A stretch of 64,000 nt of DNA. It comes from Lentisphaerota bacterium (GTDB taxonomy: Bacteria > Verrucomicrobiota > Lentisphaeria > Victivallales > Victivallaceae). The stretch is taken from the NCBI GenBank assembly GCA_015061605.1, contig SUWH01000006.1, positions 1 through 64,000 of the forward strand, read 5' to 3'. This document shows positions 1 through 64,000 of the stretch, piece by piece (positions within the stretch are counted from its first letter, which is position 1; each line of letters starts with the position of its first letter). The translations under genes and the position numbers were made by a program. Under the pieces are notes generated by a model. The model ran no database searches, had not been told where the DNA came from, and saw only the letters and a list, made by a program, of their open reading frames with translations.

Positions 1-241
1 CCTGACGGCACGCACGTTTTGCCCGTGCAAAACAAAATCTGCCAAAATCACTTTTTCAAAATTCAATTTTCTTTCGCTGAAAAACTTGAGAGAGCAGATG
101 TTTTTCTTATTTTATGGGACAGCTGTGGTTATAATTTCAGAAATAAAAACGTTTCACCATTTGAAAGTTGCACCAAATGGGTGTACATTATCACGGTACA
201 TAAGTATTATAACTTCAAGTCAGAAAATTGAGGAAAAGTAT
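1..241. other. Non-coding leader upstream of hisE
   Basis: No convincing gene is visible. Short reading frames here lack ribosome sites and recognisable protein character. The first 40 bases contain a small hairpin (GCACG at 12, CGTGC at 24) that may be the terminator of an upstream gene. The part from 150 to 240 is AT-rich and should hold the promoter of the hisE operon, but I could not assign clear -35 and -10 boxes. Confidence 0.5.
157..180. promoter_or_regulatory. Inverted repeat upstream of hisE
   Basis: Perfect 7-base arms CCATTTG (157-163) and CAAATGG (174-180) are separated by 10 bases. They lie about 60 bases before the hisE start. Size and position fit a repressor operator or a leader hairpin. 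The regulator is unknown. Confidence 0.35.
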
Positions 242-505
242 ATGAAGACCTTTGAAGGATTGTTTGCTGAATTGCAGGCAAAGGCAAAAGCGGGTGATCC
301 CGCTTCCGGTACGGTGAAAGAGTTGGCTAAAGGAACTCATTTTATCGGAAAAAAGATCATTGAAGAGGCCGGTGAGGTCTGGATCGCCGCCGAACATGAG
401 GGACGGGATCGTACTGCTGAAGAGATTTCGCAGCTGCTCTATCACCTCCAGGTGATGATGATCGACCGTAAACTTGAACTTGAGGATATTTACAAGTACT
501 TATGA
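242..505 (+). CDS. hisE: Phosphoribosyl-ATP pyrophosphohydrolase HisE
   Basis: An 87-residue cytosolic protein of the MazG-like all-alpha NTP pyrophosphohydrolase fold. It should hydrolyse phosphoribosyl-ATP to phosphoribosyl-AMP, the second step of histidine synthesis. The family signature [10 protein letters not shown] is at about residues 37-46, and acidic residues in [13 protein letters not shown] (about 60-72) would complete the Mg2+ site. Length matches stand-alone HisE. I chose the ATG at 242 because it follows an AGGAAA ribosome site and begins the conserved domain; the reading frame stays open further upstream without similarity. It overlaps hisG by four bases (ATGA), so the two are probably translationally coupled. 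No hisI is fused to it or present nearby. Confidence 0.9.
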
Positions 506-1368
506 ATGATTTCAGCGGAAATTTGAAGTTGGCAGTACCCAACAAGGGTGCTCTTTCTGAAGGAGCAGTTTCTCTGCTCAAACGTGCCGGATACCGTTGT
601 GTGCGGTCCGGACGTGAACTGGTGGTGAGCGATACTGAAAACAATATCGACTTTGTTTTCCTGCGTCCCCGGGATATTGCCCTTTATGTCGGCAGCGGTA
701 TCATTGATCTGGGTATCACCGGCATCGACCTTGCCGGTGACAGCGGCGCGGAAGTCGAAGTGCTGTTCAAGCTCGGTTTCGGCAAATCCCGTTACTGCTT
801 TGCTACGCCGAAAGTCAAAAAGATGACCGTTGAGCAGCTCAATGGTCTGCGCATTGCCACCAGTTATCCCGATCTGCTCCGCGCTGAACTTAAAAAGCGC
901 AATATGGAGTGCAAGATCGTCAAACTTGACGGTGCGGTGGAAATTTCCATCGCCCTCGGTGTTGCTGATGCCATTGCCGATGTGGTCGAATCCGGCGCGA
1001 CTTTGCGCGAAGCCGGTCTGGAAATCATCGGTGAACCCATGCTTCACAGTGAAGCTGTCCTCATCGGACGCAAAGCTGCAGTCGCCGAAAATCCTGATGT
1101 AGCAAAACTTATCGCCCGTCTGCGCGGTATCATCATCGCTTCAGAGTATGTCATGGTCGAATACAACGTTCCCAGAAGCAAACTTGATGAAGCCTGCAAA
1201 ATCACTCCGGGAGTCGAATCCCCGACCATTTCTCCGCTGTCAAATTCCGACTGGGTCGCTGTCAAAGCGATGGTCAAACGGCGTGGTTTCAATTCGGTGA
1301 TGGATGAACTTTACAGCATCGGCGGACGCGGTATCATCATTTCTGAAATCAGCGCGTGCCGTTTGTGA
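502..1368 (+). CDS. hisG: ATP phosphoribosyltransferase, long form HisG
   Basis: A 288-residue enzyme that condenses ATP with PRPP, the first committed step of histidine synthesis. The sequence shows the N-terminal bilobed catalytic part ([15 protein letters not shown] at residues 63-77) and the PRPP-binding loop DVVESGATL (about 160-168). A C-terminal domain from about residue 212 matches the long HisG type, in which histidine feedback acts on this domain and no HisZ partner is needed. Its start overlaps the hisE stop (ATGA). Having hisE and hisG together but the rest of the pathway elsewhere suggests a dispersed histidine regulon. Confidence 0.95.
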
Positions 1369-1391
1369 AATAAACTGAAAGCAAGTGATTT

Positions 1392-2375
1392 ATGGATAAA
1401 AAACAGAACATTGTCCAGCGGGCAAATGAGGTGTTCAATACCGAGATCGACGGTATAAAGGCGGTTCAGTCCAAACTTGATGGAGCCTTTGTCGAACTGG
1501 TCGAACGCTGTTCTGACACCATAGACCGGGGCGGTAAGCTGGTCATCACCGGTGTCGGCAAATCCGGTTATATCGGTAAAAAAATGGCTGCTACTTTGAG
1601 CAGTGTCGGCAACCCGTCCGTATTTATGCACCCCGTGGAAGCGCGGCACGGCGATCTCGGTTTGCTTCAGAAGGAAGATTTGCTCATCGCTATATCATAC
1701 AGCGGTGAAACGGAAGAACTCCTTGCTGTCCTTCCGCCGGCGAAACGGCTGGGGGTTCCGCTTATTGCCATCGCGGCAAGCGCGGAATCTTCTCTTGGAA
1801 AAATGAGCGATTTCACCTTTGAAATGCCAGTTCCCAAAGAGGCGTGTCCATTCAATCTTGCCCCCACCACCAGCACTACTGCGCTGTTGGTTCTCGGTGA
1901 TGCGCTGGCAATGGTTCTGCTTGACCAGAGAGGATTTACCAAATCCGACTACGGCCGCCGTCACCCCGGCGGCGCCATCGGACGCATGGTCACCATGACC
2001 GCTGCCGATGTTATGCGCAAACCGGAGAAAAGCGCATTGGTCACTGCCGGAACCACCGTCAAAGAGACCCTTTACGAAATGAGCCGCGCCCGCAGCGGTG
2101 CGGCGATCGTCGTCGATGATGAACAGCGTTTGCTCGGTATTTTTACCGACGGAGATTTCCGCCGCCGCGCTACCGGTGATGAAGATGTCCTCAAACGGGA
2201 AATGTCTGAAGTCATGACTGTTGATCCGGTCACTGTCAAATCCGATGCCATGGTGGCAGAGGTGATCAAAGTGGTGGAAAACCGCCGGATCGATGATCTG
2301 GTCGTTATCGGTAATGACGGTAAAGTTGCCGGATTTATCGATATCCAGGATCTGCCGGGATTGAAGATAATGTAA
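1392..2375 (+). CDS. kdsD: Arabinose-5-phosphate isomerase (KdsD/KpsF type)
   Basis: A 327-residue protein with an N-terminal SIS sugar-isomerase domain (about 40-180; GVGKSGYIGKKMA at 54-66 and the phosphosugar-binding SYSGET at 102-107) followed by two CBS domains (about 208-325). This is the KdsD layout. The enzyme interconverts ribulose 5-phosphate and arabinose 5-phosphate, the precursor of KDO in LPS inner core. It starts 23 bases after hisG. Its presence with lptE-like and lnt genes indicates an LPS-bearing outer membrane. GutQ-type paralogues look the same, so the pathway assignment rests on context. Confidence 0.9.
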   Translation: MDKKQNIVQRANEVFNTEIDGIKAVQSKLDGAFVELVERCSDTIDRGGKLVITGVGKSGYIGKKMAATLSSVGNPSVFMHPVEARHGDLGLLQKEDLLIAISYSGETEELLAVLPPAKRLGVPLIAIAASAESSLGKMSDFTFEMPVPKEACPFNLAPTTSTTALLVLGDALAMVLLDQRGFTKSDYGRRHPGGAIGRMVTMTAADVMRKPEKSALVTAGTTVKETLYEMSRARSGAAIVVDDEQRLLGIFTDGDFRRRATGDEDVLKREMSEVMTVDPVTVKSDAMVAEVIKVVENRRIDDLVVIGNDGKVAGFIDIQDLPGLKIM

Positions 2376-2398
2376 TTTCAAGGTTGTGGAGAAAAATA

Positions 2399-3487
2399 AT
2401 GCGTCATCTGTTCAATATAATATTTGTGGTGCTGACAACGGTTTACTGTCTCTCTGCCGCCGCTGATGATGCCGCCGCAGCTGCCAGATATGACAACGGT
2501 CACAAACTTTATGTGGACGGCGATTACCGGGAGGCGGCAAAAGCCTTTGTTGACAGTCATCTTCTGGCTGATTCTCCGGTGATCCGCGCCAACAGTCTGA
2601 TTGCCCAGATCGGTGCTTACCGGATGTGCGGATTGATCTACGAAGAGTTTACTGCTATAGAGAAACTTCTGGACAAGTATATCGAATTCGCCGATTATAA
2701 GGCGCTTTCGGAACGGCAGTTTGAAATAGGTGATGCCTTTCACAGCGGTAAACGGGAACCCGCTTTCTGGGCGTTGCGCTGGGTTCCGTGGCTGCTCGGG
2801 CCGGATTATACGGAAGAGGTTTATACCAAAGCATTGAAGCGTTCTCCGTTTTCGCCCCGGGCGCCGCAGGCATTGCTCCGGCTTGCCCACTGGTATGAAA
2901 TGGAGGGAAAAACTGCTGAATCTTTGAAAACTTTGCGGAAACTGCTTAAAGATCATCCGGAATCAAAAGAATATAATTTCGGTCTGCTTGCTCTCGGCAA
3001 CGGATTATTGGAGATCGCCCGGTGCGGTGGAGACGGCGACGGGTTGCTGGTAACTGAAGCAGTCAAAGTGCTGCAGTTGTTTGTTGACCGCTGCCCACAG
3101 GCTCCGGAAGCGGAGTTCGCCAAACGTAAAATCGCTCAAGCCCGGGATATTCAATCTGACAGACTTTATCAGATGGCAGATTATTACCGTGGGCATGGCC
3201 GCACGGAAGTTGCGACCCGTTATCTTTCGCAGCTGGTTCAGAAATATCCGGACAGCCGTAAAGCTGAAAGTGCGGAAAAAGAACTTGCCGCCATGGATAA
3301 AAGTTATTTGCCCGGTGATTTCGCGCCAACTCCCGCTGCCCGGTTGATTCCGGTAAATTCTTATTCTATTCCGGAAAGTGCGGAAAAAGAGTTGATTTCT
3401 CCGTTAAAACCGGGTTCACATTATCTGATCAGTGTGCCGGATTTGAAAAACGACAGTGCAACCCCGAACCAGACAGGTGCGTTATGA
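2399..3487 (+). CDS. Exported TPR protein, BamD/YfiO-like
   Basis: A 362-residue protein with an N-terminal signal sequence (hydrophobic residues about 4-18, likely cut after LSAAA) and helical tetratricopeptide-like repeats to about residue 305. Typical pairs include GHKLYVDGDYREAAKAF, a segment ending in LKTLRKLLKDHPESKEY, and ATRYLSQLVQKYPDSRKAE. Repeats of this type with the YPDS turn resemble BamD/YfiO, the periplasmic lipoprotein of the outer-membrane protein assembly machine. Unlike BamD, no clear lipobox cysteine is visible. The ATG at 2399 has GGAG eight bases upstream. The gene overlaps the next one by ATGA, so both are probably envelope-biogenesis genes. BamD identity is a suggestion only. 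Confidence 0.65.
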   Translation: MRHLFNIIFVVLTTVYCLSAAADDAAAAARYDNGHKLYVDGDYREAAKAFVDSHLLADSPVIRANSLIAQIGAYRMCGLIYEEFTAIEKLLDKYIEFADYKALSERQFEIGDAFHSGKREPAFWALRWVPWLLGPDYTEEVYTKALKRSPFSPRAPQALLRLAHWYEMEGKTAESLKTLRKLLKDHPESKEYNFGLLALGNGLLEIARCGGDGDGLLVTEAVKVLQLFVDRCPQAPEAEFAKRKIAQARDIQSDRLYQMADYYRGHGRTEVATRYLSQLVQKYPDSRKAESAEKELAAMDKSYLPGDFAPTPAARLIPVNSYSIPESAEKELISPLKPGSHYLISVPDLKNDSATPNQTGAL

Positions 3488-3999
3488 GCAGAAAAGTTTT
3501 GTTTATCATCCCGGTGATCGCAGTCACAGCGATCATTTCCGGTTGCGGATACCGGATCGGTTATATGGGGCATCCGCAGCTTTCAACGGTGGCAGTAGCT
3601 CCGGTTTCCAATGATACATTGAGTTATAATGCCGCTGCGATATTGCGGCAGAAGTTGACGGAAGTGTTTACCACTGACGGTACGATGAAACTGAAATCCA
3701 TCAGTACTGCCGATTGCATCGTTTATGCCAGGATAACCAAAGTTTCCTACGTCGAAAGCAGCGGACATCTCAATGATGACGATGATTTTCTGCCCAATGA
3801 ATGGCGGGTAACGGCAACGGTCGAATTTTCTGTCGTGATCCCGGGACGCGCTAAACCGCTTATCGGTCCGAAAACTGTTACCGGTTCCGCAGAATTTATC
3901 AGCGATGCTGATTTGGAAAATGCCCGTACCAATGGTTTGCGGCAGGCGCTCTTTGACGCTTCCCGCACAATTGTTTCAAACGTAACTGAAGCATGGTAA
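3484..3999 (+). CDS. lptE: LptE-like outer-membrane lipoprotein
   Basis: A 171-residue lipoprotein. A lysine-containing N-region and hydrophobic stretch end in the lipobox ISGC, giving lipidated Cys21, followed by GYRIGYMGHPQLSTVAVAPVSN. The G-Y-R start after the cysteine, the VAVAPVSN strand and the helix LRQKLTEVF are the pattern of LptE/RlpB, which plugs the LptD barrel during LPS delivery to the outer membrane. Length fits. It is coupled by ATGA to the TPR gene. A generic DUF4136-type lipoprotein is the main alternative. Confidence 0.65.
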   Translation: MSRKVLFIIPVIAVTAIISGCGYRIGYMGHPQLSTVAVAPVSNDTLSYNAAAILRQKLTEVFTTDGTMKLKSISTADCIVYARITKVSYVESSGHLNDDDDFLPNEWRVTATVEFSVVIPGRAKPLIGPKTVTGSAEFISDADLENARTNGLRQALFDASRTIVSNVTEAW

Positions 4000-4000
4000 A

Positions 4001-5311
4001 ATGCAAGTAAATATTGCCAGAAAAGGACAACTGTTCTTATTGTTATCTTTTGCCGCACTGATCGGTGTCGGCACGGCAATATTGTTGCTTCCGGGGATAC
4101 TTAAAGAGGGGACTCTTCCCTTTATTGATGCGCTTTTTATGTCCTGCAGCGCGGTGTGTCTCAACGGTCTTGCCACAGTGCCGCTGACCGAATTTACCTT
4201 TGCCGGACAATTGGTGCTTCTGGTGCTTATCCAATTCGGGACATTGGGAATAATGACCTTGAGTGCAATGATATTGCTGATCATGGGTAAGGGACTTTCT
4301 TACGGAGATACATTGCTTATCAGCAGTATCAACGACCGTTTCACCCTGCGGGGAGCTGAACAGCTTACTTCAACCATTGTCCATTACACCTTGCTTACAG
4401 AAGCCATAGGAGCGGTCTTGCTGATTCCCGGATTTCTGGCTGATGGTCACGGCTGGTATGCGTTGTGGTATTCACTCTATTTTGCCATCGGCAGTTTCTG
4501 CAACGCCGGTCTGGGGCCGCTGCCGGGAAGCATGGCAAACTTGAATACCTATTCGCAAAGTATCTGCATCGTGCTTATGGTGCTGGGCGGTCTCGGGGTC
4601 TATGTGATTTACGATTTGCGCAGATATTTCCAGAAAAAGGTGCAATCGACCACGCTTCATAATAAAATCGTGCTCAAAGCGGCGTTTATACTGATTGTCA
4701 GCGGAACACTTCTGCTGTGGTTGTTGAGCCACACTGAAGACGAAACTGCAACATTGAGTGTATTTGATTCATTGTTTCTGTCGGTTTCCAGCCGGACGAC
4801 CGGATATTCCACGGTCGATCCGGGAAAACTTTCCAGTTCATGTCAGATATTGCTGATCGTATTGATGCTTATCGGTGCCGCGCCCGGTTCGGCTGCCGGC
4901 GGTATGAAAACCACCACCATTGCGGTAGTATTTGCCGCCTTGAGGGCATCATTCCGTGGGGATAACTGCGTTATTATCGGGAAGCGGACTATCGAATTGC
5001 GTACCGTTCTGCGGGCTTTTACCGTGATGGTGCTGTTTATTCTGCTCACCTGGGCGGGAACGGTGGTTTTGAAAAGCCTCACGCCGGATATGGATACTAC
5101 GCGATGTTTCTTTGAAGCAGCTTCTGCTTTGAGTGCGACCGGGCTTTCGACCGGAGATGCAACGATGATGTGGAATGAGGCATGCAAATTGCTGCTGATA
5201 TTGTTCATGTTTGCCGGCCGCTTGGGACCGGTGACGATAATCCTGTTTTTTGTCGGAAAAGAGAAAAAAGAGATCTTGCGTTATCCGGAAGAACGGGTTA
5301 TAGTAGGTTGA
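4001..5311 (+). CDS. trkH: Potassium uptake membrane subunit TrkH/KtrB
   Basis: A 436-residue integral membrane protein of the TrkH/KtrB superfamily with repeated membrane-pore-membrane units. Filter-like segments are visible at SCSAVCLNGL, GSFCNAGLG, SSRTTGYSTVD and ASALSATGLSTGD, as expected for four pseudo-repeats. The C-terminal motif FAGRLGPVTI is characteristic of the family. It conducts K+ (or Na+-coupled K+) inward and needs a cytosolic RCK partner, which is the next gene. Length is nearer the compact KtrB type than E. coli TrkH. It begins one base after the lptE-like stop. Confidence 0.92.
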   Translation: MQVNIARKGQLFLLLSFAALIGVGTAILLLPGILKEGTLPFIDALFMSCSAVCLNGLATVPLTEFTFAGQLVLLVLIQFGTLGIMTLSAMILLIMGKGLSYGDTLLISSINDRFTLRGAEQLTSTIVHYTLLTEAIGAVLLIPGFLADGHGWYALWYSLYFAIGSFCNAGLGPLPGSMANLNTYSQSICIVLMVLGGLGVYVIYDLRRYFQKKVQSTTLHNKIVLKAAFILIVSGTLLLWLLSHTEDETATLSVFDSLFLSVSSRTTGYSTVDPGKLSSSCQILLIVLMLIGAAPGSAAGGMKTTTIAVVFAALRASFRGDNCVIIGKRTIELRTVLRAFTVMVLFILLTWAGTVVLKSLTPDMDTTRCFFEAASALSATGLSTGDATMMWNEACKLLLILFMFAGRLGPVTIILFFVGKEKKEILRYPEERVIVG

Positions 5312-5340
5312 AGACATTTTTTATACAGGGAAAGATAATT

Positions 5341-5997
5341 ATGGCAAGAAACAGTTATGCCGTTTTCGGCATGGGATCTTTCGGCAGTAAATTGGCGCTG
5401 GCACTGGCGCGTCAGGGCAATATGGTGCTGATCTGCGACCGCAACGCCCAGCGGATAAATGAACTGCGCGACAAGGTCGCCGAAGCAGTGATCGGTGATG
5501 TCAGCAGTGAAGATGTGGTAAAAGAACTCAATGTCAGCAAATTTGATGCGGTGATATTGAGTATGAGCGGATATTTTGAAGATCAGGTGCTGGCGCTCAC
5601 TCTGCTCAAACAGGAGGGGGCAAAAAAGGTGGTTGTGAAGTCCAACAGCACCATTCAGGAACGGATATTGTACCGCCTGGGAGCTGATGAAGTGATCCAG
5701 CCGGAACTGGACGTCGCTGAACGGCTTTCCCGGCGTTTGTCGCTTTCCAATATCACCGATATCTTTGAATTCCGCGGTTCTGCGATCGCCGATGTGAAAG
5801 TTCCGGCACATCTTGAAGGAAAGCCGTTGCGTGAACTCGATTTGCGCAACAAATACAATATCACCATCTTGCTGATGCGTAAAGCCGGAAGTGCCGATGA
5901 GCATATTTTCGGACCCAATACCACGCTGGAGCGTGGTGATCAGCTGACGGTGTTTGGTAATGAGAAATCAATTATTGAATTATTCAAGGAGCGGTGA
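5341..5997 (+). CDS. trkA: Potassium channel regulatory subunit TrkA/KtrA
   Basis: A 218-residue cytosolic protein with one RCK_N Rossmann domain (YAVFGMGSFGSKLALALARQ at the N-terminus, G-x-G-x-x-G nucleotide site; acidic D near residue 30 in ICDRNAQR) and one RCK_C (TrkA_C) domain from about residue 135. A single N/C pair is the KtrA layout; E. coli TrkA has two. It gates the adjacent TrkH/KtrB pore in response to nucleotides. The ATG at 5341 is chosen because AGGGA lies upstream and the Rossmann fold begins directly after it. The frame is open further upstream but overlaps trkH with no homology. Confidence 0.92.
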   Translation: MARNSYAVFGMGSFGSKLALALARQGNMVLICDRNAQRINELRDKVAEAVIGDVSSEDVVKELNVSKFDAVILSMSGYFEDQVLALTLLKQEGAKKVVVKSNSTIQERILYRLGADEVIQPELDVAERLSRRLSLSNITDIFEFRGSAIADVKVPAHLEGKPLRELDLRNKYNITILLMRKAGSADEHIFGPNTTLERGDQLTVFGNEKSIIELFKER

Positions 5998-6002
5998 AAA
6001 TT

Positions 6003-6440
6003 ATGGGCGAATGTATTTTCTGTAAAATCGTCAACGGCGAAATTCCGGCGGCAAAAGTTTATGAAGATGATTTGGTCACTGCATTTCTGGATATTGCGCC
6101 GATCAATTTCGGCCATGTGCTGGTGATTCCCAAAGAACATCATCAATCGGTTTCCACGGTTCCGGAAAATGTGGCAGGCAGAATGCTTAAAGTCGCTTCC
6201 CGTATCGGGATTGTCCTCAAACGGCGCGATGAATATGATGCCTACAATCTCCATCTTGCCGACGGTACCGCTGCCGGTCAGGTGGTGATGCACGCCCATA
6301 TGCACGTGGTGCCGCGCGGCGTGGAAGACAACTTCCGCTGGAACTGGCGCCAGCTCACCTATCCCGATGGCAAAGCCGCTGAACTTGCCAAAGAACTGGC
6401 AGAAAAAATCACTGTTGCCTTATCCAACACGGAGGAATAA
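6003..6440 (+). CDS. HIT-family nucleotide-binding protein (HinT-like)
   Basis: A 145-residue protein starting CIFCKIVNGEIPAAKVYED, the usual opening of HinT/HIT hydrolases. The histidine triad HAHMHVV is at about residues 99-105, with the central histidine the expected nucleophile. Members hydrolyse purine nucleoside phosphoramidates. There is a GTG nine bases earlier overlapping the trkA stop, but AAGGAG lies only two bases from that GTG and a normal 11 bases from the ATG at 6003, so I prefer the ATG. The CxxC near the N-terminus may bind zinc, as in many HinT proteins. Confidence 0.9.
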   Translation: MGECIFCKIVNGEIPAAKVYEDDLVTAFLDIAPINFGHVLVIPKEHHQSVSTVPENVAGRMLKVASRIGIVLKRRDEYDAYNLHLADGTAAGQVVMHAHMHVVPRGVEDNFRWNWRQLTYPDGKAAELAKELAEKITVALSNTEE

Positions 6441-6442
6441 CC

Positions 6443-7111
6443 ATGAAAGCTGCTGTTAAAATGTTTTTGCTGCTGCTGTGCAGCTTGGCGGCACTGTTTT
6501 CTCTGTCCGCCGATGAGTTGGATACCTATACCATAGCTCTTGACCGGGCTGAACGTAATTTCTGGTCAGCGGCGTTTGCATCAGCCAACTCTTCCATCCG
6601 GAAAAATTACAGAGTTTCTCTTGGCAGGCTCAGCCAATCTGCAGGAAAAGTACACGATTGGCGCCGTAAAAATGATTCCAGAATAAATTACGGTGATTTA
6701 AAACGGCCGGGAATCCTCCTGGAAGGTTTGCTCGGCACTCACAGCGCATTCAAGGAACGTTTGAATATCAACGGACTTCATCCTACAAATTTTGATGGAA
6801 TCAAAAAAATGTTGCGTAAAAACGGTTCCAATTCCCGGTTGAAAACAATGACGGAAAACGATATTTCATTGGCAGACTACAAGAAAACTCTTGAATTCAT
6901 CCGCGATGAAAATCTTGAATCACTGACCAGAAAATTCAGTTCCAACAGCAACCTCAAACATTATCAGCAGGATGTGTTGATCCAGACGGCACAGAAATTT
7001 TATACCATCATCACCGATGCGCGGTTGACAGTTTTTAAACTGCGCAAAAATGATCCGCTTTTTCAGCGGCAAAACCGCTTCGGAAATAACCGCAATAAGG
7101 TCAGTCGGTAA
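6443..7111 (+). CDS. Exported protein of unknown function
   Basis: A 222-residue protein, not recognised. The N-terminus is a good signal peptide (hydrophobic FLLLLCSLAALFSLSA, likely cleaved near residue 23). The mature part is basic and predicted helical, with no cysteines and many asparagines. It follows the HIT gene by two bases with a GGAGG ribosome site, so it ends this operon. The stop lies inside acpS on the other strand, an 11-base tail-to-tail overlap. A periplasmic location is inferred from the signal peptide alone. Confidence 0.7.
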   Translation: MKAAVKMFLLLLCSLAALFSLSADELDTYTIALDRAERNFWSAAFASANSSIRKNYRVSLGRLSQSAGKVHDWRRKNDSRINYGDLKRPGILLEGLLGTHSAFKERLNINGLHPTNFDGIKKMLRKNGSNSRLKTMTENDISLADYKKTLEFIRDENLESLTRKFSSNSNLKHYQQDVLIQTAQKFYTIITDARLTVFKLRKNDPLFQRQNRFGNNRNKVSR

Positions 7112-7472
7112 TTACCACCATGGCAACAGCATAGCTGCGTTCATGCGATATTGAACACATTATTTTGCTGTTGCCTGATTTTTTTAACGTTTCCAATGCC
7201 GCATTGTAAAGGGTCACTTGCGGCGCCCCGGCAGGATCGTTGAGGATCTCAATATCAGTAAAACTGCAATATTCACCGATACCGCAGCCGAGCGCTTTGG
7301 CAATGGCCTCTTTTGCCGCCCAGCGTCCGGCATAAAAGGTGACCGCATCTTTGCGCGCTGAAGCAAGCGCGATTTCCGCTTCGGTCAGCAGCCGCTTTTT
7401 GAACTGTTCACCGTGTCGTTCAAGTGCTTCTGCGATGCGTGAAATCTCAACAATGTCTGTGCCAATATTCAT
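7101..7472 (-). CDS. acpS: Holo-[acyl-carrier-protein] synthase
   Basis: A 123-residue AcpS-type phosphopantetheinyl transferase that moves 4'-phosphopantetheine from CoA to Ser of ACP. Seen: GTDIVEISRIAEAL (Asp6 in the Mg2+ site) and FYAGRWAAKEAIAKALG (E and K of the second motif, about residues 46-62), then SISHERSYAVAMV at the C-terminus. Length is normal. The frame is open upstream, but MNIGTDI is the conserved start and a GGGAAA ribosome site precedes it. Its substrate acpP is encoded 12 kb away. Confidence 0.93.
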   Translation of the reverse strand: MNIGTDIVEISRIAEALERHGEQFKKRLLTEAEIALASARKDAVTFYAGRWAAKEAIAKALGCGIGEYCSFTDIEILNDPAGAPQVTLYNAALETLKKSGNSKIMCSISHERSYAVAMVVITD

Positions 7473-7498
7473 GTTATCTTTCCCAATCTTTTGAGCGG

Positions 7499-7569
7499 CG
7501 TGCCCTCGTGCGCGCTGATTTGGTAAGTCCGGGGACTCATGAACAGATAGTTCACTTCGCCCCGCACTT
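7499..7569. repeat. 71-base direct repeat, copy 1
   Basis: Begins CGTGCCCTCGTGCGCGCTGA and matches 7715-7785 over 71 bases with a single difference near the end (CCCGCACTT against CCCACACTT). The two copies flank a hairpin module. No open frame or terminal inverted repeats mark it as a transposon. Confidence 0.85.
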
Positions 7570-7651
7570 TCCGGCATCATCATCGCACGATCATCACGCC
7601 GCGTGCTGCCGCGTTGGTTGTGAAACCACGTTTCCGGCATTTGCGCCAATC

Positions 7652-7710
7652 GTCGGGCTTTCGCCCGACAGGCGTGCGGTATTGTTTATTCCGCCTTGCG
7701 GCGGTTATTT
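7652..7710. repeat. Double-hairpin dispersed repeat, copy 1
   Basis: Contains GTCGGGC-tttc-GCCCGAC (7652-7669) followed by GGCGTG and then CCGCC-ttg-CGGCGG near 7691. The same arrangement recurs at 15538-15600, and its first stem recurs at 48870-48887. It resembles a REP-like intergenic element. Confidence 0.7.
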
Positions 7711-7714
7711 TGTA

Positions 7715-7785
7715 CGTGCCCTCGTGCGCGCTGATTTGGTAAGTCCGGGGACTCATGAACAGATAGTTCACTTCGCCCCACACTT
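7715..7785. repeat. 71-base direct repeat, copy 2
   Basis: Second copy of the 7499-7569 unit, in the same orientation and 216 bases downstream. Confidence 0.85.
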
Positions 7786-7841
7786 CCCTGCCGCGACAAT
7801 CCGCCGTCGCTCTGCGAGCTATGGCGGGACAGGCAGAGCGG

Positions 7842-7868
7842 CAAAACACCCCGCTTTTTTTGAAAAAG
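7842..7868 (-). repeat. CAAAAAAAGCGGGG dispersed repeat, copy
   Basis: Read on the minus strand it gives TTTTTCAAAAAAAGCGGGG followed by TGTTTTG, directly after the stop of the ROK gene. Related copies are at 16856-16880 (+, directly after the GNAT gene), 37381-37407 (+) and 38512-38567 (-), the last two inside prepilin leaders. Confidence 0.65.
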
Positions 7869-7869
7869 G

Positions 7870-9252
7870 TCACAGCGAAGCTGCGATGACGGCTTGGCCG
7901 TGGCGTTTGAAGGTTTCGTCCGGGATATGGATTTCCACGGAGAGTTCCGGGAATACCTCTTTAAGGACGCGGTTGGCTTCGTTGATGATTTCCGAACCGC
8001 CCTCGCCGCTGGAGACGCGTCCGAGGAGCAGTAAATTGGAAAGGTCGTAGAAGTCAGCGTAGTGTGCGATGGCGTAGCCGAGGTAGACGCCGACGGAACG
8101 GTAGATTTTTGAAGCGCGTTCATCGTTTTCGGCGCGGGCGGCTTGGACCATTTTCAAAATTTCCGGAAGTTTGGCATCTGCCGGGAAGTTGAAGCCTGCC
8201 GGTTTGACCAGACGGCCGACCGCCTGCTGGGAAAGATAGGAGGCACCGACACCGCAATCGCCGGACCATTCGTCGCAGGGTGGATCGGCTTCGCGGTAGT
8301 CCACCGGAGCGAAAGCGAGTTCATTGAGGTAATCGGTGAGGTTTCCTTCGGGGGTGACGTAGCCGACAGCTTCGCTGGTTCCCATGGCAAGACCGATGAG
8401 AGAGTTTTTCTGCAAACTGATGGCACCGGCAAGGGCGGTAACTTCGCCGTCGTTGAGGACAACAAAGGGTACGCCGGGAAATTCTTTGGCGATCTCAAGG
8501 AAAATCGGGCGGACTTTGTCTTTGAAGTCAGCTTCGGGGATGCCGCGGAAAAGAGAAGCGATACGCGGCTGGTTTTCCACATAGACTCCGGCTGCACTGC
8601 CGCCGATGGCGTCAATGCGCGGCATTTTGGCGGCGGCGCGGCGCAGGGAATCGAGGATACCTTCGCGGTGATAGGAGACATCTTTCTGGAAATAGGGATC
8701 CCAGACCACCTCTTCGCTGTGGACAGCTTTACCGTCGATGACGGCGGCGCATTTGCGGTCTGATCCGCCGAGGTCGAAACCGATACGGCATCCGGAAAAG
8801 TTACCGCCGAGTTTCATGGAGATCGTCTTTTCCTGTTTTGCTTCGGCATAGGGGAGGCTGACGACTTTGAATTCTCTGCCGTAGATGCGTTCACCCATGA
8901 CGTCGAAGTCAAATTTGCGTTCACCGTCTGCTGAATAAGCTTCAGCAAGTTTTGCCGCAACGAGCGGGGCGCCGGCAATGGCGACTTCGCAGCCGCCGTA
9001 TGCCCAGAGCATGAATTTTACAATGCGTTCAACATAGCGGAAGTTGAGGTCGAGATTATCCTGCGTATCGGGCAGAAGAACGGTATCAAAGCGTGAAACC
9101 GCGCCGTTGGAGCGTTCACAGGTGATGGCGATTTTTACTGCCGCCGGATCGGCGGCAGCAAGTTTGCGGTACTCCCGGTTCCACAGCGCGGCAGGGACAA
9201 AGCCGGGGTCGAGTTCCGGGAGGATGGGTGAAGTGAAATTGATCCGCTTCAT
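7870..9252 (-). CDS. Atypical long ROK-family sugar kinase-like protein
   Basis: A 460-residue protein in the actin/ROK superfamily. The ATP-binding phosphate-1 motif GFDLGGSDRKCAAVIDG is at about residues 158-174, GGSAAGVYV at about 219-227, an adenosine-type GLAMGTSEAVGY at about 290-301, and a candidate metal segment CDEWSGDCG near 326. Ordinary ROK kinases are about 300 residues. This one carries about 155 extra N-terminal residues that do not look like the helix-turn-helix of ROK repressors. The classical CxCGxxGCxE zinc motif is absent. It lies 15 bases after nagB on the same strand, so an amino-sugar role is likely. The substrate is unknown. Confidence 0.75.
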   Translation of the reverse strand: MKRINFTSPILPELDPGFVPAALWNREYRKLAAADPAAVKIAITCERSNGAVSRFDTVLLPDTQDNLDLNFRYVERIVKFMLWAYGGCEVAIAGAPLVAAKLAEAYSADGERKFDFDVMGERIYGREFKVVSLPYAEAKQEKTISMKLGGNFSGCRIGFDLGGSDRKCAAVIDGKAVHSEEVVWDPYFQKDVSYHREGILDSLRRAAAKMPRIDAIGGSAAGVYVENQPRIASLFRGIPEADFKDKVRPIFLEIAKEFPGVPFVVLNDGEVTALAGAISLQKNSLIGLAMGTSEAVGYVTPEGNLTDYLNELAFAPVDYREADPPCDEWSGDCGVGASYLSQQAVGRLVKPAGFNFPADAKLPEILKMVQAARAENDERASKIYRSVGVYLGYAIAHYADFYDLSNLLLLGRVSSGEGGSEIINEANRVLKEVFPELSVEIHIPDETFKRHGQAVIAASL

Positions 9253-9267
9253 GGTGAAGTCTGCTCC

Positions 9268-10053
9268 TTACCGGTAACGCGCCCATTTGGGATCATTTTC
9301 AAAAATTTCTTTGTAGAAATCTTTGAGCTTGAGGTCGGCGGCGGCATCTTCATCAAGGATGATGACGGTATCGGGGTGCCACTGCAAGGCGGTGGAGGAG
9401 ATCATCGCGGTCATCGGACCTTCGATTGCGGCGGCGGCAATGGCGGCCTTGCGCTTGCCGGTGATGAGCTGAAGAACTTTTTTGGCATCAAGGACGGTGC
9501 CGACACCGGCGGTGAAAGCGCGGCGGGGCATGGATTCGGGAGGATTGAAGTAAACTTTGTTCTGCTCGTAGGTGGTGTTGTTCAAATAGGCAACGTGGGT
9601 ACGGGAAGCGAAGCTGGTTCCGGGATCGTTGAATCCGACATGACCGGAGTTGCCGATACCGACCAGCCAGAGGTCGATGCCGCCGGCTTCGTCGATGGAA
9701 TCATCGTAACGGGCGGCTTCGAGTTCTTCATCTTCGGCAAGGCCGTCGGGCAGATGGGTGTTGCGGATGTCGATGTTGACATTGTTGAAGAGGTGTTTAT
9801 TCATGTAGTAGCGGTAGCTCTGGTCGTGTTCCGGAGCAAGACCGGCGTATTCATCGAGGTTCCAGGAGCGGACCTGTGAGAAGTCGACTACACCTGCTTT
9901 GTTGAGGCGGGAGAGTTCAGCGTAGACACCCTCCATGGTGGCACCGGTGGCAAGACCGAGTTTGAATTCCGGTTTTTCGTTGATGGCATCAGCGATCATC
10001 CGGGCGGCGAGCTTTTCTGCGGCATCGGCAGTTTTACAGATAATGATTTCCAT
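9268..10053 (-). CDS. nagB: Glucosamine-6-phosphate deaminase NagB
   Basis: A 261-residue cytosolic enzyme of the NagB fold, converting glucosamine 6-phosphate to fructose 6-phosphate and ammonia. Seen: phosphate loop GLATGATMEGVY (about 33-44), the catalytic base Asp68 in WNLDEYAG, and the active-site loop GIGNSGHVGFNDP (132-144) with His138. In the E. coli enzyme the equivalent loop has Asp141, His143 and Glu148; here the Asp position is Ser136 and the Glu position is Asp143. Many Gram-positive enzymes have Asn at the first site, so activity is still likely. It heads a two-gene unit with the ROK gene, downstream of a perfect palindrome at 10087-10107. Confidence 0.9.
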   Translation of the reverse strand: MEIIICKTADAAEKLAARMIADAINEKPEFKLGLATGATMEGVYAELSRLNKAGVVDFSQVRSWNLDEYAGLAPEHDQSYRYYMNKHLFNNVNIDIRNTHLPDGLAEDEELEAARYDDSIDEAGGIDLWLVGIGNSGHVGFNDPGTSFASRTHVAYLNNTTYEQNKVYFNPPESMPRRAFTAGVGTVLDAKKVLQLITGKRKAAIAAAAIEGPMTAMISSTALQWHPDTVIILDEDAAADLKLKDFYKEIFENDPKWARYR

Positions 10054-10086
10054 GATAGAACCTTTTATGTTTGGTTGTGAAATTTT

Positions 10087-10107
10087 GTGTTATATATAAT
10101 ATAACAC
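10087..10107. promoter_or_regulatory. Perfect palindrome in the nagB promoter region
   Basis: Arms GTGTTATAT and ATATAACAC are perfectly complementary around a three-base centre, 34-54 bases upstream of the nagB start. The size and AT-rich core suit a dimeric repressor site overlapping a -10 region. No regulator gene is adjacent, and the ROK protein here seems to lack a DNA-binding domain. Confidence 0.6.
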
Positions 10108-10188
10108 GGTTTGAAATTTTGACTATGTACTTTTCGTCATAAAATATGTACAAAAAAACATAGTTGGCGGCGTCAAACGTGCCTTTTT

Positions 10189-11343
10189 TTAATTGAGCAG
10201 CCGGACGCGTTTAGCTCCGGTCGGGAAGCGGATCTGGAATACGGTGCCGCGTTCAGCTTCAGTCACCACTCCGAATTCGGCACCGTGTTCGCGGCAAACC
10301 CTTTCGATGATCATGGTGCCGATGCCGTTGCCGCTTGCTTTTGAGGTTTTGAACGGGATGAACATATCTCTCAATGCCTCCGGAGTCATGCCCTTGCCGG
10401 AGTCGGCGAACTCGATGCAGAGAAATTCCGGGGATGAATAGCCGTAAACTGCCAGAGTTCCGCCGTTGCTCATCGCCTGAACGGCGTTGCGGATGATGTT
10501 GTAGAACGCCTGTTTAAGCTGTTCGCGGTCGCCGGATAACGGCGGGAAAGGGGAATTCCATGAACACTTTACCTCAACTTTGCGTGCTTCGATTTCGGGG
10601 CGCATGAAGTTCAGTACCTCCACGACGAGTTCACGCAGATCGACCGGAGAGAAAACCCCTTTGCCGGGGCGGATGGCACCGAGGAAAGAGTGGATGATAC
10701 TGTCGAGGCGTTCGACTTCACTTTTGCATATTTCCAGTATCGAGGTGACTTCGCCCGGATCGATTTCCGTATGGTCTGATGAATTTAAAGTTTCTTCCAA
10801 TATTTGCAAATTGAGATAAAGACTGTTCAACGGGTTGCCGATCTCGTGGGCGACTCCGGCAGCAAGGAGTGAAACTGCTTTGACGGTTTCCTGTTCAAGT
10901 TCGGCACCGGTACGGCGGCGGTTTTCGGTGACATCGTGCAGGATCACTGCTGCAAGTCCGGTATCGGCATCGAGCGGAGCAAGATAGAATTGGACGAAAC
11001 GGGGTTCGGGATAGCGTATTTCCAACTCCTGCCGCACCACCTGATGCCAGGCGTTTTCACCGGAATCAAGCAGTTGTTTCCAGTTGATCCCGGGGATGAG
11101 CTGGGAGAAGCGGACATTGGAAACATCTCCCGGTAATCCGAGAAGTTTTTCAGCGGCACGGTTGAAATAGCGCAGTTTCAAATCGCGGTCGATGACCAGA
11201 ATTCCATCTTCGATAGCGTTGAAAACCGTTTCAAACAAACCGCGTTCTCTGACCAGTCGCAATAAATACGCCTGACGGTTGCTCTGATCAAGGTCATCAA
11301 AACGTTTACTGAAACGATCTATGATTTTTTTTCTTACAGCCAT
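10189..11343 (-). CDS. Soluble PAS-domain sensor histidine kinase
   Basis: A 384-residue kinase of the NtrB-like class. A PAS domain occupies about residues 38-140 (FNAIEDGILVIDRDLKLRYF), then the HisKA dimerisation helix with phospho-acceptor His166 in AAGVAHEIGNPLN, then HATPase_c with N box NIIRNAVQAM (about 290), G1 DSGKGM and G2 GNGIGTMI. No transmembrane segment is visible, so it senses a cytosolic signal. No response regulator lies next to it. It is upstream of nagB on the same strand, but a 135-base gap with an operator-like palindrome suggests separate transcription. Confidence 0.9.
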   Translation of the reverse strand: MAVRKKIIDRFSKRFDDLDQSNRQAYLLRLVRERGLFETVFNAIEDGILVIDRDLKLRYFNRAAEKLLGLPGDVSNVRFSQLIPGINWKQLLDSGENAWHQVVRQELEIRYPEPRFVQFYLAPLDADTGLAAVILHDVTENRRRTGAELEQETVKAVSLLAAGVAHEIGNPLNSLYLNLQILEETLNSSDHTEIDPGEVTSILEICKSEVERLDSIIHSFLGAIRPGKGVFSPVDLRELVVEVLNFMRPEIEARKVEVKCSWNSPFPPLSGDREQLKQAFYNIIRNAVQAMSNGGTLAVYGYSSPEFLCIEFADSGKGMTPEALRDMFIPFKTSKASGNGIGTMIIERVCREHGAEFGVVTEAERGTVFQIRFPTGAKRVRLLN

Positions 11344-11494
11344 TGTTATTTTTGCATAAGTTGTGCTATATTATCTTTATGGATCATCAAGTACGGATGA
11401 AGTGGGAATTTTTCCACAGGATCCCTGACAGTTTATTAATATAACGGCGGGTGAAAAATTTGTCAAACCCGTTACAACCCGCAGGAGGGGTAAA

Positions 11495-12718
11495 ATGTGT
11501 AATTACATGGTTTTTCCACTGTTGATGAGCATCTTTTTTGTATTTACCTTATCAGCAGAAATTCCGAAGATCCGTTATGACCGGGAAATCGGCCGTCCTG
11601 CGATCAGCGCCACCGGTACCTGGGAAAAGATCTCCAGCGCCGGGATCAGCAATAATGCCAATACCCCGCCCGGTATGCTTGCTTACGCAGTGGCGGAGAA
11701 TAATTGTATATTCAATTGGGTTCCATCCAGTGATTCCGCGCGGATCGCCGGACAGGCTGACATTATGGATGCCATACTCAGCCAGGATGAGAGTTTGCTG
11801 GTCATTGCAGAACGCATCGGCGGAGCCAATCAGAATAATTCGACCCGGCTGGTGTTTGTCAATCTTCTGAATAACAAACTTTGCGGAGGTTTCGAGATCC
11901 CGGAACGCCGTATAGTCAAACTTTTCAATCTTCCCGGGCAGAGCGGCCGTATTCTGGCGCTTCAGGAAGGTCAGAGCGTGTTCCAGAACAGTAACGCACT
12001 GCTGAATATCGACTTGAGACGGAAGCGGGTGCGGCAGATCGGTGCTGATATAACTGAAAATATTTCTGCCATTTGTACCGACGGTTACAAAGTATGGTAC
12101 GCTTTGAGTGAACGGAACCGGATCTGCGAAATCGATTTGAACGATCCATTCAAACCCCGTTATTGCGATACTAAAAAACCGGTGACAAAACTCTGCTGCA
12201 ATCCGGCATCCAAATCGATCATCGCGGTTGAAAACGGTGTTTGTGAATTTTTCTCCATCACCGGAAACGGATTGTTTCTGGATGGTTCAGTGCCGCTTCC
12301 GGAAAATTTTGAAACAGCGTGGTGTATGGGAGGACCGGTGCAGAGCAGTTCAGCGATCATCATGGACAAGAACGGCAAGGGATTTTTTGTGACACTTGGC
12401 GGTTTGATGCCGCTGAATGACCGTCTGGAACCCTATGGATGCGTGTTGCAGGACGGTACGATTTTGATTGGAGCCGTTGCGCGTTCTCCCCGGATCAACA
12501 ACATTATCCTGCCCGGCGGAGAAGTCAAGCGTTATTTTACTCCGTCGAAACTCCGGCCGTTCACCCGCAACAAAACTCTGGCGATCTATTCCCGTACTGC
12601 CGCTGTTCCGGAAATCATCCTGCTTGATGACCGGGCCAATGTGTTCAAAGTCGTTCTTTCCGGCAGAAACGGCCGTAAGAGTGCCGTGTTGATCGTCAAT
12701 AAAACAGGGATGCGTTGA
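11495..12718 (+). CDS. Exported protein of unknown function, possibly beta-propeller
   Basis: A 407-residue protein with a signal sequence (hydrophobic MVFPLLMSIFFVFTLSA, cleavage near residue 21). The mature part has repeated strand-rich segments such as LLVIAERI, RILALQEG and KSIIAVENG at spacings that suggest propeller blades, without a named motif. A strong AGGAGG ribosome site precedes the ATG. It lies one base before the FmdB-type gene, so it probably begins the operon that continues through rsmA and nadA. I do not recognise the family. Confidence 0.65.
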   Translation: MCNYMVFPLLMSIFFVFTLSAEIPKIRYDREIGRPAISATGTWEKISSAGISNNANTPPGMLAYAVAENNCIFNWVPSSDSARIAGQADIMDAILSQDESLLVIAERIGGANQNNSTRLVFVNLLNNKLCGGFEIPERRIVKLFNLPGQSGRILALQEGQSVFQNSNALLNIDLRRKRVRQIGADITENISAICTDGYKVWYALSERNRICEIDLNDPFKPRYCDTKKPVTKLCCNPASKSIIAVENGVCEFFSITGNGLFLDGSVPLPENFETAWCMGGPVQSSSAIIMDKNGKGFFVTLGGLMPLNDRLEPYGCVLQDGTILIGAVARSPRINNIILPGGEVKRYFTPSKLRPFTRNKTLAIYSRTAAVPEIILLDDRANVFKVVLSGRNGRKSAVLIVNKTGMR

Positions 12719-12719
12719 T

Positions 12720-12950
12720 ATGCCGATATTCCGTTACATCTGCCGCAGCTGCAATGCCGAATTTGAATTACTGCTGCCTCGCTTTGATTCTCCTGCTGAA
12801 TGCCCGAAGTGTGCTTCGGACGATTTGGAAAAGCAATTGAATAAAGTCGGTGCGATTTCAGTTTCCAAAGGCGGCTGTGCCATGAGCAGTCAGTGTCCGG
12901 CTTCGGCTTCCGGATGCTGCTGTTCCGGAAGCTGCCACCATAATCACTGA
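12720..12950 (+). CDS. FmdB-family zinc-ribbon protein
   Basis: A 76-residue protein. The N-terminal 45 residues are the FmdB/CxxC zinc ribbon (MPIFRYICRSCNAEFEL, then SPAECPKCASDDLEKQ), with two CxxC knuckles for one zinc. The tail is cysteine- and histidine-rich and ends CHHNH, giving a possible second metal site. FmdB proteins were linked to formamidase regulation in one species, but their general role is unclear. It sits in an operon directly before rsmA. Confidence 0.85.
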   Translation: MPIFRYICRSCNAEFELLLPRFDSPAECPKCASDDLEKQLNKVGAISVSKGGCAMSSQCPASASGCCCSGSCHHNH

Positions 12951-12964
12951 AAAGTTTCTGCAAT

Positions 12965-13807
12965 ATGAATAAAAAAGAACTTGTCGCCGAGTTGGAAAAA
13001 CTCGGTATGCGCCCGGGGCGCGGTCTCGGACAGAATTTTTTGCTGGACGGCAATCTGCTCGACTGGATCGTCCGTGCTGCCAAAGTGACTGAAAAGGATA
13101 ATATTCTGGAAGTCGGTCCCGGATTCGGTGCATTGACCTGCCGTCTGCTCAATACCGGAGCAAAACTCACCGCTGTGGAATTTGACCACCGCCTTGCCGA
13201 CTACAACCGGGGAAAATTTGCCTCATTTGCCAATTTCAATCTGGTCGAAGCCGACGCCTGCAAAGTCAATTACGACGAATTGTTTCCGGGAAACACCCCA
13301 TACCGTTCGGTGGCGAATCTGCCATACGCCATAAGTTCAGTATTTATCGCCCGGATGCTGGAGTGTTCCAACAAGCCGCGCTCAATGTTTTTTATGCTGC
13401 AAAAAGAGATGGGCGAACGGCTTGCCGCAGTGCCGGGAACCAAAGCCTACGGAGCGCTTTCAGTGCGTACCCAGCTGATATACAATGTGAAAATAGAAAA
13501 AATCGTTCCGCCGGAGGTCTTCTGTCCGCCGCCCGAGGTGGAATCAGCCCTCGTTTCGTTTGAGTTGCGCGAAGAACCTTTGTGCAGTGATGCTGAAATG
13601 AAAATGGTTTCCCGCGTGGTGCGTACCGCATTCAATCAGCGGCGCAAGCAATTGGGAAAAGTTCTGGGGCAGATGTTCGGAAAAAGTGAGGTCTCTTCCG
13701 CTTTTGAAGCCCTCAATATCCCGATGGAGATCCGCCCTGATAAACTGGAAACAGCTGATTTTGTCGCCATCGCCCGCCAATTGCAGAACATAGAGGAGAA
13801 AAAGTAA
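12965..13807 (+). CDS. rsmA: 16S rRNA dimethyladenosine transferase RsmA (KsgA)
   Basis: A 280-residue SAM-dependent methyltransferase that dimethylates A1518 and A1519 (E. coli numbering) in the 3' helix of 16S rRNA. The sequence shows LGQNFLLDGNLLDWIV near residue 20, the SAM motif LEVGPGFGALTCRLL (about 43-57), acidic E of AVEFDHRL, and the catalytic NLPYAISS motif near residue 118. The C-terminal small domain ends normally. The ribosome site is weak. Confidence 0.95.
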   Translation: MNKKELVAELEKLGMRPGRGLGQNFLLDGNLLDWIVRAAKVTEKDNILEVGPGFGALTCRLLNTGAKLTAVEFDHRLADYNRGKFASFANFNLVEADACKVNYDELFPGNTPYRSVANLPYAISSVFIARMLECSNKPRSMFFMLQKEMGERLAAVPGTKAYGALSVRTQLIYNVKIEKIVPPEVFCPPPEVESALVSFELREEPLCSDAEMKMVSRVVRTAFNQRRKQLGKVLGQMFGKSEVSSAFEALNIPMEIRPDKLETADFVAIARQLQNIEEKK

Positions 13808-13808
13808 A

Positions 13809-14720
13809 ATGGATAAAAATACCATCATCGAAAAAATCGATCAACTCCGCAAAGAGCGCAACGCGCTTATTCTTGCTCATAATTATGTCGCCGCCGAAAT
13901 TCAGGAAATCGCCGATTTCTGCGGCGATTCCCTCGAATTGAGTATCAAAGCCGCCGCCGCCAAAGCGCAGACCCTCGTCGTCTGCGGCGTGCGTTTCATG
14001 GCGGAAACGGCAAAGATCCTTTCTCCGGATGCCACCGTCATCATGGTGCGAAGCGATGCCGGCTGCCCCATGGCGGATATGGTCGATCCCGATGAGCTCA
14101 AAGCCTACAAATCTGCCAATCCGGATACCCTGCTTATCGCCTACGTCAACACCACCGCCGAAGTCAAAGCTCTGGTCGATATCTGCTGTACCAGCGGCAA
14201 TGCGGAAAAAATCGTTTCATCCATCCCTGCTGACCGGAAAATCATGTTCCTTCCCGACCGCAATCTGGGCGCAAATCTGATCAATAAACTCAACCGCCCC
14301 ATGGAATTGTGGCACGGCTGCTGTCCGGTTCATGATGCCGTTACCGTTGAAATGATCAATGATATGCGGAAAAAATATCCCGCTTCACAGATCCTCGTCC
14401 ATCCTGAATGCCGTCCGGAAGTGGTCAATGCCGCCGATCAGGCCCTCAGTACCGGCGCGATGCTTAATTATGTTACCGCTTCAACACATAATGAATTTAC
14501 TGTCGGTACCGAAAGCGGTATACTTTTCCGCATGATGCAGGCAAATCCGGACAAAACTTTTCATCTGCTTCAGCCGGAAATACTCTGTACCGATATGAAA
14601 AAACTTACCCTCGCCGATGTGGAACGCGCCTTGCGTACCAATCAGGATGAGGTGATGCTTCCGGCAGAGATGATCAAAGAAGCCGGAGCTGCCATTCGTA
14701 AAATGCTGGATGTAAAATAA
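13809..14720 (+). CDS. nadA: Quinolinate synthase NadA
   Basis: A 303-residue protein that condenses iminoaspartate with dihydroxyacetone phosphate to quinolinate in NAD synthesis and needs a [4Fe-4S] cluster. Seen: LAHNYVAAEIQEIADFCGDS near residue 20, VCGVRFMAETAKIL (first cluster Cys about residue 59), a central Cys in WHGCCPVHD, and HPECRPEV followed by ILCTDMKKL at the C-terminus. Length fits the compact type. It follows rsmA by one base with an AGAGGAGAA ribosome site. nadB and nadC are not in the window. Confidence 0.95.
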   Translation: MDKNTIIEKIDQLRKERNALILAHNYVAAEIQEIADFCGDSLELSIKAAAAKAQTLVVCGVRFMAETAKILSPDATVIMVRSDAGCPMADMVDPDELKAYKSANPDTLLIAYVNTTAEVKALVDICCTSGNAEKIVSSIPADRKIMFLPDRNLGANLINKLNRPMELWHGCCPVHDAVTVEMINDMRKKYPASQILVHPECRPEVVNAADQALSTGAMLNYVTASTHNEFTVGTESGILFRMMQANPDKTFHLLQPEILCTDMKKLTLADVERALRTNQDEVMLPAEMIKEAGAAIRKMLDVK

Positions 14721-14760
14721 AGAAATTTTCAAAAATTTTGCAAAAAAATTGAAATTCTAT

Positions 14761-14788
14761 TTGCAAAAGTGATAATGAATATTATATT
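14761..14788 (+). promoter_or_regulatory. Promoter of rubrerythrin gene
   Basis: TTGCAA (14761-14766), a 16-base spacer and TATATT (14783-14788), with AT-rich flanks, 60 bases before the rubrerythrin start. Confidence 0.55.
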
Positions 14789-14790
14789 AT

Positions 14791-14803
14791 GGTTGTAACA
14801 ACC
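14791..14803. promoter_or_regulatory. Operator-like palindrome at the rubrerythrin promoter
   Basis: GGTTGT-A-ACAACC is a perfect inverted repeat starting two bases after the -10 box, so it would cover the transcription start. That position suits repression, plausibly by an oxidative-stress regulator. This is inferred from the gene's role only. Confidence 0.45.
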
Positions 14804-14847
14804 TGAAACCAAGTGTGAAAACACTATAAAACAAAGGAGAATTGAAA

Positions 14848-15384
14848 ATGGCTGATCTCAAAGGAACCCAAACTGAAAAGAATCTGTGGTATGCTTTCGC
14901 CGGAGAATCCCAGGCGCGCAACAAGTACACCTATTTCGCATCCGCCGCCCGCAAGGAAGGCTACGAACAGATCGCCGCGATTTTTGAACAGACCGCAAAT
15001 AACGAAAAAGAACACGCCAAACTCTGGTTCAAGGCTCTGAACGGTATCGGTGATACCATGGCAAACCTGGAAGCTGCCGCCGCCGGTGAACACGAGGAGT
15101 GGACCGAAATGTACAAGAACTTCGCCGATGTCGCCGAAAAAGAGGGTTTCGACGTCCTCGCCCGCAACCTCCGCCGCGTTGCAGAAATCGAAAAACGTCA
15201 TGAAGAACGCTATCTCAAGCTGCTCGAAAATGTCAAAAAAGGCGAAGTTTTCGTCAAAGTCGCTCCCAACCGCTGGGAATGCCGCAACTGCGGTCACATC
15301 TACATCGGTGAAGCCGCTCCCGAAGCCTGCCCGGTTTGCGCCCATCCCAAGGCTTACTTCGAAATCGAAGCAACCAACTATTAA
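14848..15384 (+). CDS. Rubrerythrin
   Basis: A 178-residue cytosolic peroxide reductase of anaerobes. A ferritin-like di-iron four-helix domain (residues 1-140) shows carboxylate/histidine ligands in [32 protein letters not shown] and [11 protein letters not shown]-terminal rubredoxin domain follows, with [10 protein letters not shown] and [11 protein letters not shown] binding one iron by four cysteines. Start ATG at 14848 follows AAAGGAGA; a TTG six bases earlier is less likely. It has its own promoter and terminator. Strong initiation signals suggest high expression and an anaerobic, peroxide-exposed lifestyle. Confidence 0.95.
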
Positions 15385-15433
15385 AAATAAAGCGGGGGCG
15401 ATCTCGCTTGCTCCCGCCTGCCTTGCGGCACTC

Positions 15434-15480
15434 AACGCCCGGGTCACGTACGAAAGTACGCTCCCCGGGCGTTTTGTTTG
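15434..15480 (+). terminator. Terminator-like hairpin after rubrerythrin
   Basis: Perfect 10-base arms AACGCCCGGG (15434-15443) and CCCGGGCGTT (15464-15473) enclose a small GTAC-gaaa-GTAC stem. They are followed by TTGTTTG. The T-run is short, so efficiency is uncertain. Confidence 0.6.
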
Positions 15481-15537
15481 CAAAACATCCGGATAGCGTC
15501 GTGATATCGCCCCTTGACTGCTGGCATTGCGCCTGTT

Positions 15538-15600
15538 GTCGGGCTTATCCGCCCGACAGGCGTGATGTAGTGTTTTATTCCGCCTGATGGCGGTAATTTT
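15538..15600. repeat. Double-hairpin dispersed repeat, copy 2
   Basis: GTCGGGC-ttatcc-GCCCGAC, then GGCGTGATG and a second stem around CCGCC-tgat-GGCGG. It is closely similar to 7652-7710 in sequence, order and orientation. Confidence 0.7.
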
Positions 15601-15643
15601 TTGCCGCCGCACGGGCAGAGCGCCACAAGGTGCGATGCAGTCT

Positions 15644-15728
15644 AACGGACGGCAACGGACTTTAACGGACAACAAGCCGCCCATTGTCTTTATGTTGGCG
15701 GTTGCCGCATGGCATGTTTTGCCGCGCG
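15644..15728 (+). repeat. Dispersed repeat shared in inverse orientation with 63395-63470
   Basis: Shares CGGACAACAAG, CATTGTCTTTATG and TTTGCCGCGCG, in the same order and similar spacing, with the reverse complement of 63395-63470. Both copies are intergenic. Confidence 0.65.
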
Positions 15729-15763
15729 TCCGACCAGTCCGACATGTCCGACATGTCCGACAC
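15728..15763. repeat. Four 9-base tandem units
   Basis: Units GTCCGACCA, GTCCGACAT, GTCCGACAT and GTCCGACAC run head to tail. A 9-base period with invariant GTCCGAC could vary in copy number by slippage. Confidence 0.8.
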
Positions 15764-15840
15764 AACGAGCCAAATCAGCAAACCCACACGGTCTTACTCT
15801 CAAGCCGCCTCCTGAAAAATACCGCACGCAGTGATATGAT

Positions 15841-15869
15841 TTGACAAAAGTCGGTTCAGGGTGTACATT
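15841..15869 (+). promoter_or_regulatory. Promoter of the GNAT gene
   Basis: TTGACA (15841-15846), a 17-base spacer and TACATT (15864-15869), leaving about a 95-base leader before the ATG at 15971. Confidence 0.55.
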
Positions 15870-15970
15870 TATGGCAGAATGGTGTCATAAAAACTTTCCG
15901 CCCCAATCAGGCGTTTTACAGTATCATTGCCGCCGCCGCAAAGATTGTTACAAGAAATGAGAACATAACG

Positions 15971-16846
15971 ATGGACGATATTGAAGTTATATTTACCGGG
16001 GATGATCCCGGCGCACAGCAAATGGCTCTGAATGTGCTGGCACGCTGTTTTTCCGTCTGGGCGGAACGCAGACGGATCTTCAAACGTTTTCCTTTCCGCG
16101 AACTCTCCTTTATTGCAAAAGATGGTGATAAATGCTGCGGACATCTGGGACTTATTCCAATGGAAACTTACGGTAATGATGGTACTCTTATCCGTCTGGC
16201 AGGAGTGGCTTCAGTCGCCGTCCTTCCGGAATACCGCAGTTGCGGTATCGCCGGAAAACTCTGTCAGGCAGCAACATGCTGGGCGGAGGAAAACGGTTTC
16301 GATGCTCTTCCGCTCTACACCTCATTGATACGGGTCTACGAAAAAAACGGTTGGCAGATATTCCCGGTCGAAATGTCTGCTTTGAAAGCTCCTGATGCGA
16401 CCTCTGATACCGGAAATTTCTGGAGAACTTCTGACTCTTTGAGCGAAAAGGAGAAATCCTTTATCATCCATTGTTATATGAATATGCCGCCGCTCCCCGG
16501 GCGTATCATCCGGCTCACCGATGATTACGCCGCCAACTCCTGGCACCGCCTTTTCAATAAAGATGACTGCCTGATCCATCTTGCGGAATCAGGATATATC
16601 CTCGCATTGGATGGAGTCATTGCCGAAGTCTGCGGCAAAATCACCGCTGTTCCCCCGGGAATTTCCAAAGCGTTCCTCTCCATCCATGATCCTTATTACA
16701 ACGTGCTGCAAAATGCCGGATGGCTTCCCGATCTTCCGCCGCAGCAACTTCCCGAATGCTGGGACGGCGAAGTGGTCATGATGAAAATCCTCTCTCCGGG
16801 AAAAATCCCCTCCGGCATCTTTTTTCCGCTTGCCCACAAATTTTGA
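15971..16846 (+). CDS. GNAT-family N-acetyltransferase
   Basis: A 291-residue protein. The first 130 residues have the GNAT fold: strand KCCGHLGLIPMETY, then VASVAVLPEYRSCGIAGKLC, whose RSCGIAG corresponds to the acetyl-CoA pyrophosphate loop (R/Q-x-x-G-x-G/A), and YEKNGWQIFP at the end of the domain. The C-terminal 150 residues are not assigned to a known domain. The substrate cannot be predicted. The gene stands alone, with its own promoter, and is followed by a dispersed repeat. Confidence 0.75.
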   Translation: MDDIEVIFTGDDPGAQQMALNVLARCFSVWAERRRIFKRFPFRELSFIAKDGDKCCGHLGLIPMETYGNDGTLIRLAGVASVAVLPEYRSCGIAGKLCQAATCWAEENGFDALPLYTSLIRVYEKNGWQIFPVEMSALKAPDATSDTGNFWRTSDSLSEKEKSFIIHCYMNMPPLPGRIIRLTDDYAANSWHRLFNKDDCLIHLAESGYILALDGVIAEVCGKITAVPPGISKAFLSIHDPYYNVLQNAGWLPDLPPQQLPECWDGEVVMMKILSPGKIPSGIFFPLAHKF

Positions 16847-16855
16847 TTTCATCTC

Positions 16856-16880
16856 TTTTCAAAAAAACGGAGTATTTTGG
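16856..16880 (+). repeat. CAAAAAAA-CGG dispersed repeat, copy
   Basis: TTTTCAAAAAAACGG then AGTATTTTGG, ten bases after the GNAT stop. It continues into GTTTCCGCCGGTTGCCA, as in the copies inside the prepilin leaders (CGGTTGC or GGTTGCG after TTTTG). Confidence 0.55.
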
Positions 16881-16901
16881 TTTCCGCCGGTTGCCAGGGG
16901 A

Positions 16902-17519
16902 TCATTTCCACGGGTAAAAATCTTCGCTTTCCCCGTTGCTCCAAATGCGGTGGCGCATATCTCCGGCATGGACTCTTTCGCCGTCTTCAAGCAGTACGAA
17001 TGGTTTATCGCTGATTTTTCTTCCGCTGCCCATATAATTTACCCGGTGTCTGAATTTTCCGATGTCGACCTTTTCCGGGAAAACTCCTCCATTATTTTGT
17101 GCATACTTTTCGCAGTAACACCAGATTTCTTTTAAATCATACCGGCAATGCGCCCTCAACGCGATTTCCCGGGGGCGGCACAAGCAGGGAAAAAGCAATA
17201 CCAGTAAAAAGAAAATCAAAAAAATAAAAATCTGAAATTTACAAAACTTTTTTACATCTTTACAGATTTTGAATGCCCATAATCCGGAAAGTGAAGCAAT
17301 GACAATACCGCCGCCGGGAGCGTACAGCGAGTTCTGATGGTTGTTGATCGCCAGAAATTCCTCGACCGGAAAATAAAACCATGCCGGGAGAAAACTGCAT
17401 TTCATCCACCACTGATACATAACGGTCGGCAGCAGCACCATCCAGGAGAATGCCGTAATCATCCCGCATCCCAGAATAAGTGCAGCTTTCGTTTTGGGTG
17501 TCCACCATTTTTCCGGCAT
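16902..17519 (-). CDS. Membrane protein with a prepilin-like C-terminal region
   Basis: A 205-residue protein with about three hydrophobic segments in the first 115 residues (ALILGCGMITAFSWMVLLP, GGGIVIASLSGLWAF, FIFLIFFLLVLLFPCL). After the last one comes a soluble part starting CRYDLKEIWCYCEKYAQNNG. That segment resembles the region after the N-terminal helix of the prepilin-like proteins in this window (for example [20 protein letters not shown]), but FTLIE and the H-X9-DG motif are missing. It starts 21 bases after the beta-propeller gene with a GGAGAG site, so the two form an operon. Function unknown. Confidence 0.65.
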   Translation of the reverse strand: MPEKWWTPKTKAALILGCGMITAFSWMVLLPTVMYQWWMKCSFLPAWFYFPVEEFLAINNHQNSLYAPGGGIVIASLSGLWAFKICKDVKKFCKFQIFIFLIFFLLVLLFPCLCRPREIALRAHCRYDLKEIWCYCEKYAQNNGGVFPEKVDIGKFRHRVNYMGSGRKISDKPFVLLEDGERVHAGDMRHRIWSNGESEDFYPWK

Positions 17520-17540
17520 GATTTTTTCTCTCCGGCAACA

Positions 17541-19403
17541 TTACGGCAGCGGAACCGATTTCCACTGATTTTCAGAGGCGAACCAGACTTTTCCGCCGTA
17601 AACAGCTCCGGACATCTGAATGCCGCCGGAAACTTCGACTGCTTTGACGATGGAACCATTTTCCGGATCGATTTGAGCGATATGTTTTTTCCCGAGGAAG
17701 AAGAGCCTGCCGTCCGGGGATTTCAGCAATGCCCGGCAGGAACCCGCCATTGCGGCGGGACCGACTTCGGCGATGCTTTTCTGATAAACGATTTTTCGTT
17801 CCGGTACGTTAAAGAGGAATACTTCATCATTGCTGGTGTAACCAAGTACATTTTTTTCATCCAGCTGCAGCAGTTGAAATACCGCATCAAGCTTGCCGAG
17901 AGCCTTGCTTTGCCAAATTGTTCGCTTTTCTTTCATATCGTAGATAAAAAGAGAGCCTTCTGTCGCCAGCTGTCTGCCGCCGGTGCCGGGATAGACCGCC
18001 GTACCGCAGAGAAGCAGTTCATCATCAAGGATCAGCAGGGCGTGCGGAGCTTCATTTACAGCGAGTTTTGTATGGGGTACGACTTCGATCTTGCCGCTTG
18101 CAGTATCGACAAAAGCGATCCCGCCGCCGGTCGTGCCGTAAGCGGGCGTTCCTCCGGCAACGAAGTAACTGCCGTCCGGAGCAACGGTGATGGCATGGGG
18201 GCGGCAGATCTCGTTGCGGACAGCTCCGTAAAAGACCGGATTACTGTTCAAATCAGGAGTATCGATCTTCATGGCATTTTTCAATGTCCACGGCTGGTCG
18301 GGATCAAGTTTCAACAACTGTCCGCCGTGATATGCCGCGATGTAGAAATATTTACCGTGTGAAGTTATGGCGTTGCACTGGACTCCGGCAAATTCAACCG
18401 TTTTTTCTCCGCTTCTGCAATCAAGTTTGCCGAACCAGAAGGGAAACGAGCCGCCACCCGCCGCGATCCCCTGATCGTTGACGGTGATATCCATCATGGA
18501 TGTACCGCGGTTTTCATAGAAAAACTTCACCTCTTTCCGGTCACTGCCGTCGGCAGCTGTGGTGACAAAGGTTCCGTTTTTGACATCGAATTCAACCAGT
18601 TTCCTGCCGGATGGAAACTCTTTCATCATCATTCCGGCATCGCCGGTACGGGAGTCAACCAGCGGAACAACATCCGCCGGGATGGCTTTAACAACTTCTG
18701 CTTTACCATCTTTTATGATGAATGCTGTTTTTTTACCGCTGGCATAAACATTGCCGTCACTGTAACGGTATACTTTCAGCGGTTCACCGGCGGGGGCGAG
18801 ATTCTCCGGAATGATCTGTTCGCTTTTCCCGCTTTCCGGATCGTAACGCACGACCTGACCGCAAGTGAAACCGATGCCGATATATATGATGTTTCCCTCT
18901 TTGACCATCGTATAGGGGTACTGCGGGAAGTCGGTTTTGTTGATTTGTCCGTAAGATTTGAATTCCCGCGTCACCGGATCGAAACGGAACAAATGGCAAT
19001 CCGGATAGGCACTGCACCAGATGTTGCCCGCTTCATCCTCCATCATCCCCATGCCCAGTCCGGCACCGGCACCGACTTTTTCAACAAAGGTGAATTTTTT
19101 CAGCTCCGGATCAAATTCCAGAAAATAATGGCAGAAGAGCGAATAGGATTTTCCGGCACGCGAACACAGCGAAACAAACGGAGCAAAATCTGTTTCACCG
19201 GGAATGGGTATCGATTCAGCTTCTCCTGTTTCCGCATCGATCTGCAGCACCCGTTCGCAGAAGCGGTCCATCAGCCAGAGAACCATACTGTCGCGACCGT
19301 CTGCATTTTTTACACAGTGAAGCCCCCGGCAGGTCCCGCCGCGGACCGACAGACCGTAAGATTCCGGGATCACTTTACCACCGCAAACAAAACTTGAACT
19401 CAT
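17541..19403 (-). CDS. Large beta-propeller protein (SMP-30/YncE-like repeats)
   Basis: A 620-residue protein with many propeller-type segments, such as AGNIWCSAYPDCHLFRFDP, GNIIYIGIGFTCGQVVRYDP, APDGSYFVAGGTPAYG, SPDGRLFFLGKKHIAQIDP and YGGKVWFASENQW. The pattern D-x-E-N/T-G repeats at blade ends, as in lactonase-like or PQQ-type propellers. Enzymatic function cannot be assigned. The ATG at 19403 is preferred because GGAG lies nine bases upstream. A start at 19442 would add a plausible signal peptide (KKFILLLEIVIM) but has a poorly spaced ribosome site, so export is unresolved. It is co-oriented with the downstream membrane protein. Confidence 0.65.
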   Translation of the reverse strand: MSSSFVCGGKVIPESYGLSVRGGTCRGLHCVKNADGRDSMVLWLMDRFCERVLQIDAETGEAESIPIPGETDFAPFVSLCSRAGKSYSLFCHYFLEFDPELKKFTFVEKVGAGAGLGMGMMEDEAGNIWCSAYPDCHLFRFDPVTREFKSYGQINKTDFPQYPYTMVKEGNIIYIGIGFTCGQVVRYDPESGKSEQIIPENLAPAGEPLKVYRYSDGNVYASGKKTAFIIKDGKAEVVKAIPADVVPLVDSRTGDAGMMMKEFPSGRKLVEFDVKNGTFVTTAADGSDRKEVKFFYENRGTSMMDITVNDQGIAAGGGSFPFWFGKLDCRSGEKTVEFAGVQCNAITSHGKYFYIAAYHGGQLLKLDPDQPWTLKNAMKIDTPDLNSNPVFYGAVRNEICRPHAITVAPDGSYFVAGGTPAYGTTGGGIAFVDTASGKIEVVPHTKLAVNEAPHALLILDDELLLCGTAVYPGTGGRQLATEGSLFIYDMKEKRTIWQSKALGKLDAVFQLLQLDEKNVLGYTSNDEVFLFNVPERKIVYQKSIAEVGPAAMAGSCRALLKSPDGRLFFLGKKHIAQIDPENGSIVKAVEVSGGIQMSGAVYGGKVWFASENQWKSVPLP

Positions 19404-19725
19404 AATGACTATCTCCAGAAGTAAAATAAATTTTTTTACCATTCCCGTTCCGAATTTTGTGAAAAGCTGATAACTTTGATTGAGATAACTCTCATTACAA
19501 CAGTATAATATACAATGCAAGCAATGATTTGTCAAAGCTGATATGATAAACGCTGTTTCAATCGGCTTGTCGGGGCGGAGCTTTACGCGAAGACCGGTGG
19601 ATGCAGTACGGGGCATCCTCCTTCGTCTTTATGGCTATGGGAGACCGGAGGCCCGTTCTTCTCCGCCGTCCGTTGCTTTCTATGAGACAGCTGTGTGATT
19701 TTTTGAAAAAAATATTTCAGAGGAC

Positions 19726-19756
19726 TTGACTTTTTTATATAACGGAGCAATATTAT
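19726..19756 (+). promoter_or_regulatory. Probable acpP promoter
   Basis: TTGACT at 19726-19731, then AATATTAT at 19749-19756, giving a 17-base spacer to AATATT or 19 to TATTAT. The flanks are strongly AT-rich, as expected for a highly expressed acpP. Confidence 0.45.
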
Positions 19757-19761
19757 AACAT

Positions 19762-19780
19762 GAGCAGATATTACCTGCTC
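19762..19780 (+). other. Leader hairpin of acpP
   Basis: GAGCAG-atattac-CTGCTC forms a six-pair stem in the untranslated leader, about 50 bases before the acpP ribosome site. Confidence 0.45.
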
Positions 19781-19832
19781 GGAAATTTTGATGTTTGCTG
19801 TGGACAGCTAACCAATATGAAAGGGAATAAAA

Positions 19833-20072
19833 ATGTCCAAAATTGCTGATGAAGTGAAAAAAATCGTTGTCGAACAGTTGGGTGTTTCCGAAGATCAGGT
19901 CACCCCGGAAGCCAAATTTATCGAAGACCTCGGCGCTGATTCTCTCGATCAGGTCGAACTGGTCATGGCTTTTGAAGAACACTTCGATGCCGAAATTCCG
20001 GACGAAGCTGCTGAAAAACTGACCACCGTCGGCGATGCTATCAAGTACATCGAAGAAAACAGCCAGGAATAA
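19833..20072 (+). CDS. acpP: Acyl carrier protein
   Basis: A 79-residue acidic helical protein. The phosphopantetheine attachment site is Ser37 in [19 protein letters not shown], and the rest matches the family end to end. It carries growing acyl chains in fatty-acid synthesis. The ribosome site AAAGGGA precedes the ATG. It is followed by its own terminator and then fabF, a common pairing. AcpS that modifies it is at 7101-7472. Confidence 0.97.
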
Positions 20073-20158
20073 TTTTCCTGTATTACAGTTTTCAGAGGTG
20101 CGGTTTTGCACAGATGTTGTGTTTTTTGCCGGCAAAGTGGATACCGCACACGGACTTC

Positions 20159-20198
20159 AGGTCACCGATCGACGTTGGTTGGTGACCTTGTCTTTTTT
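20159..20198 (+). terminator. Terminator between acpP and fabF
   Basis: AGGTCACC (20159-20166) pairs perfectly with GGTGACCT (20181-20188) around a 14-base loop, followed by TTGTCTTTTTT. It would end or attenuate acpP transcripts, allowing more ACP than FabF. Confidence 0.7.
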
Positions 20199-20236
20199 AC
20201 AACCATTGTATTTTACCAAGAAACAAGATCATCAAT

Positions 20237-21493
20237 ATGAACGAACGCAGAGTTGTAGTTACCGGTTGCGGCGTCCTTTCCTGCGTCGGCAACAATGTCA
20301 ATGAATTCTGGGATTCTCTGGTCAACGGCCGTTGCGGTCTCGGTCAGATCACCCGCTTCGATACCTCCGCCTACCGTACCCATATCGCCGGAGAGATCAA
20401 AGATTTCGATGTTACCCGTTATATGTCAGCAAAAGAGGCCCACCGCATGGACCTCTATACTCAATACGCCATGGCGGCCGCAGATGAAGCATTGCGCAAT
20501 GCCGGTCTTTATATTGAGCCCGGCGAAAAGCGCCCTGACGGAGACCGTTTCGGCGCCATCGTCCCCAGCGGTATCGGCGGTCTCGGCACCCTCGAACGCG
20601 AACATGAAACATTGCTCAACCGCGGTCCGCGCCGGGTTTCCCCCTTTCTCATCCCGATGATGATCGGTGACATCGCTTCCGGCAATCTGGCGATCCGCTA
20701 CGATCTGCGCGGCCCCAATATGGGGCTTGCCACCGCCTGTGCCACCGCCTGTCACTCCATCGGTGAAGCCTACTGGATGATCAAACGCGATGATGCCGAT
20801 GTCATGGTCGCCGGTGGTGCGGAAGCTTGTGTCGTTCCCACCAGTCTGGCCGGATTCTGCGCGCTTCAGGCACTTTCCACCCGCAATGACGATCCGCAGC
20901 ACGCCAGCCGTCCCTTTGACAAAGACCGCGACGGATTCGTTATGTCTGAAGCTTCCGGGGTTCTGGTCATCGAAGAACTCGGCCACGCTGTCCGCCGCGG
21001 AGCCAATATCCTCGCCGAAATCGTCGGTTACGGTGCCACCGCAGATGCCTACCACATCACCAGTCCCGCTCCGGACGGCAACGGCTGCGCCCGCGCCATG
21101 CAGATGGCTATGCGCCACGCCAATGTCTCCCCGGACGAAATCGATTACATCAATGCCCACGGTACCAGCACCTCGCTCAATGACAAGTTTGAAACTCTCG
21201 CCATAAAGAGTGCATTCGGTGAAGCCGCCCGCAAGGTCGCCATCAGCAGTACCAAAGGTACCACCGGTCACTCGCTCAGCGCCGCCGGCGGTCTGGAATG
21301 TATCGCCTGTGTCAAGAGTATCACCGACGGCATCATCCCGCCGACCATCAACTACGAAACCCCCGATCCGGAGTGTGATCTTGATTACACCCCCAATACT
21401 GCTGTCAAACGCACCGTCAACTATGCGATGAACAGCAACCTCGGTTTCGGCGGTCACAACGGTGTTATGTTGTTTAAGAAGTTTGAAAACTGA
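20237..21493 (+). CDS. fabF: Beta-ketoacyl-ACP synthase II (FabF)
   Basis: A 418-residue thiolase-fold condensing enzyme that elongates acyl-ACP with malonyl-ACP. The catalytic triad is visible: Cys168 in GLATACATACHS, His308 in NAHGTSTSLND and His345 in GTTGHSLSAAGG. The N-terminus VVVTGCGVLSCVGNNV and C-terminus NSNLGFGGHNGVMLF are typical FabF, and Cys-His-His distinguishes it from FabH. Length is standard. Confidence 0.96.
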   Translation: MNERRVVVTGCGVLSCVGNNVNEFWDSLVNGRCGLGQITRFDTSAYRTHIAGEIKDFDVTRYMSAKEAHRMDLYTQYAMAAADEALRNAGLYIEPGEKRPDGDRFGAIVPSGIGGLGTLEREHETLLNRGPRRVSPFLIPMMIGDIASGNLAIRYDLRGPNMGLATACATACHSIGEAYWMIKRDDADVMVAGGAEACVVPTSLAGFCALQALSTRNDDPQHASRPFDKDRDGFVMSEASGVLVIEELGHAVRRGANILAEIVGYGATADAYHITSPAPDGNGCARAMQMAMRHANVSPDEIDYINAHGTSTSLNDKFETLAIKSAFGEAARKVAISSTKGTTGHSLSAAGGLECIACVKSITDGIIPPTINYETPDPECDLDYTPNTAVKRTVNYAMNSNLGFGGHNGVMLFKKFEN

Positions 21494-21519
21494 ATGTTGT
21501 TATTTGAGGAACAGTTGTT

Positions 21520-22116
21520 ATGAAAAATGTTTGGTTTGTTACGGTTACTGCTGTTGCGGCTTTGATCTGCGGCTGTCAGCATACCCAGGTCGATCAGGTG
21601 CAGCCCAGCGAAGGTATGCAGGATTGGTACAAAGACATCAAAGCTAACTATCCCGGTTTCCGTCCGCCCGCTCTGGTTTCTCCGGGGGTTTCCGGTCAGA
21701 CTGCTCCGGTGGTAAAACAGCAGACTCCGGCGGTAAACGCTCCGGATGCCGGCAGCAGTATCGATGCAGTTCCGGTCGATCCGGAATCAGTTGCCAAAGC
21801 AGAAGAACCAAAAGCCGAAGTAAAGGCGGAAAAGAGTGCCGCAGAAGAACCCAAAACCGAAGTCAAAGCGGACAAAACCGATGCTGAAGTGAAAGATGCC
21901 AAAGCGGGAGTAAAAGAGGACAATAAGATCGAACCGCCTGATCCCACCGGCAGCGAGATCTATGTGGTGCAGTCCGGCGATACTCTCGGTGCGATCTCCA
22001 AAAAATTCTATGGCAGTGTGCGTTTTGTCAATCTGATCCAGAAAGCCAATTCTGACATCGTTGCCAACGCCAATGTACTCAAACCGGGCATGAAACTGAT
22101 CATCCCGAAACTTTAA
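21520..22116 (+). CDS. LysM-domain lipoprotein
   Basis: A 198-residue envelope protein. The N-terminus is a lipoprotein signal (VWFVTVTAVAALICGC, lipid-modified Cys about residue 19). Residues 60-140 form a low-complexity Pro/Ala/Lys/Glu linker with repeats of the AEEPKAEVKAEK type. The last 50 residues are one LysM domain (YVVQSGDTLGAISKKFYGS ... LKPGMKLIIPKL), which should bind peptidoglycan. The lipid anchor plus long charged linker suggests a tether between outer membrane and cell wall. Confidence 0.85.
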   Translation: MKNVWFVTVTAVAALICGCQHTQVDQVQPSEGMQDWYKDIKANYPGFRPPALVSPGVSGQTAPVVKQQTPAVNAPDAGSSIDAVPVDPESVAKAEEPKAEVKAEKSAAEEPKTEVKADKTDAEVKDAKAGVKEDNKIEPPDPTGSEIYVVQSGDTLGAISKKFYGSVRFVNLIQKANSDIVANANVLKPGMKLIIPKL

Positions 22117-22130
22117 GTACTCAAGTTTAC

Positions 22131-22162
22131 GTCAAAATCCCGGGACATTCCGGGATTTTGAC
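22131..22162. other. Strong hairpin between the LysM gene and phoH
   Basis: GTCAAAATCCCGG (22131-22143) is perfectly complementary to CCGGGATTTTGAC (22150-22162) with a six-base loop. There is no T-run after it, so it may protect mRNA ends or end transcription on either strand with AAAA/TTTT inside the stem. Confidence 0.6.
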
Positions 22163-22177
22163 GACCGATATTCATTT

Positions 22178-23149
22178 ATGGAACAACGCTTTTATTTTGA
22201 ACCCGGATTATCATTCCGCACTTTCGGAGTGAAAGATGAAGTACGTTTAATTAAACAGCTTGCCAATGAATATCAGCTCAATATCACCGCCCGGGATAAC
22301 TGGGTGGAACTTGCCGGAGATGATGCTTCAGTAAAAGCGGCGCTTCATTTTTTTGAAGAGTTGCAGAAACTTTTCAAATTCCGGCAGAAAGAGCTTGATC
22401 GCGCCGATTTTGAACTGGTTCTGCGCCAGTGCCGTGCAACCGGTATCCCGGCTCTGGAAAATCTGTGGAAAGAACGCATCGAACTTGCCTCCGGCAGACG
22501 CCCGGTCATGCCGCGTTCATCGCGCCAGCTGGAATATCTGAAAGCCATGCGGCAGTATGAGGTGGTTTTCGGTATCGGACCGGCAGGGACCGGTAAAACT
22601 TATCTCGCCATGGCGATGGCGGTTTCCATGTTCCTTAAAGGCGAAGTCAGCCGCATAATCCTCACCCGTCCTGCGCGCGAATCCGGAGAGAAACTGGGCT
22701 TTCTTCCGGGAACTCTGGAGGATAAAGTTTCCCCTTATCTGCGCCCGCTTTATGACGCACTCTATGAAATGATGAGTGTGGAAGAGGCACAGGCCCTGAT
22801 CTCCCGCAATATCATTGAGGTGGCTCCCCTTGCATTTATGCGGGGACGGACGTTGAGTAACGCTTTTATCATTCTGGACGAAGCGCAGAATACCACCGTT
22901 GAACAGATGCTGATGTTTCTCACCCGTATGGGGTTCGGGTCACGCTGTGTCATTACCGGAGACCCGACCCAGTCTGATCTTAATAAGAATGAACCTTCAG
23001 GCTTGAACCGTGCATTGAAGTCTCTCCGGAAACTGCCGGAACTGGGATTTGTCTTTTTTGACACAAGTGATGTGGTACGTCACGCATTGCTGGAAAAAAT
23101 CATCAATGCCTATAATACAACTTCTGAATCAATGGAGATACGATCATGA
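22178..23149 (+). CDS. phoH: PhoH-family ATPase
   Basis: A 323-residue protein. An N-terminal segment of about 110 residues resembles the nucleic-acid-binding part of PhoH-like proteins (LANEYQLNITARDNWVEL). The P-loop ATPase domain follows: Walker A GPAGTGKT at 134-141 and Walker B IILDEAQNTT near residue 230. PhoH is an ATPase implicated in RNA metabolism and usually found beside ybeY and the 7TM-HD gene, exactly as here. The start codon of the next gene overlaps its stop (ATGA). Confidence 0.92.
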   Translation: MEQRFYFEPGLSFRTFGVKDEVRLIKQLANEYQLNITARDNWVELAGDDASVKAALHFFEELQKLFKFRQKELDRADFELVLRQCRATGIPALENLWKERIELASGRRPVMPRSSRQLEYLKAMRQYEVVFGIGPAGTGKTYLAMAMAVSMFLKGEVSRIILTRPARESGEKLGFLPGTLEDKVSPYLRPLYDALYEMMSVEEAQALISRNIIEVAPLAFMRGRTLSNAFIILDEAQNTTVEQMLMFLTRMGFGSRCVITGDPTQSDLNKNEPSGLNRALKSLRKLPELGFVFFDTSDVVRHALLEKIINAYNTTSESMEIRS

Positions 23150-25398
23150 ACAAGGAACATCATGGCGGCATCCGTCTACGTTCCGGTAAGATACTGGATA
23201 ATTCCCCTGTGCCGACAGTCTTGGTATTGGTGCTGGTGTGGCTTGCGGCAGCTGTTTTATTGACCTTATCTGTATTGTCGCAACGGGATTTTACAATTTT
23301 TAAAAAGGGTGATGCCGCGCCGTTTTCGACCTGGGCATTGACCGATTTTTCATACGTTGATAAAGCACTGACCAAAACGGAGAAAGATAAAGCCCGGGCA
23401 AATGCACCGGAATATCTGTTGATAAGTGATCAACGCTCCAAGGAATTGAATGATGATCTGGAAACGTTTCTTGCCGCCGCCAGAAACCGCGCCGAAATGG
23501 AACTGCAAAAGCAGAAATATATTCCCAGTTCCAGCAAACCGGCACAAATGGCAGGAAAATTTGTCTGTTTCAAAGAATTGAAATCTCTGCTTGCCAACCG
23601 CCGTGCGCTTGAAACTTTGCGCCGGGATTTTCACAGTGTGGTAAGTCACGGTATCGCACTTGACTCTCAACTGGAAAAAAAGAATATCCGGATCATCACC
23701 TCCGGAGAAAGATTGCTCGATAACTTTATCCCCCCGACCCCGGAAAAGGCCGCCGGCATGGTCATACGCAAAATAAAAGGTTCTCCGGAGTTCAAAAGTG
23801 AACTCAATGATGTCATTGTCCTTCTGCTTGCTCCGGGTAATCTGGTATTCGATAAAGAGCGCACCGCCATGGCGCAGGATTCCGCAGCGGCAGAGGTAAA
23901 AGAGATCAGAAAGGAGTGCCGCGCAGGTGAGCTTATGGTCGCGCAGGGCGCGATTCTTACCGAAGAGATGATCGATAAAATCAAAGCCGAAAAAGATACG
24001 CTGCCGCAAAACTTCGGGATGTCCATATTTTATTACCGGCTGGCGGTCAGTTTTCTGTTGCTTCTGGTGGCATTTTTCTTCCTGTATATAACCTATCCGG
24101 AATTTTTCAGATCCCCCCGGTCTGTTACTCTGGCAGGTGTGACCGTGATTTTGTCAATGCTGCTGAATTACGGTGTGATATATCTCTTTTTCAATCTTAT
24201 AAAACATGAATATATCACTGATTACCAATTACTGTTCGCGATGGTTCCCATACCGTTGTGTGCCGCATTGTGCACTGCATTTCTCGGCAACCGGACGGCG
24301 ATATTCAGTCTGTTTCTGGTATCGGGAGTCACTGCGATGATGGCGTTCCCCGACCGTTCTTTTGAACAGGCACTGCGCTGGTTTTTCATCGGTGTTCTGG
24401 TGGCATTATCGGTCAGAAATATCCGCAATTACCGGAGTTTTTTCTTCCGGGTATTTATTTTCGGTGCGTTGAGTATTGCCTTGATAAACAGTGATTTGAT
24501 TTTCAGTGCCGGAAAAAAAATTGCGGTGGAAGCGGTTGCAGTAACCTTGCTGAACAGCTTCGGGTGTGCAGTGGCTTCATTGCTTTTAGTTTTCGCTTTT
24601 GAACTTATTTTCAATGCCGACACCAATATGTCGCTCATGGTGTTGTGCGACCACAGTCACCCGCTGCTGGACGAGTTGAAGCGGCGCGCTCCGGGAACCA
24701 TGTTCCATTCCATGAACGTTGCAACTCTTTCTGAAGATGCCGCCCGCGCCATCGGCGCAAATCCGCTCAAGGCCAAAGCCGGCGCGTTGTTCCACGACAT
24801 CGGCAAATTGAGCAATCCGGGATATTTTGTGGAAAACAACGTCGACAGTCCCGCCGAACACGATAAACTCCCGCCCAAACAGAGCTGCAATATCATCCGG
24901 GAACATGTTTCTGAAGGATTGAATCTCGGCAGAAAATACCGCCTCAGCAAATTTATAAAGGATGCTGTTTCAACCCATCACGGCGATGATCTGGTTTCAT
25001 TTTTCTACCGTAAAGCGTTGGAAGCGCACGACAGTACCCCCGGTTCCCCACCGGTGTTTGAAGCGGATTTCCGTTACACCGGTAATGCCCCTGACAGCCG
25101 GGAACTTACCATTATTTCCCTCGCCGATGCCTGTGAGGCTGCCTGCCGGAGCTTGAAAGATACCAGCGAAAGCAGTATCCGCGCAATGGTGGAAAACATC
25201 TTTGTCCACCGTTTTAAAAACAATCAACTGCGGGAATCCAAGTTGAGTTTGAAAGAACTCAATATCATAAGGGAATCATTTATCAAAGATCTGGTCAACT
25301 TCAACCACGGCCGGATCGCTTACAACAAGGAAAAAAATAATGATCCAACTCAACAGCCGGTGGTACTGCCGGAGCAAAAAAGTTCCGTGCAAAACTGA
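23146..25398 (+). CDS. 7TM-HD cyclic-di-AMP phosphodiesterase, PgpH/YqfF type
   Basis: A 750-residue membrane enzyme with the classical order: one N-terminal membrane helix, an extracytoplasmic 7TMR-HDED domain (about 50-290), seven membrane helices (about 300-480), and a cytosolic HD phosphohydrolase domain. HD residues are seen in GTMFHSMNVATLSEDAAR, LFHDIGKL (about residue 548), DKLPPKQSCNIIREHV and AVSTHHGDDLV. In PgpH this domain degrades c-di-AMP, linked to potassium and osmotic control. The trk genes 18 kb away could be among its targets. Gene order phoH, 7TM-HD, ybeY is widely conserved. Confidence 0.92.
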   Translation: MNKEHHGGIRLRSGKILDNSPVPTVLVLVLVWLAAAVLLTLSVLSQRDFTIFKKGDAAPFSTWALTDFSYVDKALTKTEKDKARANAPEYLLISDQRSKELNDDLETFLAAARNRAEMELQKQKYIPSSSKPAQMAGKFVCFKELKSLLANRRALETLRRDFHSVVSHGIALDSQLEKKNIRIITSGERLLDNFIPPTPEKAAGMVIRKIKGSPEFKSELNDVIVLLLAPGNLVFDKERTAMAQDSAAAEVKEIRKECRAGELMVAQGAILTEEMIDKIKAEKDTLPQNFGMSIFYYRLAVSFLLLLVAFFFLYITYPEFFRSPRSVTLAGVTVILSMLLNYGVIYLFFNLIKHEYITDYQLLFAMVPIPLCAALCTAFLGNRTAIFSLFLVSGVTAMMAFPDRSFEQALRWFFIGVLVALSVRNIRNYRSFFFRVFIFGALSIALINSDLIFSAGKKIAVEAVAVTLLNSFGCAVASLLLVFAFELIFNADTNMSLMVLCDHSHPLLDELKRRAPGTMFHSMNVATLSEDAARAIGANPLKAKAGALFHDIGKLSNPGYFVENNVDSPAEHDKLPPKQSCNIIREHVSEGLNLGRKYRLSKFIKDAVSTHHGDDLVSFFYRKALEAHDSTPGSPPVFEADFRYTGNAPDSRELTIISLADACEAACRSLKDTSESSIRAMVENIFVHRFKNNQLRESKLSLKELNIIRESFIKDLVNFNHGRIAYNKEKNNDPTQQPVVLPEQKSSVQN

Positions 25399-25822
25399 TT
25401 TACGCCGTTTCGTACACCGCGCCGCCGAAGTTGCCGGACTGCCGGTCACTCCGGCATGGTGCTGCAACATCCTTTTTGTCGGTGACCGCCGCATGGCAGA
25501 AATGAATATGGAGCTGCTCGGACATGAAGGGACGACCGATGTCATAACTTTCTGCTATTTTGAGGAAGATGTTCCATTTGAAAAAGATGAAGTCATGGTC
25601 GAATTGATCGTCAATCCGGATGCCGCAGCCAGAGAGGGTGCCAAACGTCCGGGCGGTTACAGCCGTGAAGTCGCATTGTATATCGTTCACGGCATGCTGC
25701 ACAGTGCCGGAGAGGACGATCTGGAGGAACATTTACGCCGCCGGATGCGCAGACGTGAACGCGAATGCATGGATATACTGGAAAAAGAGTTTGATCTTGC
25801 ACTTTTATTCCGGGAAGCTTGA
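25340..25822 (+). CDS. ybeY: Endoribonuclease YbeY
   Basis: A 160-residue protein of the UPF0054 family acting in 16S rRNA 3'-end maturation and ribosome quality control. Seen: DRRMAEMNMELLGHEGTTDVI (the TDVI/TDVLSF region) and the metal motif HGMLHSAGEDD with His117, His121 and Asp127. The consensus has His at the third position; Asp there occurs in some other phyla, so this is a variant, not a loss. The start overlaps the 7TM-HD gene by 59 bases, with an AAGGAA ribosome site inside that gene. It stops just inside the promoter of the next gene. Confidence 0.9.
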   Translation: MIQLNSRWYCRSKKVPCKTDLRRFVHRAAEVAGLPVTPAWCCNILFVGDRRMAEMNMELLGHEGTTDVITFCYFEEDVPFEKDEVMVELIVNPDAAAREGAKRPGGYSREVALYIVHGMLHSAGEDDLEEHLRRRMRRRERECMDILEKEFDLALLFREA

Positions 25823-25847
25823 CAGTTGAAAATATCAGGATTATATT
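25819..25847 (+). promoter_or_regulatory. Promoter of the bamE-like gene
   Basis: TTGACA (25819-25824), a 17-base spacer and TATATT (25842-25847). The -35 box overlaps the ybeY stop codon. Confidence 0.75.
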
Positions 25848-25873
25848 ATAGTCATTCAATTTGGAGAAATACT

Positions 25874-26233
25874 GTGAAAAAAATTATTCTGCTGCTGTTT
25901 ATTGCCGCAATTGCCGGCGGATGTTCGCTCAATCCTTACCACGTTTCCAAAGTCAATGTGGAAAATTCAAAAAAACTCCGGGTCGGCATGACCAAAAGCG
26001 AAGTGCTTGCGGTCATGGGGGAACCGGAGAAAAATGAAACCTTCAACCGTCCGGATATCTGGTTTTATTACTTCAATACCAACTGGATCGATGGCTTTGT
26101 CACCGAGGACGAGTGCTTCCCGATCGTATTCAAAGACGGCAAAGTCGCCGGTTGGGGCAATGCTTATTACACCCGTTCCAGAGTTGAAAAAAGAAAAAAC
26201 ATTTCAGTTGTCGAAATTCCGGAAAAGAAATAA
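25874..26233 (+). CDS. Small SmpA/OmlA (BamE)-like lipoprotein
   Basis: A 119-residue lipoprotein starting at a GTG, chosen because GGAG lies eight bases upstream and a lipoprotein signal follows at once (KKIILLLFIAAIAGGC, Cys about residue 17). The core LRVGMTKSEVLAVMGEP is the BamE/SmpA signature, and WFYYFNTN plus VIFKDGKVAGWGN form the expected beta sheet. BamE is an accessory subunit of the outer-membrane beta-barrel assembly machine. Other small lipoproteins share this fold, so the symbol is withheld. Confidence 0.8.
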   Translation: MKKIILLLFIAAIAGGCSLNPYHVSKVNVENSKKLRVGMTKSEVLAVMGEPEKNETFNRPDIWFYYFNTNWIDGFVTEDECFPIVFKDGKVAGWGNAYYTRSRVEKRKNISVVEIPEKK

Positions 26234-26287
26234 TATCATTTTGTACTCATTTCGCAATCTGATATAACAAAACAGAAAGTTATCAGA

Positions 26288-27064
26288 ATGGCTGAAAATG
26301 CATTGTTAACTATAATCGTTCCAAATTATAAAACGCCGGAACTTACTAAATTGTGTCTGCGAAGTATCCGCAAATATACAGATTGTTCAAAAGTGAAAGT
26401 CGTCGCTGTGGACAACGACTCACAGGATGCATCAGTGGAATATCTGCGCAGTTTGAAGTGGATAACTTTGATTGAACGCAAAACTGCCGGCGAAAGCGGT
26501 CCGGCAATGCATGCCAAAGCATTGGATATGGTCATGCAGACAGTCGATACGCCATTGGTTCTGGTCATCCATACCGATACCATTGTAATAAGTGATCAAT
26601 GGTTGGATTTCCTGCTGGGCAAAATCTATGCCGATGAAAAAATCGCCGGTGTCGGCAGTTGGAAACTGGAAAAAGTCTCTCCGGTAAAAATCTTTTTCAA
26701 GAAGATCGAAACCGCCATCCGCCGGATGCTTGGCAGACAGATCCTGGATCGGGAACACTATTTCCGCAGCCATTGCGCTATGTATAAAAGTGACTGCGTC
26801 CGGGAAACCAATGGATTTCATGACAATGAAAGTGCCGGAGTCACAATGTTCAAAATCCTGCGGGAAAAGGGTTACAAACTGCCGTTTATTGAATCAGAAG
26901 AGCTCTGCCGTTATCTGCGCCATTTGAATCATGCAACGATGATCCTCAATCCAACTTCAGAATCCCGCAAAAGTGCAAATCCGAAAAAACGCATGAAACT
27001 GGAAAAAGAACTCAAAAAACTCAATGCCGATAAAATATTGGCAGATGACTCATTGGATAAATAA
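26288..27064 (+). CDS. Family 2 glycosyltransferase
   Basis: A 258-residue GT-A fold enzyme. The N-terminus [20 protein letters not shown] and [16 protein letters not shown] bind the nucleotide sugar. [10 protein letters not shown] (about 90-99) has an HTD in place of the usual DxD. The C-terminus is lysine-rich without membrane helices, so the protein is probably cytosolic or peripheral. It lies 37 bases before the rml cluster, fitting transfer of rhamnose or another sugar to O-antigen or cell-surface glycan. Acceptor unknown. Confidence 0.8.
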
Positions 27065-27101
27065 CTTGCGGTGTTTCAATTTTGAGGGAAGGCATTGTTT
27101 T

Positions 27102-28154
27102 ATGAAAGTAATTGTTACAGGAGGAGCCGGATTCATCGGTTCAGCTCTGATAAGATATCTGATCAAAAATACAGATTGCACTGTACTCAATCTGGATAAG
27201 TTGACCTACGCCGGGAACCCGGACAATCTGAAGGAAGTGGAAACTTCTCCGCGTTACAGCTTTATTCAGTGTGACATCTGCGACAGTGGAAAAGTCGCGG
27301 AGATTTTCCGCGATTTTGCCCCTGATTCCATCATGCACCTCGCCGCTGAAAGCCACGTTGACCGTTCCATTGATTCTCCTTTGGAATTCGTCCGCACCAA
27401 TGTCATGGGGACAGCCAATCTGCTTAACTGTGCGCTGAATTATTATTCCATGCTGCCGGAGGAGAAAAAAAATAAATTCCGGTTCCAGCACATTTCCACT
27501 GATGAAGTCTACGGTTCATTGGGCAAAGAGGGATTTTTCACAGAAACCACCCCCTACGATCCGAAGTCGCCTTATTCGGCGAGCAAAGCCTCCTCCGACC
27601 ACATGGTGCGTGCCTGGGGACATACCTTCAAACTGCCGGTGCTGATTTCCAACTGTTCCAACAACTACGGGCCTTACCACTTTCCGGAGAAGCTCATCCC
27701 GCTGATAATCCTCAACGCTCTGGACGGCAAGCCGCTTCCCATCTACGGCAAAGGTGATAATGTCCGTGACTGGCTCTATGTCGAAGACCACGCCCGCGCA
27801 TTGTGGCTGATCAACCGGCAGGGGGTTCCGGGTGAAACTTACAATATCGGCGGCAACAATGAACGCACCAATCTGGAAGTGGTCGAAACGTGCTGTGCCA
27901 TTCTTGATGAATTGCGCCCCAAAGCGGAATCCTATTCCAAACAGATAACTTTTGTTGCCGACCGGCCGGGACACGATCTGCGTTATGCCATCGATTCAAG
28001 CAAGCTGCAGAAAGAGTTGAACTGGGTCCCGCAAACTGACTTTGATACCGGATTGCGGGAAACTGTCAAGTGGTATCTGGAAAATGAGTGGTGGTGGAAA
28101 CCGATCCGGGAGAAAAACTATTCCGGAGAACGTCTCGGAAAAGGAGGAAAGTAA
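27102..28154 (+). CDS. rfbB: dTDP-glucose 4,6-dehydratase
   Basis: A 350-residue extended short-chain dehydrogenase. NAD binding is shown by [17 protein letters not shown] at the start. The catalytic segment is [11 protein letters not shown] (T-D-E triad region), with [10 protein letters not shown] carrying the Tyr-x-x-x-Lys pair. It converts dTDP-glucose to dTDP-4-keto-6-deoxyglucose, the second step to dTDP-L-rhamnose. The ATG at 27102 is the conserved start; the frame is open upstream into the previous gene. rfbA follows one base later, and the four genes are in B-A-C-D order. Confidence 0.95.
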
Positions 28155-28155
28155 T

Positions 28156-29037
28156 ATGAAAGGAATCGTCCTCGCCGGTGGTGCAGGAACCCGTCTGCAT
28201 CCGATGACACTGGGAACATCAAAACAGTTGCTGGCGATCTATGACAAACCGATGATCTACTATCCGCTGTCAGTGCTTATGCTCGCCGGGATCCGGGAGA
28301 TATTGATCATCACCACGCCGGAGGAGCAGAGCAATTTTCAGCGGCTTCTCGGTGACGGCAGCCGTTTCGGAGTGGAGTTTACCTATGCGATCCAACCCTC
28401 GCCGGATGGTTTGGCACAGGCATTCATCATCGGCGAAAAATTTATCGGCAAAGATAATGTCTGTCTGGTTCTGGGAGATAATATTTTTTACGGAGCAAAT
28501 CTCGGAACTATTCTCCGCGATGCCGCCGCCAGAAAATCCGGCGCAACTGTTTTCGGCTACTATGTCCGCGATCCGGAACGCTTCGGCGTGGTGGAATTCG
28601 ATAAAAACGGCAAAGCGGTCTCCATCGAAGAAAAACCGCTTCAACCCAAATCCAACTACGCTGTCACCGGATTGTACTTCTATGACAATGATGTGGTGGA
28701 AATCGCCAAAAATATCAAGCCGTCCGCCCGCGGAGAGTTGGAAATAACTGCCGTCAACAATGTCTATCTTGAACGCGGTAAACTCAATGTTGAACGTCTC
28801 GGACGCGGCTATGCATGGCTCGATACCGGTACTCCCGACAGCATGCTTGATGCCGGAAACTTTATCAAAGCGGTCGAAACCCGGCAGGGACTTCAGGTCG
28901 CCTGTTTGGAAGAGATCGCATTATGCAATAATTGGCTCACCGCGCAGCAGGCTCTTGATTCGGTCGCCAATATGAAAAAAACTGAATATGCACGTTACCT
29001 TGAACAGCGGGTCAGAGAATGGGAAAATTCAAAGTAA
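28156..29037 (+). CDS. rfbA: Glucose-1-phosphate thymidylyltransferase
   Basis: A 293-residue nucleotidyltransferase with the signature [16 protein letters not shown] at the N-terminus, [18 protein letters not shown], and the Mg2+ aspartate in LGDNIFYG. It forms dTDP-glucose from dTTP and glucose 1-phosphate, the entry step of dTDP-rhamnose synthesis. A near-ideal AAGGAGGAAA ribosome site precedes the ATG. Its 3' end overlaps rfbC by 19 bases. Confidence 0.96.
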
Positions 29038-29573
29038 TTTCTAAAATCGACAACGGAGTCATCCTGATCGAACCTGCCGTATTCGGCGACAGTCGCGGCT
29101 ACTTTATGGAAACGTACAACCGCGCTGATCTGGCGGAAATCGGTATAAATTGTGATTTTATTCAGGACAATGAGTCGATGTCAGGTTTCGGTGTGGTACG
29201 CGGACTGCACTATCAGGCAATGCCGTATACTCAAGCCAAACTGGTGCGGGTGATCAGCGGCAAAGTATTGGATGTGGCAGTGGATATGCGGAAAAATTCT
29301 TCCAATTTCGGCAAGGTGTTTTATGCTGAACTTTCCGGAGAAAACCATCGGCAATTCTATATTCCGCGCGGCTTTGCCCACGGTTTCGCCGTATTGAGTG
29401 AAACGGCCCGCTTTGCCTATAAGTGTGACAACATTTACCATCCGGCAAGCGAACGCGGAGTGGCATTCAACGATCCGGAGCTGGCGATCGACTGGCAGAT
29501 CCCGATGGAAAAGATGATACTTTCTCCCAAAGATCTCAAACATCCGTATTTCAAAGATGCAGAAGTGTTTTAA
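29019..29573 (+). CDS. rfbC: dTDP-4-dehydrorhamnose 3,5-epimerase
   Basis: A 184-residue cupin-type epimerase. Diagnostic motifs are [20 protein letters not shown] (active-site His at the end), [35 protein letters not shown] and [12 protein letters not shown]. It epimerises dTDP-4-keto-6-deoxyglucose at C3 and C5. Its start lies within the end of rfbA, indicating translational coupling. Confidence 0.96.
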
Positions 29574-29591
29574 CAGACGAGGAATTATATT

Positions 29592-30446
29592 ATGAAGGTC
29601 ATGCTCACTGGCGGCAGGGGAATGCTCGGGCGCACTTTAACATCAGTTCTTAAAACATCCCACGAAGTGTTGGCAACAGATTTCCCGGAAGCTGATATAA
29701 CCGATTATTTTGCCATTTCCAATGCCATAAAGAAATGGCGTCCGGATGCAGTTATCAACTGCGCTGCTAAAACCGCTGTCGATCTCTGTGAAACTGAACA
29801 AACTGCCGCTTACAATCTTAATGCCTACGGTGCGGCCAATGTCGCCAAAGCGTGTTTTGAAAATGATGTCAGACTGATTTCCATATCTACTGATTATGTT
29901 TTTTCCGGCAAAAATGACCGGCCGTGGAGAGAAGATGATATTGCCTGCGGCGGCAATACCGTATACGGAAAAAGTAAATTTCTGGGAGAACAGCTTATTC
30001 TCGGTCTCTGCCCCGATGCTCTCATCTGCCGTCTGGCATGGCTCTACGGAACCGGCGGTCCGAGTTTTCTCCACACCATACTTAAACTTGCCGACGGCAC
30101 CCGGGAGCAGCTGAAAGTGGTTTCCGACCAGATCGGTAATCCGACCAGCTGTCTGGCAGTGGCAAAACATATGCGCATACTGCTTGAACATCCGGAAATC
30201 ACCGGCATCTGCCACCTTACTTGCGATGGCGAAGCCAGCTGGTTTGAATTTGCACAGGAGATCTGCCGCCTCAACGGTATCAAACAGGAAATCATTCCCT
30301 GTGCAACTTCCGAATACCCCCGTCCCGCCCCCCGCCCGGCATATTCAGCACTGGAAAATACCGTCCTTGCGAAACACGGTCTGCCGCCGATGCCGCACTG
30401 GAAAAAGGCTTTGGAAAACTTTTTTATCCGCGGATTTATATGGTGA
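29592..30446 (+). CDS. rfbD: dTDP-4-dehydrorhamnose reductase
   Basis: A 284-residue short-chain dehydrogenase-like reductase completing dTDP-L-rhamnose. Seen: the nucleotide loop LTGGRGMLGRTLTSVL, INCAAKTAVDLCETE, the catalytic STDYVFSG and VYGKSKFLGEQ (Tyr-x-x-x-Lys), and the GIxHLT segment GICHLTCDGEASW. A GAGGAA ribosome site precedes the ATG. Confidence 0.95.
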   Translation: MKVMLTGGRGMLGRTLTSVLKTSHEVLATDFPEADITDYFAISNAIKKWRPDAVINCAAKTAVDLCETEQTAAYNLNAYGAANVAKACFENDVRLISISTDYVFSGKNDRPWREDDIACGGNTVYGKSKFLGEQLILGLCPDALICRLAWLYGTGGPSFLHTILKLADGTREQLKVVSDQIGNPTSCLAVAKHMRILLEHPEITGICHLTCDGEASWFEFAQEICRLNGIKQEIIPCATSEYPRPAPRPAYSALENTVLAKHGLPPMPHWKKALENFFIRGFIW

Positions 30447-30450
30447 AAAT

Positions 30451-31212
30451 ATGTTGCGTGATGATTTGGTAAAATTTTTAGATAATGAATTGGATCTCGC
30501 CGCATTTTCCGGCGATGTGTCCAATAACGGCTTGCAGATCGAAGGCAAGCAGGAAGTAAACAAGATACTTTTTGCCGTAGATGCCTGTCAGCAGACCTTT
30601 GATATTGCAGTAAAAGAAAACGCTGATTTCATCTTTGTCCATCACGGCTTGAGCTGGGGCGGCGGTTTGAAACGCTGGACCGGTATTGATGCCAAACGTT
30701 TTGCCACGTTATTCAAACATGATATTTCGCTCTATGCCGCTCATCTGCCGCTGGATGCGCATCCGGTTTTCGGCAATAACGCTGTATTGAGCGATATTGT
30801 TGATTTGCGGCAGCGGAAACCGTTTTTCAATTACGACGGTGTCGATATCGGTTTTTCCGGAATACTCCCGCAGGATATAACGCTGAAAGAACTTGCGGAA
30901 AAACTTTCCTCCGCAATCGGCGGTACTTATCTTCTGCGCGGCGAACCGGACAGAATCTGCCGCAAAGCCGCCGTTGTTTCCGGCGGCGGCGGCGTGGATT
31001 CCGTCATCGAAGCCGCCAGAATCGACTGCGATCTCCTCATCACCGGTGAAATGGAACATATCATGCACCACGCCGCAATGGAAAATAATGTCGCCGTAAT
31101 CGCTCTCGGCCACTATGCCAGCGAAACCACCGGTCCCAAAGCCCTGATGAAATTAATTGCACGAACCTTCAACATCCCGACTATCTTCGCCGATTGCCCG
31201 ACCGGGTTGTGA
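30451..31212 (+). CDS. Nif3/YbgI-family dinuclear metal protein (DUF34)
   Basis: A 253-residue protein starting NGLQIEGKQEV about 25 residues in. Metal-binding motifs are FVHHGLSWGG (about 65-74) and GHYASE near the C-terminus, the two ends of the family's dinuclear site. The family is nearly universal; roles proposed include GTP cyclohydrolase-like or metal-chaperone activity, but none is established. The ATG at 30451 is four bases after rfbD and starts the conserved region; the frame is open within rfbD. Confidence 0.88.
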   Translation: MLRDDLVKFLDNELDLAAFSGDVSNNGLQIEGKQEVNKILFAVDACQQTFDIAVKENADFIFVHHGLSWGGGLKRWTGIDAKRFATLFKHDISLYAAHLPLDAHPVFGNNAVLSDIVDLRQRKPFFNYDGVDIGFSGILPQDITLKELAEKLSSAIGGTYLLRGEPDRICRKAAVVSGGGGVDSVIEAARIDCDLLITGEMEHIMHHAAMENNVAVIALGHYASETTGPKALMKLIARTFNIPTIFADCPTGL

Positions 31213-31262
31213 TATTACAACAAAACGAACTATTTTTGATAATTGGATATCAGGGTTGATTT

Positions 31263-32945
31263 ATGAAAAACATCCGAAATCAGGCATGGCAAGTGTCGAA
31301 CTTCCGTAAACTGCTTCTGGCATTATCCTGTTTTGCCGGAGGTACGCTCTACGCTGCTGCGCTGCCGCCATTGAACTGGAACTTTGCCGTTTTTGTTTCA
31401 TTGCTGCCGGTTTTGTACTGCGGATGCTGTTTCAAGTGGAAATTTTCCGCATTCTGCGGCTGGCTGTGGGGTGTCGGCTGGGCATTTTTCAGCTGCAATT
31501 TCCTCCGGGAGATCGAATGGTTCGTTCCATTTCTCATTGCTCCGGTACTGGGATTGTGGCCGGCGTTTTTTGCAGCACTTCTGCCGGGATTGAAAAATTT
31601 TACCTTATATCCGCCGGGATCTCTGCTTTGGAACACTGAAAAAAAATCTGAATACTTCTCAAATTCCCTGCCCTGGTACCGGATGATATTTTTCACCGTT
31701 TCCGGTGCGGTGCTTTTCACTCTTATCGAATGGACCAGATCGCGGCTCTTTGTCTGGAACGATTTCAGCGTCACCCAGTGGCGCAACCGTTATCTCATTC
31801 AAATTGCCTCACTTACCGGAAGCTACGGCATCGGCTTCATCGTTGCCGCCGTCAATACCGGGATTTTCGGAGCATTTTATTTCAAAAAGAACCGTTTTGT
31901 TCCGCTGATTTTCCCGGCACTCATCACCGCCGGAGCATTGCTCTACGGCAATTATCATATCAGAAAAATCGAAAATCTTCCGCCGTCAGAAACGACTTTG
32001 CGCGCCGGATTGATCCAGTGCGACCTTTCACAACGGCGGCATGCCACCAGTGCCCAGGTATTTGAAGCAATAAATGTGTGTACGGAACTTTCGGCACAAC
32101 TGGCAAAACAGAATCCTGAACTCATCATCTGGCCGGAAAGTGCCGTTCCCATCCCGCTGCAAAGCGGCGGGATAGAGGGAGATGTTTTCCGCCGGAAATT
32201 TGCCGGATTGCTCCGGAGCACCCAAATACCGCTGCTTGCCGGATTGATCGCATTCAAACCGGCAAAAGAAAGCGGCAAATGGCTTATAACCAACAGTGCG
32301 ATGCTTTTCAACAGCAAGGCTCTTGTTGGACGTTACGACAAAATTCACCGGGTTCCTTACGGAGAATATGTGCCGTTCCGTAAATATCTGCCGCAATCTC
32401 TGATTGATGCCGTCGACATGGGGCGCGACCTTGAGCCGGGAGATAATTATGCTCCCATCAATATCAAACCCGGAGTACGCGCTTCGATCGCCATCTGCTA
32501 CGAGGGGGTGTTCGGATATTTGATCCGGCAGTTTGCCCTGCGGGACAGCAATCTGCTTATCGTCTTATCCAACGATGCCTGGTATCCAAAGAGCAGCGAA
32601 CCCGAACAGCATCTTGCCAATGCGGTCATCCGTTCAATTGAAAGCGGTCTTTTTATGATCCGGTGCGGCAATAACGGCGGTTCGGGAGTGGTAACTCCGG
32701 ATGGTAAATTCACTCAATATATCGGCAGCAAAGCTGCACGTCCGGAACTTCTGCGGGAACGCGCCGCCGGTATCGTCGAGGTTCCGGTATATTCAGATTG
32801 GGTCAGAAGAACTTTTTTTGTAAAATACGGTGAATGGTTCATTTTGTTACTGGGAATTTATCTTTTTGCCCTTATTTCCGGATGGCTCATCCACACTTTC
32901 AAACTTAAAGAATATTCAAAACAACTTCTGGAGCATAAAAAATGA
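31263..32945 (+). CDS. lnt: Apolipoprotein N-acyltransferase
   Basis: A 560-residue inner-membrane enzyme that adds the third acyl chain to lipoproteins. About six membrane helices occupy residues 15-245. The periplasmic nitrilase domain follows, with the catalytic triad visible: Glu292 in IIWPESAVP, Lys360 in YDKIHRVPYGEYVPF and Cys412 in AICYEGVFG. A final membrane helix is near 530-550. Lnt is expected where an outer membrane and Lol-type sorting exist, fitting the several lipoproteins here. Its stop overlaps the marC start (ATGA). Confidence 0.95.
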   Translation: MKNIRNQAWQVSNFRKLLLALSCFAGGTLYAAALPPLNWNFAVFVSLLPVLYCGCCFKWKFSAFCGWLWGVGWAFFSCNFLREIEWFVPFLIAPVLGLWPAFFAALLPGLKNFTLYPPGSLLWNTEKKSEYFSNSLPWYRMIFFTVSGAVLFTLIEWTRSRLFVWNDFSVTQWRNRYLIQIASLTGSYGIGFIVAAVNTGIFGAFYFKKNRFVPLIFPALITAGALLYGNYHIRKIENLPPSETTLRAGLIQCDLSQRRHATSAQVFEAINVCTELSAQLAKQNPELIIWPESAVPIPLQSGGIEGDVFRRKFAGLLRSTQIPLLAGLIAFKPAKESGKWLITNSAMLFNSKALVGRYDKIHRVPYGEYVPFRKYLPQSLIDAVDMGRDLEPGDNYAPINIKPGVRASIAICYEGVFGYLIRQFALRDSNLLIVLSNDAWYPKSSEPEQHLANAVIRSIESGLFMIRCGNNGGSGVVTPDGKFTQYIGSKAARPELLRERAAGIVEVPVYSDWVRRTFFVKYGEWFILLLGIYLFALISGWLIHTFKLKEYSKQLLEHKK

Positions 32946-33553
32946 ATGAACAAGTAAAAATCATTATCGAAAACGCCCTCTACTTTATCGCACTGCTCAA
33001 TCCGGCAAGCAAAGTGATGTTTCTCTCCACCTATGAACCGAAACTGACTAAAAAGCAAATCTTTGAACTGTCGTGGAAATCCTCCACTGCGGCACTGCTC
33101 ATATTGATAACGCTTGCGACATTCGGTGAAATCGTTTTGAGTAAAATTTTCCGGGTGGAACTCTATTCACTTAAAATCACCGGCGGTATCGTTCTCTTTA
33201 TGATCGGACTTGTCGCCATCAGAGAAGGACATTTTGTCAACAAGGATGAACATCAGAAACAGATCGACTTCACCGATTTGTCCCTTATCCCGCTGGCGAC
33301 TCCGCTTATCGCCGGCCCCGGTATCATCGCTGCCGGTATTTCAACGGCTGCCCAGTATGGTGCCGTATCGGTGATAATTTCACTTTTTCTGGGAATTTTC
33401 ATCAACTTTGTGATCATGCTTTTTTCTTCCGGGATCAACCGGGTTCTGGAAAAACTCCATCTGCTCGGACCGCTTATCCGCCTGACCGGACTTATCATCT
33501 CCGGTGTGGCGGCGCAGATGATAATTAACGGAATCAAAGAGAGTCTGCGGTAA
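32942..33553 (+). CDS. marC: MarC-family integral membrane protein
   Basis: A 203-residue protein with about six hydrophobic helices and the family signatures LLNPASKVMFLS near the N-terminus, LKITGGIVLFMIGLVAI, and PLATPLIAGPGIIAAGIS. MarC proteins (UPF0056) were once thought linked to antibiotic resistance, but the transport function is unproven. It is coupled to lnt by an ATGA overlap. The C-terminus LTGLIISGVAAQMIINGI matches the family. Confidence 0.88.
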   Translation: MNEQVKIIIENALYFIALLNPASKVMFLSTYEPKLTKKQIFELSWKSSTAALLILITLATFGEIVLSKIFRVELYSLKITGGIVLFMIGLVAIREGHFVNKDEHQKQIDFTDLSLIPLATPLIAGPGIIAAGISTAAQYGAVSVIISLFLGIFINFVIMLFSSGINRVLEKLHLLGPLIRLTGLIISGVAAQMIINGIKESLR

Positions 33554-33646
33554 AAACTCCGATTTATTTCAACGGTTATTATCAGTTTTGAAGATTATGA
33601 TAACCGAAGTAATTTTTCATCAAAATGTTATAAAATTGCGGAAAAA

Positions 33647-33670
33647 TGAAAAAAAATCGATTTTTTTTCA
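33647..33670. terminator. 24-base AT-rich palindrome after marC
   Basis: TGAAAAAAAATC followed directly by GATTTTTTTTCA is a perfect palindrome. It could act as a weak bidirectional terminator for marC or as an AT-rich upstream element for the promoter that begins 20 bases later. Confidence 0.4.
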
Positions 33671-33689
33671 CTTTTTTGCTGAAAATCGC

Positions 33690-33717
33690 TTGACTATTGA
33701 TTTTTTTTGAGTATACT
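33690..33717 (+). promoter_or_regulatory. Strong promoter of the 58-codon gene
   Basis: TTGACT (33690-33695), a 16-base spacer and TATACT (33712-33717), preceded by long A and T tracts that resemble an UP element. It leaves a leader of about 55 bases. Confidence 0.75.
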
Positions 33718-33778
33718 ATCAAATGTCTCGTGAAAGATTTGTATTTGTATTCACACAAAAGTTAAGGAGAAGAAGAAA

Positions 33779-33955
33779 ATGGATCACACTTTCTATGATG
33801 TCAAGAACAAAAAATCTGTGACCACCAAGATCACCGAATGCGTTACCTACACCAAAGGCAGCCGCGTCAGCTACGCTTTCAAAGGCAAAACCGAAGACGG
33901 CCGCAACCTGACTGCTTTCGTCAAAAAAGAAGTCTGGGACAAAGCCAACAAGTAA
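33779..33955 (+). CDS. Small basic protein of 58 residues, unknown
   Basis: A 58-residue protein beginning MDHTFYDVKNKKSV and ending FVKKEVWDKANK. It is rich in Lys and Thr, has one Cys, and lacks a signal peptide or membrane helix. Alternating charged and aromatic residues suggest a small beta barrel. Support for a real gene: a near-consensus promoter, an AAGGAG site eight bases before the ATG, codon use like the highly expressed genes here, and a terminator 20 bases after the stop. I do not recognise the family; it could be a nucleic-acid-binding or ribosome-associated protein. Confidence 0.75.
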   Translation: MDHTFYDVKNKKSVTTKITECVTYTKGSRVSYAFKGKTEDGRNLTAFVKKEVWDKANK

Positions 33956-33975
33956 TTGTTGTTCTGACTGATAAG

Positions 33976-34008
33976 AAGCCTCCGTGTTATGCGGCGGCTT
34001 TTTTTTAT
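33976..34008 (+). terminator. Rho-independent terminator of the small gene
   Basis: AAGCCTCCG (33976-33984) pairs with CGGCGGCTT (33992-34000) with one mismatch and a seven-base loop, followed by a run of T residues to 34008. Confidence 0.85.
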
Positions 34009-34119
34009 TTTTGGCGGCGCATTGCGGGCGATCCCGCGTCTTGCTTCGTTCGCCGTCGCCGTCCTCTATTTTTTATGAGACATCGGTGCTTTTATTTGGA
34101 TAATTTTATATTTTCCGGT

Positions 34120-34128
34120 TGATATAAT
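34120..34128 (+). promoter_or_regulatory. Extended -10 promoter of the alpha-galactosidase gene
   Basis: TGATATAAT matches the extended -10 consensus TG-n-TATAAT exactly. No good -35 box is at 17 bases, as is usual for this class. The leader would be about 75 bases. Confidence 0.5.
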
Positions 34129-34207
34129 GTTATTTACGTGATAATTTATATTGCAGTCAAATTCCGGATAAGGGGAATGGATCATCATAGAAAGAAGGCT
34201 TTAAATT

Positions 34208-35788
34208 ATGCAAATTTCAGTTTATCGCAACAATATGCCGGTGGAAACTTTTGAATCGACTCCCGGAACTCTGCAGTCATTTAAAATAGTTCCCGTTTCA
34301 GGCAGTAATACCGTTATCAAACTGGCGATCCCGCTTATTGACATACACAGTTTCTGGTACAGCAACTGCAATGAATTTCATGTCCAGCTGGTCTGGCGGC
34401 TCAACTTCACTTGTGCGCTCAACCACAATATGCCCTATCTGGCATTTTTCAATCTCGCCCGGCAGCTCCGGTGCGCGGTGGCAACGGACAATCTGACCGA
34501 TGATACCAATTTTTCCGGTGCGATGAATCAGCAGGAGTGCACCTTTGACATCACCTTGGATTGTTCAGCCGAAAAGCCTTTTAATCTGATCATTGACCGC
34601 CGGGGGGATATCAGCTTTACTGAAAGCGTCGCCCAATGGAGAAAATCGGTCATGCCGGAAAATCTCTACTTCCCATCCGCCGCATGGGAACCGGTTTTCT
34701 GTACCTGGTATGCCGTTCACGGCGAAGTAACTGCCAAATGGATCGAACGTCAGGCGATCAAAGCCCGTGCGCTGGGATTCGGTACATTGATCGTGGATGA
34801 CGGCTGGTGCTACGATGAAGCGAAGCGGGTCAATCCGCAGACCATCGTCAACTGGTACAACACCATCGGTGACTGGAACATCTCTGAAACCAAGTTCCCG
34901 GATTTCAAAGAGCATGTGAAAAAAATTCAGAGTACCGGACTGAAATATCTGCTCTGGATCGCCCCGCATCTTATCGGAACTGACAGCAAGTTCTACGCTG
35001 AACATCCGGACTGGACACTTCCGGATACTCCCCACGAAGGCTACCGGCGGCTTGATGTCGCCAAACATCCGGCAGTTGACTATCTGGCGGAAAAATTCGT
35101 TTCACTTGCCGTGGATAACGGTTTGGACGGTTTGAAAATCGACTTTCTGAATATTGTCCGCCCGGATGCGGCTTCACCGATCGGAAACAATAACAAACTT
35201 CTTCTGGAAAAAGTCTGCAATAAATTGCGGGAAAAGAATCCCGATGCCCTTATTGAGTTCCGTCAGGCATACGCTACGATCGGGATGCTCCCGTACGCAA
35301 CCCAGTTCCGGGTCGGCGATGTGCCGTTTGACTGGGCACTTAACTTCCGGCGCATGGTGGATATCCGCATTTCGCTTGGCGACGGGATACCCATTCATGC
35401 TGATCCTGCCTACTGGGGGCCGGAAGAGTATCCGGAAAATGTCGCCCGCCACATGATGATCATGCTGCTGGGAGTCCCCATGCTCTCCATGGATCTGAAT
35501 ACGCTCCCGGCAGAACATCTTTCCATTGTCCAGTACTATCTCGCCCTTTACAAAGCAAAACAGCAACTGCTCAACTCCGGACACTGGAATATTCTTTTCA
35601 GTTCCGGCAATGCCGGTGTCGCCATGGCGGAAGATGAAAATGAAGTTCTGGCGATCATCATGGATGATACGTTGCTGGACAAAGTGATCCAAGCTGCCAA
35701 CGGACGGAAACTTACTTTGCTCAATATCTCTGCAGAAACACTTCACTTTGACGGCAAAACTGCCGCTCCGGGTGAAACCATCTGCTGA
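34208..35788 (+). CDS. Alpha-galactosidase-like glycoside hydrolase (GH36/melibiase type)
   Basis: A 526-residue protein without a signal peptide. A short beta-sandwich region (1-150) is followed by a TIM barrel with TLIVDDGWCYDE (about 193-204), LKYLLWIAPHLIG and DGLKIDFLN, whose Asp312 is the expected nucleophile (K-x-D). DVPFDWALNFRRM (about 377-389) is the candidate acid/base region. The usual GH36 SGGGR segment is replaced by RQAY, so substrate preference may differ from plain alpha-galactosidase. The protein is probably cytosolic and would act on imported oligosaccharides. Its last 46 bases overlap the tail of the gene on the other strand. Confidence 0.8.
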   Translation: MQISVYRNNMPVETFESTPGTLQSFKIVPVSGSNTVIKLAIPLIDIHSFWYSNCNEFHVQLVWRLNFTCALNHNMPYLAFFNLARQLRCAVATDNLTDDTNFSGAMNQQECTFDITLDCSAEKPFNLIIDRRGDISFTESVAQWRKSVMPENLYFPSAAWEPVFCTWYAVHGEVTAKWIERQAIKARALGFGTLIVDDGWCYDEAKRVNPQTIVNWYNTIGDWNISETKFPDFKEHVKKIQSTGLKYLLWIAPHLIGTDSKFYAEHPDWTLPDTPHEGYRRLDVAKHPAVDYLAEKFVSLAVDNGLDGLKIDFLNIVRPDAASPIGNNNKLLLEKVCNKLREKNPDALIEFRQAYATIGMLPYATQFRVGDVPFDWALNFRRMVDIRISLGDGIPIHADPAYWGPEEYPENVARHMMIMLLGVPMLSMDLNTLPAEHLSIVQYYLALYKAKQQLLNSGHWNILFSSGNAGVAMAEDENEVLAIIMDDTLLDKVIQAANGRKLTLLNISAETLHFDGKTAAPGETIC

Positions 35789-36582
35789 AAAATTTCCTGC
35801 CGCAGTGCTTTTATTGCCTGCGGCAGAGCTTTGCCCGCCCGGCAGAATTTATCCGGATCAATAAAAATGATCCGATGGTTTTTCACCGCCGGAAGCTGAC
35901 GGAACTCCCGGCGGGCAAAGAAATCTTTCACCGCTTTTTCCGGGACCCCCGCTGAAATTATCACCTCCGGCATCTGACGCAAAATGTATTCAGACGGCAC
36001 CACAAAATAGGCACGTTTGCCGTCAGCGCAGACATTCTCCACTCCGGCAAGGTTCAATGCTTCATCAATAAAACTTTTTTTACTGCAGCTTACTGCCGGA
36101 GCGACCGCAAATACGATCAACGCCCGCACCTTATTTTCGGGAATGCTCTGCCGCAACTGCGCGATTTGTGTTTCAAAATTTTCTGCAGCGATTCCGCTTT
36201 GCCTTTCAAGTTTAAGCAATTTTCCCAATTTCCGCAAATTGGTGGGAAAATCGGCGAGTTTTTCTCCGGGAAGAAAAACCGTTTTTATCCCTGAAAGCTC
36301 CAGCAACTGCCATCTGCCGCCGGGATGACGGGTATCGCTTATCACATAATCCACATTCAAACGGATGATTTTCTCCACATCCGGATATCCCATATTTCCG
36401 GCGACCGGAATGTTTTTTGTTTCCGGAGCGCTGCACGCACTGCTTTTCCCGGCGAGCTGTTTTACTCCGCCGATAAGGATTACCGCATCGGTCAACGCCG
36501 GTGAAAGCGATACCACCTTGACCGGAACGGCGGTCAAAACGGCAAAACTGAATGATATGCAAAGAATAAAACCAGGTTTCAT
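35743..36582 (-). CDS. BtuF-like periplasmic metal-chelate binding protein
   Basis: A 279-residue protein with a signal peptide ([14 protein letters not shown]) and the TroA/BtuF bilobed fold. [17 protein letters not shown] begins the mature protein, [21 protein letters not shown] ends the first lobe, and a long linking helix is followed by [22 protein letters not shown] in the second. Such proteins feed corrinoids, haem or siderophores to ABC importers. No permease, ATPase or TonB receptor is adjacent. The start overlaps the preceding prepilin gene by ATGA, so the protein is made as part of that operon. Confidence 0.8.
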
Positions 36583-37451
36583 CTTTTGAACTCCGGATCA
36601 TAACTTGAATTATCTTGAGACAAATAGCCGACCAGCAATGCCTTGTTCGCTCTGGAAGTTATAAAAATTTCCCGCAAAGAGTTGACATGACCATCGGCAA
36701 AACAAACATTTGCACTCTTTAAATGACGGAAATGGGTCAACCCGCCCCCGCGAATGATTCCATTTCGCCCATCGGGAGCATACAGTGCCGAAGTCGGTAT
36801 CAGACGGCTGTGGTCATAATAATCCATTGCCGCCGCATCAGCAAACATCACGGTTTCCGACGGACGGCGCAGGGCGGATGTTTTGACTCCGGCAAAAAGA
36901 TCCGGTTCAAAACCAAGAAATTCATTGTAACCGTAACCGGAATTTTCCGCGCTCCAACTCTTGTCCAGAAAATTTTCCGGACAACGGTTGACTCCGCCTG
37001 ATTTACCGTTGGCATTGAGAAAGCGCTCCAATATCCCGGCAGAATTTTCTTTATCTTCAACACCGCTGCTGTCGCTTGCCCAATCCCAGTAGACCATCGA
37101 ATAATCACTGGCAAGATAATATGCCGGACAGAACCAGGAACTGTTCATGTCGGTATACTGCATCTGCATAACGCCCAATTGCTTCAAGTTGGAAACACAA
37201 CTTGCACTCCGCCCCCGTGACCGCGCACTCTGCAATACCGGAAGTAGCATCGCCGCCAGTATCGCAATGATGGCAATTACTACCAGCAATTCTATTAAAG
37301 TGAAATGGGCGTGTGCGGGGGACAAAGGAAACTTTTTTTCACGGGAAAAAAAGTTTCCTCTTTCCCCCGCGCCCCCTTTCTTTTTCAAAAAAAGCGGGGA
37401 GTTTTGCGGCTCCCGTTGGTTGCGACAAGTCAATTGCGGCAATATGATCAT
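36579..37451 (-). CDS. Prepilin-like protein with H-X9-DG motif
   Basis: A 290-residue protein. [24 protein letters not shown] begins at about residue 50 and is the class III/type II pseudopilin N-terminus, with Glu at +5. [18 protein letters not shown] follows, and near the C-terminus is [12 protein letters not shown], the H-X9-DG motif of the PVC prepilin family. The residue before Phe is His, not the usual Gly. The leader is unusually long and is encoded by a repeat with a 26-base-arm hairpin (37315-37370). The ATG at 37451 has only a weak AGG site, so a later start is possible. It is third in the operon 38580 to 35743. Confidence 0.8.
37315..37370. repeat. Long hairpin inside the prepilin leader codons
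   Basis: Arms 37315-37340 and 37345-37370 pair over 26 bases with two mismatches. The inner 14 bases (37327-37340 with 37345-37358) are perfect, with a four-base loop. On the coding (minus) strand it ends about 15 bases before the FTLIE codons. Confidence 0.85.
37381..37407 (+). repeat. CAAAAAAAGCGGGG dispersed repeat, copy in a prepilin leader
   Basis: TTTTTCAAAAAAAGCGGGG then AGTTTTGCGG, next to the long hairpin. It is read antisense by the prepilin gene, encoding leader residues near [10 protein letters not shown]. Confidence 0.65.
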
Positions 37452-37469
37452 ATTTTTCGACCTGGCTTT

Positions 37470-37709
37470 CTATTTTTGTCGTGCTTTAGAAATATTTATT
37501 ACTCTATTGCAATGCGGACAATTGAACAATACCTGATTGATCCGTTTACATTCTTTAACACTGCAAACCTTACGGCAAGAACTGCAAGTCATTTGTATCT
37601 CTAACAGTGCCGCTTTTTCTGAAGAAGCAGGCGGAAGCTTCTCTTTGCATCCGCAAAAACTCAAGACCATTACCGATACTGTGATTGTGATTATCAGTAT
37701 TCTGTTCAT
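37470..37709 (-). CDS. Small zinc-ribbon lipoprotein
   Basis: A 79-residue protein. The N-terminus is a lipoprotein-type signal (ILIITITVSVMVLSFCGC, modified Cys probably residue 20). The mature part has a CSSC ... CPHC pair about 25 residues apart (MTCSSCRKVC and FNCPHCNRVI), a zinc-ribbon pattern, which is unusual in an exported lipoprotein. The ATG at 37709 follows AGAGGAG. It lies 13 bases after the first prepilin gene and 18 bases before the second, in one operon. Function unknown; a pilus-assembly or cargo role is possible from context. Confidence 0.7.
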   Translation of the reverse strand: MNRILIITITVSVMVLSFCGCKEKLPPASSEKAALLEIQMTCSSCRKVCSVKECKRINQVLFNCPHCNRVINISKARQK

Positions 37710-37722
37710 CTTCAAACTCCTC

Positions 37723-38580
37723 TCAGTAACGCGGATCAAAATACTTTTCCCGGTTTTCATTATCATTTTTGCAGGGATGCCCCAGCTTATACTGTTCGTC
37801 ACCATAAGCAGAATCCATCAACGGCATGGTCACAGCATGACCATCACAAAAACTTATGGCAGCCCGATTGTTATGCCGGAAGTGCATAGTCGGATTCATC
37901 ACCCAATCCCCTCCGGGGGCTTCAATAGCGGAACTATACCCGTGGTTAGTCGGATTTGCACTCCAGTTTCCATTCGCATCCACCATGATCGCCGAGTCTG
38001 CAAACATGATTTTCTCTGCCACACTCCGCATGCGTTTCACCGGAAATCCGGAAGCATATGCCTCTTTAGAATACTCGCCCGGATACCGAGTACCAACCAA
38101 TACATTGTAACCATAACCGCCGCAATTCATATCAAAACTTTTAGGAGGATCTTTCAACACATTGCATTGAGTGATCAACCCGCTACCGCCGATATACTGC
38201 GCCAAAGGAGCATCACTGGGGTCATAGGAAGCTGTACTACCGTCATTGCTGGAACTCTGCGAAGTTCCGCACCAGCGATGACAGTTTGCTCCACCGGGAT
38301 ACATATCATAAGCGTAGGGAGCCAACAATGAATTATTATCTTCAGCATACAGCAGATTACTGATGGTGATCTGCTTCAGATTGTTCAAACAATTGGTGCT
38401 GCGTCCCCGATCACGCGCCTTGCCCAATGTCGGAAGCAGAATCGCCGCCAGTATCGCAATGATGGCAATTACAATAAGAAGTTCAATAAGGGTAAAGCGT
38501 TGCGTCCGGCGAACGCAACCGGCGGCCCGTTTACCGCATAATTTGCGGAAAACGCCAGATTTTTTTGCACAATAAGCCAT
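37723..38580 (-). CDS. Prepilin-like protein with H-X9-DG motif
   Basis: A 285-residue protein. [24 protein letters not shown] starts at residue 29, with Arg before Phe where Gly is canonical and Glu at +5. [21 protein letters not shown] follows, and [12 protein letters not shown] lies near the C-terminus. The start is supported by AAGGAGAG eight bases upstream. The basic 28-residue leader is encoded by DNA resembling the dispersed CAAAAAAA repeat and ends in a perfect seven-pair hairpin (38499-38519). First gene of a four-gene operon. Likely assembled or surface-exposed by a type II/IV pilus system encoded elsewhere. Confidence 0.85.
38499..38519. other. Hairpin abutting the FTLIE codons
   Basis: GTTGCGT (38499-38505) and ACGCAAC (38513-38519) pair perfectly with a seven-base loop. 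On the coding strand the stem ends two bases before the codon for the first residue of FTLIE. Confidence 0.75.
38512..38567 (-). repeat. Divergent CAAAAAAA dispersed repeat, copy in a prepilin leader
   Basis: On the minus strand CAAAAAAATCTGGCGTTTTC leads on to GGTTGCG, in the same order as copies at 16856 and 37381. Here it is read in frame as leader peptide. Confidence 0.45.
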
Positions 38581-38615
38581 AGTTTCTCTCCTTCATGTTA
38601 TGCGCATTTACAGTA

Positions 38616-38713
38616 CCGGACACCTTGTCCGGCACAGGCCGCGGCGGAGATCTGACTCGGCTGAATAACCATTCAGCCACACAGTTGCGCAACAGTTCAG
38701 GATTCACACCTGA
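38616..38713. other. Cluster of hairpins upstream of the prepilin operon
   Basis: Perfect stems CCGGACA-cct-TGTCCGG (38616-38632), GGCTGAAT-aacc-ATTCAGCC (38659-38678), the palindrome GTTGCGCAAC (38684-38693) and TCAGG-attcaca-CCTGA (38697-38713) occur within 98 bases. They lie in the leader or promoter region of the minus-strand prepilin operon. Confidence 0.65.
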
Positions 38714-38822
38714 TTCATCCGATAATCCACGACCGGAATATTTATAATATACACCGTAATATGATTTGCTTCAAATTGGAAACGGTGATATATTGTAATA
38801 AAACCAAACAAGGACAGCATAG

Positions 38823-39284
38823 ATGAATACAGTCATAAAAATACTTTTTGTCTGCCACGGCAATATCTGCCGCAGCCCCATGGCAGAATTTGTGATGAAA
38901 GAGATGGTGAAAAACTCCGGTTTGCAGGAACGCATTTATATTGAATCCGCCGCCACCAGTACCGAAGAACTCGGCAATCCGGTCTATCCACCTGCCCGAA
39001 AGATCATGGCACAACACGGCATCGACTGCAAAAATAAAACCGCCCGGCAGATAACCCGGGCGGATTATGATAATTTTGATTACATCGTCGCTATGGATGA
39101 ATACAACATCCGCAATATGCGCCGCTTTTTCGGGAATGACCCGGAAAACAAAGTTTCGCTCCTTTTATCGTGGGCAAACGAAAACCGCGAAGTTGCCGAT
39201 CCGTGGTACACCGGGGACTTTGAAGCCACTTGGCGCGATGTCAACCTCGGATGCAAAGCTTTGCTGGAGCAGATTCTGAAATAG
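38823..39284 (+). CDS. Low-molecular-weight protein-tyrosine phosphatase
   Basis: A 153-residue cytosolic phosphatase. The P-loop VCHGNICRSP has nucleophile Cys11 and Arg17, and the general acid Asp is in VADPWYTGD near residue 125. DYDNFDYIVAMDEYN is also typical. Bacterial members of this class often regulate tyrosine kinases of polysaccharide export. No kinase is adjacent. It is transcribed alone, divergent from the prepilin operon. Confidence 0.93.
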   Translation: MNTVIKILFVCHGNICRSPMAEFVMKEMVKNSGLQERIYIESAATSTEELGNPVYPPARKIMAQHGIDCKNKTARQITRADYDNFDYIVAMDEYNIRNMRRFFGNDPENKVSLLLSWANENREVADPWYTGDFEATWRDVNLGCKALLEQILK

Positions 39285-39294
39285 CTCCGCCTCA

Positions 39295-39456
39295 TTACTC
39301 TTTTCCCCGTCTGCGGCATGACCGGCGCCGTTCATTGCAGTCGTTGTAGCCGACTTTTCCGGAAAGGGCGACTTCGATTTTGGCCAACTGGCGGTTGAGA
39401 GTCCAGAAACCGCCGAGCAGGACGGCAATCAGCATCACCCATTCATGCGTTGACAT
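39295..39456 (-). CDS. Small membrane protein at the end of the tail-fibre cassette
   Basis: A 53-residue protein starting MSTHEWVMLIAVLLGGFWTL, with one membrane helix (about 6-20), a short helix QLAKIEVALSG and a very basic tail (NERRRSCRRRGKE). The start is fixed by an excellent AAGGAGG site. It overlaps the end of the DUF1353 gene by 14 bases. Size and topology resemble small phage proteins next to holins, such as XhlA-like ones, but there is no clear family match. Confidence 0.65.
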   Translation of the reverse strand: MSTHEWVMLIAVLLGGFWTLNRQLAKIEVALSGKVGYNDCNERRRSCRRRGKE

Positions 39457-39817
39457 TTGCCGCCTCCTTCCAGTTTCCGCTGCCGAACCAGCGGACGCCG
39501 TAGTAAGCGATACCGGCTTTGAACTTCGACATACCGTCTTCGACCATGAAGTCATAGAAAAGTTCATCGGCATCCTTGCGCGTCCATCCGGGAACGGCGT
39601 TCCGGTAGAGATAGTCGTGGACGATCGAGGCGCGCAAGGTGCGTGGGTCGAGCTGCGGCGAAACGCTGTCCCAGAGAAACTCCGGAACGGAACAGCCGTC
39701 ACTTTCAAATCCGGCGGGGGCGGTCACGGTTCTGCCGTTCCACGTTACGGTCAAATCTTCCAGCAGTGTAATAATATCGCCGGTAAATATCTCTTTATGC
39801 ACAGCAATTTTTATCAT
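39443..39817 (-). CDS. DUF1353 phage-type protein
   Basis: A 124-residue protein with the DUF1353 pattern: PAGFESDGCSVPEFLWDSVSP, then IVHDYLYRNAVPGWTRKDAD and AGIAYYGVRWFGSGNW. DUF1353 proteins occur mainly in phages and prophages near tail and lysis genes and are suspected to be hydrolase-like; the HDYLY and DAD residues are the conserved polar centre. The gene overlaps the upstream LamG-like gene by four bases. It is the best single marker that this block is phage-derived. Confidence 0.85.
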   Translation of the reverse strand: MIKIAVHKEIFTGDIITLLEDLTVTWNGRTVTAPAGFESDGCSVPEFLWDSVSPQLDPRTLRASIVHDYLYRNAVPGWTRKDADELFYDFMVEDGMSKFKAGIAYYGVRWFGSGNWKEAANVNA

Positions 39818-40959
39818 ACTTTAAACTCCCTTGATAATGCTTTGATTTCATCATCGGACAATGCCCGATTGTAGATGCGGAGAGCGGCAAGATAACCTTT
39901 AAAGCCTTCACTTGTTTGCGATTCATATGGGTAGCGTTTAGCGATTCTGGTCACTCCGCCGTAATCGTTTGCGTCAGGTACGATTTCTCCCGAACCGGCA
40001 AGCACTCCATCGCTGAATATGTCAAGACACCCATTAGTATACCGTCCGGTGAGATGGTGCATTTTTCCATTATTCTCAAATGTCCCGCGTACCGTAACAC
40101 CTCCTGACAGGAAAGCAAGTGCCGTCTGGCTGACATATACGGTACAGTTCAGATAGTCGTATTCCAAATAATCACCGAGCAGCAGCACAACAGTACCGGA
40201 GTTTTCCATATTTTTACATAAAAATGAGAAAGTAAAGCCGGTAGGAAAACCACAAAAATTGATCGCCGGAGTTTCATAGCCGTCACCTTTGTCAAAATAT
40301 GCACACGCTACTCCGTCAACTGTTTGAAAAGTGACATTCCCTACCTTGCTTAAACTCTGTCCTGTAACAGCAGTACTTGCTTCTTTATCAAGTGGAGCAT
40401 AGAATACCAAGCCTTCCTCCGGAATTCTCGAAATCTCACATCCGGCTTCTTTTGCGTTCCTGAACTTCAACGGTCTGCCAAGCGCATTGAAACCGGAAGA
40501 TGTAGGATATTGATACTCAATTTCCGGCAGAGTTTCCTGTTCCGGAGCAGGGGACATCGCAACGGTGAAGTTGCCGGTAGCGTAATCATAAGCCCCGGCA
40601 CCAATTATGTAAACTCCGTCAGCAGAGGGAGTGTAGCTCATTACATCCTGAACTTCCAATCCGTTAATTTCTCCACCGGAATGGTCATCGCTGGCGACCT
40701 CGCTCATGGCAGAATTATACAGCCAAATCATACCGTCACCACTGCTGTCGATAGTGGTTTGTCCGATGGTATATGTCGTGCCGCCTTTGAGCTTTACCCG
40801 CAGATAGACCCGGTAGTTATCTCCGCTGTTTGCGTTTGAGTTGTTGACAGCAACGGTCTGTCCGGAGGTTTTGGCATACCAGTACCACGGATTTGCCCGT
40901 GTGCCGTCACCCAAACCGCCAACGATTTGCGGAGTACCTTTTTTGAATATACTTATCAT
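39814..40959 (-). CDS. LamG-like adhesin/tail protein, long paralogue
   Basis: A 381-residue protein without a signal peptide. The last 200 residues form a concanavalin/LamG-type jelly roll (LVFYAPLDKEASTAVTGQSL, FTFSFLCKNMENSG, AALRIYNRALSDDEIKALS). The N-terminal 150 residues are a separate beta domain (YRVYLRVKLKGGTTYTIGQT, VYIIGAGAYDYATGNFTVA) resembling a carbohydrate-binding or pre-peptidase module. It is clearly paralogous to the next gene from about residue 152 on. Overlap with it is ATGA. Likely a distal tail or receptor-binding protein. Confidence 0.7.
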   Translation of the reverse strand: MISIFKKGTPQIVGGLGDGTRANPWYWYAKTSGQTVAVNNSNANSGDNYRVYLRVKLKGGTTYTIGQTTIDSSGDGMIWLYNSAMSEVASDDHSGGEINGLEVQDVMSYTPSADGVYIIGAGAYDYATGNFTVAMSPAPEQETLPEIEYQYPTSSGFNALGRPLKFRNAKEAGCEISRIPEEGLVFYAPLDKEASTAVTGQSLSKVGNVTFQTVDGVACAYFDKGDGYETPAINFCGFPTGFTFSFLCKNMENSGTVVLLLGDYLEYDYLNCTVYVSQTALAFLSGGVTVRGTFENNGKMHHLTGRYTNGCLDIFSDGVLAGSGEIVPDANDYGGVTRIAKRYPYESQTSEGFKGYLAALRIYNRALSDDEIKALSREFKV

Positions 40960-41687
40960 ATTTTGAACTCCTTTGACAGCATTTTGACTTCTTCATCCGT
41001 CAATGCCCGGTTATAGATGCGGCAGGCGGCAACGTGTCCTTTTATGTAAAGTCCGCTGTTGTTGGATACGCCGCCGATGTCTATTTGCGTAAGTGAAGTC
41101 TCCAATTTCGCAGTCGGGAACGCTTCATTGGCTGTCATATTGCCATTGACGTAGAACCTCAATAACGAGCCATCGTATACACCAACTATATGATGCCAAG
41201 CGTTTGCATTGTATACAGGGCGATTGCTCGGCGCAGAATTGCCTGAACACGCGATGTACACGGTCTGACCTGAATTGGCATCTATGTCAATGCCATAATA
41301 CCTGTTTGCGGCTCTGTTACCATAACCAAACGCATACCCATCAAAATCGGTATCGGCGGCAGGTCTTACCCACGCTGAAATCGTTCTGGGAGATGAGCCG
41401 GACGGCAAGCCGTTAAGGTCATTCGACCATATCACACCATTGTAGAAGTATGCACATGGTATGCCATCAACTGTCTCATAAGTTACCGTACCTGATTTGC
41501 TCAAGCCCTGTCCGGTAACAGCTATTGAAGCATCTTTATCCAATGGCAGATAGAAAACCAACCCATCTTCAGGCATCAGACGTACAATACTGCATCCGGC
41601 TTCGGCGGCGGTATCGTATTTCAGAGGATACCCGAAAGCATCGAAGCCGGAACCGGGAATACTTTTTTTAAACAGGCTGATTGACAT
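40956..41687 (-). CDS. LamG-like adhesin/tail protein, short paralogue
   Basis: A 243-residue protein, MSISLFKKSIPGSGFDAFG at the start. The LamG-type domain (ISAWVRPAADTDFDGYAFGY, WHHIVGVYDGSLLRFYVNG, AACRIYNRALTDEEVKMLS) is the standard laminin-G-like fold. It lacks the 150-residue beta module of its neighbour. The frame continues upstream within the previous gene, but the GGGGAAA site and the shared N-terminus fix the start at 41687. Probably binds glycans. Confidence 0.75.
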   Translation of the reverse strand: MSISLFKKSIPGSGFDAFGYPLKYDTAAEAGCSIVRLMPEDGLVFYLPLDKDASIAVTGQGLSKSGTVTYETVDGIPCAYFYNGVIWSNDLNGLPSGSSPRTISAWVRPAADTDFDGYAFGYGNRAANRYYGIDIDANSGQTVYIACSGNSAPSNRPVYNANAWHHIVGVYDGSLLRFYVNGNMTANEAFPTAKLETSLTQIDIGGVSNNSGLYIKGHVAACRIYNRALTDEEVKMLSKEFKI

Positions 41688-41973
41688 TTGCAGTTTCCCC
41701 CGCTTCCGGTACGACAGTTTGCGCTTCTTTCCAAGCGGCAAGGTCTTGTTTGAGCTGTTTGATACCGACCGTCTGTCCGGCAAAAGCCTTGTCCAGCATA
41801 TCTTTAGCAAAGGGGTCAAGACTTGTCCAGCCAAACATGGCGCAGACTTCGGCGATGACTTCTTCACGATTGAGCTGCAGAGATTTTTCTTTTGCCGCTT
41901 TGGCACGGAGCTTCATCAATTCAGCTTGTCTTGCCGCTTCCATACGGAGTTTGTGTGCAATAGTGCCTGACAT
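41668..41973 (-). CDS. Small helical protein of the tail cassette, unknown
   Basis: A 101-residue, predicted fully helical protein (AHKLRMEAARQAELMKLRAKAAKEK ..., split by QLNREEVIAEVCAMFGW). It has no signal peptide. Position between fibre and LamG genes and tight spacing on both sides (20-base overlap downstream, two bases upstream) indicate a structural or chaperone role. Not recognised. Confidence 0.6.
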   Translation of the reverse strand: MSGTIAHKLRMEAARQAELMKLRAKAAKEKSLQLNREEVIAEVCAMFGWTSLDPFAKDMLDKAFAGQTVGIKQLKQDLAAWKEAQTVVPEAGETANVNQPV

Positions 41974-41975
41974 GA

Positions 41976-42266
41976 TTACACCGCCAGTTCTGCCGCTGAA
42001 ACCATGATTTTTACTCCGGAAGCGGTCGCATTGACTGTGAAACTTTCTCCGGTCGGCAAGTTGATTTTATTGTCAAGGACAATGGTGTCTCCGGCATCAA
42101 TGGTAAATCCGGCAGAAAATCCGGTGGAAAAATTGAGCGTGACTTCCCCGCCATTCTCCCCTCCGTTGAGCATAATTGACATGATGGAAAGCTCCGTACC
42201 GCTTGAAGCAGTACAGACGGTAACATCAGAATTTTCAGTAGTGGTTGCAACAAAATTTTTCAACAT
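41976..42266 (-). CDS. Small beta-rich protein of the tail cassette, unknown
   Basis: A 96-residue protein, Thr/Ser/Gly-rich and predicted all-beta (SDVTVCTASSGTELSIMSIM, GFTIDAGDTIVLDNKINLP). The pattern resembles small phage fibre-associated or head-tail proteins that add a beta sandwich. It lies 17 bases after the collagen-like fibre gene. Not recognised. Confidence 0.6.
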   Translation of the reverse strand: MLKNFVATTTENSDVTVCTASSGTELSIMSIMLNGGENGGEVTLNFSTGFSAGFTIDAGDTIVLDNKINLPTGESFTVNATASGVKIMVSAAELAV

Positions 42267-42283
42267 GATATATTTCCTTTCAA

Positions 42284-43552
42284 TTATCCAAAGACCAGCG
42301 AAAACGCGACCGCCTTACCAACGCTCACATCGCCATCAGCTCCGCGATCGCCCTTGTCACCTTTTTCACCTTTGTCTCCTTTGTCTCCTTTTTCTCCTTG
42401 CACTCCGGGTTCTCCCGGGTCACCTTTTTCACCTTGCGGCCCGGGTTCTCCCGGGTCACCTTTTTCACCTTTTTCGCCCTGCACTCCGGGGGCACCGGTA
42501 TCGCCTTTGTCACCCTTATCTCCTTTGAATTGGACCCCATTCGACCAATCACCCGAAGATGAAGAATTTTTTATGTACACGCAACCGTTATCAGTAGCAA
42601 GGTAGCTGAATCCTGCGACTTCAGAATCATAGATAGAACGGTCAACTAAAGTTCCACTGGCATCAATGGTAAAAGCCGCACCGCGATCTCCTTTTTCACC
42701 TTTTTCTCCTTGCGGTCCGGGTTCTCCCGGGGTTCCCTTTTCCCCCTTCTCCCCCGGTTCACCTTTTTCACCTTTTTCTCCTTTTTCACCCTGTATTCCC
42801 GGCTTGCCATCGGCTCCCTGCGGTCCCGGAAGCATGGCGACAGGAGGGCTCCACATTGCATCCAATCCGGCAATACGCTGACGGAAAAAAAGATCGTTTT
42901 CATTTTGCGTGGTGTGCCAGTTGCTCTCGCCATCTGCAGAAAATTGGAATTCCACCGGATTGCTCATATTTTCGGCAAGCTGATCATTTAACTCATTCCG
43001 GATACCGTCACTGCGTTCATTGAGCATGGCCAGAGTCTGGACAGCGGTATAATAAGCCGGATCATTGGCGATGACTTCGTCGGCTTCACCAAGAAAAACC
43101 CGGCTGCGGATGGAAATATCAAACTGCCAGGCAAAAACGGTCATGCCGTCAGTATCAACGCCGCCGATTTCAGCACGGAAATTGCAACTTTCCTGTCCGG
43201 CAACGGCAGCAATGATTTTTTCGGTCGCGCTGTTTTCAAGTTCAACAACAAGGATGTTATGTCCTGCATCATCTTTTGCCAGTTCGATCCCGCTGTATTT
43301 CAGCAATGCCGGAGCATTGGAGTTGCGGTTATTGGTATCCAGAGCCAAATAGTAAGCTGCGGTATTGATGCTTTCTGCCGGATAGACGGTAAGTTCACCG
43401 CCGTCCGGGCCGGAATCGCCCCGCAGATCAAATTCCATCCGGACGGCAGTACCGAGCATGATTTCCAGTTCGACACCGGTGGCGGAACCATTTTCGTCTG
43501 TAATTGCGGCTCCGTTGCTTTTTATCTGTAATATTGAATGTATGATTTGCAT
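42284..43552 (-). CDS. Collagen-like tail fibre protein
   Basis: A 422-residue protein. Residues 1-235 are a globular BppU-like or baseplate-attachment region. Gly-X-Y repeats rich in EKG, DKG and EPG follow at about 241-289 and 341-405, separated by a small domain (VDRSIYDSEVAGFSYLATDN). The end VSVGKAVAFSLVFG probably caps a trimer. Such triple-helical fibres are common in phage tails. The ATG at 43552 has AAAGGAA; an earlier in-frame ATG lies in the previous gene. The repeats produce open frames on the other strand too, which are not genes. Confidence 0.8.
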   Translation of the reverse strand: MQIIHSILQIKSNGAAITDENGSATGVELEIMLGTAVRMEFDLRGDSGPDGGELTVYPAESINTAAYYLALDTNNRNSNAPALLKYSGIELAKDDAGHNILVVELENSATEKIIAAVAGQESCNFRAEIGGVDTDGMTVFAWQFDISIRSRVFLGEADEVIANDPAYYTAVQTLAMLNERSDGIRNELNDQLAENMSNPVEFQFSADGESNWHTTQNENDLFFRQRIAGLDAMWSPPVAMLPGPQGADGKPGIQGEKGEKGEKGEPGEKGEKGTPGEPGPQGEKGEKGDRGAAFTIDASGTLVDRSIYDSEVAGFSYLATDNGCVYIKNSSSSGDWSNGVQFKGDKGDKGDTGAPGVQGEKGEKGDPGEPGPQGEKGDPGEPGVQGEKGDKGDKGEKGDKGDRGADGDVSVGKAVAFSLVFG

Positions 43553-43562
43553 AAAGTTCCTT

Positions 43563-44531
43563 TCAGTCAAGATATTTATAGTTTGGCGGCGGGAAATTTC
43601 CCTCATTCAGCAGAACTTCGGTCAAAGTATCTACCTGACGTAACATTGAATGGTAATATTTATAATCGCCCCAGGTTTTGTAATATTCCAGATCGCGGGA
43701 AATGTCATCATGCCACGGGAGTGTGGTATCTGATGCTGTTCCGGTAAAACTTATCTCCGTGACACCGGAGATGGTATGATCGTATTCCTGCGCCTGCGTT
43801 CCGGAGAGGAGAGGGCGGGTCAACTGCTTATGTATCCGGGTGGAATATCTGCCTTTCCAATTTCCATGAAGTTCCTGACTCATCTGATTGTCCCAGGTGT
43901 CAAAGGCATTCTGGGCGAAACGGCGGTTGAACTCACATCTCAAATACTCTTTGTATTTTCCGTAAACGGCGCATCCCGGCAATCCGCCTTCGCCATAATC
44001 GACAGTCTCATCGACTGACGGGCGGTCATTGTCGTAAGCTGATTCAGAGCTCCATTTCAACAAGCGGGATTGGCAATTTTGCACACCGAGACCATATACG
44101 CTGTAAAGGATCACATTGTTGAGCAAATGATAACATGCCCGGACAAAATTACCGTCCGAAATCAGATGCGGGGGTGTCTGCCAAAATCCTGCCGGATCGA
44201 TCCCGGCGGAAGTCAATTCGGCGGTGATACCGTTTTGCACTTCCTCTGAATCATATTCAAGTTTGTCAAACGGTCGCCAATTGCCTGACCAGATACCGAA
44301 ATTTTTCACCGGAAAGTGCATCGCATACAACGTGGCGATATGAAGTTTGATGTAACTTATCTTATTTTTTACCTGACTTGCAGTCGCCGGAAGCGGAATA
44401 AATTCAAATCCTGTTCCTTCAGTATTTTTTGCAGGCATCATATAATTATAGCGTTCAATGATCACTTCGGTCAGCCGGTTCAATGCCGGAACGATTCCGA
44501 CGGGAGTATCCAGCCAATTCACAAAAACCAC
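43563..44531 (-). CDS. Tail-cassette protein of 322 residues, unknown
   Basis: Not recognised. Aromatic-rich, no signal peptide. It begins MVFVNWLDTPVGIVPALNRL and contains many Trp, Tyr and Asn residues, with helices likely in ASQVKNKISYIKLHIATLYA. It lies between the fibre gene and a beta-rich protein, overlapping the latter by 13 bases, so a structural tail component is the simplest reading. Confidence 0.6.
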   Translation of the reverse strand: MVFVNWLDTPVGIVPALNRLTEVIIERYNYMMPAKNTEGTGFEFIPLPATASQVKNKISYIKLHIATLYAMHFPVKNFGIWSGNWRPFDKLEYDSEEVQNGITAELTSAGIDPAGFWQTPPHLISDGNFVRACYHLLNNVILYSVYGLGVQNCQSRLLKWSSESAYDNDRPSVDETVDYGEGGLPGCAVYGKYKEYLRCEFNRRFAQNAFDTWDNQMSQELHGNWKGRYSTRIHKQLTRPLLSGTQAQEYDHTISGVTEISFTGTASDTTLPWHDDISRDLEYYKTWGDYKYYHSMLRQVDTLTEVLLNEGNFPPPNYKYLD

Positions 44532-45247
44532 CTCCGTCCGAATTCGATACGTTCATTTGATGTATAATATTGCTCAACATTACCGCTTGCGTAGACCCGC
44601 CCGAGTTCAACATAATCGAAGTATCCCTGCGGGGGTGCCTGACCGGATAATTGAATTACCACCGAATATTTCCCGTCATTACAACATGCATAAAGCCGTA
44701 TGACATCAGTATTGATATTATCCGGAACTGTTACCGTCTGCACCGGTATTTCTCCTTTGAAATCGACACTTCCGGCATAATCGGAGTTGCCGTAACGGAC
44801 TTCAAAAGTGCGGTTTCCGATATAACGGATGGCAAACTGTCCGGAATATGCCGGGTCTGCTGCCGAAGCATATCCGAGAATTATCACTCCCGGAGTCTCC
44901 GGAGTTCCGCGGTAAATTATCTGTGCCTTTCCGGAATCAGCGGCAGTCAGACCGTTTGCCGATGGAACGGCATAATCTCCCGAACCTCCGTAAATAAATG
45001 CCTTGACAATACCGGTAAGTACGACATTGCCGTAAGTGCCGGGGATGATATTTTCGGCGGCGATCCCCCATAACTCCTCATCGGAAGCGGCCGGAACGGC
45101 GCAAAGTATGCCGGGGTGTGTTTCTTCCATGCAGATAACCGCGACAGCGCTTCCGGCGGTGATGAGCAGAGTTCCGGTATTGAGGAGCTGGATTGCGCTG
45201 CGGTTTGCCGCCGGGAAGGATATTTCAGTTTGTTCAGAAAAATACAT
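44519..45247 (-). CDS. Beta-rich tail-cassette protein, unknown
   Basis: A 242-residue protein starting MYFSEQTEISFPAANRSAIQ with GGAG ten bases upstream; the open frame before that is spurious. It is rich in beta strands (GTLLITAGSAVAVICME, NVVLTGIVKAFIYGGSGDYA, AQIIYRGTPETPGVIILGYAS). DUF2190-like or decoration proteins have similar composition, with a GIV-KAFIYGGSGDYAVPSA segment. Precise role unknown. Confidence 0.6.
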   Translation of the reverse strand: MYFSEQTEISFPAANRSAIQLLNTGTLLITAGSAVAVICMEETHPGILCAVPAASDEELWGIAAENIIPGTYGNVVLTGIVKAFIYGGSGDYAVPSANGLTAADSGKAQIIYRGTPETPGVIILGYASAADPAYSGQFAIRYIGNRTFEVRYGNSDYAGSVDFKGEIPVQTVTVPDNINTDVIRLYACCNDGKYSVVIQLSGQAPPQGYFDYVELGRVYASGNVEQYYTSNERIEFGRRWFL

Positions 45248-45264
45248 AAGCTCCGCCTCCGCAC

Positions 45265-46092
45265 TCAAATATCCAGAGCTGAAAAGTTGGCGTAATCGTA
45301 AATGCGGCTTTCGTAAACTCCGGCTGAAATCAATGAATTTTGAGCATTTCTCCGGGGGATCTCCCAGACGGTGTTCCACATCGAAACCGGTTCCACTTTG
45401 AGTTGGTGCCGCTCCAGAGTGCCCAGCGGCCGGATCTTGAAAACGTACTTTATATCGACCAGTTTCTGCCCTTTTGCATTGGTGTAAGAGGGGGAGAGGG
45501 AGGCTTTGACGAACAGCACTTCTCCGGTCGCCCAGCCGTGGAATTTTTTGAGATTTATTTTTCCGGCGGTGGCAAAGACGGCACGTTTGAATGAGTTGTT
45601 GATGTGGCTTTCTCTGAAAGTTGCAATACATGTTTCCTGAAGTTCCGGCATTTCCGCCCAGCAGCCGTTGATGCAGCCGTCGCCGTCAGAATTTCCATCC
45701 CAGCGGAGCAAGGTTCCCGGATCGGGCGGAACGATCTCCGGTCGCGGTTGATAAATTTTGACCAGTTCTTTGGCTTCAAAGATTTTTTCTGTTGAACAAC
45801 TGACCTCAAACTGCCATATCCGGTCGCCGTTTTCTTTGGTTTCGCTCGTTTGCGGCAGGGAATATTTGACCTCGAACTCATAAGTACCATTCCCCGGCAC
45901 CCGTACCAGTTCCACGGTATTTTTGCGGGCGCGGCCCATATATTGCGGAGCTGTTGCATTGACCAGTTCAAATGCTTCGGTGCGCTGATCGAGGTTGCCG
46001 GGGCCGCAAACCAGATAATTCAGCGTTGCTCCGGTACATATTCCGGAACGGTCGACTGTTTGCCGGACAGAGAGTTTTCGTTGGATCTGCAT
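45265..46092 (-). CDS. First protein of the tail cassette, unknown
   Basis: A 275-residue protein without a signal peptide, starting MQIQRKLSVRQTVDRSGICT. It is beta-rich (YLVCGPGNLDQ, GNGTYEFEVKYSLPQ, ATGEVLFVKASLSPSY). A very strong AAGGAGG site precedes the ATG, so it is probably the first gene of the transcript. It may be a distal tail or baseplate protein. Not recognised. Confidence 0.6.
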   Translation of the reverse strand: MQIQRKLSVRQTVDRSGICTGATLNYLVCGPGNLDQRTEAFELVNATAPQYMGRARKNTVELVRVPGNGTYEFEVKYSLPQTSETKENGDRIWQFEVSCSTEKIFEAKELVKIYQPRPEIVPPDPGTLLRWDGNSDGDGCINGCWAEMPELQETCIATFRESHINNSFKRAVFATAGKINLKKFHGWATGEVLFVKASLSPSYTNAKGQKLVDIKYVFKIRPLGTLERHQLKVEPVSMWNTVWEIPRRNAQNSLISAGVYESRIYDYANFSALDI

Positions 46093-46174
46093 GAGATATC
46101 CTCCTTGAAATTGGTTTTGTGACCATGCGCAGCACTGTCAACATTTTTCCGGTAAATTTTGTTTTGAGAGCCTG

Positions 46175-46202
46175 TTGACAAACCGTTATTTTGCGGTATA
46201 TT
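46175..46202 (+). promoter_or_regulatory. Promoter of the sialidase operon
   Basis: TTGACA (46175-46180), a 16-base spacer and TATATT (46197-46202), 36 bases before the ATG at 46239. Confidence 0.8.
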
Positions 46203-46238
46203 ATTGGAATCCGGAAAAATATCAGCAGGGGAAATCAA

Positions 46239-47363
46239 ATGAAAATCATCTTTATTGCAATATCGGCGCTGCTCATCATCTCCGCCGGTGCCGGAACAGG
46301 AGAAAAAAGTATGAAAATTGAAAAAATCCGTACCGGGATCATCGAACACTCCACCTATCACGGCTGGCCGACCGTCACCCGGACCAAAGACAACAAATTG
46401 ATCGCGGTTTGTTCCGGCAACCGGCAGAAACATGTCTGTCCCTACGGCAGAGTATGGATGTATGTTTCAAGTGACAACGGAGTGTCGTGGCAGGGACCGC
46501 AAGCGCTCTCCTCCGGTCCGCTGGACGACCGCGATGCGGGCATCTGTCAGGCGGCGGACGGCAGTCTGCTGGTGAACTATTTTACCAGTACTTCAGCAAT
46601 TTTCCGTGCCAAACGGTTGAGTAAAGAGTGGAAAGCGGTCGCGGAAAAGATCAATCTTATCACTTTGAGACAGGAACACGGTTTCTGGATGCGCCGCTCC
46701 ACTGACGGCGGCAGAAGTTGGAGCAAAAAGTACCGCACTCCCGTTTACAGCCCCCACGGTCCGGTGCTGATGAAAGACGGAACTTTGTTTTTCCCCGGAC
46801 AGAAACAGGGCAGTCTGGCGGGTGAAATCACCGGTACTCCGGAATACGGAGTTGCCTTTTCCAAAGATAACGGCATCACATGGCAGATCGTTTCGACCAT
46901 TCCGCTTCCTGCCGGACACGATATCCGCAAGATCCACGAAATACATGGCATTGAAGCCCCTGACGGTACTTTGATCGTCCAGTACCGCAACCATAACTGC
47001 TCCGACCTGGGTGAAACGTGGCAGAGTGAATCTGCTGACTGCGGCAAAAGTTGGAGCAAACCCCGTTTTATCTGTAAAGGTTTCCCGACTCATTTACAGA
47101 CTTTCGGCAAAGACAAAATGATCATGACCTATACCTACCGTCTGAACCCCTACGGTATAAGGGCGCGGATATCGGATGATTCCGGCAAAAACTGGAGCGG
47201 TGAAATCATCCTCTCTGATGACGGAAAAAGCTGGGATCTGGGATATCCATCCACCGTGGAGCTTGCCGATGGAACGCTCTTTACTCTGTGGTACGAAAAC
47301 CGGGGCAAAGGCGGCGCCAAACTGCGTTATCTCAACTGGAAATTCCAGGGGGAAAAAAGATGA
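46239..47363 (+). CDS. Exported sialidase-like Asp-box (BNR) protein
   Basis: A 374-residue protein with a signal peptide (IIFIAISALLIISAGAG). It has about five Asp boxes of the form S-x-D-x-G-x-x-W: SSDNGVSW, STDGGRSW, SKDNGITW, SADCGKSW and SDDSGKNW. This marks a six-bladed sialidase propeller (GH33-like). Candidate catalytic residues cannot be fixed by eye, and related families act on other sugars. It is coupled to the next gene by ATGA. Export suggests cleavage of host mucin glycans. Confidence 0.8.
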   Translation: MKIIFIAISALLIISAGAGTGEKSMKIEKIRTGIIEHSTYHGWPTVTRTKDNKLIAVCSGNRQKHVCPYGRVWMYVSSDNGVSWQGPQALSSGPLDDRDAGICQAADGSLLVNYFTSTSAIFRAKRLSKEWKAVAEKINLITLRQEHGFWMRRSTDGGRSWSKKYRTPVYSPHGPVLMKDGTLFFPGQKQGSLAGEITGTPEYGVAFSKDNGITWQIVSTIPLPAGHDIRKIHEIHGIEAPDGTLIVQYRNHNCSDLGETWQSESADCGKSWSKPRFICKGFPTHLQTFGKDKMIMTYTYRLNPYGIRARISDDSGKNWSGEIILSDDGKSWDLGYPSTVELADGTLFTLWYENRGKGGAKLRYLNWKFQGEKR

Positions 47364-48775
47364 GAATGTCAAAAATAATCACCTGCGGTATCGCCGGAAT
47401 GCTTACTTTTTCCGGTATCGCCGCCCAGATCGAAACAGTGGAAAAAAAGTCTATGGATCAAATTTATGATGTGACCGGAAAACGTGAACTTTTTATCGAC
47501 AATTTTCTCATCGAAAACAGCCGTGCATTGAATTTCAAACAGCACAGTCCGGCGGAGCTGCCCAGTTGTTCCAATAAGCCGATCGGTCATTACAACACCA
47601 TTTTAAAGCAGCCTGACGGCACATATTTATATTATTACCGGGGTGTGGACAGCGTTTACAAAGGTAAAATCTACAACAATCACCCCGGCGAATATGTGGG
47701 AGTAGCCGCCAGTAAAGACGGAGTGAAGTGGGAAATTCCCGACTTCAAACTTTTTCCCGGGCAACCGGTTCCCGGGAACGCCATTCTTTACGGTAAAGAT
47801 GTCATAACCCACAACTTTGTGCCGTTTTACGACACCAATCCGGAGTGTAAACCATCTGAACGTTACAAAGCGGTCGCCGGAGTCCGGGAGACCAAAGGAC
47901 TTTTCGCTTTTTATTCTGCTGACGGCATCAATTGGAAGATGTATGAAAAAGCTCCTGTAATGGCGTATGAACCTCAAAAAACCGGCGGTCACATGTTTGA
48001 TTCACAGAATGTGGTCTTTTATTCTGAAACCGAAAAGTGCTATGTGATGTACATCCGGGTCTGGAAGACCGTGGATATTGCCAAAGGCGTGCGCTCCTTT
48101 GCCAAAGTCACCAGTAAAGATTTCATCAATTGGAGCGGAATCGAATTTCTCAAGGTCAACCGCAAGGGCGAACACCTCTATGTCAGCGGTCTTGCCCCTT
48201 ACGCCCGCGCACCGCATTACTATGTTGGCGTTGCCACGCGCTATTTCGGCAACCGGGGTTCGGCGACCGATACTGTGCTGGTTTTCTCCCGCAACGGCAA
48301 AGGGATCATCCGTCCAAGTTTTGAAGCGTGGGTGCGTCCCGGACTCGATCCGGAACGGTGGCTCAACCGCATGAACTACACCACCTGGGGGATCGTGCAG
48401 GAAACTCCGGAATCCATGCTGCTCTACCACAACCGCAAGCATTTGATGTACCGGGTGCGTACTGACGGATTTGTTTCGCTCCATGCCGGAGTGACTGGCG
48501 GAACATTTTTGACCAGAGTTCTGCAGCGTTCCGGTGGAAATCTGGAATTCAATATTTCCACCAGTGCCGGAGGAGCGTTCCAGTTGGAAGTTTGCGATGA
48601 AAACGGCAACCCGATCCCCGGTTACACTTTCAAGGATATGAAAGAGTTTTATGGTGATAAAATTTCGTTTGTGCCGCAGTGGAAAGGTAAAACCCTCGCT
48701 GATCTGCCTGCCGGAAAATTCCGGTTGCGCGGCAAGATGCGCGAATGTGATCTTTTCAGCGTGTCGTTTAAATAA
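47360..48775 (+). CDS. Exported five-bladed-propeller glycosidase-like protein (GH32/GH43 fold)
   Basis: A 471-residue protein with a signal peptide (ITCGIAGMLTFSGIAA). The body shows repeated propeller strands with Asp/Glu at blade starts: YDVTGKRELFIDNFLIE, NTILKQPDGTYLYYYRG, YVGVAASKDGVKWE, LFAFYSADGINWKMYEKAP and VVFYSETEKCYVMYIRVW. This recalls GH32/GH43-type folds and the DUF377-like propellers. The last 110 residues (GGTFLTRVLQRSGGNLEFN on) form a beta-sandwich. Catalytic residues not assigned. It is the second gene after the sialidase. Confidence 0.65.
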   Translation: MRMSKIITCGIAGMLTFSGIAAQIETVEKKSMDQIYDVTGKRELFIDNFLIENSRALNFKQHSPAELPSCSNKPIGHYNTILKQPDGTYLYYYRGVDSVYKGKIYNNHPGEYVGVAASKDGVKWEIPDFKLFPGQPVPGNAILYGKDVITHNFVPFYDTNPECKPSERYKAVAGVRETKGLFAFYSADGINWKMYEKAPVMAYEPQKTGGHMFDSQNVVFYSETEKCYVMYIRVWKTVDIAKGVRSFAKVTSKDFINWSGIEFLKVNRKGEHLYVSGLAPYARAPHYYVGVATRYFGNRGSATDTVLVFSRNGKGIIRPSFEAWVRPGLDPERWLNRMNYTTWGIVQETPESMLLYHNRKHLMYRVRTDGFVSLHAGVTGGTFLTRVLQRSGGNLEFNISTSAGGAFQLEVCDENGNPIPGYTFKDMKEFYGDKISFVPQWKGKTLADLPAGKFRLRGKMRECDLFSVSFK

Positions 48776-48783
48776 GCGGCAAC

Positions 48784-48817
48784 GCGACCGCTGATTTGCC
48801 AAGAGATTGCCCGCGAG
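48784..48817. repeat. 34-base direct repeat, copy 1
   Basis: GCGACCGCTGATTTGCCAAG and the following AGATTGCCCGCGAG recur at 48996-49029 with one mismatch. Together they bracket most of the gap between the glycosidase-like gene and the amidohydrolase. Confidence 0.85.
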
Positions 48818-48869
48818 TTTCTCCCTGTTCCTCCCGCCGACAGGCGGAACCACCACCAACCTCACGCAT

Positions 48870-48887
48870 GTCGGGGTTCAGCCCGAC
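48870..48887. repeat. GTCGGG hairpin in the intergenic gap
   Basis: GTCGGG-gttcag-CCCGAC, the same stem as in the double-hairpin elements at 7652 and 15538. Confidence 0.6.
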
Positions 48888-48995
48888 GATATGCGCAAAA
48901 TCCCGTTGCGCCGCAGGGCGGATGGATCGTGCGGCAAGGTCGCCGGTAAATCAAGGCGGTTACGAAGGAGTGTACGACTGTACTCGACTGAGTAA

Positions 48996-49029
48996 GCGAC
49001 CGCCGATTTGCCAAGAGATTGCCCGCGAG
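48996..49029. repeat. 34-base direct repeat, copy 2
   Basis: Second copy of the 48784-48817 unit, ending ten bases before the amidohydrolase stop. Confidence 0.85.
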
Positions 49030-49039
49030 ACGCCGCCCT

Positions 49040-49933
49040 TTACAAACCGAGCAGCCGGGTGATGTTGCCCTTGGCTATCTTCTGGAATACCGTATCGCTG
49101 ATCTTCTTTTCATCCCGGAGCTTGAGCAGGAAATCGCCCAGCTTGGAGAGCAATCCGACACTGGAACAGGCACAGTAATCGGTACCGAACATCAGCTTAT
49201 CCTGAAACTCATTCAAAAATTTCACGGCATATTCCTCATCCCGCATCAAAGCATTGCAGCCGCTGCCGGCAGACAGATCGCCGTACAAATTCGGATATTT
49301 CCGCAATAATTTGGCAACTGCGCCCTCTTCGGTGATTTTGCCCTTGGGATAGCCGCGCCGTCCCATATCATCCACATTGGCTGCCATCTCACCCCAGAAC
49401 ACCTGTGAATGTCCGAAAAATTTGAGATCGGGAAACTTCTGCAATGCGCGTTCAAGTTTTTTCAATCCCGGTTCCTCTTCAATAAGACCGTAGAATCCCC
49501 CCTCCTGCGGCGCCAGATGAAAAGTCAGCGGCAGTCCCGCACTCTGCGCCGCCCGGAACAGATTTTCCACACGCGGGTCGTCAAGATGCAGATTGGCTGT
49601 AACTTCGCCAATGCCTTTGCACCCTTTGTCCCGGTAATACTTGAGCACATATTCCAAATCGGCATCGGGGGTGTTGAACATTGACCGGGGATCGAGGTTG
49701 CAGAAGGGAATATATTTGTCCGGATACTTTGCGGCGATGCTCAATGCCTCCTCATTAGGCTGGACAAAACAGGTGCTTTCCGGCGAACCGATGGGCAGCA
49801 GCACTGCTCTTTCAATACCGTGCTGCTCCAGCAGTTTGACCTGATTTTCGGCAAAGTCCAACCGCTGTTCTCCGGTATGCGGATTGGGACATCTGGGATA
49901 TTCAAGAACGTGGATGTGGCAGTCGATAAACAT
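49040..49933 (-). CDS. Amidohydrolase-2 family metal-dependent hydrolase
   Basis: A 297-residue TIM-barrel hydrolase. MFIDCHIHVLEYPRC carries the first metal pair (His-x-His at 6 and 8), TFHLAPQ and FFGHSQVFWG the next histidines, and KLMFGTDYC the final aspartate. Family members are hydrolases, decarboxylases or lactonases. It is clearly related to the protein at 60107-60976 (shared SGCNALMRDEEYAVKFL segment). It is transcribed away from the prepilin genes. Substrate unknown; probably a sugar lactone or related metabolite. Confidence 0.82.
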   Translation of the reverse strand: MFIDCHIHVLEYPRCPNPHTGEQRLDFAENQVKLLEQHGIERAVLLPIGSPESTCFVQPNEEALSIAAKYPDKYIPFCNLDPRSMFNTPDADLEYVLKYYRDKGCKGIGEVTANLHLDDPRVENLFRAAQSAGLPLTFHLAPQEGGFYGLIEEEPGLKKLERALQKFPDLKFFGHSQVFWGEMAANVDDMGRRGYPKGKITEEGAVAKLLRKYPNLYGDLSAGSGCNALMRDEEYAVKFLNEFQDKLMFGTDYCACSSVGLLSKLGDFLLKLRDEKKISDTVFQKIAKGNITRLLGL

Positions 49934-50123
49934 AATTCACCTCATTTGTTTTTTGGTATTGTCATAAATTTAGCACATCGCAAAATAAAAATCAAGAGAT
50001 ACAGCAAAAAAAAATTTTTACGTACTGTGTCTGTAAACAGTTCATCCTGCCGTCCGTAACTGTCTACGCAGGTAATATTTTCAGTAATTTATGTAAAAAA
50101 TATCATAATAATCAAAAATGGTA

Positions 50124-50152
50124 TTGGCAAATCAGAAAAATTATGGTATACT
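50124..50152 (+). promoter_or_regulatory. Promoter of the first tandem prepilin gene
   Basis: TTGGCA (50124-50129), a 17-base spacer and TATACT (50147-50152). The surrounding 60 bases are duplicated at 51090-51150. Confidence 0.7.
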
Positions 50153-50207
50153 TAATACAGTGAGAGAATTTTTGTGCCACTGAATTTAACATGAAGGACC
50201 AAATTTT

Positions 50208-51020
50208 ATGATGTGCCGACCACTTTCCCGGGGGAAAGTGAAGCAGTCCTGCTTCACTTTAATTGAACTCCTCGTAGTCATCGCGATCATCGCCATTTTA
50301 GCGGCGATACTGCTCCCGGCTTTAGGCAAGGCGCGCGAGCGCGGCAAATCCACATCGTGCCTGGCCAATCTGAAGCAAATGGGCTCGGCACTCAGCCTGT
50401 ATGCTCACGATAATGGCGGATATATCCCCAATATCATCACTTCTGCAGCAGGGGGAAAGAATTATATAACGGCAAAACTTTTCCCTTATCTCAACAATCC
50501 GTGGGTCTATTCCTGCCCCTCCGACACCGATCAGAGTTATAAATTCAAAAGTATAGGAGCGAAACGAACAAAAGAAGAAGATATCCATTTGTTATGGACC
50601 GGACTTCCCGGCGGGATGGGTTATCTGCCCAATACCAATTTTTCCGGAATACCGGGCAATGGTGTTACTTTGGCTTCCGCAAAGCTTGCCAAAGCTCCGA
50701 ATCCCTCCAAACAGATGTATCTCTGCGATGGAACCGGACACTGGATATTGCTCCGTTTCGGCACCTCAAACCGGCACTACGCCATAGACTGGAAAATTCC
50801 GGATGGCAGTCCATCGATGTTGAATGCTGCTAAAACAAAGCGTTACTGCCATGCCCGGCATCAGGGAGTTTGGAACGTAGTTTATCTGGATGGTCATACC
50901 CGCGGTATCCCGGCGGTGGAAGCCCACAGTTACGACCCGAATCCGCCATCTTATATTTACAATTCTCCTCTTGAAGCCAGACTGTTTTATGTCGGCACCA
51001 CTGACGGTAAGGTCTGGTAA
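50208..51020 (+). CDS. Prepilin-like protein with H-X9-DG motif, tandem copy 1
   Basis: A 270-residue protein. [24 protein letters not shown] starts at residue 16 after a short leader [15 protein letters not shown]. Cys replaces Gly at -1, and Glu is at +5. [22 protein letters not shown] follows, [20 protein letters not shown] is in the middle, and [12 protein letters not shown] is near the end. It is a close tandem paralogue of the next gene, including its promoter. Expected in the inner membrane, and then extruded if a pilus or type II secretion machine accepts it. Confidence 0.88.
50221..50260 (+). other. Alternative hairpins in the prepilin leader, copy 1
   Basis: Arm 1 CACTTTCCC (50221-50229) pairs with arm 2 GGGAAAGTG (50232-50240). 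Arm 2 also belongs to AAAGTGAAGCA (50235-50245), which pairs perfectly with TGCTTCACTTT (50250-50260). The two stems share bases and exclude each other. The last arm encodes the C-F-T-L at the processing site. Confidence 0.8.
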
Positions 51021-51114
51021 CAGTTTTTACGGTTTATCATCCGTTAAAATTCTCCTGACAGGTATTATTTTTAGTAATTTGCGCAAAAAAGTATAAGAAT
51101 AATCAAAAACGGTA

Positions 51115-51143
51115 TTGTCAAATCATAAAACTTATGGTATACT
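51115..51143 (+). promoter_or_regulatory. Promoter of the glycan operon
   Basis: TTGTCA (51115-51120), a 17-base spacer and TATACT (51138-51143). No other convincing promoter was found between here and 63283. Confidence 0.7.
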
Positions 51144-51199
51144 TTATGCAGTGAAAGAATTTTTGCACTGTCAAGCTCTAATGTGGAGGACCAAGTTTT

Positions 51200-52015
51200 A
51201 TGATGCACAAACTGTCTGTTTCCCATGGGAAAGTGAAGCATTCCTGCTTCACTTTAATCGAACTCCTTGTTGTCATCGCGATCATCGCCATTCTGGCAGC
51301 GATTTTGCTTCCGGCTCTGGGCAAGGCACGCGAACGCGGCAAATCCGCGTCGTGCATTTCAAACTTGAAGCAAATCGGTGCCGCTCTCGGCATGTACAGC
51401 AATGATTACGGCGGATATATGCCCAATCACAATACAGGGTCAAACGGCACACCTTATATAACGGCATTGCTTTTCCCTTACTTTAATAATCCGTGGGTCT
51501 ATGCCTGCCCCTCCGACACCGATCAGAATTATAAATTCAAAAGTATTGGAGCGAAACGAACAAAAGAAGAAGAGATATATCTTCTCTGGACCGGACTTCC
51601 AGGCGGTATGGGATATATGCCCAACACTGTGCTGCCGCAAGATAGTGCCAATAATATTGCGGCAAAACTTTCCAAAGCCCCGCGCCCCTCCAAGCAGATG
51701 TTTTTCTGCGACGGTACCGGTCACAAAATCCTGATCCGTTTCGGCGCCAACGGCTCTCACTACGCACTGGACTGGAAGGTTCCTCCCGGCGGTAAATCCA
51801 TCGTCAATCCGGCCTGTACCGTCCGCCGCAGTCACGCCCGCCATCAGGGAATATGGAATGTAAATTATCTCGACGGTCACACCCGCGGCATCCCGGCGGC
51901 TGAAGCCCACAGCTACAATCCCTCTGCCGCAGCTCTTAATGCCGCTGCCACCCCGCTGGAAGGACGCCTTTTCTACGCCGGAACCACTAACGGCAAAGTC
52001 TGGAATTCAAAATAA
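51200..52015 (+). CDS. Prepilin-like protein with H-X9-DG motif, tandem copy 2
   Basis: A 271-residue protein, first gene of the operon to 63283. [24 protein letters not shown] begins at residue 17 (Cys at -1, Glu at +5), then [42 protein letters not shown] and [12 protein letters not shown]. It is more than half identical to its tandem neighbour, with differences concentrated in loops and the C-terminal third. The next gene starts 24 bases later with a TAAGGAGGA site. Its position suggests a locus-specific surface role. Confidence 0.88.
51219..51255 (+). other. Alternative hairpins in the prepilin leader, copy 2
   Basis: TTTCCC-at-GGGAAA (51219-51232) overlaps AAAGTGAAGCA (51230-51240), which pairs perfectly with TGCTTCACTTT (51245-51255) across a four-base loop. 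Same arrangement as 50221-50260, although flanking leader codons have diverged. Confidence 0.8.
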
Positions 52016-52039
52016 AAACAACTGTTTTAAGGAGGAAAT

Positions 52040-52690
52040 ATGAAAAAATTTACGATTTGTTTGATGGCGCTGAGTGCAATAATTGCAGCTGCGGCGGATG
52101 TGGCGATCTGCGGTTCCGGTTACGGCAGGCATGAGATCGGCCAGATCGTCAACAAGGTGTTGAAACGCAAGGATGTGAAATTCACCTTTGAAAATATCGG
52201 TGAATTTCCGGAATACGCCAAATATCAGAAAAGTAAACTTCTTATTGTTGCCAGTGAAGCAAAGAGAAAATTCACCGCCGGAGAGATGACGCAATTCCAG
52301 CAATGGCTCACTGCCGGCGGTACTGCTCTCTTCATTTGCCGCGCTGCCAACTCCCTTGCTCCCGCGAAAAGTTGGACGTGGTGCGGCATGACTCCGGTCT
52401 ACCGTTTCCAATATGATGCCCAGATGCCGGATAAAGACAATCCCATTGTCAAAAATATCAAATTCACCCCGTTCAAAGATATTCTCGGTGTCCGGGTCAC
52501 GCCTCCCGCCAAAGTAATCATCGGCAGCGGCGATGTCGCGTTGATCGCTGAAAGCTCCATCGGCAAAGGAAAACTCTATCTGATGGCAAATGAATATTTC
52601 CGGATGGCGGCAAGAAAATGGAACCATCCCTTTAAAGATGAATATCTGAAAATTATGCAGAATATTGTCGATTTGTCAACTCAAAAATAA
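52040..52690 (+). CDS. Exported GATase-like-fold protein, stand-alone
   Basis: A 216-residue protein with a signal peptide (FTICLMALSAIIAAAA). The mature part looks like a class-I glutamine-amidotransferase-like alpha/beta domain without an obvious catalytic cysteine: DVAICGSGYGRHEIGQIV, KLLIVASEAKRKFTAGEMTQ, LTAGGTALFICRAANSLAP and GKGKLYLMANEYFRMA. The same domain forms the N-terminus of the next protein (shared CGSGYG/CGTGYG, NIGEFP-YAKY, GKGK-Y--ANEYFRMA-). This suggests duplication with a C-terminal fusion. Possibly a sugar-binding or scaffold domain. Confidence 0.65.
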   Translation: MKKFTICLMALSAIIAAAADVAICGSGYGRHEIGQIVNKVLKRKDVKFTFENIGEFPEYAKYQKSKLLIVASEAKRKFTAGEMTQFQQWLTAGGTALFICRAANSLAPAKSWTWCGMTPVYRFQYDAQMPDKDNPIVKNIKFTPFKDILGVRVTPPAKVIIGSGDVALIAESSIGKGKLYLMANEYFRMAARKWNHPFKDEYLKIMQNIVDLSTQK

Positions 52691-52707
52691 TTTGATCCCG
52701 GGGAAAT

Positions 52708-55377
52708 ATGAAAAAAATCACACTTCTTTTTACGGCACTTGCCGCTGTACTGCTGTCAGGTGGAAATGTTTCCATCTGCGGTACCGGCTACGGCACACAT
52801 GACATCAAAGCGATCATCAACCGCGCACTGGTACGGGAAAATGTCACCTATCAGTACACCAATATCGGGGAATTTCCCGATTATGCAAAGTACAAAAACA
52901 GCAAAGTTTTGATCGTCTGTTCCACCAGCAGTAAAAAACTCGACCCCCAAAGTACAGAACAGCTTAAATCATGGGTCTCCAACGGCGGAACTCTGCTGCT
53001 GATGGGACGCGCAATAAATTCACTTGCTCCGGTAAAGGATTGGAAGTGGAGCGGCTTGAGTCATGTCACCAATGCCAAAGAGTATGAAGTAAAAGCACTG
53101 GTTCCCGATTCACCCGTTTTGAAAGGTTTCAAGTTTTTCCCCTTCAAAGATGTTCTGAGCAGCCGGATCAAACCGCCCGCCAGAGCGATCCTCGGCGACG
53201 GCGGCAAAAATACCTTCATCGCAGAATTGTCTCTGGGCAAAGGCAAAATCTATGTGCTTGCCAATGAGTACTTCCGCATGGCATCCAAACGACGCAACCA
53301 TCCGTTTCACAAAGAATATCTGAAAATCATCCGGAATATCATCGATCTTGCCGCCCCCACCAGCGACAGCAATGTGCAGGACGACCAGTTGAGTCAATGG
53401 CAGAAAAAACGTTCCGGTGTGCTGGTCTGGAACCGTGAATGGCAGCGCGGGGAGATCTACGGTCCCCGCTTCAATCCCCCGATGCCGCTTGAAAATGAGA
53501 TCATCGGCTCCATCCCGCTTCATCTGGCGCGCAACGAATTTGAAAGCGTTCAGGTAAATTTCACCCCGCTGGAAAAATACAAACTCGTTTCATGGAAATT
53601 GACCGACGGCGGTCTGCCGGAAAACAGCATGGAATTTTTTGTCCAATCTGCCCCCGATCCCATTCCGTGGCCCAAAAATCCCGAAATTGCCAAGGAGTTC
53701 CCCTACTGGCTGATGCCCCCCAAATATGTCGCCCCCAAAGGCAAAGATGAATTTTATGCCCCCAAACCCGGAAATACCGTTATCGTCTGGGTGCGCTTCA
53801 ACACCAAAAATGTCAAAGCCGGAAAATACACTCCGGAACTGACGCTTGATTTTGACGGCAAAACTTCCGCCAAAGTCAAGTTTGAGGTCAAAGTCGCCAA
53901 AACCGCCGTCCCGACCAAACGTCCCATCCTGCTGGGCGTCGGCGGCTACTCACTGGATGTCAACAATTTTGATAAAATGCGCCCCTTTGTGGACGATCTT
54001 TCCAAACACGGCAACGAATGGAGCTTGATCAACATCGTCCGGGTCGGCATGGTGAAAATCGCCGGAACCGGCGAACCGTTCAATGCCCGTACAATGAAAC
54101 AATATTTCGGCAAACCCGTTCACGAACTGCCCGAACTGGATTTCTCATTCCTCGATAAGTGGATGCACAATAACATCAAAGCCAACATGACCAACTACCG
54201 GATCAATTTGCCCAGAATTGCGGATTCTTTCAAAAAAATGAAGGCTCCCGCAGAAAAACTCCCCGCTCTGGAGCAGTGGTTCTACGCCGAATTGTCCCGC
54301 TATTTCCACGAAAAAGGCGTCCGTCTCCTCTTGACCAGCAAAGGCGACGAACTGAGCCGCAAAGAGTTGTATGAAGGCTACCTCCCCTGGGCAAAACAGC
54401 GTACCGCCGTCGGATTTGACTGTACTTCGACCTTCAGTTTCGGCGTGGCAGACTTCACGCAGCTGGTGAAAGACCTCTCCCCCTACACCCGGCTCTGGAC
54501 GCTCAACCGCCAGCTTGCCCACCCCTTCACCACCGCATTGAAAAACGGTTCCATAAAATTGCGTGATGATGCCTTTGTCGGGACCTACGGCGCCGGAGAA
54601 GGACGCGGTTCAGAATTCCGCAAACCGCTGGGCAATCCCCGTTTCCTCGGCTGGGAATCCTGGATCCACGGCATTTCCACCTGTTCGCCAAATCCGTGGT
54701 TCAAAAGCTGGATATACTACTGCGACTACGGCGGTTCCGGAGAAACCGGCGGCATCGCCGGAGAACGCTGGGTGGCTTATCTGAAACATAATGACCCGAC
54801 AGTACCTGTAGCCGACTGCCCCTTCTGGGAAGGTATCCGTGAAGGTATGGAAGAGGGCAATCTGGCATATTTGCTTGAACAGCGCGCCAAAGCCGCCGGT
54901 AAACCCGAACTGGTCAAACGCGCCCGCGCTCTCATCTCCGATAAAGCCGGTGCCCCCATTTCCGGCAAATGGGTTCGCCGCACCCATGTCCGTGTCCCCT
55001 TTGACTTCTATGTGATAAATGCTGACAGCTCCGGCTACCGCAAAGCCAAAAGCGTTGTGTTGGATATGCTCGACACGCTCCCGCAGCCGACCGATGTTTT
55101 CTGGCACCGGATAAATCTGAAAAATGTCAAATTGACCGGTGAGGCGTCAGCCATAAAACAGTTCAAAGCTGAAGTCCTCAAACGCCTTGAAACTCCGCTG
55201 GTTCCCGGCAATGGCAAAACCACAATAAACTTTGTCATCGACAATACCGTCGGTAAAGGCAAATTCCGCATTCTGGAAAAAGACAATACCCTGACCGTCA
55301 AAGGCGGCGATGCCGCCGGACTCAAGCTCGGTACGGAAATTTTCAGCTGCTATCTCAATCAACACGGTAAATGGTAA
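52708..55377 (+). CDS. Exported GATase-like domain plus DUF4091 protein
   Basis: An 889-residue exported protein (signal ITLLFTALAAVLLSGG). Residues 20-215 repeat the previous protein's domain. A beta-sandwich follows (IPLHLARNEFESVQVNFTPL, about 270-400), then a barrel-like region ending in the DUF4091 signature: FLGWESWIHGISTCSPNPWF, GGIAGERWVAYLKHND and FWEGIREGMEEGNLAYLLEQ. DUF4091 proteins are glycosidase-like. Clustering with DUF4838 proteins supports a polysaccharide substrate. Catalytic residues are not assignable by eye. Confidence 0.7.
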   Translation: MKKITLLFTALAAVLLSGGNVSICGTGYGTHDIKAIINRALVRENVTYQYTNIGEFPDYAKYKNSKVLIVCSTSSKKLDPQSTEQLKSWVSNGGTLLLMGRAINSLAPVKDWKWSGLSHVTNAKEYEVKALVPDSPVLKGFKFFPFKDVLSSRIKPPARAILGDGGKNTFIAELSLGKGKIYVLANEYFRMASKRRNHPFHKEYLKIIRNIIDLAAPTSDSNVQDDQLSQWQKKRSGVLVWNREWQRGEIYGPRFNPPMPLENEIIGSIPLHLARNEFESVQVNFTPLEKYKLVSWKLTDGGLPENSMEFFVQSAPDPIPWPKNPEIAKEFPYWLMPPKYVAPKGKDEFYAPKPGNTVIVWVRFNTKNVKAGKYTPELTLDFDGKTSAKVKFEVKVAKTAVPTKRPILLGVGGYSLDVNNFDKMRPFVDDLSKHGNEWSLINIVRVGMVKIAGTGEPFNARTMKQYFGKPVHELPELDFSFLDKWMHNNIKANMTNYRINLPRIADSFKKMKAPAEKLPALEQWFYAELSRYFHEKGVRLLLTSKGDELSRKELYEGYLPWAKQRTAVGFDCTSTFSFGVADFTQLVKDLSPYTRLWTLNRQLAHPFTTALKNGSIKLRDDAFVGTYGAGEGRGSEFRKPLGNPRFLGWESWIHGISTCSPNPWFKSWIYYCDYGGSGETGGIAGERWVAYLKHNDPTVPVADCPFWEGIREGMEEGNLAYLLEQRAKAAGKPELVKRARALISDKAGAPISGKWVRRTHVRVPFDFYVINADSSGYRKAKSVVLDMLDTLPQPTDVFWHRINLKNVKLTGEASAIKQFKAEVLKRLETPLVPGNGKTTINFVIDNTVGKGKFRILEKDNTLTVKGGDAAGLKLGTEIFSCYLNQHGKW

Positions 55378-55399
55378 CTCAAAACAGGAGAATACTGTT

Positions 55400-57733
55400 A
55401 TGAAAAAGTCAATTATTTTCGCGGCATTACTGGCTGTCACATCTTTATCAGCTTTTGAACTGGGCAAACCATGCACCATCTACTATGCCGGACGCAACCG
55501 CACTGCCGCTCAGGAATTGAGCAAATATCTCACCGCAATCTACAAAAAGGATTTCCCGGTCAAGGCGATGAAAAAAGAACAGACCGGAATTTTCGTCGGT
55601 GCCAAAAAAGCTTCAGAACTGGTGGCAAGTTCCGTCAAGGGCGACCGGCTGGATATTTATGGAGCCAACACCGAATTCGCCGTTTATGACTTTCTGGAAC
55701 GCGAATGCGGCGTCCGTTTCCTCTGGCCCGGCAAACTCGGTACCGTCATTCCGCAGGGCAAAGTGAAAACCCTTGCCGACGGCGATTACGCCTATCAGCC
55801 GCAGTTTGCCATCCGCTTGAGCCAGAGTTTCCACTATCCCACCCGCTACATGACGGTCCCGGAACGGAATGATCTTGCCAAGTGGATAAAAAGCAACAAA
55901 ATCGGTCAGGAGCTGCGCGGCAGCTTCGGTCACGCTTTCGGTCATCTGATCCCCCGGGGCAAATACGGCAAAGATCACCCGGAATATTTCTCTCTGGTCA
56001 GCCCCGCCAACTGGGTCGGCGGCGGCAAAAGTGACAAACCCAAACGCACCAATATCGACGGCGACGTGTGGCAGCTCTGCACCTCCAACGATGAAGTCCG
56101 TCAAATCATCGCTGAAAAACTTGCCGCCAACCCCACCACCAATATCCAATCCATTTCTCCCAACGACGGCGGCGGTTTCTGCGAATGTGACAAGTGCAAA
56201 GCGCAGGACTACCCCTTGCAGGATAAATTCAAACTCACCAACCGGATGTATGATTTCCTCGCTGATGTCGCAGCAAGAGTGAAAAAATTGAACCCCAAAA
56301 CCAAAATCGGCTTGTTCAGTTACAGCTACTTTGCCGGTGTTCCCTCCCGCAAAGTCCAGCTCCCGGACAACTGCTATCTTTCACTTTGCTACATCCAGGT
56401 CACCCAATACACCCCGGAAATGCAGAAAGAGCTGGATGATAAAATCATCGGTCTGGGCAAACTCGGCGCGAAAATCGTCGGCAGAGAATACTGGGGAACC
56501 CACTACTATCAGGATATGCCCATCGACCACAGCCGACTCATCGCCCACAATATCAATCTGTTGAGCAAATACGGCGCCGCCGGTATCTACGGCGAACCCT
56601 CCAACAACTTCGCCATCCGTCCCAGTGACAACTATCTCCTTGCCAAATTGAGCTGGAATCCCGCTCTCAAGCGCGATGACATTTTGAAAGACTTCTGCAA
56701 AAGTGCTTTCGGCGATGCGGCAGATCTGATGTATGAATACTTCGACTCCGGCGAAACGGAATTCTGGGCCAAGTGGAGCAAACTTATGCTCTCCAAACGC
56801 CCGATGATGGAATTTGTCCCCAGCATGTACGCCAACACGCTCAAAGTTTTGTCGCAGATTTTCGACAAGGAATGGGCAAAAGCCCGGATCGCCAAACTCC
56901 GCAAAGCGAAAGCCAAAGCGAAACTTCCGGAGGAAAAAGCGCGTATTGATTATATCATTTCCGGCGTCAATGTCGCATTGAGCAAAAGCGAACTCAACGA
57001 AATGTGGAGCCTTGCCGCCACCGCCGGCGTCCAGCTGCCGCTGATGCAGCCGGATACCCAAAAAGTCAGCATGGAAAAACTCAATTTGCAGAAACTTATC
57101 AATAAGGTGCTGAATAAAAACTACCGCCACGAACTTATCCTCGCTTCCAACGCTTACGGCAACTGCGTCCCCGGTCTCGGCTTTTTGCGGGAGTATGCCA
57201 TCACCGTCCGCCCGTGGAAAGCGATTTGCGAAATGGCTAAACTCGACCTCGCCATCGACCGCTTCAATTATCTGGTCAACGGCAGTTTTGAATTCCGTAA
57301 ATGGGAGTGGGAAATCAAAGGTGATAAAGATCTGAAATACTCCTTTACCGGTGAACGCAACTGCGATGAAAAGACCAACTTCATCGCCCAGTGCCACTTG
57401 AATCAGGGACTTTCCCTCAAACTGGAGATCCCTGCCAAAAGTTCCGTCACTTTGACCAATACCCGCCAGTTTGAAACCGCTGAAAACGCCAAACTGCGCG
57501 GCTCCATGTATATTTTCGGCAACGCTGAAGTCAAAGCCGACTTCAACGGCAAAGCGGTCAAAACCGTCGTCGCCAACGCCGGAATGGAGGATGAGTGGCA
57601 GGAACTGCGCTTCACTCCGCTCGCCGTCAAACCGGGCAAATATACTTTCCGTGTCACTCTGACCAACAAAACCGGCAATGCTCAAACCGTCTATATCGAC
57701 AATGCCGCTGTTTTGATCCAACCTGTGAAATAA
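55400..57733 (+). CDS. Exported DUF4838 protein, paralogue 1
   Basis: A 777-residue protein with a signal peptide (SIIFAALLAVTSLSA). Residues 20-115 resemble the N-terminal domain of alpha-glucuronidases (ELGKPCTIYYAGRNRTAAQE). FLERECGVRFLWPGKLGTVI is the hallmark before a TIM-barrel DUF4838 domain (about 180-460). This contains SISPNDGGGFCECDKCKAQD (Cys triplet near 260-266) and GYREYWGTHYY-like segments. The C-terminal 130 residues form a beta-sandwich carbohydrate-binding-like module. It is highly similar to the next gene along its full, identical length. Start has AGGAGAA. Confidence 0.78.
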   Translation: MKKSIIFAALLAVTSLSAFELGKPCTIYYAGRNRTAAQELSKYLTAIYKKDFPVKAMKKEQTGIFVGAKKASELVASSVKGDRLDIYGANTEFAVYDFLERECGVRFLWPGKLGTVIPQGKVKTLADGDYAYQPQFAIRLSQSFHYPTRYMTVPERNDLAKWIKSNKIGQELRGSFGHAFGHLIPRGKYGKDHPEYFSLVSPANWVGGGKSDKPKRTNIDGDVWQLCTSNDEVRQIIAEKLAANPTTNIQSISPNDGGGFCECDKCKAQDYPLQDKFKLTNRMYDFLADVAARVKKLNPKTKIGLFSYSYFAGVPSRKVQLPDNCYLSLCYIQVTQYTPEMQKELDDKIIGLGKLGAKIVGREYWGTHYYQDMPIDHSRLIAHNINLLSKYGAAGIYGEPSNNFAIRPSDNYLLAKLSWNPALKRDDILKDFCKSAFGDAADLMYEYFDSGETEFWAKWSKLMLSKRPMMEFVPSMYANTLKVLSQIFDKEWAKARIAKLRKAKAKAKLPEEKARIDYIISGVNVALSKSELNEMWSLAATAGVQLPLMQPDTQKVSMEKLNLQKLINKVLNKNYRHELILASNAYGNCVPGLGFLREYAITVRPWKAICEMAKLDLAIDRFNYLVNGSFEFRKWEWEIKGDKDLKYSFTGERNCDEKTNFIAQCHLNQGLSLKLEIPAKSSVTLTNTRQFETAENAKLRGSMYIFGNAEVKADFNGKAVKTVVANAGMEDEWQELRFTPLAVKPGKYTFRVTLTNKTGNAQTVYIDNAAVLIQPVK

Positions 57734-57748
57734 CCGGAGCGTGAAATC

Positions 57749-60082
57749 ATGAAAAAAACGTTGCTTTCTTTTGCGTTGTTGAGTTCGCTCGTCTTGTCCG
57801 CATTTGAACTGGGTAAGCCCTGTACCATCTATTACAATGGTAAAAATCTGACTGCCGCCAACGATTTGAGCCGGTTTCTGACCCGGATCTACGATCAGAA
57901 GTTTCCGGTGAGCCACATCAAACGCAACAAGGACGGCAAGGGTATTTTCATCGCCGCCAAGACTCCCGCCAAACTGGTTGAAGCCGAAGTAAAAGGTGAC
58001 CGGCTGGATATTTTCGGTCACAATGCCGTGTATGCTGTCGCCGACTTCCTTGAACGTGAATGCGGGGTCCGTTTCCTCTGGCCGGGCAAACTCGGAACCG
58101 TCATCCCCAAAGGCAAAGTAAAAACTCTTCCCGACGGATATTACGGCTATCAGCCCCAATTCAGCCGCCGCTTGAGCCAGAGCTACCACTATCCGAGACG
58201 CTTTATGAATCATCAGGACCGTCAGGATCTGGATGACTGGATAAGATTCAACAAGATCGGTCAGGAACTCAACGGCGGTTTCGGACACGCTTTCTCCCGC
58301 CTCGTGCCGCAGGAAAAGTATGCCAAAACCCACCCCGAATACTTTTCTCTGGTCAGCCCCCCCAACTGGGTCGGCGGTACCAAGCCGGATAAACCCACCC
58401 GTAAGACCACTCCCGGCTGCTGGCAGCTCTGCACTTCCAACGATGAAGTCCGCCAGATCATCGCCGAGAAACTCGCCAAAAATCCCACCACCAACATCCA
58501 GTCCATTTCCCCCAACGACGGCGGCGGTTTCTGCGAATGCGACAAATGCAAAGCGCAGGACTATCCCTTGCAGAAACAGTTCCCGCTCACCAACCGGATG
58601 TACGACTTCCTCGCTGATATTGCCAACCGGGTAAAAAAATTGAACCCGAAAACCAAGATCGGTCTTTTCAGTTACAGCTACTTTGCCGGTGTTCCCAGCC
58701 GCAAAGTCCAGCTCCCGGACAACTGCTATCTTTCACTCTGCTACATCCAGGTCGAACAGCTCACACCTGAAATGCAGAAAGAACTTGATGAAAAAATCAT
58801 CGGTCTGGGCAAACTCGGAGCAAAGATCGTCGGGCGTGAATACTGGGGAACCCATTACTATCAGGGTATGCCCATCGATCACAGCCGCCTTATTGCCCAC
58901 AATATCAATCTTTTGAGCAAATACGGCGCCGCCGGTATCTACGGCGAACCGGGCAGCAACTTTTCCGTCCGTCCGAGCGACAACTATGTGCTTGCCAAGT
59001 TGAGCTGGAACCCCGCTCTCAAGCGCGACGATATTTTGAAAGACTTCTGCAAAAGCGCTTTCGGCGATGCGGCTGATTTGATGTATGAATACTTCGACTC
59101 CGGAGAAAAGGAGTTCTGGAGCAAGTGGACGCGCCCGGAAAACTGGAACCGCCCGATGATGAAACATGCCCCCAGTATGTACGCCAACCGGTTGAAAGTC
59201 CTCTCCGGTATCTTCAATAAAGCATGGGCAGACCGCCGTCTCGCCAAGCTCAAAGCCGCCCGGAAAAAAGCCAAACTTCCGGAAGAAAAAGCGCGTATCG
59301 ACTACGTTATGGACGGTATAAATGTTTCTTTGAGCAAATCTCTGCTCAACGACCATTGGAGCAAAGTCGCCGCCGCCGGTGTACCCTGTCCGCTTATTCA
59401 GCCCGATACGGAAAAAATCCGTATGGAAAAGAAAAATATCCAGAAAATAATCGCCGCCGCCCTCAATCAGAATTACTCCCATGAACGCACCATCGGCAGA
59501 AATATCGGAGGCAACCGGATCGCCGGAATCGGATTTGTCCGGGAATATTCCGTAACTCTGCGCCCGTGGAAAACCCTGTGCGAAATGGCGAAACTCGATC
59601 TCGCCAGTGACCGTTACAATTATCTGGTCAACGGCGCATTTGAATACCGGATGTGGGAGTGGGATATCAAGGGGACCAAAGGTTTCAACGCCGTGGTCAC
59701 CGGAGAACGCAATTGCGATGAAAAAACCAGTTTCATCGCCCAGTGTCACTTGAATCAGGGACTTTCACTCAAACTGGAGATCCCCGCCAATGGCAGTGTG
59801 ACCATCACCAACACCCGTCCGGTCGAAAGCGACATCCCCGCCAATTTGCGCAGCTCCATGTTCGTCCGCGGCAACGTGGAAGTCAAAGCCGATTTCAACG
59901 GCAAAGCGGTCGAAACCCGCCACGTCAATGCCGGACTGGAAGAGGATCAGTGGAAAGAATTGCGGTTCACCCCGCTCGCGGTCGATCCCGGCAAATACAC
60001 TTTCCGTGCCACATTCACCAATAAAACCAATGAAGCTCAGACTCTCTTTATTGACAATATCCAGGTGCTGGTGAAGCCGTAA
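57749..60082 (+). CDS. Exported DUF4838 protein, paralogue 2
   Basis: A 777-residue protein with the same architecture as the previous gene: signal LLSFALLSSLVLSAFE, glucuronidase-like N-domain, FLERECGVRFLWPGKLGTVI, the FCECDKC motif at about 261-267, IVGREYWGTHYYQGMPIDHS, and the C-terminal sandwich. Differences cluster in the N-terminal 100 residues and the region after 480, while the barrel core is nearly unchanged. This suggests two linkage or anomer specificities on one scaffold. It follows its paralogue by 15 bases. Confidence 0.78.
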   Translation: MKKTLLSFALLSSLVLSAFELGKPCTIYYNGKNLTAANDLSRFLTRIYDQKFPVSHIKRNKDGKGIFIAAKTPAKLVEAEVKGDRLDIFGHNAVYAVADFLERECGVRFLWPGKLGTVIPKGKVKTLPDGYYGYQPQFSRRLSQSYHYPRRFMNHQDRQDLDDWIRFNKIGQELNGGFGHAFSRLVPQEKYAKTHPEYFSLVSPPNWVGGTKPDKPTRKTTPGCWQLCTSNDEVRQIIAEKLAKNPTTNIQSISPNDGGGFCECDKCKAQDYPLQKQFPLTNRMYDFLADIANRVKKLNPKTKIGLFSYSYFAGVPSRKVQLPDNCYLSLCYIQVEQLTPEMQKELDEKIIGLGKLGAKIVGREYWGTHYYQGMPIDHSRLIAHNINLLSKYGAAGIYGEPGSNFSVRPSDNYVLAKLSWNPALKRDDILKDFCKSAFGDAADLMYEYFDSGEKEFWSKWTRPENWNRPMMKHAPSMYANRLKVLSGIFNKAWADRRLAKLKAARKKAKLPEEKARIDYVMDGINVSLSKSLLNDHWSKVAAAGVPCPLIQPDTEKIRMEKKNIQKIIAAALNQNYSHERTIGRNIGGNRIAGIGFVREYSVTLRPWKTLCEMAKLDLASDRYNYLVNGAFEYRMWEWDIKGTKGFNAVVTGERNCDEKTSFIAQCHLNQGLSLKLEIPANGSVTITNTRPVESDIPANLRSSMFVRGNVEVKADFNGKAVETRHVNAGLEEDQWKELRFTPLAVDPGKYTFRATFTNKTNEAQTLFIDNIQVLVKP

Positions 60083-60106
60083 GTGCAAATACAGAAAGAC
60101 AGCAAA

Positions 60107-60976
60107 ATGATAATTGATGCACATAATCATCCGGATTGGCACGGACATGATTTAAAGAAGTTCATTGCCAATATGGATCAATACGGTATCGACAAATGCT
60201 GGCTGTTGAGCTGGGAAGCTCCGGCGGCAGAGTGTTCTCCAAGCTATGTGGGAGTCACCCCAGGCGGCGTTACCGGAAGTGATATGCTGATTCCGTTTCA
60301 GCACTGTATAAATTATAAGAATGCTTTCCCGGAACGATTCATTCTCGGATACGCCCCTGACCCGCGCGATCCCGCCGCGTGTAAAAAACTCCGGGCGGCA
60401 CACAGCATTTACGGAGCGAAGATCTGCGGTGAAGTGAAGTTCCGTATGATGTATGACAACCCCGATGCGCTGCGGCTTTTCCGTGCCGCAGGTGAACTCG
60501 GAATGCCGGTCACACTGCACTTTGATTACGATTTCCAGAAAAGCGACCTCGATCCATGGACAGAGTGGTACGGCGGCACCATCGACACTCTGGAACGGAT
60601 GCTGCAAGCGTGCCCGGAAACGGCATTTCTCGGTCATGCTCCGGGATTCTGGATACATATATCCAATGATGAAATTTACAAAGAACGGCGTTCCGCTCCG
60701 GCGGGAACTCCGGTCATCCCCGGCGGCAGAATTGTGGAACTCATGCGTAAATATCCCAATTTATATTGTGATATTTCAGCCAATTCCGGATGCAACGCTC
60801 TGCGGCGGGATCCGGAACACGCAGTGAAGTTCCTGACGGAGTTTCAAGACCGCATCCTCTATGCGCGGGACTACTTTGACAATCAGCATCAGGAATTTCT
60901 CAATTCGCTGAATTTGCCGGAAACTGTTCTGCAAAAGATTTACAGTTTGAATGCAATAAAACTTGTCGGAGAATAA
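60107..60976 (+). CDS. Amidohydrolase-2 family protein in the glycan operon
   Basis: A 289-residue TIM-barrel hydrolase. IIDAHNHPDWHG gives the first metal His pair, TLHFDYDF and FLGHAPGFWIHI the next histidines, and ILYARDYFDN the final Asp. In the related gene at 49040 the last motif is MFGTDY; here G-T is replaced by A-R with the Asp kept. SGCNALRRDPEHAVKFL is shared. I chose the ATG at 60107 because the domain starts there; a GTG at 60083 immediately after the previous stop is an alternative. No signal peptide, so it is a cytosolic step after uptake. Confidence 0.78.
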   Translation: MIIDAHNHPDWHGHDLKKFIANMDQYGIDKCWLLSWEAPAAECSPSYVGVTPGGVTGSDMLIPFQHCINYKNAFPERFILGYAPDPRDPAACKKLRAAHSIYGAKICGEVKFRMMYDNPDALRLFRAAGELGMPVTLHFDYDFQKSDLDPWTEWYGGTIDTLERMLQACPETAFLGHAPGFWIHISNDEIYKERRSAPAGTPVIPGGRIVELMRKYPNLYCDISANSGCNALRRDPEHAVKFLTEFQDRILYARDYFDNQHQEFLNSLNLPETVLQKIYSLNAIKLVGE

Positions 60977-60982
60977 TTTATT

Positions 60983-62032
60983 ATGGATATTCAGAAAGTC
61001 GGTTTCGGCATTATCGGTGCCGGAATGATCGCAGACCTTCACGCCCGCGCCATCACTCAATTGGACAACACCGCACTTATCGGTGTCTTTGACCTCAACC
61101 CGGATTCTGCGGCAAAGCTGGCAAAAAAGTTCAACTGCCGCTGCTATGAACGTCTGGAAGAACTGCTCGCTGATCCGATGATCCAGGCGGTCACCATCGC
61201 CACTCCTTCCGGCAAACATGCCGATGTCGCCATCCCGGCCGCCAAAGCCGGTAAACACATCCTCTGCGAAAAACCCATTGAAATCACTCTTGAACGTACC
61301 GATGCGGTGATTCAGGCGTGCAATGAAAACAATTGTCTGCTTTCTCCGGTTTTCCAGGCACGTTTTTCGCGCCCGGTACAGCTGGTGCGGCAGGCGATGC
61401 GCAATGGCCGTTTCGGACGGATGGTGCTGGCAAGTGCCCACATGAGATGGTATAGAGAACCGTCATACTACACCGGTTCAAACTGGCGCGGCACCTGGGC
61501 TCTGGACGGTGGCGGCGCGCTGATGAATCAGGCGATCCATCTGATCGATCTGCTGCTCTACATCAACGGCAATCCGGAACAGGTTTTCGCCTTTTCCGGA
61601 ACCCTCACCCACAGTATCGAAGTCGAAGACAACCTCTGTGCCACTGTAAAATACCGCAACGGTTCTTTCGGCACGATCGAAGTCAGTACTTCGTGCGCTC
61701 CCGGTTTCCCGCGGCGGCTGGAATTTTCCGGCAGCACCGGCACGGTAGCCTTTGAAGAGGACCGTATCACCCGCTGGGAGTTTGCCAATCCCATCCCGGA
61801 AGATGAAGAGATCCGCCGCGTGCTTTCCGGTAAAGCCGATGCCAAGGGCGGTTCTTCGCCCATGAATATCAATGACAACGGTCACGTCAGCCAGATATCC
61901 GACCTTGCCGAAGCGATTTTGAACGGACGCGAACTCTTTCTCAACGGTCAGGAGGGGCGGCGCGCCATCGAACTTATCTGCGGTATATATGCTTCCGCAA
62001 AAAGCGGCAAGCCATATTATTTCAATTACTAA
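60983..62032 (+). CDS. Gfo/Idh/MocA-family oxidoreductase
   Basis: A 349-residue NAD(P)-dependent sugar oxidoreductase. The Rossmann loop is FGIIGAGMIADLHARAI, the cofactor/substrate Lys97 is in CEKPIE, and ALMNQAIHLIDLLLYING carries the His-x-x-Asp catalytic pair (H-L-I-D). The C-terminal alpha/beta domain is complete. Substrates in this family include inositols, glucose-type sugars and amino sugars. A GGAGAA site is present, six bases after the previous gene. Pairing with a DegT-type aminotransferase suggests oxidation to a keto sugar. Confidence 0.88.
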   Translation: MDIQKVGFGIIGAGMIADLHARAITQLDNTALIGVFDLNPDSAAKLAKKFNCRCYERLEELLADPMIQAVTIATPSGKHADVAIPAAKAGKHILCEKPIEITLERTDAVIQACNENNCLLSPVFQARFSRPVQLVRQAMRNGRFGRMVLASAHMRWYREPSYYTGSNWRGTWALDGGGALMNQAIHLIDLLLYINGNPEQVFAFSGTLTHSIEVEDNLCATVKYRNGSFGTIEVSTSCAPGFPRRLEFSGSTGTVAFEEDRITRWEFANPIPEDEEIRRVLSGKADAKGGSSPMNINDNGHVSQISDLAEAILNGRELFLNGQEGRRAIELICGIYASAKSGKPYYFNY

Positions 62033-62044
62033 TTTGAGGAAAGT

Positions 62045-63283
62045 ATGAAAAACCTTGCAATCAACGGCGGAACTCCGGCTATCCAGCCGGCGCTTCCGGA
62101 GCGCTTCCATTTCGGAAGAGAGGAAAAAGCAGCAGTCGATGCCCTGTTCGATCAGGCGATCGCCACCGGCAAAGTCCCCGGATACAACGGCAATGAGGAA
62201 ACTGAATTCTGCAAAGAGTTTGCCGCCGAACTCGGCGGCGGTTTCGCCGACGGAGTCAACGCCGGTACCAATGCGGTATTTGTCGCCTTGCGCGCATTGC
62301 ATCTTGAACCCTTTTCAGAAGTGATTTTCGGCTGTATCACCGATGCCGGCGGCGCAATGCCGATCGTTATGAACAACTGCATCCCCATTCCTGCTGATAC
62401 CCTGCCCGGAACCTTTATGCCCGGTCCCAAAGAGATCGAGGCGCGTATCACTGAACGCACCCGCGCCATCGTTATCGCCCACATCAGCGGAGACCCCGCC
62501 GATATGGAAGGTATCATGAAAGTCGCAGATAAATACGGCATCCCCGTTATCGAAGACTGCGCGCAGGCACCGATGACCACCATTCACGGCCGCCGCGCCG
62601 GAACTTTCGGTATTGCCGGAAGTTTCTCTCTGATGTTCGGCAAACACTTCTGTACCGGCGGTCAGGGTGGAGCAGTTTTCACCAAAGATGAAAACTTTTA
62701 CTGGGAGATCCGCCGTTCCGCCGACCGCGGCAAACCTTTCAATTCCGATGCCGGAAGCAACCTTTTCCCCGCGTTGAACTGCAATCTGGATGAGATCCAT
62801 GCCGCCATCGGCCGCGCCCAGCTCAAAAAACTCCACGACATCGTCCGCCGCCGCCGCGAAAATGTTAAATATCTGCTTGCCAACGGCTTGAATGATCTTA
62901 AAGGCAGTACGCCGAAAATCTTCCTGCCCGAAGGCGGTGAAAGCTGCCACTGGTGGGTCCACATGCACTTCAATGCGGAAAATATGAACTGCTCCAAATA
63001 TGAGTACATCGATGCCCTCAATGCCGAAGGGTATGCGCCCATTATCCGCAATTACAGCAATGCATATCAGCCCTCTTTGAGGTGGTTTGCCGATCGTGCC
63101 GGTAAATATCCGTGGAACAACCCCCTGTACAAAGGCGATCCCAATGCGGAATACCCCTGTCCCAACGCCGAAAAGGCTTTGGCAGAAGACTTCCTCATCC
63201 CGGTCTATGAAAGCTACACTGAACGGGATCTGGACAATATTATTGCCGCATTCCGTAAGCTGGATGCCGCTTTTGCCAAGTAA
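62045..63283 (+). CDS. DegT/DnrJ/EryC1/StrS-family aminotransferase
   Basis: A 412-residue PLP enzyme of the sugar aminotransferase family. The start LAINGGTPAIQP is typical of the StsC/RifK-like branch. VNAGTNAVFVALRALHL, VIEDCAQAPMTTIHGRRAGT (PLP Asp) and FSLMFGKHFCTGGQGGAVF with Lys200 as the Schiff-base residue are seen. It would interconvert a keto sugar or keto-inositol and its amino form using glutamine or glutamate. Last gene before the terminator. Whether it works in synthesis or breakdown is open; the adjacent oxidoreductase is a likely partner. Confidence 0.88.
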   Translation: MKNLAINGGTPAIQPALPERFHFGREEKAAVDALFDQAIATGKVPGYNGNEETEFCKEFAAELGGGFADGVNAGTNAVFVALRALHLEPFSEVIFGCITDAGGAMPIVMNNCIPIPADTLPGTFMPGPKEIEARITERTRAIVIAHISGDPADMEGIMKVADKYGIPVIEDCAQAPMTTIHGRRAGTFGIAGSFSLMFGKHFCTGGQGGAVFTKDENFYWEIRRSADRGKPFNSDAGSNLFPALNCNLDEIHAAIGRAQLKKLHDIVRRRRENVKYLLANGLNDLKGSTPKIFLPEGGESCHWWVHMHFNAENMNCSKYEYIDALNAEGYAPIIRNYSNAYQPSLRWFADRAGKYPWNNPLYKGDPNAEYPCPNAEKALAEDFLIPVYESYTERDLDNIIAAFRKLDAAFAK

Positions 63284-63299
63284 TTTACTGTAAAAAAAG

Positions 63300-63337
63300 A
63301 AGCGTGGTCTGTGTTGTGCAGATCACGCTTTTTTTTA
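63300..63337 (+). terminator. Terminator of the glycan operon
   Basis: AAGCGTGGTCTG (63300-63311) pairs with CAGATCACGCTT (63319-63330) with one G-T wobble and a seven-base loop, followed by an eight-base T run. The A run before the stem could also make it work for purE on the other strand. Confidence 0.9.
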
Positions 63338-63394
63338 TCGGGCGTTGATTAGAGTAATACGGCGCAACCCGGCTGATTTTGCGCGTTGAGTCAG

Positions 63395-63470
63395 CCGCGC
63401 GGCAAACGATGCCGCGCGGCACTTGCCGGCATAAAGACAATGAGCGCCTTGTTGTCCGTAATTGTCCGTT
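63395..63470 (-). repeat. Dispersed repeat shared in inverse orientation with 15644-15728
   Basis: On the minus strand it reads AACGGAC ... CGGACAACAAG ... CATTGTCTTTATG ... TTTGCCGCGCGG, matching 15644-15728. It also contains the perfect hairpin CCGCGCGGC-aaacgat-GCCGCGCGG (63395-63419). Confidence 0.65.
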
Positions 63471-63491
63471 CAGATTCCGCTCTTTGTGTTT

Positions 63492-63989
63492 TTATCTGGA
63501 GGAGAGTTCCTGCTGCAGTTCCGCGTCGGCGGCGAGCACCTGTTCGCGCTGTTTTTTGCGGAAATCTTTAAGTTTGGCAGCAAGTTCCGGATCGGATAAA
63601 GCAAGTATGCTCACGGCATAGAGCGCGGCATTTTTCGCTCCGGCTTTACCGCAGGTGACCGCCGCTACCGGGATACCGGGAGGCATCTGAACCACAGAAA
63701 GCAGTGAGTCCGCCGCTTTAAAAGGTTCTGAAACCATCGGGATACCAACCACCGGAAGCGTGGTGTGTCCGGCAATGACTCCACCCAGATGGGCAGCCAT
63801 ACCGGCGGCGCAGATGATGACTTTGATACCGTTTTTTTCTGCATTATCCGCAAATTCAGCGGCTTCGACCGGGGTGCGGTGCGCAGAAAGGATGCGGGCG
63901 GTAAAAGGTACGCCGAAAGAGTCGAGAACATCAAAAGCGTTGCGTACCACTTCGAGGTCGCTTTTGCTGCCCATAAGAATACCAACCAT
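63492..63989 (-). CDS. purE: N5-carboxyaminoimidazole ribonucleotide mutase PurE
   Basis: A 165-residue cytosolic enzyme of purine synthesis converting N5-CAIR to CAIR. GSKSDLEVVRNAFDVL (about 7-22), ILSAHRTPVEAAEFADNA (catalytic His near 42) and AAGMAAHLGGVIAGHTTLPVVG are the family's signatures. The length and SAHRTP loop fit the class I mutase, which works with PurK (not seen here). The ATG at 63989 has only 11 bases after it in the window, so the ribosome site is at the edge and cannot be judged fully. Confidence 0.95.
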   Translation of the reverse strand: MVGILMGSKSDLEVVRNAFDVLDSFGVPFTARILSAHRTPVEAAEFADNAEKNGIKVIICAAGMAAHLGGVIAGHTTLPVVGIPMVSEPFKAADSLLSVVQMPPGIPVAAVTCGKAGAKNAALYAVSILALSDPELAAKLKDFRKKQREQVLAADAELQQELSSR

Positions 63990-64000
63990 AATTGTTACCT

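Follow-up and report, generated by a model that had tools for sequence, protein, structure and literature searches.

By predicted fold, the nearest described counterparts of the protein reported here are Cren7 and Sul7d (Sso7d), and Cren7 as the nearest solved structure to our model is a suggestive match only. According to PMC5906684, both proteins contact DNA through a sheet face and Sul7d is confined to a few crenarchaeal genera; the paper argues that Cren7/Sul7 derive from a zinc ribbon through loss of the zinc ligands. Its main text makes no mention of 'Lentisphaera', 'Verrucomicrobia' or 'PVC', and our search of the open-licence literature found no paper that joins DUF5679 or Cren7 with Lentisphaer-.

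The window analyzed in this study, a stretch of 64,000 nucleotides from a Lentisphaerota bacterium, contains a 58-codon gene whose product is predicted to resemble Cren7 in fold and size, with 53 of its 58 residues aligned at about 2.0 Å (Z 6.2). Like Cren7, the protein is basic, monomer-sized and single-domain, and its history may have run parallel to that argued for Cren7 in PMC5906684, namely, descent from a zinc ribbon whose metal ligands disappeared. However, sequence identity to Cren7 is 6%, and no sequence homology was detected. Cren7 is archaeal (Crenarchaeota/Bathyarchaeota group), whereas the relatives found of our protein are bacterial or phage-borne, and neither the residue that Cren7 inserts into DNA nor the intercalating residues of Cren7/Sul7d are evidently conserved among them. 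The small basic barrel and C-terminal helix predicted for our protein would resemble those of Sul7d, but again sequence homology was not detected. HU/IHF proteins (PF00216), which are likewise small, basic and abundant DNA binders, may be its functional company but are unrelated in sequence; PF00216 was absent from the Pfam matches of the window protein at E values up to 10. Shared ancestry is well supported by sequence comparison for another group, the DUF5679 zinc ribbons (PF18930), to which the protein and its relatives are detectably related without being members. We refer to these relatives as the zinc-less family.

The gene, its signals and codon usage

The preliminary description had placed a near-consensus promoter, an AAGGAG site and a clean terminator around a gene for a 58-residue basic protein, and each of these elements was recovered (Table 1). 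The predicted product has a pI of 9.6 and a net charge of +6. The terminator, a hairpin followed by a U run, folds at -15.3 kcal/mol (z -4.06), a value equalled by 1 of 200 shuffles. Between 33540 and 34220, six promoter-like sites were counted versus 1.8 ± 1.2 in shuffles.

Table 1. Features of the 58-codon locus and its flanks (window positions)
Feature	Position	Strand	Basis
MarC-like gene (presumed)	32942-33553	+	read off translation, not from search
Promoter: -35 TTGACT 33690-33695, 16-nt spacer, -10 TATACT 33712-33717	33690-33717	+	consensus scan, 10/12 matches
Ribosome-binding site AAGGAG	33764-33769	+	sequence; 9 nt before ATG
58-codon gene, ATG to TAA	33779-33955	+	conservation, codon bias, dN/dS, model, DUF5679 relation
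Intrinsic terminator, G+C-rich hairpin then T run	33973-34006	+	RNA fold within 33970-34006
Glycoside-hydrolase-like gene (presumed)	34208-35788	+	read off translation, not from search

Comparable signals were counted at 29 of 31 homologous loci, with L001 (a duplicate of the window locus) and L029 omitted. A terminator-like hairpin followed the gene at 19 loci versus 7.2% of shuffles, and a purine-rich SD-like word lay within 20 nt upstream at 28, a count made without a shuffle control. Promoter-like sites with at least 10 of 12 matches were present upstream at 9 loci versus 8.3% of shuffles; lowering the threshold to 9 of 12 raised this to 19 loci, a weak result against 37% of shuffles. No neighboring gene was common to more than 7 of 80 family loci, except for one cluster of 20, whose representative ORF runs antisense to the 58-codon gene over a phage tail gene. 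With signals of its own and no widely shared neighbor, the gene fits an independent transcription unit, in line with the stand-alone arrangement originally proposed.

Directly after the terminator, at 34013-34055, lies a REP-like dispersed repeat of about 43 bp; the genome contains 31 other matches to it, mostly at 88 to 95% identity. Rfam returned three sub-threshold matches, none convincing. Elsewhere in the window, four prepilin-like genes with an FTLIEL leader were noted at 37304 (-), 38496 (-), 50253 (+) and 51248 (+).

Codon usage was evaluated against seven ribosomal/EF-G genes of the same genome; the L2 gene was located by search, and the other six were recognized by eye and are presumed to be what their sequences suggest. 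The 58-codon gene reached a codon adaptation index of 0.817, above all seven reference genes (0.714 to 0.760), an extreme bias in line with the efficient codon use first noted for it. None of 55 window ORFs of at least 150 amino acids, some of which may be spurious, attained this value (best, 0.771), nor did any of 2,000 random synonymous recodings (mean, 0.559; standard deviation, 0.065). The codon usage suggests that the protein is probably abundant. Purifying selection acts on the frame. Relative to the nearest homologue (L003), dN was 0.015 and dS 0.455, and 12 of the 14 differences affected third codon positions; 14 further homologues gave dN values of 0.21 to 0.31 and dS values of 0.75 to 1.61. 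Conservation of the reading frame in related genomes, on which the proposal had been made to depend, was thus found.

Occurrence in bacteria and phages

Searching with the 58-residue query revealed relatives in 48 of 60 genomes, its own included. When 387 genomes of the phylum were searched with profile A1, 111 matched, and every one of these belongs to the class Lentisphaeria; the genomes without a match comprised 20 of the class and 256 others, which a comparison of genome lists placed outside it. Profile A2 matched 118 of 148 Lentisphaeria genomes and 71 of the 77 good ones (completeness of 90% or more, contamination of 5% or less). A profile search across PVC genomes, suggested beforehand as a check, therefore works within Lentisphaeria, but the family, found in this one class among the 387 genomes of the phylum, is not general to PVC bacteria. 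One genome of 6.7 Mb (G305) holds nine family matches and eight HU matches, either a real expansion or a mixed assembly.

In a second, KSB1-type phylum (records named Calditrichaeota, KSB1 or Bacteroidetes), 18 of 82 genomes carry a clear family match. Contamination is unlikely here, because several independent genomes carry the gene. No archaeal record was present among the best 80 of 152 loci from a pattern scan of genome contigs, and plasmid records gave no match to the family. Beside the zinc-less gene, a gene that we take to be of the nnr type (NAD(P)H-hydrate repair) was seen in 9 of 80 loci of the Lentisphaeria scan, on the same strand (L060, L062, L074, L089, L092, L093, L096, L098 and L107); in the KSB1-type phylum, several DUF5679 genes likewise have such a gene upstream.

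The zinc-less gene was further found on 15 viral contigs. Fourteen of them (L148 to L161) hold at least four of the six proteins of one phage structural module, in which four proteins match PHROG families (portal, tape measure, major tail and tail completion) and two match none. The zinc-less gene adjoins the tail-completion gene on the opposite strand and, by analogy, sits like an accessory (moron) gene. The same module was present at three of nine tested bacterial loci (L084, L099 and L101), which indicates that prophage copies exist. The 15th contig (L162) encodes a phage-type exonuclease and DNA methyltransferase. The gene-bearing phages and prophages with the module form one group of rumen phages. 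No match to the family was obtained from cultured-phage records or in a viral scan with profile A4, built from 16 zinc-less members of the KSB1-type phylum.

Predicted fold and candidate functions

AlphaFold2, supplied with a 92-sequence alignment, predicted a small four-strand beta barrel with a C-terminal helix (mean pLDDT, 90.5; pTM, 0.66), with strands at residues 2 to 7, 12 to 26, 29 to 37 and 43 to 48 and the helix at 50 to 57. In a VIA-align comparison, the top 11 matches to this model were all Cren7 (2jtm is Cren7), with Z scores of 5.3 to 6.2 and rmsd values of 1.8 to 2.8 Å over 49 to 53 residues; the next match was unrelated (Z 4.6). Matches become trustworthy at a Z score of 8, and lower scores may reflect no more than a shared arrangement, so we take this as support rather than proof. 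Native Sul7d chains were absent among the 50 VIA-align matches listed, which excludes nothing. Foldseek returned nothing at an E value of 0.001 or better, all of its matches having E values of 0.65 or worse. The engineered, Sso7d-derived binder 5zau ranked first with a TM score of only 0.40, followed by Cren7 6a2i (E 0.74; probability, 0.93; TM 0.67/0.68). The model of a DUF5679 protein (pLDDT, 87.0) showed the same strand order without the helix, and its best matches did not separate Cren7 (4.3) from ribosomal large-subunit chains (4.1) or NrdR (3.9). At the level of sequence profiles, hhalign gave an E value of 0.58 for the family against Cren7/Sso7d, a weak test with a two-sequence profile, and no match for DUF5679 against Cren7/Sso7d.

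Net charge is positive in 91 of the 92 aligned members (median, +8), and pI exceeds 8.5 in 90. Judging from strand alternation in the predicted model, positions 31, 33, 35, 45 and 47 would share one face of the sheet, the face with which Cren7 and Sul7d touch DNA, and they are highly conserved: R31 in 80 of the 92 members, A33 in 89, K or R35 in 87, T45 in 89 and F47 in 90. A basic family, a conserved face, strong codon bias and a stand-alone unit together favor an abundant nucleic-acid binder that acts independently of sequence. We consider binding to nucleic acid probable. Our preferred reading of the whole, an abundant stand-alone nucleic-acid-binding protein that is most likely a Cren7-like DNA binder, is held tentatively, and a role in coating DNA is possible.

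According to this preferred reading, a small, basic and probably abundant protein would fold as a stand-alone beta barrel. It would have descended from a common ancestor with DUF5679 after replacement or deletion of all four zinc-binding cysteines (at D7, N10, T38 and a gap beside D40). With these ligands gone, nothing but the hydrophobic core would hold the barrel together, a situation also proposed for Cren7. The basic sheet face formed by the five positions above would bind nucleic acid, most likely double-stranded DNA, without sequence specificity. The protein may coat or bend DNA beside HU, and rumen phages may carry their own copy for the same purpose. Replacement of HU was considered and rejected, because HU was present in 142 of 148 Lentisphaeria genomes, including that of the window (G000:C42:91146-91415). 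No DNA-packing role is therefore vacant, a point against the preferred reading, and the zinc-less protein would have to act alongside HU.

For several ribosomal proteins, zinc-less forms replace zinc forms. The basic 58-residue protein could likewise be an RNA- or ribosome-associated small barrel, bound to rRNA, tRNA or mRNA, whose zinc-less form stands in for the zinc form. Codon bias equal to or above that of ribosomal genes is consistent with such a role, as are the tied matches of the DUF5679 model to ribosomal large-subunit zinc-ribbon chains (Z 3.6 to 4.1), the rank of eIF5A/EF-P among its first Foldseek matches and the appearance of eIF5A for the zinc-less model as well (Z up to 4.4). 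However, Cren7 stands about 1.5 Z units above such matches for the zinc-less model, and no ribosomal operon setting was seen around loci whose neighbors, the cluster of 20 apart, are so rarely shared. We regard an RNA-associated role as doubtful, although it fares best among the alternatives to DNA binding.

Many SH3-like barrels and zinc ribbons bind proteins, but for the zinc-less protein a partner such as RNA polymerase or some other housekeeping complex is unlikely. In favor of it, many zinc ribbons belong to protein complexes, the predicted topology of the barrel is SH3-like, and the aromatic and polar positions 5, 6, 45 and 47 are strongly conserved. The high positive charge of nearly all members argues against it, as does a codon bias suggesting amounts beyond the needs of most partner-specific adaptors, and no conserved partner gene adjoins the zinc-less gene.

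Relation to DUF5679 zinc ribbons and its implications

When profile A2 was run against the KSB1-type phylum, its 19th match was a weak one (G487; E 0.008) at the site of that genome's DUF5679 gene, which was not counted as zinc-less. On the basis of this match, the relation to DUF5679 was put to the test. With A2, 19 of 25 DUF5679 proteins outscored all 1,000 shuffles (best E, 3.2e-4), and the same 19 outscored all but one of 11,988 background ORFs, the sole exception, at 102 bits, being evidently an unfiltered family member. The 19 are not independent, because DUF5679 proteins are related to one another. Profile A4 gave a best E value of 3.8e-5, with 6 of 25 DUF5679 proteins above all controls. 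In the reverse direction, the DUF5679 profile (A3) placed 20 of 108 zinc-less members above all controls (best E, 1.6e-3). hhalign comparisons of the two families returned E values of 0.0016 and 0.0021 at probabilities of 15.8% and 13.6%, a weak result whose register nevertheless agrees.

A joint alignment placed the DUF5679 cysteines at the four window positions named above; in 16 KSB1-type relatives, the corresponding positions are D, L/M, T and a gap. The register of the cysteines was also read from a set of 91 members that remained once near-identical ones were dropped. No cysteine occurs at alignment position 7 or 38 in any of 92 members. One register extends over the first 36 to 40 positions, within which the YxVKxRKKV and GRxALKGK motifs match DUF5679. 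The two families are also similar in length and predicted strand order. In contrast to DUF5679, the zinc-less family lacks all four zinc-binding cysteines, has an added C-terminal helix and, in most members, carries a three-residue insertion at the turn between the third and fourth strands; where the insertion is missing (e.g., in L137, L138 and L269), the NGR turn seen in DUF5679 is retained. We infer that zinc was lost rather than gained.

Cysteines do occur elsewhere in some members. Five members of one deep Lentisphaeria family (L136, L137, L138, L273 and L274), in which the knuckle cysteines are gone, have cysteine-rich tails, such as KCCCKKK and CCGSKPSAGCCGAK. In a long-turn, FYNVKK-type subfamily (L128 to L132, L140, L142 and L147), two cysteines lie outside the DUF5679 ligand positions, a conserved one around position 20 and a second close to the C terminus.

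Both forms were also found in the same genomic slot. In this slot, where all genes lie on the same strand, three genes that we take, from their sequences, to be nnr-type, membrane and outer-membrane-like, in that order, precede either the zinc-less or the DUF5679 gene, and a presumed PHP-type gene follows it. All four neighbors accompany the zinc-less gene in G427 (L100 and L195, which are the same gene) and G468 (L202), two of the 18 zinc-less genomes of the KSB1-type phylum, and neither of these genomes has a DUF5679 match. The same four surround DUF5679 genes at L210, L220 and L223, where their order is retained and their distances are similar, and three further DUF5679 loci (L219, L221 and L222) have the three upstream neighbors in common. 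Within Lentisphaeria, no common gene order of zinc-less and DUF5679 genes was found.

The two forms tend to occur in different genomes. In 81 genomes of the KSB1-type phylum, 17 carried the zinc-less form, 37 carried DUF5679 and none carried both (Fisher P = 1e-5, a value that ignores kinship); the 18th zinc-less genome, G457, lies outside this set. DUF5679 scored over the cutoff in 17 of 148 Lentisphaeria genomes, with the under-cutoff matches in G176, G317 and G370 not counted. It was present in 11 of 30 genomes without the zinc-less form versus 6 of 118 with it (P = 2.3e-5, again ignoring kinship). A first sample of the phylum had contained DUF5679 in 0 of 59 genomes, a sampling effect in view of the larger class sample. 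Strict mutual exclusion, considered as a rule, holds in the KSB1-type sample but is broken by six Lentisphaeria genomes with both forms (G131, G258, G402, G407, G418 and G424), which indicates that the two can be paralogues. The zinc-less member in G131, G258 and G402 is of the long-turn FYNVKK/FYSVKK type.

Short sequences, the low hhalign probability, positional evidence from two genomes and the lack of a common gene order within Lentisphaeria leave some room for convergence of short basic hairpin proteins, with the shared slot explained by replacement with an unrelated gene. We consider this improbable, since profile matches in both directions exceed shuffles and background, the single register carries matching motifs, insertion-free forms retain the NGR turn and the strand order of both predicted models is identical.

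The preliminary description did not recognize the family, and searches of Pfam, NCBIfam, PHROG and PDB sequences bear this out, none of them yielding a convincing match (best E, 0.011; nothing above a curated cutoff). CutA1, DUF4258 and other weak Pfam/NCBIfam matches were rejected at E values of 0.011 or worse, under their cutoffs, and the Pfam model of DUF5679 itself matched neither the window protein nor 30 relatives and 10 divergent relatives at E values up to 10. In view of its relation to DUF5679, however, the family is not isolated.

Another small protein of PVC bacteria, the PVC signature protein (CT421.2 of Chlamydia and relatives), reportedly binds DNA and RNA unspecifically, according to a 2014 report. 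Identity with it is very improbable as judged from published descriptions: PMC3444138 assigns that protein, which has about 53 amino acids in Chlamydiaceae, to every sequenced member of the Chlamydiae, Verrucomicrobia, Lentisphaerae and Planctomycetes, but the 111 genome matches of our family, from a profile run within its own phylum, were all in Lentisphaeria. That the 58-codon ORF is open merely by chance, for which only its short length speaks, is already refuted by conservation across the class and a second phylum, together with third-position and codon bias.

With shared ancestry of the two forms as the better explanation, loss of the metal site can be traced gene for gene at one locus, a bacterial case beside that of archaeal Cren7. 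The link gives an undescribed zinc ribbon a functional partner, so that each form can inform the other. Apparently, the zinc-less gene is among the most codon-optimized genes of its genome and is near-universal in its class, whose members live in guts and in the environment. The furthest-reaching interpretation is that Lentisphaeria coat their DNA with a major protein equivalent to Cren7/Sul7d, which arose separately from a bacterial zinc ribbon through zinc loss, is near-universal in the class and was acquired by their phages; we rate it as rather unlikely. If it is true, the path from a zinc ribbon to a zinc-free chromatin barrel would have been taken at least twice, and both ends of the change, as well as the slot in which it took place, would survive in living genomes. 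If a role in DNA packing applies, the gene would represent a new type of bacterial chromatin protein, missed because it has only 58 residues.

Follow-up and report, generated by a model that had tools for sequence, protein, structure and literature searches.

Why should a run of phage tail-fibre genes stand between a phosphatase and a sialidase gene, with no other part of a phage beside it? Ten such genes occupy positions 46092 to 39295 on the minus strand of the window analysed here, a 64,000-nucleotide stretch of a Lentisphaerota genome, and the initial annotation saw in them either the distal end of a degraded prophage or a domesticated fibre module, for adhesion or for a tailocin assembled elsewhere. 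Our analysis makes it fairly likely that the cassette is the operon for tail tip and receptor binding of a tailed phage that has been domesticated, split over at least three unlinked loci and vertically inherited within a genus of gut Lentisphaeria. We file the system as resembling a gene transfer agent (GTA-like), since packaging and delivery of host DNA are read from the genes alone.

The window's own genome (G000; 2.56 Mb in 52 contigs, 88.7% complete) carries the cassette on contig C39 and was read through searches and selected stretches. The searched set comprised 33 congeners of G000 and 388 genomes of the phylum, the compared genomes being MAGs or assemblies.

Results

The cassette and its surroundings

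The ten open reading frames (ORFs) are indeed closely packed, as first described; they are intact, with internal stops absent, and most are preceded by a Shine-Dalgarno-like sequence. The collagen-like fibre, the two LamG-like proteins and the DUF1353 protein proposed at the outset are borne out by Pfam, which finds Collagen in g4 (1.6e-19), Laminin_G_3 in g7 (5.8e-23) and g8 (5.7e-12) and DUF1353 in g9 (7.5e-19), and no family for g1, g2, g3, g5, g6 or g10. Among PHROGs the only clear matches are those of g4 and g9, mostly to tail families, and those of g7 and g8, to LamG-type structural or unknown families.

The first gene, g1 (45265 to 46092, minus strand like all that follow; 275 aa), is probably a distal-tail or tail-tip protein, because its counterparts in prophages and in a phage contig lie directly after the tape measure. 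Its AlphaFold model is poor (pLDDT 64), and comparison of the model with PDB and BFVD gave a faint resemblance to uncharacterised phage proteins and nothing further that could be interpreted. Always 3' of g1 is g2 (44519 to 45247, 242 aa, its start corrected to 45247 from the 45631 of a longer ORF), a tail-tip protein of unknown fold, as is g3 (43563 to 44531, 322 aa). In g4 (42284 to 43552, 422 aa) a conserved N-terminal part of about 240 aa, the fibre anchor, is joined to a collagen-like fibre; the family is found in 28 of 34 congeners, a count that includes some weak collagen-only matches. Two small genes lie within the variable fibre region, g5 (41976 to 42266, 96 aa), which has no family in Pfam or PHROGs, and g6 (41668 to 41973, 101 aa), which has no significant one in either. 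They are followed by the LamG-domain proteins g7 (40956 to 41687, 243 aa) and g8 (39814 to 40959, 381 aa), both probable receptor-binding proteins, and by the DUF1353 protein g9 (39443 to 39817, 124 aa; PF07087, best PHROG 1158). The last gene, g10 (39295 to 39456, 53 aa), which encodes a single hydrophobic helix and a Cys/Arg-rich tail, is holin-like by position. It had been called a one-helix membrane protein, and there is one hydrophobic stretch, but the best 19-residue Kyte-Doolittle mean, 1.38, makes that description plausible rather than strong. A g10-like pattern also closes the cassettes of relatives.

The flanks are as ordinary as was claimed: a low-molecular-weight phosphatase gene (38823 to 39284) converges on g10 from 10 bp away, and a sialidase-like gene starts near 46191, divergent from the cassette. 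GC content is ordinary, and there is no tRNA within the 64 kb. Profiles for the head module and the tail tube gave no other match across the window and one weak scaffold match (7e-4) in the 39 kb of contig that follow, in agreement with the early observation that phage genes are lacking alongside. As for an intact or defective prophage at the cassette locus, no head, tail, replication or integration genes are contiguous with it.

The cassette in related genomes

With g3 alone as query, four congeners were found. Their loci run g1-g2-g3-g4-variable fibre-DUF1353-membrane protein, with phage genes lacking on either side, except that no g4 was detected in G040 and that a different protein stands in place of DUF1353 in G038. 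The sites differ: G038 has the window's phosphatase neighbour, G045 and G050 have another site in common, and in G040 the cassette lies by rnpA/yidC. A profile of g1 matches in 44 of the 388 genomes of the phylum. Within the genus g1 is nearly always outside a prophage, often next to yidC/rnpA, and in other genera it usually lies inside a prophage, directly after the tape-measure gene; G000 itself has a prophage of this second type on contig C7. Twenty-eight congeners have g1 and 22 have g1, g2 and g4 together, while one subclade (G036, G044, G046 and G048) has kept g1 without g2-g4 beside it. A search with the g1 alignment A1 gave five loci from ruminant-gut or unspecified Lentisphaeria MAGs.

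A head and packaging module under the same motif

When we searched for partner genes, 30 of 34 congeners, all 14 high-quality ones among them, proved to have a Terminase_6N protein, mostly in single copy. The compact head operon around it encodes a small terminase (phrog_309), portal (phrog_145), scaffold (phrog_194), SU10-type major capsid protein (PF17236), p138, p178 and a large terminase (phrog_979). The complete set of seven is found in 26 of 34 congeners, and it is full-length in all 14 of high quality. The Walker A sequence GGSRSGK of the large terminase and its nuclease-domain sequences DPAV and SPDR..DA are near-invariant over 30 genomes. In G000 the module lies at positions 4212-10079 of contig C8, unlinked to the cassette on C39, near MoxR/Bat-type genes, a site common to G000, G038 and G045. 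No tail or integrase genes adjoin the head loci that were read.

Head module and cassette have a regulatory sequence in common. The 22-bp, GTTGAC-type motif ATGTTGACAGTGCTGCGCATGG lies upstream of g1 at 46123 to 46144 on the minus strand and is shared with the head-module locus, the two upstream regions having RTGTTGACRATNNNGYGCATRG in common; presumably it serves as a late promoter or as the site of an activator. With no more than two mismatches, G000 has exactly two sites, one at the cassette and one at C8:10121-10142 before the head module, and G038 and G034 also have two each, both at their head and cassette loci, counts that are partly circular because the motif was derived with the help of these very sites, and because motif and profiles alike draw in part on the genomes that were searched. 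The motif read backwards gives zero sites in these three genomes. In genomes outside its definition, a short form of the motif is strongly enriched at all three loci, occurring at the head locus in 11 of 21 (P = 9e-13), at the cassette in 13 of 22 (P = 1e-19) and at the tube gene in 7 of 22 (P = 6e-10). The three-mismatch sites of G000 beyond the two loci are at unrelated genes.

Divergent from the head operon is a gene for a CI/LexA-like repressor, and one to three TTGCN6GCAA sites lie between the two in 20 of 22 genomes. In most congeners the repressor retains the Ser-Lys dyad that typifies self-cleavage; the window clade is without both residues and another subclade without the Ser only.

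Tail tube and tape measure

A three-mismatch match to the motif in G034, GTGTTGACAAAGATGGGCATAT, precedes a solitary gene of 144 aa by 62 bp. Its relatives in congeners are also solitary, next to a transporter gene or other ordinary genes, and most of the close ones have GTTGAC upstream. We identify the gene as the tail tube because its family profile matches the gene before the tape measure, the usual place of the tube, in four prophages. This find and the enrichment of the short motif are free of the circularity of the two-mismatch counts. The initial annotation suggested looking for tail-tube genes elsewhere in the genome; most congeners have one as a solitary gene, but the tube profile finds nothing in the window clade (G000, G038, G045 and G050).

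In about a dozen congeners an ORF of 31-45 aa occupies the interval between the motif and g1, which is the position of the tape measure in phages; the ORF usually has a ribosome-binding site of its own. The peptide is an amphipathic helix that usually ends in Y-x, like most tape-measure C-termini, and it seems to be the remnant of a tape measure. It, too, was not found in the four genomes of the window clade, where tube and miniature tape measure may have been lost or may have diverged. The tape-measure family PF10145 is found in 3 of 34 congeners; we dropped a reading of this count as absence of a tape measure, since PF10145 misses some tape-measure families, and for the same reason a full-length tape measure may be encoded at another locus.

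A colinear phage

No relatives came to light when IMG/VR was scanned with g1, g3 and g4, as single sequences and as profiles, or when INPHARED was searched by tblastn with g3. Via the portal only, we found the 43.6-kb IMG/VR contig 3300028886_000161 (L254/L256), in which the separate pieces are colinear, in the order p178-terS-terL-portal-scaffold-p138-tube-TMP-g1-g2-g4. The same block holds a chaperone, a 502-aa tape measure, a gene in the g3 position and a fibre, the small terminase, chaperone and tape measure being named by position and sequence pattern, outside the profiles; its capsid gave no match to the capsid profile. The GTTGAC motif stands before tube, terS, scaffold and chaperone on this contig, and 55 bp before the tube on a second one (L253). 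Homologues of tube, g1, g2 and g4 are found in the Lentisphaeria prophages L060, L074 and L078, and of tube, g1 and g2 in L061. A single phage type thus seems to have been taken apart to give the dispersed loci, its fragments keeping the phage's own motif.

Selection and inheritance

The genes are under purifying selection, with dN/dS of 0.04-0.34 overall. For terL, portal and capsid the values are 0.04-0.14 in the three closest pairs; for the cassette they are about 0.08-0.34 in usable congener pairs, with g1 at 0.08-0.18 in the closest pairs having it and g4 reaching 0.34. Distances between the proteins correlate with RecA distances in Mantel tests (terL rho 0.76, g2 0.66, capsid 0.54 and g1 0.47, each P = 0.002), which favours vertical inheritance of the loci, with some transfer possible, the correlations being moderate and based on pairwise distances only.

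Discussion

A probable domesticated phage in pieces

The dispersed domesticated phage described here is probably a gene transfer agent, with packaging and transfer deduced from its gene content. GTAs are recognised by homology to tailed phages, an endogenised genome that often occupies several loci, mostly vertical inheritance, packaging of mostly random host DNA, particles unable to package the whole of their own genome, and delivery of DNA to other cells (PMC9662315). Here terS, portal, SU10 capsid and terL have tailed-phage homologues and tube and tip recur in prophages; head, tip and tube are on different contigs among ordinary neighbours; and the Mantel correlations with RecA, together with a head module in every one of the 14 high-quality congeners, speak for vertical inheritance and co-diversification. 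Since the loci are unlinked, the system's own genome could not be packaged as one molecule, and since none of the loci encodes a complete particle or has genes for replication or integration alongside, the particle would carry host DNA.

How could such a system work? The CI/LexA-like repressor, bound to two to three TTGCN6GCAA operators, would silence the head locus. On induction, an early product would permit transcription from the GTTGAC motif at all loci, heads would assemble, and the intact terminase would pack host DNA. A tail tube that is very short or absent would connect the head with the g1-g4 tip, whose collagen and LamG fibres would bind a recipient cell, and the particle would carry host DNA from cell to cell. 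More specifically, and only tentatively, being slightly more inclined to doubt it than to accept it, we suggest an undescribed GTA family of Lentisphaerota/Verrucomicrobiota in which head, tube and tip each have a separate site behind a motif inherited from the phage, and in which the tape measure has become a docking peptide of 31-45 residues or has been lost, so that what was a long-tailed phage now carries DNA with almost no tail.

GTAs are known from few lineages, and new ones are hard to separate from broken prophages. The signature in the present case is clear: a packaging module occurs throughout the genus, the tail parts are unlinked, one motif is shared, a phage relative has the genes colinear, and selection acts on them. 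If true, it places a DNA-exchange particle in a common gut phylum; a shared late motif at unlinked phage fragments gives a sequence rule for finding other GTAs; and the apparent reduction of the tape measure offers a direct test of the minimal tail for a DNA-delivering particle. We found no report of a GTA for Lentisphaerota within the limits of the library searched, and the phylum goes unmentioned in the main text of a gut study from 2026 on capsid-packaged DNA (PMC12946183).

Other readings of the loci

The domesticated phage could make a particle that serves something other than DNA transfer: a tail-less, DNA-filled capsid, a decoy or inhibitor of related phages, or an extracellular carrier of an enzyme or adhesin. 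Tube and tape measure appear minimal or undetected in the window clade, the fibre region of the cassette differs between species, and no endolysin was found, all of which would suit such a particle. However, both terminase subunits and the portal are conserved across the genus with catalytic residues intact, and dN/dS of terL and portal is 0.04-0.15 in most pairs, as is expected only if DNA is packaged; we regard this reading as unlikely.

Less probable still is a satellite of the kind represented by capsid-forming PICIs, which make their own heads and borrow phage tails; the cassette would then be the satellite's own set of adaptor and fibres for the tails of a helper phage. The likeness lies in its own head and packaging genes at a locus without tail genes; phages of the same family have g1-type tail tips, and G000 itself carries the g1-type prophage on C7. 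Yet the loci have no integration or replication module beside them, whether integrase (in the head loci read), primase or attachment-site signature; they are retained genus-wide at repeated chromosomal sites in correlation with RecA distance, include tail-tip genes of their own, and are scattered in unlinked pieces unable to move together.

A free-standing secreted fibre or adhesin module without any particle, as one version of the initial annotation had it, would account for the collagen and LamG domains and for a cassette that stands alone. We reject it as very improbable, because motif and colinear phage contig tie the cassette to the tail-tube gene and to a head module with an intact terminase. 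What does survive of the initial annotation is a domesticated fibre module assembled elsewhere, which came close: the other particle parts are at other loci, behind the same upstream motif.

Independent remnants of unrelated prophages might be expected in a family where prophages with related tail genes are common, but this is hardly credible against the genus-wide occurrence, the shared motif, and intact ORFs that show purifying selection and no decay; nor does the degraded prophage end first proposed fit such ORFs, or the orthologous stand-alone cassettes in many congeners. Membership of a contractile tailocin or an extracellular injection system, to which the presence of fibre genes only might point, can be dismissed almost entirely, given that the baseplate family gp25 (PF04965) occurs in only 1 of 34 congeners, that the partner locus encodes capsid and terminase, and that the source of the tube family is phages with long tails and a tape measure.

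Comparison with known systems

Among the closest counterparts of this GTA-like system is the siphophage contig 3300028886_000161, which has homologous tube, g1, g2, g4 and head genes and the same upstream motif. Unlike our loci, this contig and the prophages L060, L061, L074 and L078 are contiguous and encode a tape measure of 500-960 aa.

BhGTA/VSH-1 of Brachyspira (Brachygtaviriformidae), also from a gut bacterium, likewise has a single-copy terL conserved across the genus, which there lies outside a structural cluster of 16.3 kb (PMC9662315). No such cluster exists here, and the head module includes the terminases.

RcGTA of Rhodobacter capsulatus (Rhodogtaviriformidae), with at least 24 genes at five loci (PMC11409702), resembles the present system in being phage-derived, vertically inherited, non-mobile and spread over several loci, with receptor-binding genes apart from the head genes. 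However, RcGTA has kept a head-tail cluster of 17 genes, whereas in the present system head, tube and tail tip each lie apart from the others. Moreover, the system described here belongs to another phylum; its capsid is of the SU10 type, its CI/LexA-like repressor has operators, and its motif comes from the ancestral phage type.

We propose that the 22-bp GTTGAC-type motif common to the tail-tip cassette and the unlinked head module may be a paired activator site, because an inverted copy of its core (CTGTTGACAA, window 46172-46181, + strand) lies about 30 bp from it and the same inverted pair of cores is found in the related genome G045.

Which protein might act there? One candidate activator of the shared motif is p178, found both in the head module and in the phage contig (IMG/VR 3300028886_000161). 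The window's own genome also has a separate prophage (contig C7, 16001-56000; loci L046 and L123), which carries a tape measure and relatives of g1 and g2, the first two cassette genes, and whose early genes include a p178-like Cys-rich HTH protein. Another possible early activator is a small ORF of 45-70 aa between the repressor operators and the small terminase (around 10072-10290 in L094, with equivalents in L095, L096 and L099), the 3' end of which overlaps the GTTGAC motif.

The S24 repressor at the head locus retains SM...K in most congeners. In the window clade (G000, G038, G045 and G050) the self-cleavage Ser and Lys are replaced, and these substitutions suggest that SOS control has been lost there.

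Four loci (L056, L066, L067 and L068) form a subclade with g1 only, where the g2-g4 block is absent beside g1 and a coiled-coil ORF of 98-138 aa precedes it. Two prophages lie head-to-head in L064 (G173, contig C1), one with a portal related to that of the head module and the other beginning with g1; their 3' genes are nearly identical.

The window also contains four pseudopilin-like genes (36579-37451, 37723-38580, 50208-51020 and 51200-52015), whose protein termini are near-identical.
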